A DNA stretch of 64,000 nt, taken from the NCBI GenBank assembly GCA_028753945.1, contig JAPNXP010000001.1:7430501-7494500 (forward strand), read 5' to 3'. Below the pieces are notes generated by a model. The model was not told the origin of the DNA, did not search any database, and saw only the letters and a list, made by a program, of their open reading frames with translations. Positions 1 through 64,000 of this stretch are shown piece by piece. The DNA is from Hexactinellida sp. DTS-2022 (taxonomy: Eukaryota; Porifera; Hexactinellida). How positions within the stretch are numbered: position 1 is the stretch's first letter; every line of letters begins with the position of its first letter. The position numbers and the translations under genes were made by a program.

Positions 1-137
1 ACATATCGACATATAAACTAAACGATAAAAAAATTCAGCATCGTATCTAGTACATATAACAACTTTCTGGAGGATGTAGGCACAATGCCACCCGGGAATT
101 TTTAAGAATTTCTTCGAAATTTAAATTAAACATAATA

Positions 138-306
138 CAGTCGAAATCGGGTTTTTTGCCACGGGTTTTTTACCTCTCCGGGTTATTTTGTCTCCTTGCT
201 TCTCCTTGTTTCTTCATAACCTCATAGAACTGTATATTGTTAAATACGGGTTTTTTTGCCTCTTTTTCCATGCATTTTTGGGGGCAAAAAAACCCGATTT
301 CGACTG
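138..306. mobile_element. Tc1/mariner-type (pogo/Tigger-like) MITE
   Basis: A 169-bp hairpin element. Its ends are near-perfect inverted repeats of about 23 bp starting CAGTCGAAATCGGG and ending CCCGATTTCGACTG. It is flanked by TA on both sides (136-137 and 307-308), the target duplication expected for the Tc1/mariner superfamily. It has no coding capacity. The CAGT start is typical of pogo/Tigger-derived MITEs. Confidence 0.8.
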
Positions 307-719
307 TAACAGTGTATTAATAAGGGGGCTAAATAATCTTACACGTTTATGAAAACTTGGTATTCGTATCTTGACTAATTTTAGCAAATAGAATCCAGTT
401 ATTTACTTTTATATCATAAAATCTAAATATAGAAAATTTTCCAAAAAAACGGGAGTTTGAAAAGTTTGGCGGGAGGTCGGGAGGATGGGAGAAAAAAGGC
501 TAAAAAGCGGGTACTCCCGCCAAAGCGGGAGAGTTGGCAACCCTACCTTTAATGCATTCTATGATGAATATGTATTATGTAGCGTTAATACATTTTAAAA
601 TAAGTCTCGAAGTAATGGTAGTACAGTAATGGTGGTGTGCATGATATGTTTTTTGAGAAGTTGACATTCTAGTAACGTGTAGAACTAAAAGGGTGATAAT
701 ATCTCTCCCACATTTAATG
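307..719. other. Non-coding stretch with one MITE end
   Basis: No gene is visible. Around 435-545 the sequence is rich in GGGAG motifs and ends with GAGTTGGCAACCCTA, which resembles one terminus of a hAT-type MITE. I do not see the opposite terminus. Confidence 0.4.
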
Positions 720-1450
720 ACACTAATATAAAGCAACGGTTCCTCGCGGTAAATGTTGGAGTTTGTATTCACATAGCAGTAAGCATAATTAAATAATACC
801 ACACAAGTGTATCAGACTCGGTTGAGGATTGGTAGGCCCAGACAAGCAAAATATTGGAGGGACATGCCTAACCAACCCGACTGGAGACTATACCTATGGT
901 GATAGGCATGGCACAAGCGCTAACGCAGGTCTCTTGTCACAAAATGAGCGCTAGTGCCTTACGGAACCGAACATGCCTCTACTCATTAAATGACGAGTGT
1001 GAAGTTAGCAGCGAAATCCGAGCACACTTCTGTAGCTAATAAAATGGAAACTAAGACAAATATCAATTAGTCCTTCAAGATTAATAGAGCCTACTTGTGG
1101 TACATTGGCCCATTAAATTTTCAAAACATTTGGAGATTGGGTCACCCCATGATGAGTTTGCAAAAAGGGTAATTTTTTACGAATTTTGGCATTTAAGTTC
1201 TATACTGAGCACACTTGTTAACGTTATACAATGCAAACCAAGTCACTTATATAGTTCTTTGAGACTAGTAGCGGTATATTAGCTCAGGAAATTTTAAAAC
1301 TTATCCGAGATCTGCTTATGCCATGATGACTTTGCTGACACATGTCTGTTTCCCCCTTCCAAACATACATTTTGTTTATTAATATTCTAATACTTCAGAA
1401 ATGCTAATTCTAAAAGTTTCTAATATACTTCTTTCTAAAACTAAACTGTA
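720..1450 (+). repeat. Left terminal inverted repeat of the OTU transposon
   Basis: The left arm is about 730 bp, non-coding, and pairs with 5473-6215. The outer 400 bp are GC-moderate and closely matched between arms. The inner boundary is near the phrase AAACTGTATTC, matched by GAACACAGTTT on the right. A short open frame at 1097-1282 is antisense to the other arm and is not a gene. Confidence 0.85.
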
Positions 1451-2198
1451 TTCTATTCTATTCTACTGTTGCTCCATTTAAAAACGCTGTCATCATGTTT
1501 CATATTGACAACCTTAATTAGATATTCTTTCTTTATGTGATTTTTATTATTATTATTTTTTTTAATTCTCCGTACAGGTGCCCTGGCCATACCTGTATAC
1601 ATTATGGGCTGAAACTTGGCACCTGGGGTTACGATTTTTGATTAACACATTTTGGACACAGTTTTGACACCTTTCAAAATTTGTCTGGTCCATAACTCAA
1701 AAAATGTTTTACTAAACCCCCAATTTTTATTATACCATTGGATTCACCATAAGATTCTGCGTCTGATGAGAGAAGACAAATTTTCACAATGGATTTAATT
1801 CATGCCACAAATGGGGGTTGAAATTTCTTTGTTTACTCACACTTCAGTTCAATTGAAAGTGTTAAATCTAATTTTATTGTTTCAACTTGTAATAAGTATA
1901 AATTGATATATAACTTGTTAAATCTTACTCGATTGATTCAACTTGCGATAATTATATTGATTCACTTGTGAATTCGAGCTGGCTTCTATTCAATCGCAGA
2001 AATACTATACAATAGATTGAAACAAATTAATTATTCTGTCTAGTCATTCATAATTTTAATTATTCTGTCTAGTCCTTCATAATTTTTCCACAAATTTGCA
2101 TCTTGAGTGTTGCATCTCGAATTATTTATAAGACCAGAATTATGTAATCAATAAAGTGCTCCTGTGATATTTGTTGTTTTATTTATAATTGCGTCCCT

Positions 2199-5100
2199 TT
2201 GCCCGAGATCATGGGCGGAGATTTTTCTGAGAAATTCGAGCAGGCAATCTCAAGATTAGATTTACCATGGTCTGAAATCCGACCCAAACTCAGTTATTGT
2301 AATTGGCGCGATTCTTTCTCAATTTGGGCTATGTTATCTAAAATAATATTTAATAGGAATCGAACAACTATTGAGGAAAAAGCTAATGCATTTTTGGCAT
2401 AACAACAATTGTAATATTCAGGACAAAGTAAATGCGAAGTACGATTCTATGGATTTAGATCAGGATAAAATTCAATTAATTGTTAATTTTGACCGATCAA
2501 ACTTGGGTAGTATTTTTCTTTCGACAATCCAACAATTAAATGACTCAATTCTGATCTCTAAAAGTCCACAAAATAGCCCTCCATCACCGGTTATTAATGA
2601 AAAAGGATCTGGTATCATTGAAGCTGATGATAATTTATTTTCTTTCAATTCTGAAACTCAACAACCTAACCGATTTATACTCACTCCTCTAGAATGGATA
2701 TCTATTAAGCCAAAAATTGGATGCAACAAATTACTTTCAAATTGGACCTATATTTTCAACCAGAAGCTCAGCGTTTTTTCCCCCTATTGTGTAATCAAAT
2801 TTATATACCACATAATTAATGTGAATTCGAGTTTTCGCGAATGTCGTTTTATTGTAGCTCAAGCAGTTTGCTAATTTGCTGAATGTGTTAAATTTTCACT
2901 TTGCATTGATGAAGCGCCTCAATTTGAATTGGATTATTTGACAGTTAATTTTTTTGCAGAAGGTGTTCTTTCAAATGAACACTTTGATAATAGAACTGCA
3001 TACAGTCGAAAGATATCAGGGCAACAGCGAGAATCAATAGGCGAAAATATGTCAAGCATTTCAGCTATTAATTATCATTATGACCTTTTCAAGAACTCAG
3101 ATGCTTTAGAAACTGCCAAGCACGGAAATATGAACCAGTTGCATTCAACGCATGTGCTACGAAAAATTAAATCTCAACCTTTTTCAAAACGTCGGTTCGA
3201 TGATGATATGTGGGAGGATATTATTATTACAACGAAAACATATGACAGTGCAATAAAAGGGAAAGTTATTGATGGGTACCTACAAAAGATATCAAGATAT
3301 CCTATTGTCATACACATGTATAGTGAGGAACAATTACTTATCTTAAAGTCAATTGACAAGACTAAATTATCTCTACATTTGGATGCAACAGGTTCTGTAG
3401 TTAGAAAGATAGATAGAGACCAAAAAAAAATTCTATACTATGCTCTAACATTAAAGCACCCAATAGTGAAATATGCCCTATACCCCTTGCTGAGATGCTG
3501 AGTAGCAGCCATACTAATGTAGAAATTACACACTTTTTACACAAATGGAGCTATGATGTGATGTTGGTATTGAACCATGAAATCTGCCCCGCTCACATCG
3601 AAGTGGATTTTAGTTGGGTAATGCTGCATAGTATCTGCAGGATTTTTAATAAAGAACAACTTGAAGATTATCTTGATGCTTGTTGGGATTTTATTCACAA
3701 TTCACCACATAAATTTGAGAAAAATAGAAGTGTACTACATATATGCACAGCTCATTTGATGCACCGCATCAGCTATAAACTAGAACGTAGTATGAGAACT
3801 AGTAAAGTTGTCAAAAGATGCATTATGTTTGTAATGGATTATGGCTAGGCTAGTATCGTAAACAAAATTTGAAAAATTTGAACAACTTTTCATTGCTCTA
3901 TAAAAATTTGAACAACTTTTCATTGTATGCTGTGTTTGTCGAGAAGAAAATTTCCAGAAATCAACTTTCATGTGAATACAATTGAAAATGCACTGAGATT
4001 TCGAGAGGAAGAAGTTACTAATGTATTTGATTATTTAGATGAAATAGATGAAGAACTTCCCAATGACTTTGGAGATGGTAAAAGTTACAAAGATAGATCT
4101 CCATTTGGTAGATATTTTGATACTCTACAAAGAAAATGTCAAGAACGAATTAATGAATTAGAAATTAGATATAAGACCACATATTTTGAGGAAAACAAGA
4201 ACTATTATCTACCAGCGTTACCTGAATTTTTAGTCATACATTATATGCCAATATGTCCTATTCGGAGTAGTCTGATTTTAGGTCCAGTTATGTCACCAAG
4301 TGAAATCAATGTAAGGCATAATAATGCAATCGTAGAAAATTGGATGAGATTCTTAAATCGAATATTCTTAACAACGAGAATAAACTTAGACCAGGTGATT
4401 TCTTAAGAAAATTGCGAGGAGGTCTAGAAGGGAGAATAAATGCTTTCAAATTTGGATTTGAGCCTATAAGTGACAAAGTTTTTAAGAGAACAAAGGATTT
4501 TTCTACATTTCAAGATACTACATTAGTAGAAGAGATCTGGCAAAAGCGAAAGAAAAAAGAGAGTACATATTTTGATAAAAGTATCCCCAAAAACATTAGC
4601 TTGAATTTTCTACACAAATCCGAAGGTGTTAAAACTATCAGTGACAAGAGAAACTATAAGCAGACTTTTGAATGTAAAAAACTCATCCAAATTCTAAAAT
4701 TAAGAACAAGCCTAATAGCAAAAAAATGTTTAAGGACAATATAGCAACAAAAAATAGAATGAGCAAGTTTCTTAAACCAGATTTTAGTGCAGAAATATCA
4801 AGCGATGACAGTGTTGTGATAAATGATAATCCTCAAGATGTTACATTATATAATCATGGTAAATTTTGTCCAGTAGATCCAATTTGGCAAAGGGAGAAAT
4901 GCAAGACTTTGAAACTATCTTATGTCAGTGGAATATTATATACTAATGAATCAAAAGACAGAAGTTTGGAAATCCGAGAGCTAAGGCCTTCTAAAGAAAA
5001 GAGAATTTCTCCTGATGGAAACTGTCTCTTTAGCTCACTCTCTTATATAATCACTGGTAGCGATCATTTTCACAAAGAAGTTAGGGAACTGTTAGTAGAG

Positions 5101-5471
5101 AATATGAAAGGTGCTTACCGAGAAATATGCAGTGGTTACTGTCACAGTAAAATAGATTTACTATTAGAAGTCCATTGCCATTCAATTGAACAATACATAA
5201 ATGCAAGTATGTTTGATCGAATGGGATCGTGGGGTACAGATATGGAACTGTTTTGGCCGCACAAATATTAAAAACAGACATATTTGTTTATCAAGAGGCT
5301 TATCACTGCTGGAATAAATTTTCTGGTTATGGATTCATAGATAAACGCGATTCGCATAAATTGACGGGAAAAAGAATATATATTCGACTATTTATGAACC
5401 ATTTCCAACCTATTATCAAAGTGAATTCAAAGGATGAAGTACAATGCGAACCCGAAACCATAATAGAATAG
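2199..5471 (+). pseudogene. Broken transposase-like gene fused to an OTU cysteine-protease domain
   Basis: A single ancestral plus-strand gene is now read through frames 3, 1, 1, 3, 3, 2, 1, 3, with about five frameshifts and in-frame stops near 2872 and 3846. The middle part (2929-3848) has LHLDATGS, then VDFSWVMLHS, then HICTAHLMHRI; the spaced Asp residues and the C/H cluster look like a DDE-type, MULE-like core, which is tentative. The C-terminal part (4726-5471) is an OTU-like cysteine protease. It shows the catalytic DGNC motif (Cys codon 5023-5025), the WGTDMEL helix region, and the catalytic His in MNHFQPI (5400-5402), separated by a frameshift near 5230-5270. A 24-bp tandem duplication (3872-3895 and 3902-3925) adds to the damage. 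The protein cannot be made intact. Confidence 0.7.
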
Positions 5472-5472
5472 A

Positions 5473-6215
5473 ACACAGTTTAGTTTTAGAAAGAAGTATA
5501 TTAGAAACTTTTAGAATTAGCATTTCTGTAGTATTAGAATATTAATAAACAAAATGTATGTTTGGAAGAGGGAATCAGACATGTGTCAGCAAAGTCATCA
5601 TGGCATAAGCAGATCTCGGATAAGTTTGAAAATTTCCTGAGCTAATATACCGCTACTAGTCTCTAAGTCTGCCAAAGGAGAACTATATAAGTAACTTGGT
5701 TTGCATTGTATAACGTTAACAAGTGTGCTCAGTATATAACTTAAATGCCAAAATTCGTAAAAATTACCCTTTTTGCAAACTCATCATGGGGTGACCCAAT
5801 CTCCAAATGTTTTGAAAATTAATGGGCCAATGTACCACAAGTAGGCTCTATTAATCTTGAAGGACTAATTGATATTTGTCTTAGTTTCCATTTTATTAGC
5901 TACAGAAGTGTGCTCGGATTTCGCTGCTAACTTCACACTCGTCATTTAATGAGTAGAGGCATGTTCGGTTCCGTAAGGCACTAGCGCTCATTTTGTGACA
6001 AGAGACCTGCGTTAGCGCTTGTGCCATGCCTATCACCATAGGTATAGTCTCCAGTCGGGTTGGTTAGGCATGTCCTTCCAATATTTTGCTTGTCTGGGCC
6101 TACCAATCCCCAACCGAGTCTGATACACTTGTGTGGTATTATTTAATTATGCTTACTGCTATGTGAATACAAACTCCAACATTTACCGCGGAGAACCGTT
6201 GCTTTATATTAGTGT
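5473..6215 (-). repeat. Right terminal inverted repeat of the OTU transposon
   Basis: This is the reverse complement of the left arm (720-1450), with small indels such as a short insertion around 5668-5680. Its outer edge lies 15 bp from the AATAAA signal of the neighbouring minus-strand VWA gene. Confidence 0.85.
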
Positions 6216-6229
6216 AATCCATTCGTAGT

Positions 6230-6235
6230 TTTATT
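6230..6235 (-). terminator. Poly(A) signal AATAAA for the VWA gene
   Basis: The minus strand reads AATAAA here, about 118 nt downstream of the VWA stop codon. Cleavage 10-30 nt further on would fall at or just inside the outer edge of the transposon TIR. Confidence 0.55.
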
Positions 6236-6352
6236 GTTAACAATAGTTTCACAGGCAAAATCCTAATCCTAACACTTACAATAATAGCACTAACTCTCTA
6301 ACAACTAATACTCGGATTCTAGGTAGTACACTAATCATACCAACTCCAAAAC

Positions 6353-7984
6353 CTAGAACTTTTTCATCATAGCAGATTGGGCTTTGGTCTGATACATCAC
6401 ATTCTGACCCATGGCAGCCTCAGGGATAAAATTGCCGCGCTGGTTCATATAATTCTGTGATATGTTGACCATCCGATTCCCGCCATACCCCATGTAGCTA
6501 TTCTCGTCCTGCATCCCCCGCATGCAGTCTGCTAGGTCGATAAGCATGGCCTTGCAGAGGGGGTCTTCTGAGGAGGAAGAGGCTTTAACCTTCTCCTCGC
6601 AGGCGGAGAGGATGTCACGGCCTTCCTTGAACTTTCCATCATTCGCTTTTTGACGCGCTTCCTTTATTGCCTTTGTAATGTTAAGTCTGTTTCGCTCCTT
6701 GTCAATAGTAGGGTTGCTCACCCGGGGCTTCCCAGTGTTGGTTCGGTCTACTATTAAGTCCACCCGTACAGTCTCAATCACCGCAGTAATAACGTTGAAG
6801 TAGGAGAGAGATAACGAGCTGTACTTAACGGGACCCCCAGCGGAGGCAGGCAGGGTCAGCTCAATGAGGACATCCCTGGTCTCCTCCGACTGCAGGTCTC
6901 CGAGCGCTACCTCTGCCCGAGTCTTATTCTCGTTATACTTTGGGTTGTTTTTAGCCGTGAACTCTTTAATGGCGCAGCCGTTCTCAAGTTCAATGGTCAG
7001 GCTTATGTTCTGTCCCACAGTAGACAGGAGACCCCCCAGACAGGACGCGAAAGACTCGGGTACCTTTTCCTGTGAGTCGATGAAGTAGTAGGCTCCGTTT
7101 CCCTGGTTGCTAATACCCTCCAACAGGCTAGCGTTGTGGTCATTGCCGAATCCGAATGTGTACACAGTGCCCTCGAAGGGAGCGTCAGGGGGTGCAATGT
7201 CTGCAGGCTCTAGAGGGGAGGCCCCTGTACCAGGGTTCATAGCAGGAACAGGAACAGGAGCAGGAGCAGGAGCAGGGGGAAGGGGTGCTTGCTGTTGCAC
7301 TTGTGGCATTATTTGGATCTGCTGAGTCTGTTGTGGCATCTGAACCTGATTCTGAGTCATCGGTGGCATCGGTGGCATCTGATTCTGATTCATCATCTGC
7401 ATATTGATTCCCGGAAAATTATCTTCTTCTTCTAGTTGAGTGTTAAAAGGATTTCTCATTGCATTCAGTATTCCTTCTTTGCTCACAATGCCGGCGTTCG
7501 CATGTCCGTCTGTGAGAAGCAGAACTGATGCCACATCAGCTTTCTCTCCTTCTCTACTTATCACCATCTGCATTCCTTTCAACAAGCCGCCGCACAGATT
7601 GGTGCTTCCACGTGTTTCTACCGAATTAATGTTGGCTTCTATTTGTCCTTTATTTTCCGAAGTTATCTTAGTAAGCGCGAAAATTACATCGATATTGCCG
7701 TCGTAGACAATCAATGCCAGTCGGTCCCGAGCCGCTAGCTGGGACACCACAAAGTGCAAAGTTTTCTTTACCAAATCCAGTTTACCCCCACCCATTGAAC
7801 CACTGCGGTCGATGACTGCAATCAAGTCCACAGCTGCTCGCTTAGTCTCATCCTCTTCGAAAACTGGTGCCTCTAGCTTGATATCCACCCAACAGGAGAC
7901 CTCCATCTCCGGCTCGTACTCCTGGTACTCATTCGTTGCTACCAGATTAATCTTAGACTCGATTGGTTTCTCCACGACTGCCAT
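6353..7984 (-). CDS. VWA-domain protein with internal Met/Pro/Gln-rich insert
   Basis: Intronless, 543 aa. An N-terminal von Willebrand factor A domain has a complete metal-binding MIDAS: DRSGS (D59, S61, S63), the Thr of RGSTN (T128) and D159 of LLTDGHA. The VWA fold is interrupted at about residues 178-268 by a low-complexity stretch rich in M, P and Q and an alternating Ala-Pro run, after which it resumes at VYTFGFGNDHNA. A beta-rich segment follows, then a helical C-terminus (IKEARQKANDGKF), then a tail rich in Asn, Met and Gly. There is no signal peptide or membrane segment, so a cytoplasmic protein is likely. The order resembles WAV3/VWA-Hint-type proteins without a RING or Hint domain. 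Those families bind proteins through MIDAS metal; the function here is unknown. The ATG lies about 60 nt below a TATA box, which supports this start. Confidence 0.85.
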   Translation of the reverse strand: MAVVEKPIESKINLVATNEYQEYEPEMEVSCWVDIKLEAPVFEEDETKRAAVDLIAVIDRSGSMGGGKLDLVKKTLHFVVSQLAARDRLALIVYDGNIDVIFALTKITSENKGQIEANINSVETRGSTNLCGGLLKGMQMVISREGEKADVASVLLLTDGHANAGIVSKEGILNAMRNPFNTQLEEEDNFPGINMQMMNQNQMPPMPPMTQNQVQMPQQTQQIQIMPQVQQQAPLPPAPAPAPVPVPAMNPGTGASPLEPADIAPPDAPFEGTVYTFGFGNDHNASLLEGISNQGNGAYYFIDSQEKVPESFASCLGGLLSTVGQNISLTIELENGCAIKEFTAKNNPKYNENKTRAEVALGDLQSEETRDVLIELTLPASAGGPVKYSSLSLSYFNVITAVIETVRVDLIVDRTNTGKPRVSNPTIDKERNRLNITKAIKEARQKANDGKFKEGRDILSACEEKVKASSSSEDPLCKAMLIDLADCMRGMQDENSYMGYGGNRMVNISQNYMNQRGNFIPEAAMGQNVMYQTKAQSAMMKKF

Positions 7985-8067
7985 TGAATGAATGTTCTTA
8001 TTCTATCTAAGAAATATGTTTATAGCAGCCCAAGGAATACGTTTGTATAATGAACTGAGTGGATATC

Positions 8068-8077
8068 CTATTTATAG
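8068..8077 (-). promoter_or_regulatory. TATA box of the VWA gene
   Basis: The minus strand reads CTATAAATAG. A start site about 30 nt downstream (near 8046) would give a 5' UTR of about 60 nt before the ATG at 7984. It lies only about 75 bp beyond the MRM2 stop codon, so the two minus-strand genes are packed head to tail. Confidence 0.6.
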
Positions 8078-8150
8078 CGAAGGTTTATGATCCTATAAAA
8101 CATATTATATTACATTCTACAAAATTATAGACTGAACTTATAATTAGATT

Positions 8151-8864
8151 TTAAATACAGCTGATCTCATCTTGGGAATCTTTATTTGCAATCTTGAACC
8201 CTCTACACAGTAAATATTTCTCACTTGACCCCTTCTTGGTGGCTACTGTCCTAATCAGACTAGTGTTCTGGAAATGAACTGATATTTCCTTTTGGAATTC
8301 ATCGGATAGGCTGCTATGCCACACCTTGCACAGGAAGGTTCCTCCTTCCACTAACACCTCTTGAGCCAGGAGCTTTGCTGTGGTACATAATTCTATGATC
8401 TTGTGGTTGTCAATATCTTTTACCCCGGTTGGACTAGGCGCCATATCACTCATCACTACATGTACTCCTGAGGGGACCAGTGACTTTATCTTATCTCGAG
8501 TGACCGCTAGTGTCATGTCATGCCCACTCAGTATCGTTACATTTTCAATAGGCTCTATCACTTGCAGATCCACAGCTATAAGCACACTTATACTATGCTG
8601 CTCTTTTCTACGCGTTTTGAATAGTATTTCTGCAGAAACTTGGCTCCAGGAGCCAGGGCTCGCTCCCAGGTCCACAACCGAGGTATGTGGCTTTAACAGT
8701 TTAAACTTCTGTTGTAGCTGTAGCAGTTTATACGCACTCCTACACCGGTAACCGTCTTTGCGTGCTAACCTAACGTAAGGATCCTCCAGGTGCTCCTTGG
8801 CCCAAGGGATTCTATAGGATCCACTTATGGCACTAGTGTGCATTTGTCGTATTCCTATGTTCAT
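8151..8864 (-). CDS. MRM2: Mitochondrial rRNA 2'-O-ribose methyltransferase (FtsJ/RrmJ family)
   Basis: Intronless, 237 aa, close to the length of animal MRM2. The family methylates a uridine 2'-OH in the peptidyl-transferase loop of the mitochondrial large rRNA, using S-adenosylmethionine. The SAM-binding motif VVDLGASPGSWSQ is at residues 63-75. The catalytic K-D-K-E tetrad is complete: K46 in RSAYK, D140 in SDMAPSPTG, K180 in GGTFLCKVW and E215 in GSSEKYLLC. The N-terminus (MNIGIRQMHTSAIS...) is short, lacks acidic residues and could act as a mitochondrial presequence. It is transcribed in the same direction as the VWA gene 167 bp downstream. No canonical AATAAA follows the stop; an AATATA is present. 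Confidence 0.93.
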   Translation of the reverse strand: MNIGIRQMHTSAISGSYRIPWAKEHLEDPYVRLARKDGYRCRSAYKLLQLQQKFKLLKPHTSVVDLGASPGSWSQVSAEILFKTRRKEQHSISVLIAVDLQVIEPIENVTILSGHDMTLAVTRDKIKSLVPSGVHVVMSDMAPSPTGVKDIDNHKIIELCTTAKLLAQEVLVEGGTFLCKVWHSSLSDEFQKEISVHFQNTSLIRTVATKKGSSEKYLLCRGFKIANKDSQDEISCI

Positions 8865-8888
8865 TATTATATGGTATTAATTAATTAA

Positions 8889-9039
8889 CTAACTAACGAT
8901 TTACGTGAGTTGCCTTATCCACAATTTATCTATGGTTAATTTGTAAATGAGGAGATTTCCCTGTCTAACTAACGATTTACGCGAGTTGCCTTATCCACAA
9001 TTTTATATATGGTTAATTTGTAAATGGGAGATTTCCCGT
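8889..9039. repeat. Tandem duplication, about 75 bp x 2
   Basis: Two head-to-tail copies (8889-8964 and 8965-9039) share CTAACTAACGATTTAC, GAGTTGCCTTATCCACAAT and GGTTAATTTGTAAATG. They differ by a few substitutions and small indels. They sit between the divergent MRM2 and DUF4139 genes, so they may affect a shared promoter region. Confidence 0.85.
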
Positions 9040-9347
9040 GTTCTTGCAATGACTGATAATCAACCAATGAATCTTCGAGTAGTAGAACAGGGCTTGAGTA
9101 ATGAACACACCTTCCTCGAAGTATAAATTAATTAATATCTAACTTGCCATGACTATTTAATAGTGTATACTCTTAGCACCTTTGGTGAGGCAGGTGTTAA
9201 ATACACAAATACCCTTCAGCAAAAGTAATAAACGCATATCTTGAGTAGTCCCAGCCACTCCCAGGGAGTAAAATTAATAATCGCTACAATTCGAAGAAAT
9301 ACGGTATTTAGCTTTAGCAGAGCAACTGTTTATCGATAAAATAGAAT

Positions 9348-11249
9348 ATGGCCACGTTGTCAGCAGTTCTGGATGAAGTCTCTGTGCAGAAGACAGCTGG
9401 ATCAGCTGGTGGGCACAGCAGCCAGAAGGGAGAGAGGGGAACAGACAGAGAGAAGGGAGAGTCGGTTAGACTGAGTGAGTGTCCCTTCTCTCGTGTGGTG
9501 GTGTACCAAGACCAAGCGGAGGTGAGGAGAGAGCTGTCCTCCTCTCTGTCGGAGGGAGACAGCACAGTGAGGATATTGGGGTTCCCAGAAGCGACAGACC
9601 CAGACTCTGTCCGTGTGGAGTTGCAGCAGCAGCGGCAGAGAGAGGGCGTGGTTGTGATAAGTGATGTCGTGTACGTGTCTCAGTATCGAGTGGGGAGAGA
9701 GGGAGCACGTCCGATAGCAGCGGAGGAGGGAGAAGAGTCTGGCGACAAGGCGAGCAACATGTTAGTGTCAATGTCAGAGAGAGACCAATTGAGTTATGAG
9801 AAGCTAGTGATTGAGAGTAAGCTGGCAGTATTGAAGAGAGAGCTGAAGCTAGTGCATGACCTGAATGCAGTGCTGCAGGGCGAAGAGGTGAGATCCTCTG
9901 AGGAAGCCATGTCACGGGTGAAACTAGCCTGCAGCCCGGACAATCTGAGGAGAGTTGTTGAGTTTGTGGAGTACAGCTGTTCCCGGAGTGACGAGCTGGA
10001 GAGGAGAGCGAGTGCTCTGAGCGAGCAGCTGCAGAGTGTGGTCAGGAAGCTGGAGACAGTTGAGTTGAATGAAGCGAAGAGTGGTGGCCGTGTGAGAGAG
10101 AGGCAGCAGCAGGAGGATGAGTTTGTGAGAGCTGTTGAGATTGTGTTTGAATCGGACTGTGTGCAGAGTGTCCAGGTGTTAGTGAGTTATGTGGTGAGCA
10201 ATGCCAGCTGGAGCTCTCTGTACCACCTGCGTGTGTCGACGGAGGAGACTAGTGTCCAGGTGCACTACTTCGGACAGGTGAAGCAGTGGACAGGAGAGGA
10301 TTGGGTTAACACGTACATTTCCCTCTCCACTGCTTCTCCCAGCAAAGGAGGAAACCCTCCTCAGCTGGACCCACACCACATATCGAGATACTATCCTCCT
10401 GTATATGCTGCTATGAAACAGTCTTCGCTGGGATCTAGACGTTATAATTATGCCGAGTGTGCTGACGAGTATGGTAATGAAGATGAAGATGAACAACTAA
10501 ACTTTTGTGCGAGTGAAGGACAAGAACGCTTTAGAACCATCACTAAATTTCGAGCTCCTCCGATGCGACCAGTAGAAGTGAGCAAGAGTCAGCTGCAGAC
10601 AGGGATGTTCATCCAGACATTCGATGTGCTGAGACCGGCTAGCATTCCCTCTGACAGCACGGAGCACAAGGTGTCTGTGAGTGTGATAGACCTGCAGTCT
10701 AGCTTCGAGAACGTGTGTCTGCCGGAAGAGAGCTCCAATGTGTATCTGGTGGCAAAGGCTACAAACACGAGCGAGTACCCTCTGCTGAGTGGGCCCAGCT
10801 CTGTATTCATGGATAATAACTTTATCTCAAAGTCTACCCTAAAGAGTGTGTCCCCTGGCGAGGAGATCAGCTGTTCCCTGGGAGTGGATCCGCTCGTGAA
10901 AGTGAGTATGAAGGCTGGAGACAGCTACCAGTCCCACCAGGCAGGTTGGATCTCGAAAGGAACCGTGAGTGAGGAGTACAACAAGGTGACTAGTGTGAAG
11001 AACTTGAAGAAGAAACCCATCTCTGTGAAGATAGTGGAGAGTGTGCCTGTGAGTGAGGATGAGCGCGTGAAGGTACATCTGTTGGAACCTGTGTGTGAGA
11101 GGGTGGGAGAGAAAGTGGGTGTGTCAGGAGGAGGGAGTGTGACGCTGAATGAGAAGAACCACCTCGAGTGGAGCATGCAGCTGGAACCTACCAGTCAGCG
11201 TAAGTTCTTTCTCAACTACGTGGTGGAGTATCCTGCTGCCAAGTATTAG
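9348..11249 (+). CDS. DUF4139 (MuiA-like) family protein
   Basis: Intronless, 633 aa. The N-terminal part (about residues 43-120) starts CPFSRVVVYQDQAEVRREL and matches the DUF4140-type domain that precedes DUF4139. A long charged, coiled-coil-like helix covers about 145-260. The DUF4139 beta-rich domain then starts at VLVSYVVSNASWSSLYHLRV and runs to the C-terminus, with GQVKQWTGEDW as a typical block. The family includes the bacterial mucoidy-inhibitor protein A and animal F37C4.5-like proteins; its biochemical role is not established. No signal peptide is seen. The first 40 residues are low-complexity (S, G, E, K). The ATG follows an AT-rich leader and is the first in frame. Confidence 0.85.
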   Translation: MATLSAVLDEVSVQKTAGSAGGHSSQKGERGTDREKGESVRLSECPFSRVVVYQDQAEVRRELSSSLSEGDSTVRILGFPEATDPDSVRVELQQQRQREGVVVISDVVYVSQYRVGREGARPIAAEEGEESGDKASNMLVSMSERDQLSYEKLVIESKLAVLKRELKLVHDLNAVLQGEEVRSSEEAMSRVKLACSPDNLRRVVEFVEYSCSRSDELERRASALSEQLQSVVRKLETVELNEAKSGGRVRERQQQEDEFVRAVEIVFESDCVQSVQVLVSYVVSNASWSSLYHLRVSTEETSVQVHYFGQVKQWTGEDWVNTYISLSTASPSKGGNPPQLDPHHISRYYPPVYAAMKQSSLGSRRYNYAECADEYGNEDEDEQLNFCASEGQERFRTITKFRAPPMRPVEVSKSQLQTGMFIQTFDVLRPASIPSDSTEHKVSVSVIDLQSSFENVCLPEESSNVYLVAKATNTSEYPLLSGPSSVFMDNNFISKSTLKSVSPGEEISCSLGVDPLVKVSMKAGDSYQSHQAGWISKGTVSEEYNKVTSVKNLKKKPISVKIVESVPVSEDERVKVHLLEPVCERVGEKVGVSGGGSVTLNEKNHLEWSMQLEPTSQRKFFLNYVVEYPAAKY

Positions 11250-12795
11250 TTGGAACCTGTAGTATATAGTGTGAGATGTAGTATGTCCTTACCATGCATT
11301 TTATATTTGATTTATATATTTATGTTGACATTATATCTACCCAAATGTATCTCGCTAAAATGACAATTTAGACTCACTACTATATTGGTAATTTGGTATG
11401 TGCTTAAATACTGTAGACCTACGCTTACATACCAGGGTTCTCCCCAGGGCGTTTAAGCATGTTGGGCCGTTACTCCTTCAAGCGGAATGTCGATTGGAAG
11501 ATACGCCTGGGAGTGCAGAAGGAGTATTTCACCGATATACTACAATAACAATTTCATAGTGTGAACACTGGATACTAATTTGCTCCATTTAGTTCTGGTT
11601 TAATAGCATAAATACAAAACACATTGCAACACATTATGCACATTTAGCGAGATATGTTCAGATTTGTATATATTTAGTATAACTGCATCATTTCACACAG
11701 GCTTTGGAACTTGGATATAAATTAATACATTAGTTTGCAAACTTTATTTTTAAAATTAGTGATTATGTTTTTATCCCTGGTACTTACTAATTTAATTCTA
11801 CTGGGTCTCATTCACTGTAGTAATTAATCACATGGTGAACAGGCCGTAAGAATTATGTTCTTAAATGTTTCTCAATGCAACAACTTATTATTCATTAATA
11901 TCTCTTCACCCTTTTGAAAACAAAGATACTATGTATGTAGTACCCAGAGTGTATGCAGTATCGAGGTCGCAAGCCCGAGCCCGAAGCCTTAGTGTGTCGG
12001 CCCGGAAAATTTTAATAACCTCGGGCCTGGCCTTTTGAATTAGTGATTTATAGAGCTTAGAGTATAGGCAAATAATATTTCAACTACTGTAACACGTAAA
12101 TTCAATGTTATTTTTGGTCGGAGCCATGTTATCTTTACATACTACTTTCCTGTATATTTCTGGTAGACGCAGATTATATGCGTGTGTGTTTCGGACCGGG
12201 CTCTGGCTCGGGCACGAAAATTCAGGCCCGTTGCGAACTTGTATACCTAACCGACCAAAAGTATTCATTTGAACACCAGGAAATTATTCCGGACACAATA
12301 GGTATTATGCTTCTTGTAGAATATTAACTGCTTTTTATACTACTCTTAAATGATCTTAAATATCTAGCTATAATAGTTAGAAATTTATAACATTGTGATT
12401 TTTAGTAATTTTTATGCAATATGCTACAGTGACATAAGTGCTATGCCATGCCATGTGGCACAATGGGGTTGTGGCTGTATCTCAGTGGAAAATCATTATA
12501 AAAATTAGAAACTGTACCTAGAGAAATTTGCCAACGTAGTATCAAATCTTCAATCCGAATTTGTATATTCTAAATTTAATTTCTAATTGCCTCGTAATGA
12601 TCAGAATGCCTTTAAACTCCCATTTCTTAATTGAGACTCAACTACAGTATATATGTAACTCTTGTGCTATACAGTTAACGTCTGTTAATTAGAATACTCG
12701 TTAATTCGAACATTCGCTAATTATACCAAATATATTTTCCCATTAGAGTTCGAATTAACGGATGTTGACTACGTATGATTTGTATATTATTATTA
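11250..12795. other. Intergenic stretch with MITE remnants
   Basis: I see no gene. Two possible MITEs occur: about 11955-12247, with GC-rich ends GAGGTCGCAAGCCCG and CGGGCCTGAATTTTC-like complement; and 12671-12768, a hairpin whose ends read CAGTTAACGTC and GGATGTTGACT with GTTAATTCGAAC inside, resembling Tigger-type MITEs. A short inverted pair, CTCGCTAAAATG near 11350 and CATTTAGCGAG near 11640, may mark another. Confidence 0.4.
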
Positions 12796-13380
12796 CGAGC
12801 CATTCGGTCTCGGTCGCTTTGCGACGGATCGGTGCTACGCACCTCAAGTTAACGGCCGCTGTGTGGCCTTACTCCTCACCCTTTCTATCATGGAAAATGG
12901 TAGAAAGGGACGTTTTATACATCCCTTTATAAGATTTACATAGTTTTAACTTGTTTTACATATTATAAATTTATGAGTGCGAAATTCGTGTTCAGCATAC
13001 TTGTTAACCTATAATACCCGTTGAAAGCAAACTTCTAGGTTGATTTTGAATTTCATTAATTTGTTTACCTATTTTGTGTAAACAACAACAACAAATATTC
13101 ATATTATAAATTTATAAATGTGAAATTCGTGTTCAGCATACTTGTTAACCTATAATCCCCGTTGAGAGCAATCTTCTAGGTTGATTTTGAATTTTCATTA
13201 GTTTGTTTACTTATTTGTGTTTTTGGAACTTAGTCATTTGGAACTTAGTCTCTATTTCAATTATAGATGCGGTTTCTAGTCCCCCATCCCTTTAATACAA
13301 TCCAGACGAACAAACAAACAAACAAACAAACAAACACACACACACAACACAACACAACAATCGAGATTTAATAATATAGA
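12796..13380 (-). mobile_element. Helitron-like element, family B (copy 1)
   Basis: Non-autonomous. On the minus strand it starts TCTATATTATTAAA with TTTG repeats and ends with the hairpin cluster and CTCG. It contains two units of the family's internal repeat. The flanks are A before TC and T after CTCG, as in the other copies. Its terminal hairpin is slightly decayed (CATTCGG for CCTTCGG on the plus strand). Confidence 0.75.
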
Positions 13381-15156
13381 TTTGATTGTGTTTACTTTTT
13401 CAAATGTAGATTTATATTTTCCAACCCATTATGTAACCTTATCTCTAACGGATATCTGTAGTTTTCATCTTGTCGGAATAATAACGAACTCGACAATAAT
13501 TATTTTGTAATATTTTTAAGGGTGGATGCAACTATATTTCCCTTGCTCATGGGAAATTTTGGCTACAAACTATTAATATTTATGAATAATGTAACTGGCC
13601 ATTAGTTCAGCACTTTTGGGGAATGCTGAATAATATTATTGTCACATCTTTACGAACTTATTTTATACAGAACAATGGTTCAATGAGATGATACTAGAGT
13701 ACAATCCCTATAAATTTGAACTCTAATTTCTGATAAACACAAGTACAAGTGCTATGTTAGTTCCGTCAAGAGTTGTTGCACAATTGGTTGTAAGCATTCT
13801 ATAATAGAGATACGGAATGCTTGAATGGATTGGATATAGGAGGCACCAAACCAAATGGAACTACGAAAATACCTTTAGCCCGTCTGAAATCAATTTCTGA
13901 TATAAGTTCTTGCTAATTGATTTATGTGATTTTGTTTAATGCAATCCCTTTGTAGTATGATACCACTAATTACTAAGTAATTAGAGATTCTTCGAAATCT
14001 GTCTAATTATTCCAACGTATGACTATGTTATATTGTATTCAATCAGTTGGTTGACTGGATATTAGTTGCATTGAATTGAATTGATCTGTATCGGTTTATG
14101 CCTTACCGATATTGAATCATTCTTTAATTGAACCATATAATTGTCTTAAGTTGATTCTTATTTATTAAACTATTATAGCCCCCAATGTTAAGTGACATTA
14201 TTCATTGAGTCATTTAGCAGTTGAATTTATTTATTTCTTCAATAAATCAGTAGTTACTCAGTCAACCCTTGACTTTACCTTGGCAGTGGTAATTGTATAT
14301 TGAACAGTGGAGAAATTAAATCAGTTACCGTTACATTAAGGTAACGGTAACTGATTAAAGGTAAACAGATTTACTTAACAAAAGTAACTAAGTATCGGTA
14401 ACGGGAGATATAAAGTAACGGTAACGGAGTAACGGAGCACATCACTGTCACGCGGATGCCCTGGGGTCGAAGGTATAAATAGAAAAACACTTTCATTTTC
14501 ACTTTAGATTGAAATTCAATTAACTTTCACTTTCAATTGGCAACCAACTAAGAGATAACTTATTAACTAGAGTTTGTACAAATACAATGCATCTAATTTG
14601 ATGAAAAATCCTAAAAGTAATACAGTAAGTTTATTATCTTATGCACACTTGGCTAAGTAATATGGTGTTTTGCATGACGTGTGCTTTTCTCTGATATCGG
14701 GCAATTGCTTTTTTCATTAAATCTGGTGAGTTTTTCATGCAGTATCGTTCAAAGAGGTTTCATCTCATTACAATTACACATAATATACATTGTTTACATA
14801 ATGGGATGAGCAGGCACCGAATAAGCTTAGATAATATATTTACCCTATGTGCTTTTTAATATTTTGAAAATGATGAATTTGCACAATTTAACATTATTAA
14901 TCTTGAATTGTTGCAGGTAAAGCAGATTTTTTTTATCAAAATGAAAGTGAACATTATTTTTTGAAATTATTTTGTTTTATTTCGTCTTTTTTCGTCTTTT
15001 TTTCTCTTGATAAATGTACATTTATTTTGTAATTCTTTTTTTTGAGAAATAGCATTTATTTTTGTACATCAAATTAAAATGCCCTACTTCTCTAGGTATC
15101 TATTTGAACTCTGAACAATATACGTATATTCACTACTTAATTAAATTAAATCGATA
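13381..15156. other. Non-coding stretch
   Basis: No gene is visible. It holds a perfect hairpin at 14319-14356 (listed separately) followed by several GTAACGG repeats up to about 14440, ending GGAGCACATCACTG, which may be one end of a hAT-type element. The rest is AT-rich and unremarkable. Confidence 0.4.
14319..14356. repeat. Perfect 16-bp hairpin with GTAACGG motif
   Basis: AATCAGTTACCGTTAC and its exact complement are separated by the 6-nt loop ATTAAG. The same GTAACGG motif recurs at least four more times in the next 80 bp, suggesting the core of a MITE rather than a regulatory site. Confidence 0.7.
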
Positions 15157-15158
15157 TA

Positions 15159-15343
15159 CAGGTAAACCTCCCAAAGCGGCACCTCCGAGTAGCGGCAACC
15201 TCCGAGAAGCGGCACAAAATCATTCTCCCGATGGGTGCCGCTTTGGGAGTTTTACCTTATGAGCAACCTCCGAGTAGCGGCAACCTCCGAGAAGCGGCAC
15301 AAAAAAATTCTCCCGATGGGTGCCGCTTTGGGAGGTTTACCTG
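15159..15343. mobile_element. Tc1/mariner-type MITE with internal duplication
   Basis: The ends CAGGTAAACCTCCCAAAGCG and its complement are flanked by TA on both sides (15157-15158, 15344-15345). The interior contains a direct duplication: a CTCCGAGTAGCGGCAACC block and a CTCCCGATGGGTGCCGC block each occur twice. A decayed relative lies at about 56305-56387. Confidence 0.85.
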
Positions 15344-15484
15344 TATATTGGAATTTGGTTGAACTTATTTAGTTAGAAAATAATTTATTTTGTGAACTAC
15401 TGATTAAATAGTTAATTATTAATTAATTAACAATATTTTTCTCTAAATATTTTCTTCTGTTTGAACTGGAACTGAAGTTAGCTG

Positions 15485-15722
15485 CCGTATTTCTTCGAAT
15501 AAGCGCCCCGGCGCTTATTGTTTTAGTGAACCAAATTTATCCTAAATTATTTTTGAAAAATCCAGAAATAATATTTAGGTGGGTTCTAATGGTTCTCACA
15601 TACAGTATACATACCAAAGTTGCTAAAATCAATGTAATTATACACCAGTTATCAACTAAAGTGTTTTAATTTTATCATGCCATTACCATTTTCTTGACCC
15701 GCCGCTTATTCGGGGAAATACG
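15485..15722. mobile_element. MITE with CCGTATTT termini
   Basis: Inverted termini CCGTATTTCTTCGAATAAGC and GCTTATTCGGGGAAATACGG, followed by TA on the right; the left flank is TG. Another member (32579-32842) has TA on both sides, which supports a Tc1/mariner-type origin. A single terminus also occurs near 9291-9309. Confidence 0.7.
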
Positions 15723-16703
15723 GTATCTAATTACTCTCCCTACTCATGCTACCAGATGAAGGGAAGATAATACGCTAAAAATGGATAAGTATGTAAATTC
15801 ATTCATTCACTCAATTAAAGGCATCTTGTTCAAATGTATTTGGTTTATCAATCTAACCTTAAATATGCCCATAACACATCATTACTTATCATAAAATTAT
15901 AATTTATTTCAATAGATGTGTGCTGTTTCGGCTAATGCACAGATGCACTTGTCTCTAGGTTAAACGTAGGATTCGTTGACCAAACAGCTTTTAATTTATC
16001 CAAGTTGTTTAATCAGGATGTTATATTAACTTTTATCTGTTATGCCTCTACAGCAGTGAACTGCAGTCAACTAATTTACTAATTAAAATAAGTCTTTCAG
16101 TTCGTTTATGATTTTATTACTTTTAATTAAACCTAGTTTTTGAATGGTAAGTATATTTCATATTTATTGCTTACAATTTGTGAATTTCATCACAAATTTG
16201 TTGTAGCAATTTAACATACCATATTACTCGAATATTAGCCCGGGCTATTATCTGAGTTCAGCTACTAGTATTTGCTATTTGAGGATTCTCCAACTTCCCT
16301 CGCGTGTTTGCGTGGTGTTGTATGATAATGTATTCCAAGATTTCCTAGTTACCTGGGAATAAAATATATTTAGCATTCATTCGCGATTATGATTTTAAAC
16401 CCCTTAAGGAGGGGCGATTATTCGATTGGGGAGGGGGTTATACTATTTGAGTTAATACTGTACTCGTTATATGATTCATGGTTACAATACGCACTCCAGT
16501 AATAGAGCTTAGAGGAATATTATATGTAAGAATGTCTTATTAAATTTAGGCAAACATTTCATTTACTTGATTTCATTATATTTGTAGTTTACTACTACCA
16601 CTCTTTGGGGAATTAAAAATTCCTCTCCAATTATTCGCAATTACAAGTGATTTGAGATATTTCCATTATTTGAGATTGTTGACTTAGATAGGTATATGTA
16701 GAT

Positions 16704-16825
16704 TAGTGGTTCCAAACCTGGGGTCCACAAGATCTCAAAATTTTCTATTACGGTCAATGGGGGTCCAAAGAATGTCTAATATTTGCTATAGGGGGTCCCC
16801 GATTGAAAGAGGTTGGGAATCGCTA
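16704..16825. mobile_element. hAT-type MITE with intact 8-bp TSD
   Basis: A 122-bp element starting TAGTGGTTCCAAACCT and ending AGGTTGGGAATCGCTA. It is flanked by a perfect 8-bp duplication ATGTAGAT (16696-16703 and 16826-16833). The TSD length and termini are typical of hAT. Confidence 0.9.
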
Positions 16826-16833
16826 ATGTAGAT

Positions 16834-17838
16834 ACAACTTGTATATTTGTTTGTATGCCCAGAATTGATTGAAGAAAGTAAAAAAGACAACCAGGGCTGA
16901 TTTTTTGCATACAGAGGTATTTGGTCTCATGGTCTGGCTCGTTCATAAAAAGTATTGAATAAATATTAATACATACACCGATTTATGACGTAATTGTCAC
17001 ATTTTAGAATGTGTGATATAGAATATAAATAACTGCTCATAAGTTGAATGACTCAAGAGATAATCGTATAACTATTTAATACACATGTACACTAATGATG
17101 CGAACAGATTGGTAGCACCATATTATCATTATGCTTACAAGTTCTCGAGTTATTATGTCATCATACTTCGTAAATATTCTCAAATTCAAAAAATGTGTTT
17201 CTCCTATGTTTTTCTCCTTTGAGGGGCACGTATGCCGAAATTGCGGCACACAGCAACCACTTCGCGGCTGTGTGTATTCAACACGTCGCGGAGCACGCTA
17301 GTACATAATAGGTATAGTATAACAAACAAGCTTAAAATAGTATTTCTTTTCTTTTATATGTATAATCGCTAACTATTTTTCTATTGCTAGAGCTACATGA
17401 CCCATTTCATGATTAGACGTGAATTGACAAATTTATATTTACCAATTTTGTCATTCTATTACGAGCTATCTAACTATATATTAGATACATACTGGCCGTG
17501 TTAAATCTATTTAATCATTATAAAAAATTGCAGGTAATTTTATTCTATTTGGCACATCTTTCGAACTTTTTGTTTCATTTAATCATTTATTAATGAGTAT
17601 TATTATTAATGAGCAATTTCAATCACTCTAGTCTGCTTTGAGTTTCTAGAAATATGCCTAACTCAAAAGAGTTCGCTATAAAATACGCGCAAGTATTCAA
17701 CTTTTCGAAATACATACCAATCGTAGAATTAAAATTCCCCGCCCCAACACATCCATAGTATAATCTCGAATTATACTCGCGCAACTACTGCAGTATAAAC
17801 TCCACTATATTACTTCACAACAGTATATACATACACAG
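16834..17838. other. Intergenic stretch upstream of the SFMBT-type gene
   Basis: No gene is visible. At about 17216-17301 a GC-richer segment ends GGAGCACGCTAG followed by T, which looks like a canonical CTRR Helitron 3' end, with TGCCG/CGGCA dyads upstream. I cannot find a matching 5' end, so this is weak. Confidence 0.3.
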
Positions 17839-17848
17839 CTATATAAAC
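17839..17848 (+). promoter_or_regulatory. TATA box of the SFMBT-type gene
   Basis: CTATATAAAC lies 76 nt upstream of the ATG at 17924. A start near 17870 would make that ATG the first in the mRNA, with a leader of about 55 nt. Confidence 0.6.
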
Positions 17849-17923
17849 GGAGAATTGCGTAAACTGCTTTTAATTATATATAAGTATTATTCTCATCTAC
17901 ATCCAATAGACTGTGTGCGAACT

Positions 17924-20900
17924 ATGACTTATGTTGATAATAATATCGGATCTAGCTCAGCTAGTTTTTCTTTCAAATCGAGAGATGCTTCAGTATCAGA
18001 CTCGATACAAAGCTCTCACAATAGCTCGATTGGAGACTCTCAAGGTGAGAACATTTATTATTATTATGCCTTGCGTTTCTTTTTAATTTAATTTTGCAAT
18101 TATTTTAAACCAATTTACCTCTTGCATGCTTATTTATTTATCAAGTTATCTGTATGTACCACTCTCAATCAAACGTTATTAATTGCTCTATACGGGGTAC
18201 TATACCTACATCGAATTAATGAATAGATTTATGAATTTTAATTTAACGAGCCCTTCGGTCTCGGTCGCTTCGCGACGGACCACTCCTTCACAAAGATCGC
18301 GAAGCGACCTTTGTTCGTTCGTATTGGACTCTTCAAAAAATAACTCATAAATATGTTAAACTTGGGACTTCTAAATTACACGTACTTAATTAATTAAGAC
18401 TGGTCTCCTCTAATAACGATTCACAATAAGTCAATTGGTACTGTTACGCCATGTAATAAGGCATGTACCGCGAACAAATGATTGGTTAGATTAATTTATT
18501 TTCACTCAATCAAATTGCAGCATCAGAAATGCTTTCTATTATGCACAGCCTATTTATACTAAGTAATAATTTAGCTGATCCATACTAACCTCGAATTTAA
18601 TTGGCTAACATATTTTGTCACCTTTAAATGCAAATATTTCTCTTCAAAAACCAATAGATCGGCAGTACAAAACAAATTTTCAGCTTTCTGGGACTCGTAG
18701 TCTTTCCAATTAATTCTGGACACACACACACACACAACACACACACACAATTGTGCTTTAATATGTATATAGATTTATTAGACCCCATAGTGAAAATGTA
18801 TAAATACTTTTAAATTCAATGGTTAGTATTTATCTTGCAACACTATATTACCTCAGGAATGTCATAATAATTCATATCAAATATTGTTGCGAAATTTAGT
18901 AGAAAGTTTATTATAGGAACAGATTTGGATAGTAAGAATGCATGTTTCATTCTGAGTAAAACCTCAAGAAACCATTTAGCGTATCATAGCTCTTATTTAG
19001 TAATTATGGTATGAAAAACTGAGTCTTGGATTCCTCAGCTCATGTTTAGTAACCAGGTAATACAATTCGATAACTAGTATACTACTATATTGTTTAGTTC
19101 TTCATGTTAACAAGCTTGTACAAATGCGATATTTATTTATTATCAATTTAATTACTCACACCTTTGATTACATATACTTCTTGTAATATTGGGTATCAAA
19201 TTTCCTTTCAATATACAACGATGAACAACAATTTCTCGTCGGCGATTATTTGCCTTAGTTCTCCTAATAGATAATTGCGATAATTTATTTTCGGTACAAA
19301 TAAGAAATTAATTACTTCGCTAAATAGTATTATTAATCATTAATCAAACTGGACTTATTTTATTTGCGCAATTTTTTTGAAAAACACATTTATCATTATC
19401 GAACGGAGACTGATATTATTTGTAAGTTTATGTAAAATTAGTTTTAAATTATCGGGCCTCTACAGACTGATAATTATATAAAGTAGCTTTCTATTTACCC
19501 ATAAACTGTAAAGTCCGAGCTAATTCTTCTAATACACCGCCCCTTCACACACGCTTGAGTTTATTTGAATAAAACTATTTCTGTACCGAACCGTTGCAAA
19601 TCGAAGACATATTTTCTATCTAATTAATTAAGTAGTATTGAGGGATTCTACTTCTAAAGTGCAAACTGAATTAGACATCACTTACTTTTTATGGTATTTA
19701 TTAGATTGCATATTATTGTAATACGGTTTCATACAAATATTTTATTTTCCTAATTATTTAGGCATAAATTATCACCATGAGTGATCATCAAATTTTAATT
19801 AGTAGGCTAGTTAGGCAAATATTAAATGCTGAGGCTAACTTGTCTCTTCAGGTGATAATTATGTCTTGTATTCACAAAACATAATAATTTAAAGATTCAA
19901 TAAATCCGGCATTTTGAAATATAGTTCCTTCTCGTTTTATACCTCTATAATATTGACTGAACTAATAGAATCTTCTTCAGCATCTTCATGCCAGAGCTTG
20001 AATAATGTCTAATATGTCTGTGTTACATTCTGTTTCATTAAATTATGTCATATAAACAAGTATAACAAGGGGATACAACAAATCCTGCATAACTCTGGTA
20101 TGTTTAGACAATATTTTGGCATTATAATTTAAATTAATTTCGTCTGGAATTTAATGCCCTTTCCCACAGTGGTCTGCCTGGTTACTATTGTTATATCTGT
20201 TTTCTTGTGTTGGCAGGGACGTTAATTAACGATTCTTAAGTAAAGTGTGATTTAAAGACTCCTACTGTACTATTGCAATGATATACAGTGGAGTTGCTTT
20301 ATTAGCTACTCGGGTTTTGTTGCAAAAATAGTTGCTAATTAAATAGGCGAAGTTGCTAATAGGAAATTTTCTTTAAAAAGAATAAAATATTATTTCCGCA
20401 GTTATTCGTCATTCTTATTCTCCTAATTAATTTACTAAGTACTTGAAGTGATAATATAATGAAAATACACATTATCATCCTCTTCACAGTATTTTTTGAT
20501 CAGCTACTGGTTTCATAAGAGCATACAGTTTTCCTGGAAATTGTGAAAGGGGGCAATGTACCGAGAAAGGTATATAGCAGAGAGCCAGAGACCCCACTTT
20601 GGAAAGTAAAACATTTTGAAAATGAAATATAAATATTATAAAAAATACTTTAAATGGATTGAAATCATGAGAGCATATATCCATTGGGGAAGTCCTATTT
20701 GGAAAAAATGATCAAGTCTAATGACCACCGTAAATATTTCGACACAAAACGGATGTGTAAGTGCTAATTTTTATAGTAATCATTATTATTATTTGTGCGA
20801 TTAATGTAATTGCTGTTCGTCTATTAGTAACCTTGAGTTGCTTAAAAGTGAACTTTTTTGTTTGTATATTTGCAACTATAAGTTGCTTATAGGGGAACAG

Positions 20901-23900
20901 ATCTACACTTGGGACCAGAAATAGATTGCTAATGAACGAATATTGCTATTAAGCGAGTTGCTAATAGGGGAACTTGACTGTATATAACTCCCCATACTTT
21001 TGATCGGGACTTGTAAATTGGTTGCTAATAGAGCAATGTTGCCAATAAAGCAACTCCACTTTACAGGTACCAATTTGTTATGATGTAATTGTTAATAGGC
21101 AATAGTACAAAAGTCTGTTTATGATGCCATCTGCGATTTTACGATTATATGCCGTTAACTACTAATTATTATTGGCTTAAGCTTGCTTAGTTTCGCTTAG
21201 TATCATAGTTATGTCTATAGCAAAAGTCTAACATAAGTCGTTCCATGGAATAACATCAATTTAAATATTGGTAAAAGCAACAATAATTATTATTAATTTT
21301 ACACTGCGAAATTTATTAGCCAATACATGTCTATTTACGTAAAATTAATATTCATTTGCGTTGGTGTGTAGACTACGATGGCTTCAAAAATCATCTAACA
21401 TAAACCGATTAAAGCATTAAATTACTTTATTAATATTTATTTTTTGAATAGAGTCTCTCGCCTCTCCGGTTGGTGCGTCCTACGGGCTGACCTTACTCCC
21501 AGTCAAAGACTCGCTTGCTGGTCTGGCTATTTCCCAACAGAACACCAATTGGACTAACCCATCGTATACCTCTGCAAACCAATTTCAAACCTCAAATTTG
21601 TATACAAACCAATCCCCTGTTCCGTCAGTTGTCGAGTCCTCCAATAAAGTGCTTATCTCTATGCCCCAGCAGCAGTTTATCCAGATAATACAATCTCCCA
21701 ATGGCATCGCTATTCCCACCTCACAGTCAACTGAGCTTATGCAAATGCCTAATAACAACAACTCCAGCAACAGAGAGATCGAGGAGCTGGCAGTTACTAC
21801 GCACATTGAGAGTTTCAAGAAGCCTTCTTCTCGCCTATATTCCCAACCCGGGAACCCCGCGCCGCCCCCAGACTCCCTTGTGAACTCACAGTTCTACTCT
21901 ATTTCACATAATGACGTCTCAGCTCCTATGCCCCATGCGCCGCACGCCCCCCTTCAGGGCGTCGACTCCCCTCGATTCATCCTCTCCTCCCAATCGGGAT
22001 CTTCTCCAGACACATTCCAGATCATACAAGCTATCTCTAAGCCGGGACAGCAGCCGGCTCAGAACATAGGGCCCATGCAGCAGCTGATATTCAGTTCGGT
22101 CCCTGAGGGCGCCTTCCCCCCCAACCAGCCCAACGGCAACATCCACTACTCTATCATCGCTCCCACGTTTGCCAACGCCGCCGGGCCTCCCCAGGCCATC
22201 CAAGCAGTGAAGCCTGTCTCCCCGCCTAGACAGGCCAAAGGGCACAAGCACCTTCAGAACTACCCCTCGAACAGCCGCCCTAACCCGGCGGGTATCAAAC
22301 TGGAGCCCGGCGCCGGCTCCTACATGCAAGTCCTCGGGAACCCGCCTCTGCTGCAGCAGACCTCGGCACCGGACCTGGTGCCCGACCGGCAGCGAACCGA
22401 GTTCTACGGGCCCGGGCCCGGCCCGCGGAAGCGGAAGACAGGCGTGCCCCGGAAGTACGTACAGCACCCTAAGGTGAAGAAGGAGTGCAGCGAGGGGGGC
22501 GAGGAGATGGACTACAGCCAGGACGGGGACGACAACTCGGACGAGCTGAGCGGGTCTCCATTCGGCACCGAGTCCTTTCCCGAGATGGAGTACTCCCCGG
22601 ACTCGGACTCATGTTCCTTCGCGCCCTCTGCCATGGAGCAGCAGCTGTTTCCCCGGATAATGCTCACTGAGGGAAGCAAGGTCACATTTACTGCCTGGAA
22701 CGAGTACTGCCAGCTGACCGGCTCCAGGCCCGCCCCCTACGCGCTCCACAACCAGAACAACAGTCTCCTACCCGAGAGCAACCTCTTCCAGGTGGGAACC
22801 AACCTGGAGATACTCGAAAGGACGCCAGACAGACATTTCGCGATCAGGCCTGTCACCGTCTCCAAGACCCTGGGCAGCCGTCTCAGACTGGAGCTCCTGG
22901 CCAGCGCTGGCGGGCAGTCCCTCTGGACAACAGTGGACTCCTACCGACTGCACTACCTGGGGTGGGGCTCGGAGCGAGGCCTGACCTACCTCCCCCCTGA
23001 CGACCTCCTGCCCAACATTAACTGGCAGGAGTACATGCACAGCATCCTAGCCGTGCAGGACAACTCTAACATCGACATGTTCCGCGCCTCCTTCGACCAG
23101 GAGATGGCCGCGTTCTTCACTCTCTTCCGGCCGGGCATGCTGCTCGAGGCAGCCATGGACCCTCTCAACCGAGAGCTGATCAGCGTATGCGTCGTAAAGA
23201 GGTGTTCAGGTACACTACATCATTATTGTTATCATTATTGTTACATCGTCTGCGTATTTTTATTTAATTATAGCCAGACCTGTAATCGCGAAACCTCAAA
23301 TTTGTCTACTGCAGAATGTTTGTTCTAACTTAATTCTGTTTGGTGTTTAGCCTACCTCTGTCTGTGCTGCGGATTGCGTAGCTAATATGTATTTTATTCG
23401 TTATTTACAATACGCTGTATTCTGTAGGCCAAACAGTGCTGCTCTATGAACAGAACGAAGATGAGCTCAGCGAATTTTCCCGCTTCTATCAGGAGTTCTC
23501 CGTGGACTCGCCATACATTCGCCCGCTCGGGTGGGCTAACAAGCACCGCAAACAGCTCCGACCCTCAAAAGAATCCAGCAACAGCAAAGACTGGCCCCAT
23601 CTCCTCGCAAAGATAATAATTCACAAGAACAGACTTCCTGTCCCACTGGAAGCGTTCAGTCGCACCAGTTGCTTCTGTCCCGGCATGAAGCTGGAGGCGG
23701 TAGACTGGAAGGACCCGGAGAAGATCCGTGTGGCTACAGTTATCGCTGTGAACGAGAAGCAGCAGATTAAGGTGCACTATGACGGACTGCCCGCTGACAC
23801 GGAGCACTGGGCAGACGTGGATGGGAAGGAGATATTCCCCCCGGGGTACTGCGAAACGACTGGACACCAGCTGGAGAAGCCGGTCGAGTTGGACATTTCT

Positions 23901-25106
23901 CAAGCTGCCCCTGCGCTGCTCTGTCCCATGTCCTATCGTTTTCCCGCTCATACCACCCAGCCTCCGCTCGCACGGGTTTCTCCTAAGAAGCCGGACTCTC
24001 CCCCGCGGGAGGAACTCACCTCGTTGTCTCCCCGCCCCCCACCGGTCCAGGTGCTGCAGCATAAAGTCACTGTCACTCTCTACGTCTCGCACGCCAGCTT
24101 CCCCGGCCCCTACCTGAACCCCGAACTCTTCAACCTCATTCCCGCAGTCATTGGGCCCACCACTCCCACTCAAGCCCAGGCAATGCTGCTCATGCATCTG
24201 CTGGATGCCAGTGTCAACAGACCGTTGCTATGGGATAAGATCGAGGAGAGTCCGGGTCCCAATGCGATTCCCCTCCTTTATGAGCCGAACTCGAGTATTT
24301 GCAAGCAGCTACCCTACCTTGAGTCTTTTCATGATTTGTTCTTATTCGTTAACAAGCTGCGGGAGAAACTAGAGTTCGGTCCGGATTTCATTCGTATAGG
24401 AGTGCCCCCAGCGAACCACGAGGTGTACCAGCCCGAAAAGATCCCTTCTTCGATCCCACCCCTCACCCTCCCCCAGTCCAAATACGCTGTTTCCGCTCAA
24501 ACTCAGCCCCACCCAGCTCCTAGCGTACCCAACCAATTCCAAATGTTTAATCGGACCCACCCTGTACCCCCCCAGGCTGTATCAGCAGTGCATACAGACC
24601 CCATGGTACAGCCCGGGCCGCCTCTTCAGAATATACCGATGCCCTCCGCACCTAGGAATGTCAATATGTTCCAGAACAAACCCCCCACACCCCCTTACCG
24701 GTCTCCAGGCAACAACACTAGACCTGTCCTACAGATATCTACTAATCCTATTATACAAACGGAAACTACTTCAACCAATGTAATCCCTCCTCCCTCCAAC
24801 TATGTGAATGGGAACTCTCATTCCCCTACGCAAGCGTTGAGCTTACACAGTAACAATCCAGCCAGTTGGACGGTAGAGCAGGTGTGTGACTTTATTCGAA
24901 CAATCGACCAATCTGACTTGGACGATGTTGTTTGTAAGTTCAGGGAACAGAAGATTGATGGAGCTAGTCTGATCGAACTTAAAGTGGAGTTATTGGTTCA
25001 CTACCTAAAGCTGGAACTTGGCCCCGCTTTGAAGATCATGAGACATATCGAACAGCTCATTTCTAACACATCGCCGAAACGGGAATCGATGCAACCTCCA
25101 AACTGA
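17924..25106 (+). CDS. SFMBT/Scm-type Polycomb protein (3 MBT repeats, SLED, SAM)
   Basis: Three exons: 17924-18044, 21452-23209, 23428-25106. Both introns are phase 1 with GT-AG ends, and the joined frame is exactly 1185 codons plus stop. Residues 1-430 are disordered, rich in S, P, Q and N, with a basic NLS-like block (PRKRKTGVPRKY) near 365. MBT repeat 1 is at about 440-555; repeat 2 at about 560-673, split by intron 2; repeat 3 at about 680-780, with GMKLEAVDWKDPEKIRVATV. A SLED/DUF3588 domain (VTVTLYVSHASFPGPYLNPE) is at about 835-950 and a SAM domain (SWTVEQVCDFI) at about 1108-1172. MBT repeats bind low-methylated lysines, SLED binds DNA in SCML2, and SAM polymerises or links PcG proteins. 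SLED plus SAM excludes L3MBTL. SFMBT normally has four MBT repeats and Scm two, so three is intermediate. No FCS zinc finger is seen. A nuclear chromatin repressor is inferred. Confidence 0.88.
18247..18773 (-). mobile_element. Helitron-like element, family A (copy 2), inside intron 1 of the SFMBT-type gene
   Basis: On the minus strand it runs from TCTATATAC with CACA/TTTG-type repeats and CCAGAATTAATTGGAAAG to the terminal hairpins and CTCG, flanked by A and T. It is older than the copies at 45 and 63 kb: several internal blocks are missing, including the GGCC hairpin. Its second hairpin has the loop in the inverted orientation. Confidence 0.75.
20286..21063. mobile_element. Tigger-like MITE in intron 1 of the SFMBT-type gene
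   Basis: The ends CAGTGGAGTTGCTTTATTAG and CCAATAAAGCAACTCCACTT are inverted repeats. The motif GTTGCTAATAGG recurs several times inside, including GGGGAACTTGACTGTA near 20957, which may be the end of a second, nested element. Confidence 0.65.
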
Positions 25107-28014
25107 CCCAAAACATCTTCTCTTAGAATATTAAATCTGAAATTTGAAATCTTTTCAACTCGCTTCATTGAAATTGAAAGTTAGATTTATCTCAATCATT
25201 ACAGTTCTCACTGGTATTGTTTGTAAATATTGCTTTTAATTGACAATTTCTCTCTTGTTATTATTTAGCAGAGCTGTTCATTATAATTTGACTATAGCTA
25301 GGATGTATTTTAATATAATGCTTCGCAATTATTTTATTAATAAGAATATTACCTTCTACTACTGCTCGTCTTAGTTTGTTACTATAGCACCCAAACCAGG
25401 GGCGTTCGCAAGACTTGGCCAGTCCAGGGGAGGGGAGGGACTTTTAGTATACATTCGGGGCATGCGCCGTTCAATTATACTAACAACCCGGGTTGAGGCC
25501 GGGTTCAAGTATATATAGTTTCTTCAAACTTTTTAAAACTTTGTTAGTGTATACTCCAGTTTGTATAGACTTTTTCACTAAATTTATCACGAAATTATAG
25601 AACTTCAGTTAAAAGTTATTATACTATACTATTAATTAATAGTACAAAATACTTTTGCACATTCTAACAGAAACCCCTCCCAAAAGCTATCATCCTACGG
25701 AACATTTTTCAATCTTTTGAAATATTATCTCCGTTCTATACCGTTACACGAATGGGCGGCGCTTGAACTAGATCATGTCTATTATATTTCACGCATCCAC
25801 TAATGTAACAAGATCATATCCTAATATTGTATGTTGGGAAAGATCCATCTTTCTGACAAGCCCATTTCAATGAACTTTGTTCAAGAAAGTTTCACAAGCA
25901 TCTCCAGCGAAACTGGTGTAATATTATTCTCCCCATATCTTTCAATCTAACCTTAAAGTGTTAGAATATACTATATTTCACTTAGACATACTTATCCCTA
26001 TTAGATATGCACATGATCCGACTTAGTTTTAAAATATCTGCGATGATACTGCCTCTGTGTAGCTCCTCCCGTTTGCATAATTTAGTATTTTTAAGTTCTA
26101 CAATATAACAGTGTTATGTTACGAGGGCGGATACTAATACATATTTGGTATTATTCACGAGTTGTCCTTAATCCTGCCTTACGTATAATGAAGGAGCAGA
26201 TTGACTAGTAGTAGTTAACTTTCGCCTGATAATTATTTAATGGACTCTCTCGCCTCCTGTGTGGGTTTGGTTTAGATTAGTGATAATTATGTCTACATAA
26301 GAAATGTTGTCATTAATCATAACGCGCGCTCATTAAGGACGAACTTAATTCCTAATCAGAATTAATATCTTCAACTCTAAATCGTATCTAGGGAATTTAC
26401 ACAAGTATCCTTTTACAGTATACTCTCGTTAATACTTACTTACAGGCGAAATATCGTTTAAGGTCTTAAGAAATAAGAAGTACAATGTTTACTTCAAACT
26501 TGCCTATCCAAATGGATATGCATGCACAGAAAAATCAAAGTGTTCAGGTTATTCTGACCAACCTGACCGAGTGGTGCCATATTGGGAAATTAATCAACCA
26601 AAAGTGGTCAGGTTGAAACTTGACCAACCTGACCAGTGGCTACAGCCCTGATGCATCCAAGTGACTCCAGTTAATACGAATTTCCGGATAATACGAACAA
26701 ATTCGACGGTCTCCATGCCCATGGTAGTATTATTAACGTAATTGGCCACAAATCACAAATGGTAAGAAATGTTGTTATTATTATTATTTATATTTTAACA
26801 GAAATACAAAGGAACCAATTTGTAGTTAATATAATTAACAATCAATTGAATTGAAGTTAGCAAATTAAGGGAACCTGATAATCTCATTAATTAAACATTA
26901 CGTAATACAATTGTATTATAATTCAACATGTATGTTTCAGATTAAATCGTTAATTATTTATCGACTTCTTGAATACGTATCAGTTTTACAGTACCATAAG
27001 CAGAATGGGAAGAACATTGAAGTAGATAATATGCCGAGGCTCTAGCTTGCAACAAGTGTAACAATAACGTCGAAACACTGGTACGAAGTATGCTACAATT
27101 TTCCAATATTCATTAATTGTCGATTTCCCTTCAAATATTTTAATTTCCTGGTTAGTATCAGACTTTATAAAATTTTATTTATAACGACTTATATTACGCA
27201 TATAATTAGCCAAAACACGATCATACTTTGTTGGAGGCTCCCACCTAACTTTCTTAACAATACATTATAATGTAACTAATGGTTGCGTTACTTAACTTAA
27301 TAATAAAGCGTTGTTGGTTGCTTACATCGAGAATTAATCCCATTGTCTTCGCTCATTCTTAACAATATCGCAATTGAATTAATGCCCACGGACAGTTTCA
27401 CAATACAGGTGTTCCCCCTAATGCACAGAAAATAATATCACCCTAATTAATGAAATTATATAATGCTGAATCTAGTGCAGAGTTTAATATATTCATTACT
27501 CTTTAATCACGACTAGCCACACACACATTGACAGATGAGCACATCCAATAATCGAAATACTAATTAATTCTGATGAGAATAGCTAATGGTCTGTACCAAT
27601 GACTTGCATTGCACCTACCAATTTTCACATATTATTCGATTATCTAATATATTAACGCCAACTGTTGATTTTTTATTTAATATTGGAAAATCGACATATA
27701 AACGTAAGTTAGTTGCACACTTCACGCACCATCGATGTACTGTAGATAGTTATGACCACCCTGTTCCTTGTCATATTTTTGAGTATTCACAAATTATATT
27801 GCGTGGAGATAAGAATGTATCATAGCTACTACACCTCTATAATACAATATACGTAGGTATGCAGATTGTATTACCTGTACACATTGTACTAGTTATCCAG
27901 ATTGTAACACCTGTACCATATAGATATCCGGGTTGTAACATAACAGCTGTACCATATAGATAGATAGTCAGGTTGTAACACCTGTTATACGTACTGTAGT
28001 TAGCACTTGTTGTA
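25107..28014. other. 2.9-kb intergenic stretch
   Basis: I see no gene or RNA here. Weak repeat remnants include a GGGGCGTTCGCAAGAC end near 25398 and a cluster of GACCAACCTGACC motifs at about 26550-26640, in an arrangement suggesting a decayed MITE. Just upstream of PSMC6 (27850-27990) there are three imperfect copies of a GGTTGTAACACCTGTACCATA-like unit, each about 55-60 bp. Confidence 0.4.
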
Positions 28015-29502
<1,488 letters not shown>

Positions 29503-29596
29503 GAGTACTTATAATTCTATTAATTACAGCTTAGTGAGTGAGTATATTAGTAAACTTCTCTTGTTCAATGATAACTAGTTATGGATAATTTTAGAA

Positions 29597-29615
29597 AATA
29601 AAGGACAGGAATAAA
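29597..29615 (+). terminator. Poly(A) signals of PSMC6
   Basis: Two AATAAA hexamers (29597-29602 and 29610-29615) lie about 95 and 108 nt after the stop codon. Confidence 0.6.
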
Positions 29616-30860
29616 ATCTACGTATTTGAAGAGTACTGTAGATTCTCGTGAATCCGAACACAGATAAAGAAAATTATCAGTTCAGGAGTACAACGTTTAA
29701 CTCCCCTAGCCTATACAATTATATTCAAATACATTAGTGATGGGCCAAGTTAGGCCAAATTTATCAAACTTCAATGTATTGACATGACTAAATGTACAAC
29801 TCTTTGTACGCCAAGGATTATCCAGGAGCCCGAGACGCTCCTTTTGGAGTATGATTTTTTGAAATTTTTATTAGGAGCGCGAAAATTTGGACCTTCTCCT
29901 CTTCTGCTAAACCTTAACATTAATTTGTGATTTAAGCGTATGATAATTGGATCAGACCAGGATTAGGAGAGTATTTATAAATGGCTGTATAATACACTTG
30001 TACTCCTAATTTCTATGTCAACCCTATCCTCCTATCCGGAGGCTAGCAAAACAGTCCATATTTATAGTAGTCAGTTGATGGACAGAGCTGGCCCTTGATC
30101 CCAACTTCCCCATTGGCGCTTATGGAACCTCAGTTTAGTTTTATTTCTCCACAGTTTTGATAAATTTGATTGGGCACTTATAATAACTGAACTTCCCTTA
30201 TCTAGTGACGCACAAACCATAAATACTTGTACCATTGTTTAATAATGTATTTAATTATATTTTCTTAAGCAATGGGTTATCAGTCCTGGTATTTTATGTA
30301 GATTATTCTAGCGTAAATGCTTTTGTTGTTCATAATACAATTTGAATTAACTATTAGTGGAATTCCGATAATTCCATTTATTTATTGATCCAATCGAATT
30401 AGTAGTTTAATTCTATTGTTTAGTTCTAACATTTACAGCTTCCTATTAATTCCCTAATGTGTCGTATCTTTTTGGATCACATGCAGTATATAATTACTGG
30501 CGCACATATACTTGTACTACTTGTGTTAAGTGTGTGATCTCTCTTTTGGGTATTCTTATTAATGCAATAAATTTCAAAATTGAATCTTATGACCGTATCC
30601 CACAATTGTAATTGTGTATTATTATAGAAGAATACCAAGTGAACGGATTCATATTCATGAACCTTATCAGTAAATCACATTTTACCAATAATACTCATTT
30701 AAAATTGAAGAAATATTCGATCAATGTACACTACTCCCAAATATATTCTTACGCAATGTAGATAATTAAGTACAATTAATATTATAGGAATTTTATCTTC
30801 TGGTTTAGAGTTTGAAACAAATATGTGATTATTTATTATTTCACTGGAATGTGAATTACT
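29616..30860. other. Non-coding stretch
   Basis: AT-rich sequence with no gene, array or inverted repeat that I can support. Confidence 0.4.
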
Positions 30861-31192
30861 TAGGGCTGAATCGAATATACCGAATATTCGAATATTCGTT
30901 CGAAATGATTGATCGAATATTCGTTGATTACTTTTGGACAACAGCATGATTTTTGTTTAGCTTGGAGTGATCGTAAATATAAATTTCTACCTAAACTAGC
31001 TGATTATTAGCTAACTTGTGTCCAATACACTTTGTAACTATTATTAAACCAAAACCTATTTTTCAATGTATTTTGTGTCTTGAAAATCATTTAATGCTTA
31101 GTAATCCAAAGACCAAACGAACGAATATTCGAGTACTCGTTAGTTTATAAAAAGGTTCGTTCGTTACATTTCGAATATTCGTTTCGGCCCTA
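30861..31192. mobile_element. TAGGGCTG MITE (hAT-type), copy without TSD
   Basis: The ends TAGGGCTGAATCGAATATAC and CGAATATTCGTTTCGGCCCTA are inverted repeats rich in CGAATATTCG palindromes. It is the same family as 55837-56273 but inserted in the opposite orientation. The flanking octamers do not match, so it is older or recombined. Confidence 0.75.
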
Positions 31193-31325
31193 GCCGACTC
31201 AATTACTACATATTTTAAGCGACTTTAACTGAGAGGTCTTACTTGCTTTTTTAGGGAAATAAAAATCTTCTGAGCCCAACATCACTTTTAATGATACTTG
31301 CGAAATAATTATATATACTATCCAT

Positions 31326-31537
31326 CAGAGACGGAACCGGTCGGGTCTGACCGGCACCGGTCGACCGGTCGGAACCTTGACCGGCCGGTCGAGATCTCTA
31401 TATGATCTATTCGATATCATAATATCATAATTTGTTTTCTATTATTTATAAATTATTGCTAGCTATGATTGACCGGTCAAATTTCCAACTGCACCGGTCG
31501 GGTCGGGTCATGAAAATCCCGACCGGTTCCATCTCTG
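31326..31537. mobile_element. hAT-type MITE with CCGGTCGGG termini and intact TSD
   Basis: A 212-bp element from CAGAGACGGAACCGGTCGGG to CCCGACCGGTTCCATCTCTG, flanked by a perfect 8-bp duplication CTATCCAT (31318-31325 and 31538-31545). The interior is packed with ACCGGTCG palindromes. A fragment of the same family is at about 41042-41072. Confidence 0.9.
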
Positions 31538-32376
31538 CTATCCATGTTTTCAGTCCTATGCATTTTCGCTGATTTACGGAATTACTTATTAAATGTTCTC
31601 CCTTATGAGTCATGAGATTGACAACTTATTGAGGAACATAACAATATCTCCACATGCTATTTTCTATGAATTTCCATTGTATTTATTTGCTGGAGATTCT
31701 GTTTAATAATTATTTCCAGTTTATTATAAACATTTGATTATTCATAAATATCGAACTAGCCTCGTGCTACATTCCACAAGGTTTCCATACAAATTAAAGA
31801 ATTCTCAAGCAGAGTGCACAATTGTTCCATCCAGTCCCTCATGCTAGTATACTTGTCATGTGCTTTGGTTTGTCTCGCGATCACGATTTATATGCGTGGT
31901 ATTTCTAAATTGTATCCGAAGATATGATCGGGAGTTCAGTATTACAGAATGACCACTAATATATTTATAGTATTTTATGAACTTAAATACTACTGTCGCG
32001 TCGGCGTAACCGGACAGATCTTCGAATTAACTAAGATTTTTTGGTACCTGACAAGATTTCTGGAATCAATGTGCACACATTAATTATTAACTTCAACATC
32101 AACAGAGTAGACTGTATTTGAACTATGTGGTTCTAGACTACCTAACCGTGGATCTGATATACCTTATTATAGGAATTAACGTTATATGTTATTAAGGCGA
32201 TTTGGACAAAATCGCGTTAATATTTAACGTTGTGCTGCTGGATTACGAGGATTCCACATCTATCACTCAATTTTGAATCCTAATTTGGAACAATAAATGG
32301 TTTATATATATTTATTATATTATAAAATCGGGTAATTTAGTGTACATAGGAATGTTCTTCCCCTCAATCGCTTTAA

Positions 32377-33193
32377 TCTATATTATTAAAACTCGATTGT
32401 TGTGTGTTTGTGTGTTTGTTTGGTTGTTTGTTTGTTTGTTTGTTCGGATTGTATTAAAGTGATGGGGGTATAGAAACCGCATTTATAATTAAGATATATA
32501 AACTACTTCCAAATGTTATAATAGGTAAACAAGTTTGCAGATTTCGAATTTCGCATTTACAAATTTATAATATGAATACCGTATACGTGTATATTCTAAT
32601 AGTCTAATAGTAGCCCTATTCGAATAATCGCCTACCTCCAATAATAGCCCCCCCCCCAAATTTACTACCGGTACCCTGAGTAAATTTCTTTATCTAATAT
32701 TACTCGCAAATTACTCGCAATACGATTATCAACCGACTATATTAAATAAATTGTATCAACATGTGATATTATTGAAAAGTAACAAAAATTATTGGTCAGA
32801 AAAAGGCTAAAAAACAATAATCGCCTATTCGAATAAATACGGTATCTGTTGTTGTTGTAAACAAAGATATGTAAACAAATTAGTGATAGAATTCAAAATG
32901 AACCTATAAGTTAGCTTTCCACGGGTATTATAGGTAAAGAAGTTGGCTGAACACGAATTTCGCATTCACAAATATATTATATTAATATTTATTGTTGTTG
33001 TTTAGACAAATTGGTTAACAAATTAATGAAAATTCAAAATCAACCTAGAAGTTTGCTTTCAACGGGTATTATTGGTAAACAAGTTAAAACTATGGAAATT
33101 GATAAAAAGAGTGAGGAGTAATGCGCATTGCGGCCATTGACTTAAGTTGCGTAGCACCAATCCGTCGCAAAGCGACCGAGACCGAAGGGCTCG
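32377..33193 (+). mobile_element. Helitron-like element, family B (copy 3), with mapped empty site
   Basis: Begins TCTATATTATTAAAACTCG, then TTTG repeats, then the GGATTGTATTAAAGTGATGG block, internal repeat units, and the hairpin cluster ending GAAGGGCTCG. The host reads A before and T after. Comparison with the related MITE at 41 kb shows that no host base was lost or duplicated. A second MITE (32579-32842) is nested inside. Confidence 0.85.
32579..32842. mobile_element. CCGTAT MITE nested in a Helitron-like element
   Basis: Runs from CCGTATACGTG to CGAATAAATACGG with TA on each side (32577-32578, 32843-32844). The host flanks rejoin to ATATGAATATCTGTTG, which is the Helitron-like internal repeat. 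It contains a run of nine Cs near 32650. Confidence 0.8.
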
Positions 33194-33292
33194 TTCTATT
33201 TATTTGAAAATGTTTTGTCCAAATCGCATTTTCTTCATCGTTAATTTCAATGACTTGAATTTCCTTTAACATTAATTTCCTATAATAAGGTA

Positions 33293-34316
33293 GAACTAAG
33301 TAAATTTACTTGGTTCCTCTCTGATATGTTGTAGTAGATATTAAACTGATTTCTGATACAAATCAATTATATAAGCCAGGAGCGTTGGACGGCTCTGGAG
33401 AATCTCCGGCCAAACATTTGAAAGTGGTCCGGCCAAAACTAGACCCTTCTATATAATAGAGTTACAGCAAATGAAAACTGGAACAGCCTCCCTGCGTGCT
33501 ACGCCTGTGTAAGCCCTTTTCTTCTTAGCGCTATTTCCCATAATTTTATTTTATTAACACTACTCAAAACAATAATTGGCTAGTCAACAATACTGAATTG
33601 CTTAATAGTATTTATTAAGTTGTAGTGCCTCCCATCGGCCCCCAATACGCTCACATTTTTTACATTGTAGACAGTGTTATAGTTTCTGCACAGTTCCGCC
33701 CCTCGATAATCCGAAACAAAGTTATTCAAACCTTTGTAATCCGAAAAAATTTAATGTATTAATATAAATACTTACTTCTATACTTTGGGAATAGCATATG
33801 TAGAGTTCGGATGGATAATCCCCATTGTTATGTAGATATGTATGTTGCAGTATTTTAGAGATTTTCGGATTTACTTGTCCACCTGAATATTCTCTAATTT
33901 ATGTAACTTTACTAAAGTTATCATGTTCCAATAGAAAAACACCATACAGTCAATAATTTCAAGAAAAAGTAATTTACATAACATATATTGCAGAGTTGGA
34001 CGGTAAATCAGACTACTTAATCACTATAAACACCGATAATGATGACCTAAGATTAATAAATCCGTTAAGATAATGGACTGAATTCGGAATAGGATTCCAA
34101 CTAGGCTTGGGCCAAGTCGATGACCAGGTTATCGGCAATTGATTGAATTTTGTGACCCGATCCAAGTCTGATTTAACAATTTTAATTAATCATTGTCTGT
34201 GATCGTTAAAATAGTGCAGTTATGAACTGCTTTGGAAAGTGGGGCCTACAAGTATTTATTCCATTAAAATAAGCTGATGGTTAATTTACCCACTTTAACT
34301 TAGCGTCTGAGAGGAA
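33293..34316. other. Intergenic stretch upstream of HSD17B4
   Basis: No gene is visible. A short GGTCCGGCC patch near 33428 recalls the 38-41 kb repeat family. No clear TATA box is seen near the HSD17B4 start. Confidence 0.4.
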
Positions 34317-36765
34317 ATGAGTATTCCCTTAAGTTTTAAAGGGAGGGTGGCAATAGTGACTGGAGCTGGGGGCGGGCTAGGGAGGGGATACGCCCTCCTG
34401 TTCGCGCAGAGAGGAGCGTCAGTGGTTGTAAACGACCTGGGAGGGAGCTACACTGGGTCTGGGGCAAGCAGAATGGCAGATAAAGTGGTGGAAGAGATCA
34501 TACAGGCGGGGGGCAGCGCGGTAGCTAGCTACGACTCGGTAGAGGACGGAGAGAAGATTGTGAGCACTGCTGTCAACCACTTCGGGCGAGTAGACATCCT
34601 GGTGAATAACGCGGGGATTCTGAGAGACAAGTCCTTTCTCAAGATGACTAATGAAGACTGGGATAAAGTACACAGGTTAATTGACTAATTTATTTATAAC
34701 TTTATGGTTCCGGTTTGTTAGCTAACCAACCCTAGTGTCCACCTCAAAGGCTCATTCATAGTGTCGCGAGCAGCCTGGCCCCACATGCGGAATCAGAAAT
34801 ATGGACGCATCATCATGACGTCATCTTCTAGCGGAATTTATGGGAACTTTGGACAGGCAAACTACTCCTCTGCAAAGAGCGGACTAATCGGCTTGTCCCA
34901 CACTTTAGCACTGGAGGGAGCTAAGTACAACATACAGTGCAATGTTATAGCCCCCATTGCTGGCAGCAGAATGACAGAAACCGTGATGCCTGAGGAATTG
35001 CACAAGGTTACAACGTACATTTTCTGTTTTCATCCAGGTGTGTTATGTTCTATTTATAGCTCTTGGACCCAAAGCTGGTGGCTCCGCTGGTGGCCTACCT
35101 CTGTCACGAGTCCTGTGAGAAGTCCGGAGGTGTGTTTGAGTCGGGCGGGGGCTGGAGTGCTCAGCTGCAGCACCAGAGAACTCTTGGGTATGCGAATGGT
35201 AATCTTACCCTAGAGGACATCGCGAATAACTGGGGTGTAATCACTGACTTCTCGAAGAGTGATATCCCCTCTCAATCAGGGAGTTCTTCGATGGCTGCTA
35301 TGAAAAGTGTGCAATCTTCCAGGTCAGCCCTCAAGCACTCGCCGAGTTCTGCCCCTGATAACCTGTCCGTGTACTCGGGAAGGCGGACAGCTCCCATGTC
35401 TGTGTCTTTCTCAGCTGATCAGCTCATCCTATACGCGTTAGGCGTAGGCGCTAAGGTTAAGCACGCAGACAACAAAGACCTCCATTTCCTGTATGAGGGA
35501 CACGAAAATTTCGCTGCCATCCCGTCCTACTGCGTTATAATAGGAATGAAATTCTTCACTGAAATGATTGGGTCCATGAGACTTATTGACCACACCCAGC
35601 TCCTGCACGGGGAGGAGGCCTTCCAGGTGCACTCCTCCCTGCCGACAGGGGGCGTGGTTAAGGGGGTAGCCCAGGTTCGGGAGGTGCTGGACAAAGGGAA
35701 AGGGGCCCTCATGGTTATTGAGGTCAAGGGCTATGACGAAGAGATGAAGACGCTTCTCTTCACAACTCAGTCTAGCATGTACATCCGTGGTGCCGGCGGG
35801 TACGGCGGCAGGTCTAAGTCCCAGTTCCCCTCTCCTACTGTCCCTGCCCCCACCCGGGCGCCAGATTCTGTGGAGCGAGAGACGATCCCCGAGTCCCAGG
35901 CGGCCCTGTACCGCCTGTCCGGGGACAAGAACCCCCTGCACATAGACTACGACTTCGCTGCTCTGGGCGGGTTCAGTCAGCCCATTCTGCACGGCCTGTG
36001 TTCGTACGGGTACGCAGTGAGACATGTCATCCGAACCTACTGCGGCAATGATCCCGCTCGGCTGACTGGGTTCAAGGCTAGGTTCACCAAGCCTGTCCTG
36101 CCTGGACAGACCCTGGAGACAGAGATGTGGGAGCTACGCTCTGACGGGAAGGTGGCGGTGAGGTGCCGGGTTAAAGAAACTGGGCATGTTGTGCTGGACA
36201 GCGCTTATGCAGAGGTTAAGTTCAATGAAAACCAGCAGACGGAGTCTGAGGCTGGCACTGATGCTGGGATCTCACTAATGTCCTCAGCAGTCTTCCACGA
36301 GATTGGAAAGAGGCGAGTGAATCACTACATACACAGTAGAACCTGTAATAACGGACACCCAAGTGTACCATATACATAGGTTGATTATAATATGGTTGTA
36401 TATGGGTTCTAATTTGCCGTTATAGACAGGTTCTCTGTATTTATATATTCTCTGTTGATAGGCTCCATAAGAACCCTCAAGCATCCAATATTGACGGTGT
36501 TTTCCACTGGACCATCACAAAGGATGGCAAAGTAGCAGCCGAGTACGTGATGGACCTCAAGAGCAAGCCTCCCTCCCTGCAGACGGGAGCTCCCAAGGCC
36601 CCTGTAGACGTCAGCATTGTGTTGTCGGATGAAGATTTCATGTCCCTCGTACAAGGCAAACTGAAGGCTCCAGATGCATTCTTCAAAGGAAAAATGAAAG
36701 TGAAAGGCAACATAATGCTGGCTCAGAAACTAGACTCAATTCTGAAGGTCGGCTCCAATCTCTGA
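34317..36765 (+). CDS. HSD17B4: Peroxisomal multifunctional enzyme type 2 (D-bifunctional protein)
   Basis: Four exons: 34317-34675, 34736-35006, 35060-36312, 36462-36765; 728 aa, against 736 in human. It catalyses hydration and NAD-dependent oxidation of enoyl-CoA in peroxisomal beta-oxidation. The N-terminal short-chain dehydrogenase shows [10 protein letters not shown] (cofactor loop), NNAG, and catalytic Ser plus YSSAK. The middle is the hot-dog 2-enoyl-CoA hydratase 2 (MaoC) domain, with [17 protein letters not shown] and the hydratase HGLCSYG block. The C-terminal SCP-2 lipid-binding domain begins [11 protein letters not shown]. The protein ends SNL, a plausible though non-consensus PTS1 peroxisomal signal where human has AKL. 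Introns 1 and 2 are 60 and 53 bp. Intron 3 (36313-36461) seems to use a GC donor (AG/GCGAGT), giving EIGKRLHKNPQ, which matches SCP-2 domains. Confidence 0.96.
36313..36461 (+). other. Probable GC-AG intron in HSD17B4
   Basis: Donor AG/GCGAGT, acceptor TTGATAG/G, phase 2. The alternative GT donor at 36317 would need the poor acceptor CCATAAG at 36472 and would delete four residues at the SCP-2 entry. Confidence 0.65.
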
Positions 36766-36896
36766 TATAGTCTGTAGCTGTATACGAACAGTCGAATTTA
36801 CGGGAATGTGTGATTATATGAATATTTTCGTTTTTATACTGTTAGCTTAGATTGTTTCTATATTAGTATTACTGGTTGATAAGATTTATTTTAATA

Positions 36897-36950
36897 CGAG
36901 CCCTTCGGTCTCGGTCTCTTCGCTACGTATCACGTATCACTCAGCCATTA
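36897..36950 (-). mobile_element. Truncated Helitron-like 3' end (copy 4)
   Basis: Only the last 50-odd bases remain: CGAGCCCTTCGGTCTCGG and a mutated second hairpin (GTCTCTTCGCTAC), flanked by TA on the CTCG side. Confidence 0.7.
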
Positions 36951-37074
36951 TGTAGTCTGTTTATTCAACATCTTATTCTTAGTTAATGAATTTTATCAAC
37001 AGCAAGTTAATTCATATTTGCAATTTCCGATTTTATACTACTAAGTTCGTAATTCTCCTAATTTGTTAATAATA

Positions 37075-37248
37075 CAGTGGATGCCGGTTATAAGCACATC
37101 GTCGGGAACTGCACTTAATGTGCTTATAACCGGCATGTTCTTACAACCGACATAAATTATATAGGGTATATGGCAACCGTTTTCCAACATAGTGTTATTA
37201 TATCCGATATGTTCTTATAACCGGTGTGCTTATATCCAACATCTACTG
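37075..37248. mobile_element. Tigger-like MITE
   Basis: Inverted ends CAGTGGATGCCGGTTATAAG and its imperfect complement ending CATCTACTG. TA precedes it; AA follows. The GTGCTTATAACCGGCAT motif is repeated inside. Confidence 0.7.
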
Positions 37249-37258
37249 AATGCCCTTT

Positions 37259-37565
37259 CAGGGCCGTGCCACTAATACAAACTGACCAGGCCAAACCTGG
37301 GCAGAATTTTTCCAGACCAGGTTCTGACCAGATTGACCTGGTCATATGACCAGGTTTCCACTAACTTACTCAGTTTCAAAACAAATAATAAGATAATATT
37401 TAAAGTTTAAACTAGTATAATTTTCTAGCGAAAACTCAAATAAAGGAAACCATGCTATTAACATTTTAAGAAGTTAATAATATTAAAAAATTACAATGGG
37501 TAGCAATGATGCTTACTCTAGTTAGGTTTGACCTGGGCAGGTATAAAAAGGCTCGCACGGCCCTG
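37259..37565. mobile_element. CAGGGCCGTGC MITE with 7-bp direct repeat
   Basis: Ends CAGGGCCGTGCC and GCACGGCCCTG are inverted repeats, flanked by GCCCTTT on both sides (37252-37258 and 37566-37572). The interior has several GACCAGGTT/GACCTGGTC motifs. Termini fit hAT. Confidence 0.75.
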
Positions 37566-38612
37566 GCCCTTTGTAAGCTAGATTATAGGTTCATTTTAAA
37601 TTTTCAACAATTTGGGACCTAAATATGTCATCAACTACAATAATATTGATATTTAAAATTTCTAAATGCGTACTTAGTGTTTAGTATAATTGTTTGCATC
37701 CCCTATCATTACGTAATACTATTCAGAAAATTTAGTAAATATGCATACCTCCAGACAAATCCCTGGAATCTTGCCAGAATTTCCTGGTCATTGACTCATT
37801 TCCTGCACACATTTCTAGAGGGCTTGAACGTCTAAATTTTTAGCTTACGCGCGGTGTTCATTGGAAACATACATAAAGCTGTAGAGAAACTCTTAATAAG
37901 TGAAACAATTCTCGTGTACAGGGATTCCCTTGAAAGCATGAATATTTACAGTTTATTTTTCACAAGCCAATGTGTATAACTGTGCGATTAATTTAAATAT
38001 CAAGATTAGGATTCCTGGCATCCCTTGCAGAGATGGTCCCGTCAATCGTAACTGACAATAACTATATAACAATATTGTAATGATTAATGAAACAACACAA
38101 ATTTACTGTCAAAGTCCATTTAAGAAAGCTTCCTTTAATTAACAATACCAAGCTTTCAAACGTTGTTGGGGCAAGGCTATTTCGTATCGAGTCGAGTGTG
38201 GCATCACTAGTTCTTAATTGGCGTTTGCTTTCTCCTGATGACGCTTGTACCACGTAGATCTTACGTACCGGCTGTGACCGGCATGGGTATTCTGATTGTC
38301 TAACTCTCCAAAATATCAACGAATTAATTGAAGTGTCTACACTAGTTTCCAAGTATGCATTAAATTTTATAAATTAAGCTACCTGTTATGACATATTTGG
38401 TCCGGATGCAAATATGGTCCGGCCGGACCATATTTGTCACGATTCCGACAGATTGACAAATTTGGACCGGGCTAATTATAGGCAGTGATAATTTTATATG
38501 GCCTCTCAAATATCTATGACAAAATTGGTCCGGGTTTATTTTAGGGTGTTATTAATTATATGGCCTCTCTAATAAACATTCAACGTATGCAACATTTAGA
38601 AGTTGCAATATT

Positions 38613-38758
38613 CAGAGGCGGAGCCAGGATTTTTCGGCAGGTGGGGTGCAGAGGGGTTTCTGGGGGAACCTCTATGAGGATTTTATGCTCACAGGGGGAG
38701 GGGGGGGGGCAGGCTGAAATTAGGGGCCCCTGCCTCTCCCCCCCTGGCTCCGCCTCTG
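38613..38758. mobile_element. hAT-type MITE nested in the foldback element
   Basis: A 146-bp element from CAGAGGCGGAGCCAGG to CCTGGCTCCGCCTCTG, with a perfect 8-bp duplication GCAATATT (38605-38612 and 38759-38766). Confidence 0.92.
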
Positions 38759-39259
38759 GCAATATTATATTATTTATATAATATTCGTCATAATCGTTGA
38801 TACAAATTGATAAATAGATTGAATGCACATATATTTAACATAAATTATTTTTTTAAAAACCTAAATAATACCTGTTATTCATGAATTCAGAAAAGTATAC
38901 AGAATTATATAACTATATATAGCTCTCAGATGGTTCTTATCCCTTTGGAGTTTCAGATAATCAGAAGCATTACAAAATTGTTACAAAAAAACTTATGTAT
39001 TGTTACAATTTGGATACCAAACCAACTATCATTATCCACCTACAGTAGAACCTCGTAAATACGAACACGAGGTTCTAATGTAAATTTTATTTTCTGGATT
39101 TTTCAAAAAAATTGAGGGTAAATTTGACCCACGAAAACAATAAGCGCCTGGGAGCTTATTCGGGGAAGGTAGTTATACGTAGTGTATTAGGAATTTAGGA
39201 TCGCACAATCAATGGTCCTTTTCTGCAGATCAGAGAGCGTAAAACGAACGAGGTCGGAT

Positions 39260-39629
39260 CAGTGGCGGTTCCATGGGGGGGCATCCGGGGCAAATGCCCC
39301 GGGTTAAAATATTTTTCCCCGGATTCCAGCCCAATTGGTAGTATAATTACATGGAGCATGCCCCGGATTTATACTAAAAGCTGCTCTTTTGCCCCGGGCT
39401 GGCCAGATCCTGCGACCGCCCCTGGGTCGGATCGGCGATCATTTGTAAAAAACGATTGGGATCGAGATCGACGATCAATTTTCTGCAATCGAATAATACC
39501 CAAGTTATACGTAACAAGTTAATTAAATAATAGTTAATAACTTTAAACTGTAAAGTTGTGTTAGCCCCATTAAGAAAATACTCCGCCTTGGCTAGCCCCA
39601 TTCGTTACTCCACACTAACGCCGCCACTG
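39260..39629. mobile_element. CAGTGGCGG MITE nested in the foldback element
   Basis: Starts CAGTGGCGGTTCCATGG and ends AACGCCGCCACTG. The interior has several copies of a GCCCCGG-type motif. No TSD is recognised. Confidence 0.6.
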
Positions 39630-40159
39630 GTAGGAATTAAGACAAATTTGGTCCGGCCAGACCAAAGGTGCCATAACAATACAAAGAGGATGGTCTGTCA
39701 AACATTGGTTAATAACCCCCTCCTCCTTTGGAAGCGTTACTTAACGTTTGAATAGCCCCATACTAAATAATCTGAATTTTGAAACCTCATCTCCTTCTGT
39801 TCTGCAAATGTTCTATGTTTACAGAGAGGCCATATAATTAATAACACCCTAAAATAAACCCGGACCAATTTTGTCATAGATATTTGAGAGGCCATATAAA
39901 ATTATCACTGCCTATAATTAGCCCGGTCCAAATTTGTCAATCTGTCGGAATCGTGACAAATATGGTCCGGCCGGACCATATTTGCATCCGGACCAAATAT
40001 GTCATAACACAGAATATAATGTGTTCCGTTAGAAAATTGACGGGAAGAGTTGTCTAGTTTAACATTATTTTTTCAGGTCACAGGTTTATAAACATTGCAC
40101 AATTTTGGTACCAGTCTCGACTTTCTACAGTCACTGGTTCATACCGAACGTGCTGTGCT

Positions 40160-40544
40160 CAGGGATGGAAACAGCCAAGCTGTTAACAGCTAGATGCTGA
40201 CCAATGCAATAATTGAAATATTATTATATAATCATTTAGTTTCAAATTTCACTGTTATTTAAATACGATATACAATTCGAATTTAAACATTTTTGAGTAT
40301 AATTTTCTTTGCTTGTCCCTTTTCCTTAATTTTTACTGATACAATTATTGAATTGGCTGTTAATAACAGCTCACTTAAATTGGGCTGTTAACAGCTAGAA
40401 TTAGCTGTTAACAGCTCAAAATGGGCTGTTAACAACTTAAAGGCGACTTAAATGCAGTTAAGGTTAATGCCAATTGTGGACGAATTCTTAACTGTTAACA
40501 GCAAACAGCCAAAATGGCTATTAACAGCAGTTTCACCACCCCTG
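40160..40544. mobile_element. MITE rich in GCTGTTAACAGC palindromes
   Basis: The ends CAGGGATGGAAAC and GTTTCACCACCCCTG are inverted repeats. GCTGTTAACAGC or close variants occur about six times inside, each itself a palindrome. No clean TSD. Confidence 0.65.
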
Positions 40545-40814
40545 GAGCCTGTGCTACAAACAGACAGACAGACAGACATCAATCCTCGCTTAGTAAATAA
40601 AATGAGAGGCACTGCACTAACTATTAGTCTATTATATACTCATAACAAGAATATACACAAGTTAATGGAGTCACACACAACATACTTGTGAGCCACGTTC
40701 AACTCGCGAACCATTGTATGAAGACCCCTGCTAAATGCGTACTATAGTAGATTTTCAAATAATTCTTAGTAAATTCAATTAACTGTCTATTTTCTAAAAT
40801 AATATTAAGAATCA

Positions 40815-40950
40815 ACCCGGACCAAATATTTCTGATATATTTGGTCCGGCCGGACATTTTGCAAACCCGGACCAAAAATGTCTGAAATATTCGGTCCGGG
40901 AAATTTTATGTCCGGCCGGACCAAATTTACCCCGGACCGAATATTTCGTG
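40815..40950. repeat. Cluster of CCGGACCAAAT / GGTCCGGCCGGAC motifs
   Basis: At least six copies of the motif in both orientations, related to the arms of the foldback element at 38384-40009 but without its full structure. Confidence 0.6.
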
Positions 40951-41127
40951 ACAGGCATATTACTATAGAAGTTGAATGATACAATAATTGTTAACAAATG
41001 AAGTGCAGTGTATGTGATACAAATTATTCAGAGATCTCGAAGACCGGTCAGATTTCGACCGGTTCCATCACTGATCCCTGGACTCCTGCACAAAAGGAAA
41101 ATCCTTGGACGTTTGACAAGTATAACT

Positions 41128-41473
41128 TATTATAGGAAATTAACGCGATTTGGAGCAAAACATTTTCAAATACATTAAATTAACGCGATTGAGGGGAGGA
41201 ACATTTTAGATACACGAAGTTAAAGCGAATAACTACTATAAAAAATATAAAAGATCATTAATTTCCTTATTAAATACTATTTCTTCTCAAAATAGGCTTC
41301 CAATCTACTTGATAGACATGGTATCCTATCATACCCATTTGCACAAAATATGTAGTTGAAATTTTGCATGTATAACTGAGCTGGAAATATAACTACTAAA
41401 TATAATTGTGCTGGAAATAAAGGTCATGGAAACTAACGCGATTTCGAGCTATTCGCGTTAATTTCCTATAATT
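41128..41473. mobile_element. TTATAGGAAATTAACGCG MITE (uninterrupted relative)
   Basis: Inverted ends TTATTATAGGAAATTAACGC and GCGTTAATTTCCTATAAT. It is a member of the same family as 32160-33292 and provides the empty site for the Helitron-like insertion there. Confidence 0.75.
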
Positions 41474-41623
41474 ACGAAAATAACATGTTATCAGTCTGAG
41501 CATAGACGTAAAAGTAGCTATTCTGGGGCTCTGGGGCTCCGGACCTGCGAAGGCCCGGTGGAGTGTTACTGAAGGGCCGCCCATGTTTTATGTAAATTGA
41601 AAAATATTACGCCTATGACTCCG

Positions 41624-42368
41624 CAGTGGCGGCGGAAGCTTAAAAAAACTAGGGGGGCTAACCTGTGTAACTATGCCCACCTTCAAATAGGAGAACAAAT
41701 ATTTGGGCGACATATATACTCTATGACTACGACTCTATGAGTATTGTAAATCTTACGATTGGCCACAAATTCCAATTAGTATTCGAACTAAATATTACTA
41801 CGGTACGGGGTTAGTGATATTTCTCCCACTCTTAGTTCACTACTAGGAATAATTAATAATTTGGGCAATTACGCATACTCAAAATAGAATTGACACTCTT
41901 ACCATTGTTTAAAATAATAAATATTCCAAGATCATAGCGAGGACTGACATTTCCTTTTCATATTACAGTTTCATGGTGAACGAAGTTATATTACAAAATT
42001 TCAATATTCAATAATTTCTCATAACATTAAAATAAACAACAAATCGTCAAATAAATTCAAAAAACAACATAAAATAATTTGAATCAATTTTCTAGTCATT
42101 TCCCAATATCTAAGTCATTTTCCAAATAAATAAATAAAGTATTGAGAAAACAACATCAACAAATAATACAAAATTGGACATCAAGTCATAACCAAATAAA
42201 TGTTCAAGTCATATTTCGATTACTTTCACGACTGGCTGGTGACACTCGCTAACCCACATAGTTTCTGAAATGTCCTTTACTAGTATTAAAAATAAATTTG
42301 TTAATGTATATGGAAAGTAGGGGGGGGGGGCTATAGCCCCCCTAGCCCCTCTGCTTCCGCCGCCCTTC
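41624..42368. mobile_element. CAGTGGCGGCGGAAG MITE, about 745 bp
   Basis: Starts CAGTGGCGGCGGAAGC and ends GCTTCCGCCGCCCTTC; the next bases inward, AGGGGGGCTA and TAGCCCCCCT, are also inverted. AT-rich and non-coding inside. No exact TSD. The termini resemble the smaller element at 51490-51654. Confidence 0.65.
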
Positions 42369-42605
42369 CCTATGAGCAGGGCCCTGGTCCCACACTATGC
42401 CGCGGACCCCATATAATTTTCTAACACTAAAAGTATTTAACAATTGGTTAGTCTAGAAATGATGTAATATAGTATAGTACGTAGTATTGAAAATATGACG
42501 ACGTTGCTACAACGAGTAATAAAATATTTTTCAAATATTCCTAATAATTTAAACTGATAGAAAATAATCTATCTGCGAAATAGGTTCGTTTTAATATAAT
42601 CTATA

Positions 42606-44707
42606 CGAGCCCTTCTGTCTCGGTCGCTTTGCGACAGATCGGTGCTACGCACCTCAAGTTAACGGCCGCTGTGCGGCCTTACTCCTCACATTTTCTACCA
42701 TGTAAATGGTAGATAGCTATCTAATTTTCATTAATTTGTTTACCTATTTGTGTAAACAACAACAACAACAAATACTCATATTAGAATTTTATAAATGCGA
42801 AATTCGTGTTCAGCACACTTGTTTACTTATAATACCTATTGAAAGTTAACTTCTAGGTTGATTTTGAATTTTAATTAATTTGTTTACCTATTTTGTGTAA
42901 ACAACAACAACAAATATTAATATGAGAAATTTATAATCGCGAAATTCGTGTTCGGCATACTTGTTTACCTATAATACCCGTTGGAAGCTAACTTCTAGTT
43001 TGATTTTGAATTTTCATTAATTTGTTTACCTATTTTGTGTAAACAACAACAACAAATATTCATATTATAAATTTTTAAACGCGAAAATCGTGTTCAGCAT
43101 ACTTGTTTACCTATAATACCCGTGAAAGCTAACTTCTAGGTTGATTTTGAATTTTCATTAATTTGTTTACCTATTTTGTATAAACAACAACAACAAATAT
43201 TAATATGATAAATTTATAAACGCGAAATTCGTGTTCGGCATACTTGTTTACCTATAATACCCGTTGGAAGCTAACTTCTAGGTTGATTTTGAATTTTCAT
43301 TAATTTGTTTACCTATTTTGTGTAAACAACAACAACAAATATTAATATGAGAAATTTATAATCGCGAAATTCGTGTTCGGCATACTTGTTTACCTATAAT
43401 ACCCGTTGGAAGCTAACTTCTAGTTTGATTTTGAATTTTAATTAATTTGTTTACCTATTTTGTGTAAACAACAACAACAAATATTAATATGATAAATTTA
43501 TAAACGCGAAATTCGTGTTCGACATACTTGTTTACCTATAATACCCGTTGGAAGCTAACTTCTAGGTTGATTTTGAATTTTAATTAATTTGTTTACCTAT
43601 TTTGTGTAAACAACAACAACAAATATTAATATGAGAAATTTATAAACGCGAAATTCGTGTTCAGCATAATTGTTTACCTATAATACCCGTTGGAAGCTAA
43701 CTTCTAGGTTGATTTTGAATTTTAATTAATTTGTTTACCTATTTTGTGTAAACAACAACAACAAATATTAATATGATAAATTTATAAACGCGAAATTCGT
43801 GTTCGACATACTTGTTTACCTATAATACCCGTTGGAAGCTAACTTCTAGGTTGATTTTGAATTTTAATTAATTTGTTTACCTATTTTGTGTAAACAACAA
43901 CAACAAATATTAATATGAGAAATTTATAAACGCGAAATTCGTGTTCAGCATAATTGTTTACCTATAATACCCGTTGGAAGCTAACTTCTAGGTTGATTTT
44001 GAATTTTAATTAATTTGTTTACCTATTTTGTGTAAACAACAACAACAAATATTAATATGAGAAATTTATAAACGCGAAATTCGTGTTCAGCATAATTGTT
44101 TACCTATAATACCCGTTGGAAGCTAACTTCTAGGTTGATTTTGAATTTCATTAATTTGTTTACCTATTTTGTGTAAACAACAACAACAAATAATAATATG
44201 AGAAATTTATAAACGCGAAATTCGTGTTCGGCATACTTGTTTACCTATAATACCCGTTGGAAGCTAACTTCTAGGTTGATTTTGAATTTTAATTAATTTG
44301 TTTACCTATTTTGTGTAAACAACAACAACAAATATTAATATGAGAAATTTATAATTGCGAAATTCGAAATCAGCATACTTGTTTACCTATAAAACCCGTT
44401 GAAAGCTAACTTCTAGGTTGATTTTGAATTTTCATTAATTTGTTACCTATTTTATGTAAACAACAACAACAAATATTCATATTAGAAATTTTTAAATGCG
44501 AAATTCGAAATCAGCATACTTGTTTACCTCTATAACATTTGTTTACCAATTATAACATTTGACAGTTAGTTTATATCCCAATATTAATTGCGGTTTCTAT
44601 TCCCCCATCACTTTAATACAATCCGGACAAACAAACAAACAAACAAACAAACAAACAAACAAACAAACAAACAAACACACAAACACACAACAATCGAGAT
44701 TTAATAA
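42606..44707 (-). mobile_element. Helitron-like element, family B (copy 5), with a large internal tandem array
   Basis: A 2.1-kb minus-strand copy: CTCG end at 42606, with hairpins GGTGCGTAGCACC and GTCGCAAAGCGAC on the minus strand, and a TTTG-rich 5' end near 44630-44690. Most of its length is a 142-bp tandem repeat array. It is abutted at its 5' end by copy 6. Confidence 0.8.
42735..44560. repeat. 142-bp tandem repeat array, about 13 units
   Basis: The landmark GTTTACCTATTTTGTG recurs at 43449, 43591, 43733 and 43875, giving a period of 142 bp. Each unit carries a GTTTAC...GTAAAC dyad around ACAACAACAAC-flanked sequence. Variants alternate in part (GACATACTTG against CAGCATAATTG), which suggests amplification of a two-unit block. 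Shorter arrays occur in copies 1, 3 and 9. Confidence 0.9.
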
Positions 44708-45287
44708 TCTATATATAAAAAGAGGAATTGTTGTGTGTGTGTTTGTTTGTTTGTTTGTTTGTTTGTTTGTTTGTCCAGAATTAATTGGAAAGACTACGAG
44801 TCCCAGAAAGCTGAAAATTTGTATACAGGGGTAATTTTATACTGCGACAACGATCTATTGGTTTTTGAAGAGAAATATTCACATTTGAAGGTGACAAAAA
44901 ATGTTAGCCAATTAAATTCGAGGGTTTTTTAGTATGGATTAGCTAACTTATTCAATTAGTATAAATTGATTGTGCATATAATAGGAATATTTTCTGAGGC
45001 TCCAATTTGATTGATTGAAAATAAATTCATTTAACCAATCAATCATATTGTCTATTCTATTGCCTGTTTTTCTTTTAGTACTATTCTGATTCGAGCTTTC
45101 TTATCGTGCAACTGAAATTTATTGAGCTATTAAAACTCAGTATTAATGTGATTGCTTTTGGGGAGGGAAAGGCCGCGAAGCGGCCGTTAATTGTATCGCG
45201 TAGTGCCTAACACGAACAAACAAAAGTCGCGAAGCGACTTTTGTGAGAGAGTGATCCGTCGCAAAGCGACCGAGACCGAAGGGCTCG
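44708..45287 (+). mobile_element. Helitron-like element, family A (copy 6)
   Basis: A 580-bp element from TCTATATATAAAAAGAGG through TTTG repeats and CCAGAATTAATTGGAAAG to the hairpin run and GAAGGGCTCG. The hairpins are GGCCGCGAAGCGGCC, AAGTCGCGAAGCGACTT, GTCGCAAAGCGAC and the terminal CGAGACCGAAGGGCTCG. Flanks are A and T. No protein is encoded. Confidence 0.88.
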
Positions 45288-45305
45288 TAAATAATAAAAC
45301 CGAGA

Positions 45306-45860
45306 TCTATATATAAAAAGAGGAATTGTTGTTTGTTTGTGTGTTTGTTTGTCCAGAATTAATTGGAAAGACTACGAGCCCCAGAAAGCTTAAAATTTGT
45401 ATACAGGGGTAATTTTATACTGCGACAACGATCTATTGGTTTTTGAAGAGAAATATTCACATTTGAAGGTGACAAAATATGTTAGCCAATTAAATTCGAG
45501 GGTTTATAGTATGGATTAGCAGATTTCATCAATTAGTATAAATAGCCTGTGCATAGTAGAAATATTTTCTGAGGCTCCAATTTGATTGATTGAAAATAAA
45601 TTCATTTAACCAATCAATCATTTGTCTATTCTATTGCCTGTTTTTCTTTTAGTATTATTTTGATTCGAGCTTTCTTATCGTGCAACTGAAATTTATTGAG
45701 CTATTAAAGCTCATTATTAATGTGATTGCTTTGGGGAGGGAAAGGCCGCGAAGCGGCCGTTAATTGAATAGCGTAGTGCCTAATACGAACGAACAAAAGT
45801 CGCTTCGCGACTTTTGTGAGAGAGTGATCCGTCGCGAAGCGACCGAGACCGAAGGGCTCG
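45306..45860 (+). mobile_element. Helitron-like element, family A (copy 7)
   Basis: A 555-bp close relative of copy 6, separated from it by 18 bp. Its second hairpin has the centre inverted (GTCGCTTCGCGAC instead of GTCGCGAAGCGAC), although the stem is intact. Confidence 0.88.
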
Positions 45861-45862
45861 TA

Positions 45863-46422
45863 TCTATAAGAGAGGAATTGTTGAGGAATTGTTGTCTGTT
45901 TGTTTGTTTGTCCAGAATTAATTGGAAAGACTACGAGTCCCAGAAAGCTGAAAATTAGTATACAGGGGTAATTTTGTACTGCGACAACGATCTATTGGTT
46001 TTTGAAGAGAAATATTCACATTTGAAGGTGACAAAATATGTTAGCCAATTAAATTCGAGGGTTTGTTAGTATGGATTTGCAGATTTCATCAATTAGTATA
46101 AATAGATTGTGCATAATAGAAATATTTTATGAGGCTGCAATCTGATTGATTGAAAATAAATTCGTTTAACCAATCAATCATTTGTCTATTCTATTGCCTG
46201 TTTTTCTTTTAGTATTATTTTGATTCGAGCTTTCTTATCGTACAACTGAAATTTATTGAGCTAATAAAACTCATTATTAATGTGATTGCTTTTTGGGGAG
46301 GGAAAGGCCGCGAAGCGGCCGTTAATTGTATTGCGTAGTGCCTAACACGAACGAACAAAAGTAGCGAAGCGACTTTTGTGAGAGAGTGATCCGTCGCGAA
46401 GCGACCGAGACCGAAGGGCTCG
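45863..46422 (+). mobile_element. Helitron-like element, family A (copy 8)
   Basis: A 560-bp copy that starts just two bases (TA) after copy 7, and whose CTCG end directly abuts the 5' part of copy 9. Head-to-tail junctions of this kind are known for Helitrons. Confidence 0.88.
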
Positions 46423-47516
46423 TATTATTAAATCTCGATTGTTGTTTGTGTGTGTGTGTGTTTGTCCGGATTGTATTAAAGTGATGGGGGACTAGAAACC
46501 GCAATTAATATTGGGATATAAACTAACTTTCAAATGTTATAGTAATAGGTAAACAAATGTTATTAAGGTAAACAATTATGCTGAACACGAATTTCGCGTT
46601 TATAAATTTCTCATATTAATATTTGTTGTTGTTGTTTACACAAAATAGGTAAACAAATTAATGAAAATTCAAAATCAACCTAGAAGTTAGCTTTCAACGG
46701 GTATTATAGGTAAACAAGTATGCCGAACACGAATTTCGCGTTTATAAATTTCTCATATTAATATTTGTTGTTGTTGTTTACACAAAATAGGTAAACAAAT
46801 TAATGAAAATTCAAAATCAACCTAGAAGTTAGCTTTCAACGGGTATTATTGGTAAACAAGTATGCCGAACACGAATTTCGCGTTTATAAATTTCTCATAT
46901 TAATATTTGTTGTTGTTGTTTACACAAAATAGGTAAACAAATTAATGAAAATTCAAAATCAACCTAGAAGTTAGTTTTTAACGAGTATTATAGGTAAACA
47001 AGTACATATGCTGAACACGATTTTCGCGGTTAAAATTTTCTAATATGAATATTTGTTGTTGTTGTTTACACAAAATAGGTAAACAAATTAATGAAAATTC
47101 AGAATCAACCTAGAAGTTAGTTTTCAACGGGTATTATAGGTAAACAAGTATGCTGAACACGAATTTAGCGTTTAAATTTTCTAATATGAATATTTGTTGT
47201 TGTTGTTGTTGTTGTTTACTCAAAATAGCTAAACAATTTAATGAAAATTCAAAATCAACCTAGAAGTTAACTTTCAATAGGTATTATGAGTAAACAAGTG
47301 TGCTGAACATGAATTTCGCATTTATAAAATTCTAATATGAGTATTTGTTGTTGTTGTTGTTGTTGTTTACACAAATAGGTAAACAAATTTATGAAAATTA
47401 GATAGCTATCTACCATTTCCATGGTAGAAAATGTGAGGAGTAAGGCCGCTCAGCGGCCGTTAACTTGAGGTGCGTAGCACCGATCTGTCGCAAAGCGACC
47501 GAGACCGAAGGGCTCG
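46423..47516 (+). mobile_element. Helitron-like element, family B (copy 9)
   Basis: Starts TATTATTAAATCTCG, the family B 5' end missing its first bases, which suggests that copy 8 inserted into it. It has TTTG-type repeats, about five internal 140-bp units, and a 3' hairpin run: CTACCATTTCCATGGTAG, GGCCGCTCAGCGGCC, GGTGCGTAGCACC, GTCGCAAAGCGAC and the terminal one. It mirrors copy 5 on the other side of the family A copies. Confidence 0.85.
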
Positions 47517-47845
47517 TAGATTATTAAAACTCGATTATTGTGTGTTTGTCCGGATTGTATTAAAGTGATGGGAGATTATAAATCGCATTTATAATTGAGA
47601 TAGAGACTAAGTTCCAAATGTTATAATTTCGCAATTTCTAATTTCCATATTAATATTTGTTGTTGATGTTTACAAGAATAGGTAAACAAATTAATGAAAA
47701 TTCAAAATCAAAACGTCACTTGACTCACTTTCCACCATTTTCCATTTTCAGAAAGGGTGTGAGTAAGGCCGCAGACTCAGAGTGTCCGTTAACTTGAGGT
47801 GCGTAAAACCGATCCGTCCCAAAGCGACCGAGACCGAAGGGCTCG
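47517..47845 (+). mobile_element. Helitron-like element, family B (copy 10), internally deleted
   Basis: A 329-bp copy directly following copy 9, with one degraded internal unit and mutated hairpins (for example GTCCCAAAGCGAC). It ends CTCG followed by T. Confidence 0.75.
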
Positions 47846-48105
47846 TATTAATTAATTAATGATTTATCGAAAAGTTCCAACACGGGCCCCCTCTGGTCCC
47901 TGGCCCCAAAGGGCCAGGAGACCCCCCTTTCACGGGTCCTGCTTATGAGTCTGAGTCAATCAAGAGCTATATATAGACTATTTTATATAGTACATAGCAT
48001 ATCAGGATTATCCCTAAGGATCGTCAGAAAATCTAATTATTGAAGATTGTTGCCACCTATTTAGGCAGTACTATTCACAGTAGTTTCAAGTTCCGCCAAT
48101 CAATT

Positions 48106-48380
48106 CAGAGGCGGATCCAGGGGGGGGGCCAGGGGGCCTGGGCCCCCCCTTCGAAACTGAAATTGACTGAAATTTAGGCTGAAATTGAGAAAATATTTAA
48201 GAAACTTCAGCTTCAAGTTTGAACTATGGCACCTTATAAAGAAATTATCGTTTAAAATGACTGAGTGTATATAACTAAAAAAAAATCTGGGGGTTACCCC
48301 ACAGACCCCCTTATAAGTTGGTCGCTACACTCGCATTTTTCTTGGGCCCCCCCTTTTCAATGTGTCTGGATCCGCCACTG
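48106..48380. mobile_element. CAGAGGCGGATCCAG MITE with 5-bp direct repeat
   Basis: Runs from CAGAGGCGGATCCAGG to CTGGATCCGCCACTG with CAATT directly on both sides (48101-48105, 48381-48385). Runs of G and C lie just inside the ends. Related to 59414-60075, which also has a 5-bp repeat. Confidence 0.75.
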
Positions 48381-48660
48381 CAATTCTGGATAATGACCCA
48401 ATATTTTCTTCCTATCATTTCGGAAACGGGATCAAGTTGTGCATTCACTAACTATACAAATTAAAGTTAACAATTTTTTCCCAAGAATTCATTGGATTAG
48501 CAAAGCAAGTGCAAGTTCCCGAAGCATAAATTTATATTAATAAGTTGATAAGTTACATAATACTATATATAATATTATCCCTAATTTACGTATACGTATA
48601 CTACTTGCTAACAAAACAGTTAGCGTATTTCTAACTACAGTTGAGACGATTTTTTTCGAA

Positions 48661-50774
48661 TTACTTCTTCCTAGCAGAACTCAGGATAATGTCAGTTGCT
48701 TTCTCTCCTACCATCATAGTCGCCGCTTGCGTATTCCCGGTTAAAATGGTGGGAATAATGGAGGCATCCACCACTCTCAGACCCTGAACCCCATATACCG
48801 ACAGAGTTTCAGGCGACACGACTGATAATGCGTCGATTTCAGGTCCCATCTTTGCAGTTCCGACAAAATGATGACAACTTTGTGCACTATTTAGTATATA
48901 TTCCCTTAGCGCATCATGACTCGTTTCATTCTGTGGGTACAACAGCTGATCAAACCAATTTATCATTCCCTTTCCGGAACCAACATTAATTGCCTTTTGA
49001 AGTGCATCAATAGAACGCTCTAGATCTCCATCTTCTGCATAATAATTTAGGTCGATTAATGGCATATCGAAAATGTTATTAGACTGTAGTTTGATATTTC
49101 CTCGGCTATTTAACTTCAGGATGCAAGGGTGTAACCAGTAAGAATTTTGTTGATCGAGTGGAAGGCTCATTCCAACCATTTTTCCACTCGTCATTAAAAC
49201 CTGAACATCAGTACTAACATCACTTAGTGTAGTTTGGCTAGGCATGGTAGAGGGCCAGAAAATAACTGCACCGAGCATGCCGTATGGCTGCGGGTCGACT
49301 GTCTGTTTTGACAGAAAACCTGCTGTCAATAGGATGTCATCCTGTAAATTTTTTCCTACACCAGGCGAGTCGTGTATGACTCCAATCCCCAGACTTTCAA
49401 GGTGCTCATGTGGACCAATTCCGGATAGCATTAATATGCGCGGTGTTCCAATTGAACCAGCACAAAGGATGACTTCATTGTTGGCATACACTTGTTGCAC
49501 AACTTCAGGTTGAGTCTGCATATCGTAGAACTCAACTCCTATACAACTGTTTTGCTCATCAAATAATACCCGACTCACAAGCACATCAGTACGGATATTA
49601 CAGTTGCCACAGTTTGCAGATTGGATGTAAGTACGAAATGCAGTCTCACGCTGCATCTGTTTGTCAATTAGAAACTGGAATGAAGCAATCCCGAACTGAC
49701 TAACTGACAGGTTGTAGTCCGGATTGTACGGAATCCCAAATTCTCCACAGCTGTTAATAAGAGATAGAATGAAATCGTTCGTTTCTGAATGATGAATATT
49801 GAATTTGTCTTCAATTCTTTCAAAATACGGCTTAACAGACTCGTAATCCCATCCGATGCAACCTTCTTCAGCCCATTGATCGAAGCCTCCTTTTCCGCCG
49901 CGTACATATGCCATGGCATTGTGAACCTATTGGGAGTGAGAGTAAGTTTATTGTACTGTAAACAGTCCTGATTTTACTAATAATTCTCTTAAGAAAAGCA
50001 CCTGTACTAATTAATTTTTGTATTATTTTCAGTAGTAGTCGGCAATTTTTTTCTCATTAAAAGGCCCAAGTTACAAATCCAATTTTACTGTTGCCCAGAC
50101 ATACATGCACATGTACATTAGCAGACAAAAGGGAATAAACCCAAGCTTAGATTCGAACTAAATATAATAATCAACTGTCTACTAATCGTATTTTACGGCA
50201 TAGACACAGTAATTCCTTTTTGTACACACGTGGTAACAACAAAATAATTATATGAGAACCCTTGCCGCATGATTCCTAGTTTGCCAGTTGCGCTTGCGTT
50301 TGATATGACCAAAGTTACTTGTCTGATAATTTATTAACTACGTGTACACCAATTTGCTGTTGACTTTTAATAACAGTTGCTGTTTTGTTAATAGTAGGAC
50401 ACTACTGGCGAAATTAAATTAAAATAAGCCCTCAAACTTAATATTAGTACAATGCTAATTGCTATTATGCTAACCTGACAGCCACCCAGTGCCTTTGCAC
50501 TTGAAATATTAATTATTCGGTCTTTCATATGCTTCTGAGGTGTACTTTTGTACCCCCAATCGAGGGATGGGATCTTTGAGACAGCGGACCATCTTTTCGG
50601 ATCAGTTACAATTGGGTTAAAACAAGAGACGCCGTTTCCTCGCTCTAGCACCAGCACTTTGAATCCAGTTTCAGACAGTCGAGATGCTACAATTGAACCA
50701 GCAGCACCACACCCAATTACTATATAGTCAAACACTGTTGTACTTTTGATGATGTTGACATGTTTAGTAGCCAT
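48661..50774 (-). CDS. GMC-family FAD-dependent oxidoreductase
   Basis: Two exons: 50774-50475 and 49926-48661, with a 548-bp GT-AG phase-0 intron; 521 aa. GMC enzymes oxidise alcohols such as choline or glucose with FAD; the substrate cannot be told here. The N-terminus carries the FAD Rossmann motif VIGCGAAGSIVASRL (about residues 18-32) and the ERG that closes it. The GMC signature is rebuilt across the intron as ALGGCQ then VHNAMAYVRGG. The second signature GSIGTPRILMLSGIGP is present. Near the C-terminus are the catalytic pair, His in SCHHFVGTAKMG and Asn in TGNTQAATM. No signal peptide is obvious. At 521 aa it is a little shorter than choline dehydrogenase (about 590). Confidence 0.93.
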
Positions 50775-51310
50775 TCTTTAAATAGTCCCTCAGTTCTGCA
50801 CCTTATTAGTTCGATCAAAATATAGAATATGGTTAACTATGTAGAAATAACGAATGAACTCAGTATAGTCTGTTAGTTAGATTTGTGAGCCTTTTAAATC
50901 AAATTATAATTTATCTCTTTAGAACTCTAATGAAGTACCATATCATATAACACATATAATTTGATATTTGTATTTTGCAGTACACTTGAACAGTTGAACT
51001 GGCAACTTTTCATAGAAAATGTTGTATTGGGGGGGGGGGGGGGGGGAAGTCTGCTAGGGGTTTTGGGGGATAGGCCTCCCTTGAAATTTTATTGTAAATT
51101 TAAGGGGCTGTGAGAGTGATGGTGGGTTTTGGCACCTATATATCTACTGAATCACGTCTTTTAAAATCCACAGCATTTTGCCCCTCTGTATAAAACATTG
51201 ACTGGTGTAATAACTCTAAGTGGGATCGGACTTGTCACTAGTCCATGTGTGAATTGAATTTACTTCCTTACTAATGGGTTGCTTAAATTAGTTCTACGTT
51301 CATATGCATA
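50775..51310. other. Non-coding stretch
   Basis: No gene is visible. It contains a run of 17 Gs near 51030-51046, followed by a GGGGGATAGG segment, probably part of a decayed MITE. Confidence 0.4.
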
Positions 51311-51706
51311 CAAGCCATTCGTTCTCGGTCGCTTGACGACAGATAACTTAACCGCTACTCGGTCTGGTTTTTTTAAAATGTAAATTACAACTATAAATAT
51401 TCATTATATAGAACAACAATAAATGCGAAATTCGTGTTGAACATACTCGTTTAGTATGTTTACCTATAATAATATTAGTCTATCTCAATCAGGGTCGGCG
51501 GAAGAGGGGCGGCCTGGGGCCTGGGCCGCCCCACTTTTTCTGTGATTTTTTTGGTACTCTGAAATTTCTCGGGCGTGTTTTTGACTCTGCAATCCTCACA
51601 ATTATCATCATAATACAAGGCCGCCCCACCTCTCACGAGCTTCCGCCGGCCCTGATCTCAATTATTGTAGTATATGCACTTTCTATTCCCCCATCACTTT
51701 AAATAG
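51311..51706 (-). mobile_element. Decayed Helitron-like element, family B (copy 11), split by a MITE
   Basis: A mutated 3' end on the minus strand (plus-strand AAGCCATTCGTTCTCGG) is followed by family B sequence (GCGAAATTCGTGTTG, GTTTACCTATAATA) and, beyond the MITE at 51490-51654, by the 5' block TTTCTATTCCCCCATCACTT. Confidence 0.65.
51490..51654. mobile_element. hAT-type MITE with intact 8-bp TSD, nested in copy 11
   Basis: A 165-bp element from CAGGGTCGGCGGAAG to CTTCCGCCGGCCCTG, flanked by ATCTCAAT on both sides (51482-51489 and 51655-51662). Confidence 0.92.
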
Positions 51707-52126
51707 TCACATGCATTAATATGCCCAATTGCCTTTCTTGCTTGTACTTGTAGTCTGGTATCCATATTATGTTGTATTCTTACATATTTGTTAATAGCTT
51801 ATAAGTAATCAATTATGGCTACTCCATTAACGAAGTGGCCCGGAGTGGCCCGGGGAAGTGCCGGATTTTTCAAAAGTGGCCCGAGGATAAACTAATTGAA
51901 GAGCCCTGCTGTACAATAACAATAAATATTGTAGCAATAATTATAATAGCAAATTGAGATATTGTAATGGAATTTATTCCATTACATATCACAATTAAAT
52001 TCTTGCTATTCCTTTATAAATTGGTTATTCATGTAATTAACACTCAATTATATTGAGAATAGATCTTGAGAAAACAGGTGATAAAGAATAACAAAGGTAG
52101 TAAGAATCTAATAGCAATTTGTCATC

Positions 52127-52950
52127 CATGGTCCTTGTAGTATTTACGAAGTTGCTCCAATTTGCCTGATTCTAGATATGTAAGATCCGGTACTTGGAGG
52201 AATGCATAGGTTGGACGAATTAAACTTGCTGGGAGAAATGGTATTGCCATGAGATTTCTTATGAACTTGGCAGTTTCAGGATTACCATGAAAATTCTGAA
52301 CAAGCCCGAGCTTCTGAGTTTTGGCCCAGATACGTTGGGTAAAGTGGAACCAACATCCCTGATTTTTAATGGCGGGATAAATTTATTTCATAGAATTTCG
52401 CGGTGCTGGTTCCCAGTCAGAAATAGAGATTTTCGGTATGAAATCTGGATGAGAGAATGGATCTTAGCTATTATTGCAGTATAGAGTTCTTGATCTTTAG
52501 AGGTCATTAAACAATGTATGCCTGGGAGTGCATGTCGATCAATTACCACGAATACTGTCCATAATTGGGAGAATTGGGTTGGTAGTGTATAAAATGTCCC
52601 ATCAGACTGAATTTTGGGAATTTCTGATAAGTAATTTTTAATGTGTTGAGAATAAAAGACAACAGCAGTATGGTTATTAGTCGTGACAGTAAATTTGTAG
52701 TGAGTCGCAAAAGTAGATTCGGGTAACATAACTGAGAATTCTATAGCTGTAAGGGGGATCTTAGGTTACAATCTTCTCCTAGAACGGTACGTAGAAGACT
52801 CACACTCATTGAAAGAAATTTCAGTTGCAAACTGACTAGTTCTTCGAAAATCTTCCTTAAATTATCTTGAGTAGTTTGAGCCATTTTCTTACATTTTGTC
52901 TTCAATTCATAAACTCCTGATCTGTACTCATCAATGCCATGGTTATGAAT
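52127..52950 (-). pseudogene. Decayed MULE transposase (FLYWCH/animal type)
   Basis: The minus strand gives, in order, pieces of a MULE transposase: a helical segment KMAQTTQDNLRKIFEELVS (near 52880), the DDE core start SDGTFYTLPTQFSQLWTVFV with first catalytic Asp (near 52620), and a C-terminal part LMAIPFLPASLIRPTYAF (near 52230). The longest open piece is 52388-52729. The frame is broken at both ends, and the central region after the core is missing, so it is not functional. It is not related at visible level to the OTU transposon at 0.7-6.2 kb. No TIRs were found. Confidence 0.7.
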
Positions 52951-53285
52951 TGTATTGGGATATTCAAATTAGTTTATAATTTTAATTTAGCTGTCCCTTT
53001 ACACCCAATTTTTGATAAAACACATCTGAGGTATGTTGTATTTTCTTTCATTTTATATTTAGAATACTTAAACCCATCGGTTGTTGTAAGAATTTTTCCA
53101 TTACTACGCCTATAGCTGTCTGATATGTATTCCATAGTTGAAGATGTAAATATTACAATAGTATCAAGCGGCCAAAAAACTTTTTATACCAGAGAAGCAA
53201 GTTGTTTGGAATTCACATAAAATGTGATTTCTCAAAACAAACCTATTCAGCAATTATTCCCCATTGGCAACAGCCATACAAATGA

Positions 53286-53512
53286 ATGAGTCGAGCTATC
53301 GACAACATATGTAAAAATGAGTCGAGGTACCGACAACATATGTAAAACTGAGTCGAGCTATCGACAACATAGTCAAAAAGTGAGTCGAGCTATCGACAAC
53401 ATATGTAAAAATGAGTCGAGCTATCGACAACTTAGTCAAAAACTGAGTCGAGCTATCGACAACATGGTAAATTCGAGCTTATCGACAACATAACAATTCG
53501 AGCTAATGCAGC
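53286..53512. repeat. Minisatellite of about 32 bp with a dyad in each unit
   Basis: About seven units, each containing GTCGAGCTATCGAC (5-bp stem, 4-nt loop), separated by AACATATGTAAAAATGA or AACATAGTCAAAAA variants. The unit at 53317 has GTCGAGGTACCGAC, changed on both sides of the dyad but still self-complementary. The last two units are shortened. Eukaryotic context and conserved spacers exclude a CRISPR array. Confidence 0.85.
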
Positions 53513-53881
53513 GCTCCCGTAGAAATCTCATACAACAGTACTAAATTAATTTCGTGTTAAATCAGATTAAATTGAGGCAATCTAACGATAATAATTTACA
53601 CCTCACATTATATCGGTGAAGTCTAAATCGCAGGCTGTACTTAGGCCCCCTAAGCCCCCCTTACACACGAATAGCCGCCCTCCCCTCCACTGGTGTCATG
53701 ACTAGATTTGTTAATGTAGCTCACTATTTTATGCAGAAATTAACAACAAATGATATTAATTAATAGCATTTAGAAATAAAATACAAAAAATAAGATGAAA
53801 ATATATTGGAATAATCTCAGACACACCATGCACTGATTGAGCAGTTAAACTTAGTCTTGTGTTGAATGAGATGTTAGTTGC
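53513..53881. other. Non-coding stretch downstream of the HMGL-like gene
   Basis: No gene is visible. I found no canonical AATAAA on the minus strand just past the stop codon at 53882. Confidence 0.4.
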
Positions 53882-55594
53882 TTATGAAAGTGGACTTCCA
53901 GTTTCATCCATCATAGCTGAGAAAAGCCCTTGCTTGAAAGTGACAGAGAGCAGTTCGGTGAGATCACTGATCTTGGGGTATTCTTCCATTGCCCATTTTA
54001 CATAGACCATAAATTCTGACCACTCCACTTTCCCATCCTTGTCCATGTCCAGAGCTTTTATACTCTTTCTTGCATCTTCACAATCCAAACTGCTATAGTA
54101 GGGTGCTAGGAACTTTTTGAAGAAAGTTTCAAAATTTATTGAGTCATTTTCTTGATCTGCTTGGCTTGATTCAGAAAGTAGTTCGTCCCAAATAAGACGG
54201 AGTTGGGAACTTAGCAGTTTCCATTGCACTGTATTGATTTCAAACTTGTTAATTACATCTCTCATCTTCTTGTTAAGATGGCCGCCACTCCGGTCAAATA
54301 GCATAGCCAGTCCCACTGGACTCATGTATTCCTCCTTTCGATTCCCTATCAAATCTTCCACCATCTTCTTTTTCATTGAGGCTATTATCTCAGGTGTGAA
54401 GTCTGGATTGTGACCAAATGTCTTCTTCAAGTGTTGTAGCATCATCTCATTTGTGGATAGCGTGCTGACGCGAATTGGCTTCTCTTCATTAAAGAAGTAA
54501 GCTATATCCAAGAATCTGTTTGGTGGCAGACCACCCCCCACCCTGTCGAACTCAAAGACGTAGTCTAGAGTTCTTTCCCCGTACACACATTGCCGCGGGT
54601 GTGGAGCAAAGCCTGTGGTTAATTTAGTCACTTCGATGGCAGCAGTCCTCAAGTAGGTACAGTTGTATTTCTTCAGCACTTTCTTGTTGCCGAGACGAAT
54701 GAGGTTCATTAGTGTGATAGTTGAGCACGCGTGTCCGACCGGGGCTCCCTCCTCGCACACACTGGCCCAGATCCCATTTGCTCCCGTCTTGAGGCACTCC
54801 AGCTGAACTGTGTCTCCCAGGCCCCAGTTATGGTGGACATGTACCAACAGATGACCGTCCTTCCATCCGACAGCGTTCATAATCTTACGAACTGCTTGGG
54901 TCCAGGACGACATTTCATTATGCAGAAAGTTCCCAGTTGGTTCCTCGTACATGATACCTATGGGGCGCTTCAGCTCGTCTAAGGATCCCAGGAATTTTAC
55001 CACTTCTAGTACCCGATCCGGACAGATGGATATCGCGAACTCAAAATCCCTAAAGTTTATAAATATTTTCGACTTAGGACACATTTCCTGCTTTATCCAC
55101 TCAATTCTCCTCAGCAACAACTGGCACACCTCTTTAATGCCGCACTTCCTTATCCAGTCTATGCGCTCGTCTGCCAGGTCCACCTCAATGATGGGATTAC
55201 GGAGCTTCAAATCTTTCATCTTGCGAAGGTTAGCTGGAATCGATTCCATATCAATGGCGCCATTTATGATATCAGCTGTGAAATCAACAAACCCAAACAT
55301 CTTTGACATATCCTCGCCGCTCTCGACTACCTGCTTAACGAACACGTCATCGACACGATCGACATCTGAGAAGGCTGCTACTACGATGTATTCAAAGCCA
55401 CACTTTTTGACTTCTTTAAATATCTTCCACTTATCTTCTAGCGTGTGGCCCCTCACTTGGCTGACGGTGCTCTCACGGAGGGAGTTGTCCAACACGAAAC
55501 AATCCAACTGGCGAAGAACTTCTTGTTCTTCTTTTTGTTCTTTTGCAACTTTAGTCAGATGAGTGAGTGTGTTTCTAATTGCACTGCAAGACAT
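53882..55594 (-). CDS. HMGL/DRE-TIM-like barrel protein with C-terminal EF-hand
   Basis: Intronless, 570 aa from the preferred start at 55594; the frame stays open to an ATG at 55636 (584 aa). The N-terminal two thirds resemble the HMG-CoA lyase / homocitrate synthase / pyruvate carboxylase TIM barrel: an LRESTVSQVRGHT strand in the position of the family's DRE loop, and VHVHHNWGLGDT with the HxH metal-binding pair. CSTITLMNLIRLG follows. In place of the usual Asp-Arg-Glu there is Leu-Arg-Glu. The C-terminal region has one clear EF-hand, DMDKDGKVEWSEF, preceded by a weaker helical unit, so calcium control is plausible. The TATA box at 55654-55662 predicts a start site near 55631, too close to the first ATG; the second ATG (AAG ATGT context) is favoured. 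The substrate is unknown. Confidence 0.85.
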   Translation of the reverse strand: MSCSAIRNTLTHLTKVAKEQKEEQEVLRQLDCFVLDNSLRESTVSQVRGHTLEDKWKIFKEVKKCGFEYIVVAAFSDVDRVDDVFVKQVVESGEDMSKMFGFVDFTADIINGAIDMESIPANLRKMKDLKLRNPIIEVDLADERIDWIRKCGIKEVCQLLLRRIEWIKQEMCPKSKIFINFRDFEFAISICPDRVLEVVKFLGSLDELKRPIGIMYEEPTGNFLHNEMSSWTQAVRKIMNAVGWKDGHLLVHVHHNWGLGDTVQLECLKTGANGIWASVCEEGAPVGHACSTITLMNLIRLGNKKVLKKYNCTYLRTAAIEVTKLTTGFAPHPRQCVYGERTLDYVFEFDRVGGGLPPNRFLDIAYFFNEEKPIRVSTLSTNEMMLQHLKKTFGHNPDFTPEIIASMKKKMVEDLIGNRKEEYMSPVGLAMLFDRSGGHLNKKMRDVINKFEINTVQWKLLSSQLRLIWDELLSESSQADQENDSINFETFFKKFLAPYYSSLDCEDARKSIKALDMDKDGKVEWSEFMVYVKWAMEEYPKISDLTELLSVTFKQGLFSAMMDETGSPLS

Positions 55595-55653
55595 CTTGTT
55601 GTGAGTATTGTTATTGAGATTTGATTCAGTTTGCATTTACTCATTACCCTGCT

Positions 55654-55662
55654 CCTTATATA
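55654..55662 (-). promoter_or_regulatory. TATA box of the HMGL-like/EF-hand gene
   Basis: The minus strand reads TATATAAGG. Its distance to the two candidate ATGs (about 26 and 68 nt) favours translation from 55594. Confidence 0.6.
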
Positions 55663-55836
55663 CATACTCGCACAGTTTTCAAAAGTGCTTAATTTTAAAT
55701 TTTACATACTATTGCAAGCACGATAGTTGTTTGCGTTGTATTTAAGCTCAAGAAGTTGAGCCAGTCAACACTTACAAATGAGTTTTTTTTCTTAACTATT
55801 AGTACTTACATATTAGTATCAATATGTGATATTAGT

Positions 55837-56273
55837 TAGGGCTGAAACGAATATTCGAAATGTAACGAACGAACCTTTTTCTAAACGAACGAATATTCGA
55901 ATATTCGTTCGTTTGGATGACTAAGCATTAAATCAATTTCAAGAGACAAAATACATTGGAAAATAGGTTTTTGATAATGTTAGAATGGTATAATAATAGT
56001 CACAAAGTGTATTATACACAAGTTGACAAATAATCAGCTAGTTTAAGTGGGAATATATATTTACTATATCTCTCAGCTATACAAAAGTCTTGTTTTGCCC
56101 AAAATTAGTTAACGAATATCCGTTTCAATCTAATATTCGTCCAAACGAATATTCGTTTCGTAACGAATATTCGTTTGCAAACGAACGAATATTCGTTCAA
56201 TCATTTCGAACGAATATTCGTTCAATCATTTCGAACGAATATTCGAATATTCGGTATATTCGTTTCAGCCCTA
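55837..56273. mobile_element. TAGGGCTG MITE (hAT-type) with intact 8-bp TSD
   Basis: Ends TAGGGCTGAAACGAATATTC and GAATATTCGTTTCAGCCCTA-like are inverted (a GTATATTC variant lies between), flanked by ATATTAGT on both sides (55829-55836, 56274-56281). ACGAATATTCGTT palindromes recur through the right half, including a small tandem duplication near 56190-56235. Confidence 0.9.
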
Positions 56274-56281
56274 ATATTAGT

Positions 56282-56813
56282 TACTGCATTAATATAGTAA
56301 ATTAGGGCTGTATAAGCCTATAAGGGCACCCTCCGAAATACAGCACAAAATTATTCTCCCGATGATCTCGGAGGTTTACCTGTATAACTTTTTCACAAAT
56401 ATCCCAGGGTATATTGAGCACCTTTTATCATTGTTTCCGAAATATAATTTGAAATGCAACTAACTAAATTTTATTATTCAGCACGATAAGATTAGCGAAA
56501 CCATCATTTGGTTGCTTTCGGTATTTTCTCCTATGGCAAAAGATTATACCAGGTCTACTATTGTCTAGTAATCATGATATATATTATTAGTCATTTAGCA
56601 TTATCCTTATATATTTCTTGTTTAATTTAGTATGCTTTCAAATAATGAAATACTACTAATTTATGCAATTAATTTACTATATAAGCTATTTTATAATACC
56701 ACGCACTGACGAATTAGATATTAGTCGAAATTAGTCATTTGCGCAATTAACTAGTCTATTGCCGAAGTCAACAAACCATCATTAGTTTTCAGATTTTTCA
56801 GGCTTCTATTTTA
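56282..56813. other. Non-coding stretch with a MITE remnant
   Basis: At about 56305-56387 the sequence recalls the 15159-15343 MITE (CTCCCGATG, TCGGAGGTTTACCTGTATA). The remainder is AT-rich with no gene. Confidence 0.45.
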
Positions 56814-56821
56814 ATGTGGGA

Positions 56822-57575
56822 CATAGGCGTCGAACTTTCCAATTTTTCTGAAAATCTGGGGGGGGGCAGCCAGAGAACATTTATAAGACATTTATTTTAT
56901 TTTATAATTAATACCCAAAAATCACGCATAAATAGTAAATAAATAACGTAAGTGAGATGCAAATTTACTGAGAAAGCTTAATGAAACTTGAAATTTTGGC
57001 AAATTAAATGCTGTTATCCTCCACTGTTTCAACTAATTTTCAAGAGAAACGCCAGCTGAGGGGACGAAATCATACTTGCCAAACCTACAGGGATTCCCTG
57101 TACAGTACAGGGATTTAAACATTTTGGCGGTTCAGTACAGGCGTACAGGGATTTTTATTTACTAATTATGTTTCAAATAATGCCTAAAAATGTCTACAGT
57201 GATGATAGTATATTCTGCCATGCATTCTGCATTGACCACATAAAGGCACAACTCGTTTATATATATATATTCAAGCGTACAGGGATTCTCTGTACAATAT
57301 ATAATTCAATGCTTTCTCAATTCCAAGTACTAATTTTGCAATGTAAGTGAATAGTAATTCTTTTGACTAGCGAGCGCAGCGAGCGAGAGATTTTTTGGGG
57401 TGTGTACATGGATTATGGCCAATGTACAGGGGAAAATTGGAGCCCTGTACAGGGACATGACTCAAATAGGTTGGCAGGTATGCGAAATCTGGGGGGGGCG
57501 AGACCTATGCTGCCCCCCCCGACATTTTTCCGGGGGGGGCAGGCCCCCCCCGCCCCCCCTGCAACGACGCCTATG
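56822..57575. mobile_element. CATAGGCGTCG element with 8-bp TSD, carrying a nested MITE
   Basis: Runs from CATAGGCGTCGAAC to CAACGACGCCTATG, flanked by ATGTGGGA on both sides (56814-56821, 57576-57583). Long G runs and C runs lie just inside the right end. A second element is nested at 57073-57480. Confidence 0.88.
57073..57480. mobile_element. Nested MITE with CATACTTGCCAA ends
   Basis: Inverted ends CATACTTGCCAAACCT and AGGTTGGCAGGTATG, flanked by CGAAAT on both sides (6 bp). The interior has several ACAGGGATT motifs. Confidence 0.75.
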
Positions 57576-57719
57576 ATGTGGGATGATTATATATTGTTGA
57601 ATCTTCACGTACATAACTTCCCTATTACTTTCCTCAGTGCCCCAACACTTGCTACGCGCCTGGTTTGTCTTCCTGTATTTAACGTAAATAATTAAGAAAA
57701 TACATTTTTAAAAGCAGAT

Positions 57720-57862
57720 TACTTATATGGAGCTCAGTTCTGGTAACTGAACTGCCATATAAGGAGGTGTTTCAATTCTAAAAAACCCATAAGCTCAGAA
57801 ATTAAATTTAGACATAAATAAAAACCTACTTCAGTTCCCAGTACCTCAGCTCCATATAAGTA
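57720..57862. mobile_element. Small hairpin MITE
   Basis: The ends ACTTATATGGAGCT and AGCTCCATATAAGT are exact inverted repeats about 115 bp apart. No TSD was recognised. Confidence 0.6.
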
Positions 57863-57905
57863 TTTTGTTTAAAAGTACCAATGATGTGACTTAAGTATGT
57901 AATGA

Positions 57906-59377
57906 CAGGGACTTCTTTAATATAGGGACTGTAAACTTCGTTTTACGGTAAAATTAGCGTAGGCCTAAAACAGTATTGTTACTTATTGATATCCCGTAAT
58001 CCGCTAATGCTAGACATAGGAAATGTATTATTGTCGTATAGGAAGTCATATTTTGGGAGTCCAACGGTAAAATTGGTTTATCGAAAATATTTGTGGAATG
58101 TAAGTTATGCGATTTTCACACCCTTCCATATATGGTAATTTTGTTAAAATCTCGAGATTACTTAACTTTATACATATGAAATGTATCATTTTTGTACAGG
58201 AAATCATATTTTGGGAGTCCAACGGTAATATTGGTTTATCGAAAATATTTGTGGAATGTAAGTTATACGATTCTCACACCTTTCCATATATGGTAATATT
58301 GTTAAAATCTCGAGATTAGTTAGTTTTATACATATGAAATATATTATTGGCGAATGGGAAATGGGAATTCATATTTAGGGACTCAGTAGATCACATTGAT
58401 TTACCTAAAGCGTTCCCATTAGCCTATATTATTATTTTGGCACTCTCCATAGGAGGATTGCCCCGACCCTGTTTTGTAGTTTAGCTAATACTTACATATC
58501 AGATATCTGTCATTCTGTTGTTTATTAAAAAACAACAAGGCTGGATTCGGTTAACCGGTTACCGTTGCTGACATCGGTTAACGATTAGAGATTTTATTAA
58601 CCAGGTAGCCGGTCTGTTGAATAACAGTAGAGTTATTGGGAAATTAATGTATAAAGTATTAAATTTTTTTGAATTTTATCTGAATATGTAGTCCTAAATC
58701 CATTTCTCATCACCACTTAATACATTTTATTGGACAACATTGATTTAAATATAGATTTGAAAGAAACTTATAAAGATTTTTTAATAATGTAAGAATTAGC
58801 TAAACTACAAAACAGGGTCGGGGCAATCCTCCTGTGGAGAGTGCCAAAATAATAATATAGGCTCATGGGAACGCCTTAGGTAATCAATGTGATCTACTGA
58901 GTCCCTAAATATGAATTCCCATTTCCCATTCGCCAATAATATATTTCATATGTATAAAACTAACTAATCTCGAGATTTTAACAATATTACCATATATGGA
59001 AAGGTGTGAGAATCGTATAACTTACATTCCACAAATATTTTCGATAAACCAATATTACCGTTGGACTCTCAAAATATGATTTCCTGTACAAAAATGATAC
59101 ATTTCATATGTATAAAACTAACTAATCTCGAGATTTTAACAAAATTACCATATATGGAAGGGTGTGAAAATCGCATAACTTACATTCCACAAATATTTTC
59201 GATAAACCAATATTACCGTTGGACTCCCAAAATATGACTTCCTATACGACAATAATACATTTCCTATGTCTAGCATTAGCGGATTACGGGATATCAATAA
59301 GTAACAATACTGTTTTAGGCCTACGCTAATTTTACCGTAAAACGAAGTTTACAGTCCCTATATTAAAGAAGTCCCTG
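57906..59377. mobile_element. 1.47-kb foldback element with about 585-bp arms and 7-bp TSD
   Basis: The left arm (57906-58490) and right arm (58797-59377) are near-identical inverted copies around a 306-bp spacer. Each arm contains an internal direct repeat of about 158 bp (CATATTTTGGGAGTCCAACG at 58047 and 58205 on the left). The ends CAGGGACTTC and GAAGTCCCTG are flanked by GTAATGA (57899-57905, 59378-59384). The spacer includes several GGTTAACCGGTTACC-type motifs. No coding capacity. Confidence 0.9.
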
Positions 59378-59413
59378 GTAATGATTATGTTATACGTAAA
59401 TAATAGCATAGTG

Positions 59414-60075
59414 CAGGGGCGGATCCAGGATTGTGTAAGTGGGGGGGAGGGGGCACCAGACCGAGCGATAATAGGGGGGACTCTGTGGGGGCTTGCCCCT
59501 CTAAAAATTTTCCAAAGTTCGTATAATCGATAGACTCCTAGTTTCATAGCACAGTAGAAACCGGGGTTTTTTCAACCATTTTTTTCATGTAAGAATAGTT
59601 AGAATAAACCGATAATTATAAAAAAAAAACAATGGAAAATACGAGTCAATTTTTATTACCTCACAAATAGTTAGAAAAAACCGTTAAGTTAGAATAATCC
59701 GATTTGGTAAACACCGATAGAATAAGTAGAATAACGAATTAAACTATAATTGCAGTAAATTCGTTAAAAAATAATAATAATTAGAATAACCGAGTGTAAG
59801 AAAAACCCGGTCCAACTGTAGTTTTGTTGTTTATTGTAAAGAGAAATCTCAAGAAGTTCGTTAAATCGATACAAATTATTTAAGAATTCGTTAAATCATT
59901 ACAAATTATTTAAGAATTCGTTAAATCTGTGTTCTAAAACCGTTATTGTAATCTATTCTCATATTATTTGGTTCCACCAGCTAATTTTCCCCATATTTTA
60001 TGGATAATCTTTTTTCCAGGGGGAGGTGGGGGGCACGTGTCCTCTATGCCCCCCCCCCCCCTAAATCCGCCACTG
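59414..60075. mobile_element. CAGGGGCGGATCCAGG element with 5-bp direct repeat, carrying a nested MITE
   Basis: Runs from CAGGGGCGGATCCAGG to AAATCCGCCACTG, with TAGTG directly on both sides (59409-59413, 60076-60080). Related to 48106-48380. A Tigger-like MITE is nested at 59552-59818. Confidence 0.75.
59552..59818. mobile_element. Nested Tigger-like MITE
   Basis: Starts CAGTAGAAACCGGGGTTTTT and ends AAAAACCCGGTCCAACTG, followed by TA; the left flank is CA. The interior has repeated TTAGAATAA/CCGATT pieces and three copies of AAGAATTCGTTAAATC lie just outside the right end (to 59930). Confidence 0.7.
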
Positions 60076-60445
60076 TAGTGGGGTGCCAATTGTAGCTACG
60101 CACCTGGACTCAGAAATTCTATTTGATAACTATTCGTAAGTTTTGCTATACGTGTTACTAGAAAGAAAATAAATCTATCTAAACTGATATATTATATATG
60201 AATAGAGAAAAGTAAGTGATTTTTTCTGATTGAAGTTATAAAACTAGTCCATTTGTACACTTTTTACCATTATGGCACCTCGTATGACATTGTTTACTAC
60301 TCCTTCTGCAAGGGCATCTATTATTCTTACAATTCTTAAGCTTACATTTGCAAGAATGGAATCAATGAAGCGTTCTGCATAGCATTTATGTATGGAATTG
60401 TTGATTCAGGCACTTTTCCTTACATCAGGTTTAGAAATCGGCAAA

Positions 60446-61870
60446 TCACACATTATCTCCAACATTACCTGAGGGTAGTTTATTGGCACTATACTTAAGC
60501 ATACGGTTATGCAATTTTTGTTGCTTGCATTTGATAGTGCATCGATTTGATTCTGCTTTCTCACGTTTTCTGTTTAACGAACAATTTTTGCAAAGTATTC
60601 TGGAACCAAAGCCCTCTTCACCAAGTTGGATACCATATGGGACATGACATGAATATACCGTAAGCACTATGAAGTTTGGATGTTTCCAGTCCACATTCAA
60701 CACAGTTTATGTTGAGGATGGCAGAAGGGGAAAAACTTTGTTCAAAAGGAGATTCATTTGATGGTATTGAATTTGAGTCAACATCAGTTTCAGCAGGGGG
60801 AAACTTTGGATTGATATAGGGTTCATAATGAGGAAGTGATTGGTTAGGTGGATCATACACCTGAAGATTTGAAGGAAGAGGTAGTGATATTTCTTCTATG
60901 TATGCATCAAAGTTTCCAGAATCAAAGCTTTGAGGATAGTCTGTAATACCCGTGTTCATTGGTTCATTTCCATGGGTTTGTTCAAGGAATTCTCCCTCCG
61001 ATTGATTCATATCTTCAATAATTATATCTGGGTCTTCTTCTGAAAATATGTCATTTGATAGTTCATCAGGAATACCTAATTCTGCTAATCCCAAAGGAGG
61101 CTTGCGATTAAAAGGGCCTCAAATGGTGTCATTCCGAGTGTAGTATGAAAACTTGTATTTTTATTTATTTTGTACCTGTCCAACCAATTTTACCCAGCAA
61201 TTTGTGGAATGCTCAAGGCAAGAAGTAGTAAAAAGTTGTTTGATACTTTGATTAGCCCGCTCAACAGAACCTTGAGACTGTGGGTAGCGTGGCTTACCGT
61301 GAATGATCTTCGAATATGGCCAGTGTTGATTGAGTTGTTGGAAGAGCATCTCATTTCGGAACTATCTTCCATTATCACTTTGTAACAATAGTGGAGCACC
61401 TAAGTCCCAGAAAATATTCATTAACACTTTAGATATCTCTTGAGCTGATTTATTAATAAGAGGACATATACGAATATATTTTGTGAAATGGTCTTGGTAA
61501 ACCAATAAGCACTTATATGGTTCGTTAGTCTCAGGGAAAGTAGACGAGAAATCAATGAGATCCATTTGACCTCTGGAAAAGTAAGCTGAAGAAGATATAG
61601 GTTTTACAACTAATGATTTCATTCAATTCATTGGTTTCTTATGCTTCTTCTTGAACTGGAAAAATTCGCAATAAGACACGTAAATTTGACAAACCTCTTT
61701 CGTTATGCCATGGTATTTCAGAGAAATAGCTTTTTATAAAGGCCATCACGACCAGGATGCTCCTGATCTATGTGAATCTTTTTAATGATAGAAAACATAT
61801 CTTCAATTGGTACAACTCTCTTATTTAAAGTTGCAGCATCTCCTTTCAAATACGTATAGCCGTGACCTAC
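60446..61870 (-). pseudogene. Decayed KRBA2/GIN-type integrase gene
   Basis: The minus strand encodes, in order and in several frames, an HHCC-like region (IHIDQEHPGRDGLYKK, then YHGITKEV near 61710), the rve integrase core with the three acidic residues in GQMDLIDFSS, LLLQSDNGR and YPQSQGSVERANQ, a Ser/Pro/Glu-rich linker (60720-61090), and a C-terminal zinc-finger-like segment with CVECGLETSK and GEEGFGSRILCKNC. This order matches transposon integrases related to the domesticated animal gene KRBA2 (GIN/Ginger group). Frameshifts near 61620, 61360 and 61100 and a stop before the core make it non-functional. No LTRs or TIRs were recognised. Confidence 0.75.
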
Positions 61871-62326
61871 GTTATATAAGGCCTATGCACCAACTTTGTG
61901 AAACTGGACCATGGATTAAAGGAAGCCTATTGATAAATAGGTTATTTTACTTATTTATCGTTATCTAAATAACTAGTAATGATAGACCTCATAAATGTTC
62001 TATAACTATATAGGAACATGGTATCAAGGTAGACATAGCACACTTCAGAATTGAGCTATGTCATCATTTGATTACGTAATCGCTATTTTTGGTGGGTATT
62101 ATGGTGTTTTTATAGCCTGCTTATAACATAGTTAGACGCGTTATAAATGTTCAAGATTTGAACATGATGATGCCCAGGACTTGTTAAAAGAAATATATTG
62201 AAATTATAAATGGAATGTTGACACATTCCTCGGTTGCCATGGATATGGATATTTCCTAAAATGAGCCATAACTCAAAAACTATCGATTTTATGTAAACTA
62301 GGCTAGTACTGATCTATCCGCAATAA
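61871..62326. other. Non-coding stretch
   Basis: AT-rich; no gene or clear repeat is visible. Confidence 0.4.
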
Positions 62327-62490
62327 GTTACTTCCTATTCATTGATAATGCATTATATATGCCTAACTAAAAAAAATTTGAGATAATAAGATAATTAGCA
62401 CTTAATTCCTTATGAGATAATACACTTATTATCTCAAAGATTATTGTAGTTAGGCATATATAATGTATTATCAATGAATAGGAAGTTACC
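62327..62490. mobile_element. 164-bp hairpin MITE
   Basis: Nearly the whole element is one inverted repeat: arms start GTTACTTCCTATTCATTGAT and continue through TATATATGCCTAAC, with an inner TGAGATAATAAG / CTTATTATCTCA pair. No TSD was recognised. It is directly followed by AGGGTGACCAGATGG, which resembles one end of a hAT element. Confidence 0.75.
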
Positions 62491-62750
62491 TAGCTAGGGT
62501 GACCAGATGGCTTTGACCGAAAACCTGGACATTTTCCATTTTTGGCCAAAAAAACTGGAGATTTCCTGGACACGTAAAATCCAAAAACTGGACAAATCTA
62601 AAACCGTGATAAATCTCATATTATGAGCGTAGGAGGGCTAAAATTGTATATTCCATACTCTGATATATAAGAGTATATAATTTCATGTTAAAATTGTTCA
62701 CTCAAATTCACGATAAGCCATTGTTTATACTCTATTCTACTTTAGTAATA

Positions 62751-63342
62751 CGAGCCCTTCGGTCTCGGTCGCTTCGCGACGGATCACTCTCTCACAAAAG
62801 TCGCTTCGCGACTTTTGTTCTTTCGTGTTAGGCACTACCGTTACAATTAACGGCCGCTTCGCGGCCTTTCCCTCCCCAAAAGCAATCACATTAATAATGA
62901 GTTTTAATAGCTCAATAAATTTCAGTTGCACGATAAGAAAGCTCGAATCAGAATAATATTAAAAGAAAAACAGGCAATAGAATAGACAAATGATTGATTG
63001 GTTAAATTAATTTATTTTCAATCAATCAAATTGGAGCCTCAGAAAATCTTTCTATTATGCACAATCTATTTATACTAATTGAAGAAATCTGCTAATCCAT
63101 ACTAACAAACCCTCGAATTTAATTGGCTAACATATTTTGTCACCTTCAAATGTGAATATTTCTCTTCAAAAACCAATAGATCGTTGTCGCAGTACAAAAT
63201 TACCCCTGTATACAAATTTTCAGCTTTCTAGGACTCGTAGTCTTTCCAATTAATTCTGGACAAACAAACAAACAAACACACAAACAAACAAACAAACACA
63301 CAAACAAACAAACAAACACACAACAATTCCTCTTTTAATATA
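62751..63342 (-). mobile_element. Helitron-like element, family A (copy 12)
   Basis: A minus-strand copy with CTCG end at 62751, three GAA-loop hairpins and the TTTG-rich 5' end at 63260-63320. Its first bases are missing and replaced by copy 13, implying that copy 13 inserted into its 5' end. Confidence 0.85.
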
Positions 63343-63927
63343 CGAGCCCTTCGGTCTCGGTCGCTTCGCGACGGATTACTCTCTCACAAAAGTCGCTTCG
63401 CGACTTTTGTTCGTTCGTGCTAGGCACTACACAATACAATTATCGGCCGCTTCGCGGCCTTTCCCTCCCCAAAAGCAATCACATTAATAATGAGTTTTAA
63501 AAGCTCAATAAATTTCAGTTACACGATAAGAAAGCTCGAATCAAAATAATACTAAAAGAAAAACAGGCAATAGAATAGACAAATGATTGATTGGTTAAGT
63601 TAATTTATTTTCAATCAATCAAATTGGAGCCTCAGAAAATATTTCTATTATGCACAATCTATTTATACTAATTGATGAAATCTGCTAATCCATACTAACA
63701 AACCCTCGAATTTAATTGGCTAACAAATTTTGACACCTTAAAATGTTAATATTTCTCTTCAAAAACCAATAGATCGTTGTCGCAGTACAAAATTACCCCT
63801 GTATACAAATTTTCAGCTTTCTGGGACTCGTAGTCTTTCCAATTAATTCTGGACAAACAAACAAACACACAAACAAACAAACACACAAACACACAAACAG
63901 ACAACAATTCCTCTTTTTATATATAGA
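63343..63927 (-). mobile_element. Helitron-like element, family A (copy 13)
   Basis: A 585-bp full-length minus-strand copy, from TCTATATATAAAAAGAGG (63927) to CTCG (63343), with A and T flanks. All four 3' hairpins are intact. Confidence 0.88.
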
Positions 63928-64000
63928 TAGATAGAAAATATACCTCAGTTTATCTTATAGTAAAAAGTCCAGTGCGCATGCGCATGAGACCCAGTGTGCA

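Follow-up and report, generated by a model that had tools for sequence, protein, structure and literature searches.

A Helitron1 lineage with a fixed CTCG 3' end in a glass sponge genome

Introduction

Helitrons are recognized by insertion between A and T without a target site duplication, by a 5' TC and by a 3' hairpin, and their usual 3' end is CTRR. The window analyzed here, the whole stretch of 64,000 nucleotides, contains at 32377-33193 an element that begins with TC and ends with CTCG. The locus therefore raises the question of whether such an element is a Helitron with a changed 3' end, as an earlier note on this DNA proposed, and which transposase would move it.

Results

The focal element and its insertion site

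The focal copy comprises 817 bp on the plus strand: A stands at 32376, TC begins at 32377, CTCG occupies 33190-33193, and T follows at 33194; read from the sequence, the coordinates and ends given in the earlier note were correct. It was annotated as a non-autonomous Helitron on the basis of its sequence, its A^T target, an empty site, and its match to the ends of a full-length element, A1. The 5' terminus TCTATATTATTAAAACTCGA (32377-32396), whose end type is equivalent to that upstream of three A1 RepHel copies (L073, L075, and L081), is followed by a (TTGT)n tract (32400-32444). A segment of about 245 bp at 32599-32842 belongs to a separate interspersed repeat (query positions 223-468, with its own matches elsewhere at 84-85%). 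This inner repeat, flanked on both sides by CCTATTCGAATAA and missing from A1, is either a second insertion or a captured piece. The 142-bp internal tandem repeats (32843-33084), also found near the 5' end of A1 RepHel elements, precede the 3' hairpin GTCGC-AAA-GCGAC (33164-33176), which was obtained from single-stranded DNA folding and stops 17 nt short of the 3' end. The last 17 bases (33177-33193) are predicted by folding to form a terminal fold-back, CGAG-A-CC-GAA-GG-G-CTCG, the 3' arm of which is the final four bases. All of these features lie on the plus strand.

The focal copy had been said to split a repeat with an uninterrupted relative in the window. The relative is there, on the minus strand at 41142-41263, and the alignable stretch is longer than originally quoted: the rejoined flanks align with 41263-41142 at 78% in a 124-column alignment that includes 4 columns with gaps, and the quoted 19-mers match at 15 of 19 positions. 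No gap lies near the joint, which reads CCCCTCAATCGCTTTAA^TTCTATTTATTTGAAAATGTTTTG in the filled site and CCCCTCAATCGCGTTAA^TTTAATGTATTTGAAAATGTTTTG in the empty one. A 100-base rejoined flank returned 28 genome matches. Two of them are the two sides of the filled site itself; each of the remaining 26, among them the in-window relative, spans the joint, and nine show no net length difference. The alignment itself was inspected for the in-window site, and the other matches were judged by coverage and length. The gapless joint and the joint-spanning matches thus place the insertion point exactly between an A and a T and show that no base was duplicated or lost, as had been claimed. For Helitrons generally, a one-base T duplication is indistinguishable from none, and the ends are drawn in this way by convention. 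A second empty site is provided by an autonomous copy of a sister family, A2, inside an A1-type copy: the rejoined sequence GCATTTATATA^TGATATATAAAC corresponds to GCATTTATATA^TGAGATATAAAC in L075. L048 was rejected as a further empty site; its rejoined flanks match L082 at 75%, but the joint of that relative reads CG^AA.

Both ends were located by script in 28 copies. Immediately before the 5' end as first placed, 16 of them have A, 9 have C, 2 have T, and 1 has G, and T followed the CTCG-type end in all 28. A preceded 15 of the 16 copies with the A-type 5' end; in copies of the second 5' type, the TC is usually two bases outside the position that the script first assigned. A^T insertion was observed in 25/25 copies examined, a set in which 8 of the 28 script-found copies were left out, 5 autonomous copies were added, and 7 starts were reset by eye. 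A target duplication at most copies, which the earlier note had named as evidence against its reading, was rejected: flank matches of at least two bases occur in 8/25 copies, no more commonly than the 31% under random flank pairing, and so argue for no target duplication. The sole long flank match (18) belongs to an A2 copy that lies within an (AAT)n stretch.

The 3' end is CTCG genome-wide

The last 22 bases of the focal element occur exactly 1,845 times (940 + 905) in the 112-Mb genome, and the reversed-pattern control gave 0. A T follows 1,823 of them (929 + 894). The identical context with CTRR was found 20 times (17 CTAG, 2 CTGG, and 1 CTAA), so the CTCG end is fixed in the family of the focal element. 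Within the window, 13 such 3' ends were found at up to three mismatches, and 100 shuffles gave none; 12 end with CTCG and one with CTTG (51310-51332). The in-window pattern already included the T, which is therefore uninformative there, and the independent count is the genome-wide one. The earlier statement that every well-preserved copy ends with CTCG followed by T was checked against these counts, and the observation was confirmed. Among 48 distinct 3' ends compared, a sample biased toward ends retrieved by the exact 22-mer, 46 are followed by T. The sequences upstream differ between elements, which have in common about 30 terminal bases, GTCGCRAAGCGACCGAGACCGAAGGGCTCG.

Searches of open-licence papers found no CTCG Helitron 3' end; among the matches listed, a single Helitron paper contains the string CTCG, as part of a primer sequence. 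Other non-CTRR ends are in print. HELPO2 of Pleurotus ostreatus, filed as a Helitron, ends with CTTG (PMC4289320), and Helraiser products without the hairpin or the right end have CTTG as well as CTAC and AATG ends (PMC4778049). CTRR is thus the usual but not a strict Helitron end, as HELPO2 has already been classed as a Helitron. The proposal of a Helitron lineage with a changed 3' end is supported, whereas its novelty was overstated. The Helitron1 lineage is real, with a new fixed end, and its elements end with CTYG rather than CTRR.

The ssDNA fold prediction for the A1 end gives GTCGC-AAA-GCGAC and an abutting terminal hairpin with CTCG as its 3' arm (z -3.8, a value equaled by 0/200 shuffles). 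For the second CTCG type and for A2, the fold z score is -1.5 in each case, and 14 and 15 of 200 shuffles, respectively, do as well. The hairpin GTCGC-AAA-GCGAC is kept in most of the 22 distinct 30-base ends (62 ends), and the A2 hairpin, CGCGC-GTA-GCGCG, ends 13 nt from the terminus. The hairpin-to-end distance printed for Helitrons is 10-12 or 10-15 nt, and the 17 nt of A1 is just outside the latter range. Such a hairpin close to the terminus is what a Helitron should have. In bacterial IS608, a terminal fold-back guides the cut. A corresponding guide was rejected here: changes in the fold-back stem among the 22 distinct ends break pairing or give G-T pairs, no compensatory change was found at any pair of the hairpin or the fold-back among the 62 ends, and the A2 and second CTCG ends fold no better than 14-15 of 200 shuffles. 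A fold-back that guides the 3' cut is conceivable, and any role for it is speculation.

An autonomous RepHel partner with both ends

The domain PF14214 (Helitron_like_N) has at least 151 genome matches, the best candidates among which were scored. Thirty RepHel loci were retrieved: 11 are A1-like, 6 are A2-like, 11 are A3, and two (L023 and L038) are neither A1 nor A2 as DNA. The autonomous RepHel partner with shared ends, for which a search had been suggested, is A1, an element of 10,831 bp that has the 5' end, the 142-bp repeats, and the 3' end of the focal family. Its open RepHel frame of 1,930 codons contains Helitron_like_N, PIF1, Pif1_2B, and OTU, and Rep (PF14214) and the PIF1-type helicase (PF05970) are thus in one protein; the domain search of this frame found no endonuclease. 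The 5' end A^TCTATATTATTAAATCTCGATTG, with a (GT)-rich tract and 142-bp repeats, is present in three copies (L073, L075, and L081). Both copies traced to the 3' end (n=2) stop at ...GTCGCAAAGCGACCGAGACCGAAGGGCTCG^T and extend from A^TCTATATTATTAAATCTCGATTG to GGGCTCG^T. Identity between the two is 99.6-99.9% over the 3' stretches compared and 98.1% over the 5' stretch. Ends extending past CTCG would have been another argument against the proposal, and these near-identical copies diverge at TC and CTCG, save for four flank bases that happen to be shared at either end, TACA upstream and TACT downstream. The alignments between the focal element and A1 cover both the first and the last base (focal 1-202 against A1 1-205 at 76%; focal 734-817 against A1 10747-10831 at 91%).

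The A1 protein matched Helraiser (7lcc_A) in phmmer with E=0 and 1067.7 bits over residues 106-1593 of the 1,598-residue query. The alignment includes EFQKRGLPHAHIL and KYLYKYVYKGHD, which we take to be the HUH and two-tyrosine motifs. Separately, an open frame at window 4678-5271 gave an OTU-like cysteine protease match slightly below the Pfam cut-off and is perhaps a mobile-element remnant.

The A2 protein is 59% identical to that of A1 over 1,901 residues. A2 spans A^TCTTATATATTAAATCACAATG to ...CGCGCGTAGCGCGGACGAGCAGCTTG^T and ends with CTTG; its last 18 bases occur exactly 232 times in the genome, 227 of them followed by T. The 5' TC is thus present in the focal copy, A1, and A2. A3 is 72-74% identical to A2 as DNA, and its copies start with TCTA units plus TATATAAAAAGAGG. 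Candidate A3 3' ends differ, with an A1-like tail in L086 and GGCCTCG in L087. At L086:1627-2280, the 3' part of an A3 RepHel copy turns into A1-like 142-bp repeats and the A1 3' tail, as though the A3 element had taken over the 3' end of another element.

A second RepHel family (P0001; L069:3360-8483 and L070; G000 contigs C11 and C1) has an endonuclease domain after the helicase; among the copies listed, many contain a frame of roughly 1,700 codons. This Helentron-type family is probably young. The DNA upstream of the Helentron frame, at about 300-400 of L069, reads ...GGVELNPGPT in one frame, which we assume to resemble a 2A ribosome-skipping peptide.

Insertions inside other elements

Further copies are present in the window. 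A second TC...CTCG copy of 585 bp with A^T flanks lies on the minus strand (12796-13380), and a copy with the second 5' type, TCTATATATAAAAAGAGG, sits at TCTA^TAT of the 5' end of another copy (63343-63927, minus strand). A head-to-tail run of five CTCG elements extends over 44708-47845 on the plus strand; at three of its four junctions, CTCG directly abuts a 5' end without its first bases, and the first junction has about 18 bases in between. A minus-strand copy with a degenerate 5' end (42606-44713) lies within the 5' end of another element. The 142-bp array inside this one CTCG element (42723-44529) has 12.7 units at 95%, and Helitrons of this type may be a source of satellite-like arrays. 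At 58014-58362 and 58935-59269 lie two tandem arrays with a 158-bp unit, whose orientations appear to be opposite.

One element is often found within the 5' end of another, at TCTA^TAT. The 3' flank runs straight into another 5' end in 15/66 distinct flanks of the exploratory set and in 9/59 of the held-out set (12/59 with a laxer filter). Genome-wide, the junction without TCTA, GGGCTCG|TATTATTAAATCTCGATTG, was found 91 times, and the perfect head-to-tail junction GGGCTCG|TCTATATTATTAAATCTCGATTG 7 times; a head-to-head arrangement was found 3 times with a different, narrower pattern. The 91 junctions are occurrences, and independent events may be fewer, as composites can be copied whole.

The frequency of these runs, and the fact that amplification of one composite could multiply one junction, are compatible with rolling-circle concatemers in place of insertions into resident 5' ends. 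We consider concatemers unlikely. The perfect junction is the rare one (7 against 91), and in L045 the missing TCTA is found beyond the opposite end of the inserted element, the rejoined sequence being an intact 5' end, as insertion at TCTA^TATT predicts. A handful of left sides were examined in this way: the copy at 63343-63927 also fits insertion at TCTA^TAT, and L055, which has no TCTA remnant, does not. A (TCTA)n stretch, with n up to 6, is present at a number of 5' ends (L057, L088, L089, and the window), which is what repeated insertion at TCTA^TAT would leave.

Target preference downstream of the cut

In the exploratory set of 51 non-nested CTCG flanks, 36 had A at +9 and 35 had A at +17, against a share of 0.32 at both positions for the 6,277 AT sites of the window. 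The test of +9 and +17 was fixed first; 60 new CTCG flanks and 20 CTTG ones were then retrieved, every one of them located on contig C1. After removal of one duplicate and nine nested flanks, the held-out CTCG flanks had A+9 in 40/50 and A+17 in 25/50, and the CTTG flanks had A+9 in 18/20 and A+17 in 10/20. With a laxer nesting filter, devised after the data had been seen, A+9 was found in 37/47 CTCG and 17/19 CTTG flanks; against the share of 0.42 at the 1,625 A+T-rich AT sites of the window, these give P values of 4e-7 and 3e-5, respectively. When look-alike flanks were merged, A+9 was found in 33/41 CTCG (P 6.5e-7) and 18/20 CTTG flanks (P 1.3e-5). The A+17 preference was dropped: the held-out 25/50 gave P=0.009 at 0.33, but after de-duplication 21/41 gave P=0.16, and the CTTG 10/20 gave P=0.32, against the A+T-rich control. 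A2 targets also favor A+6 (17/20) and T+7 (18/20), which were spotted post hoc.

Published accounts describe Helraiser targets as A+T-rich within about 20 bp, most strongly on the 3' side (PMC4778049), and maize Helitron flanks as without consensus except the A. Because these reports give A+T richness or a lone flank A, the +9 register appears to be new, as judged against the printed text.

A is also present at position 9 of the 5' end in A1 and A2, and absent there from the A3 end; target and element 5' end may therefore occupy the same Rep site. A joint reading of these observations is tentative and, in our estimate, rather doubtful. The Rep would read a fixed register (T+1 and A+9, with A+6 and T+7 added in A2). 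Since a 5' end cut at TCTA^TATTATTAAA meets the +9 rule, elements would target one another's 5' ends, head-to-tail runs would build up, and every round would leave the 5' end one TCTA unit longer. The third base of the tetranucleotide would be free (CTNG) or set by fold-back pairing (CGAG/CTCG and CAAG/CTTG).

Discussion

The A^T target without duplication, the fixed ends, and a RepHel partner that carries both ends together assign the elements to Helitron1. With a probability of about 0.94, the focal element is a non-autonomous canonical Helitron, predicted to move in trans through the RepHel of full-length relatives (A1, perhaps A3). A terminal-inverted-repeat transposon, MITE, or Penelope element is contradicted by the absence of any inverted repeat of at least 12 nt joining both focal ends, by the lack of target duplication, and by the RepHel, rather than a Penelope reverse transcriptase, coded by A1, the partner examined.

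The small size and inner tandem repeats of the elements resemble DINE/HINE elements, and the genome does contain an endonuclease-bearing RepHel family, so that HINE-type elements moved by Helentrons (Helitron2) were considered. We regard this as very improbable, because the target is A^T and not the TT of Helentrons and HINEs, because the two ends are not joined by an inverted repeat of at least 12 nt, such as this class would have, because A1, holding both ends, is Helraiser-like and without an endonuclease, and because the 3' end of the focal family has no match at up to three mismatches in the endonuclease-bearing loci L069 and L070. Equally improbable is that the CTCG end arose by decay of CTRR and spread within a single passive subfamily, in which case it would be uninformative about the transposase. 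Truncation or read-through can create new 3' ends in Helraiser and in bats (PMC4778049), but CTCG is found here on both near-identical A1 RepHel copies traced to the 3' end and on non-autonomous elements with differing inner sequences.

Four described systems come closest to these elements. Helraiser/Helibat1 of bats (PMC4778049; PDB 7lcc) has a RepHel alignable almost end to end with that of A1, a 5' TC, an A^T target, a 3' hairpin, and an A+T-rich preference strongest on the 3' side. It differs in its CTAG end and a 19-bp palindrome 11 nt upstream, against CTCG and a 13-nt hairpin 17 nt upstream here, and A1 has a C-terminal OTU domain as a further difference. HELPO2 shares AT insertion and, with A2, the CTTG end, but it is fungal and does not end with CTCG (PMC4289320). 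The non-autonomous Hel-2 insect Helitrons (PMC4344730) have a 5' TC, a (GTTT)n or (CTGT)n tract, inner tandem arrays, and a 3' stem-loop, but a 3' CTAG. FoHeli of Fusarium oxysporum (PMC5148889) has non-canonical ends and multiple 5' termini ascribed to self-insertion; unlike the present elements, it is Helitron2-like, with asymmetric inverted repeats, ends ATTTT or CTCCTGT, and another target.

By analogy with published work on Helraiser, the Rep would nick at A^TC, the helicase would peel the strand off until stopped by the hairpin near the 3' end, and the Rep would cut after the terminal tetranucleotide and join the piece into the target via a circle. Such a route would give precise CTCG-TCTATATT and CTTG-TCTTATAT junctions. 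Judging from the end counts, the Rep of the CTCG/CTTG lineage would accept a pyrimidine in the third position of the tetranucleotide.

The preference for A at +9 suggests that a Helitron Rep reads more of its target than the AT dinucleotide. The sister families, with different fixed third bases (CTCG and CTTG) and RepHel proteins 59% identical, offer a natural comparison for what in the Rep or the DNA fold sets the 3' cut. Structure-based finders such as HelSearch have CTRR built in, according to PMC4289320. With CTRR built into both the definitions and the finders of Helitrons, a CTCG family of at least 1,845 ends in a 112-Mb genome would be missed or mis-bounded.
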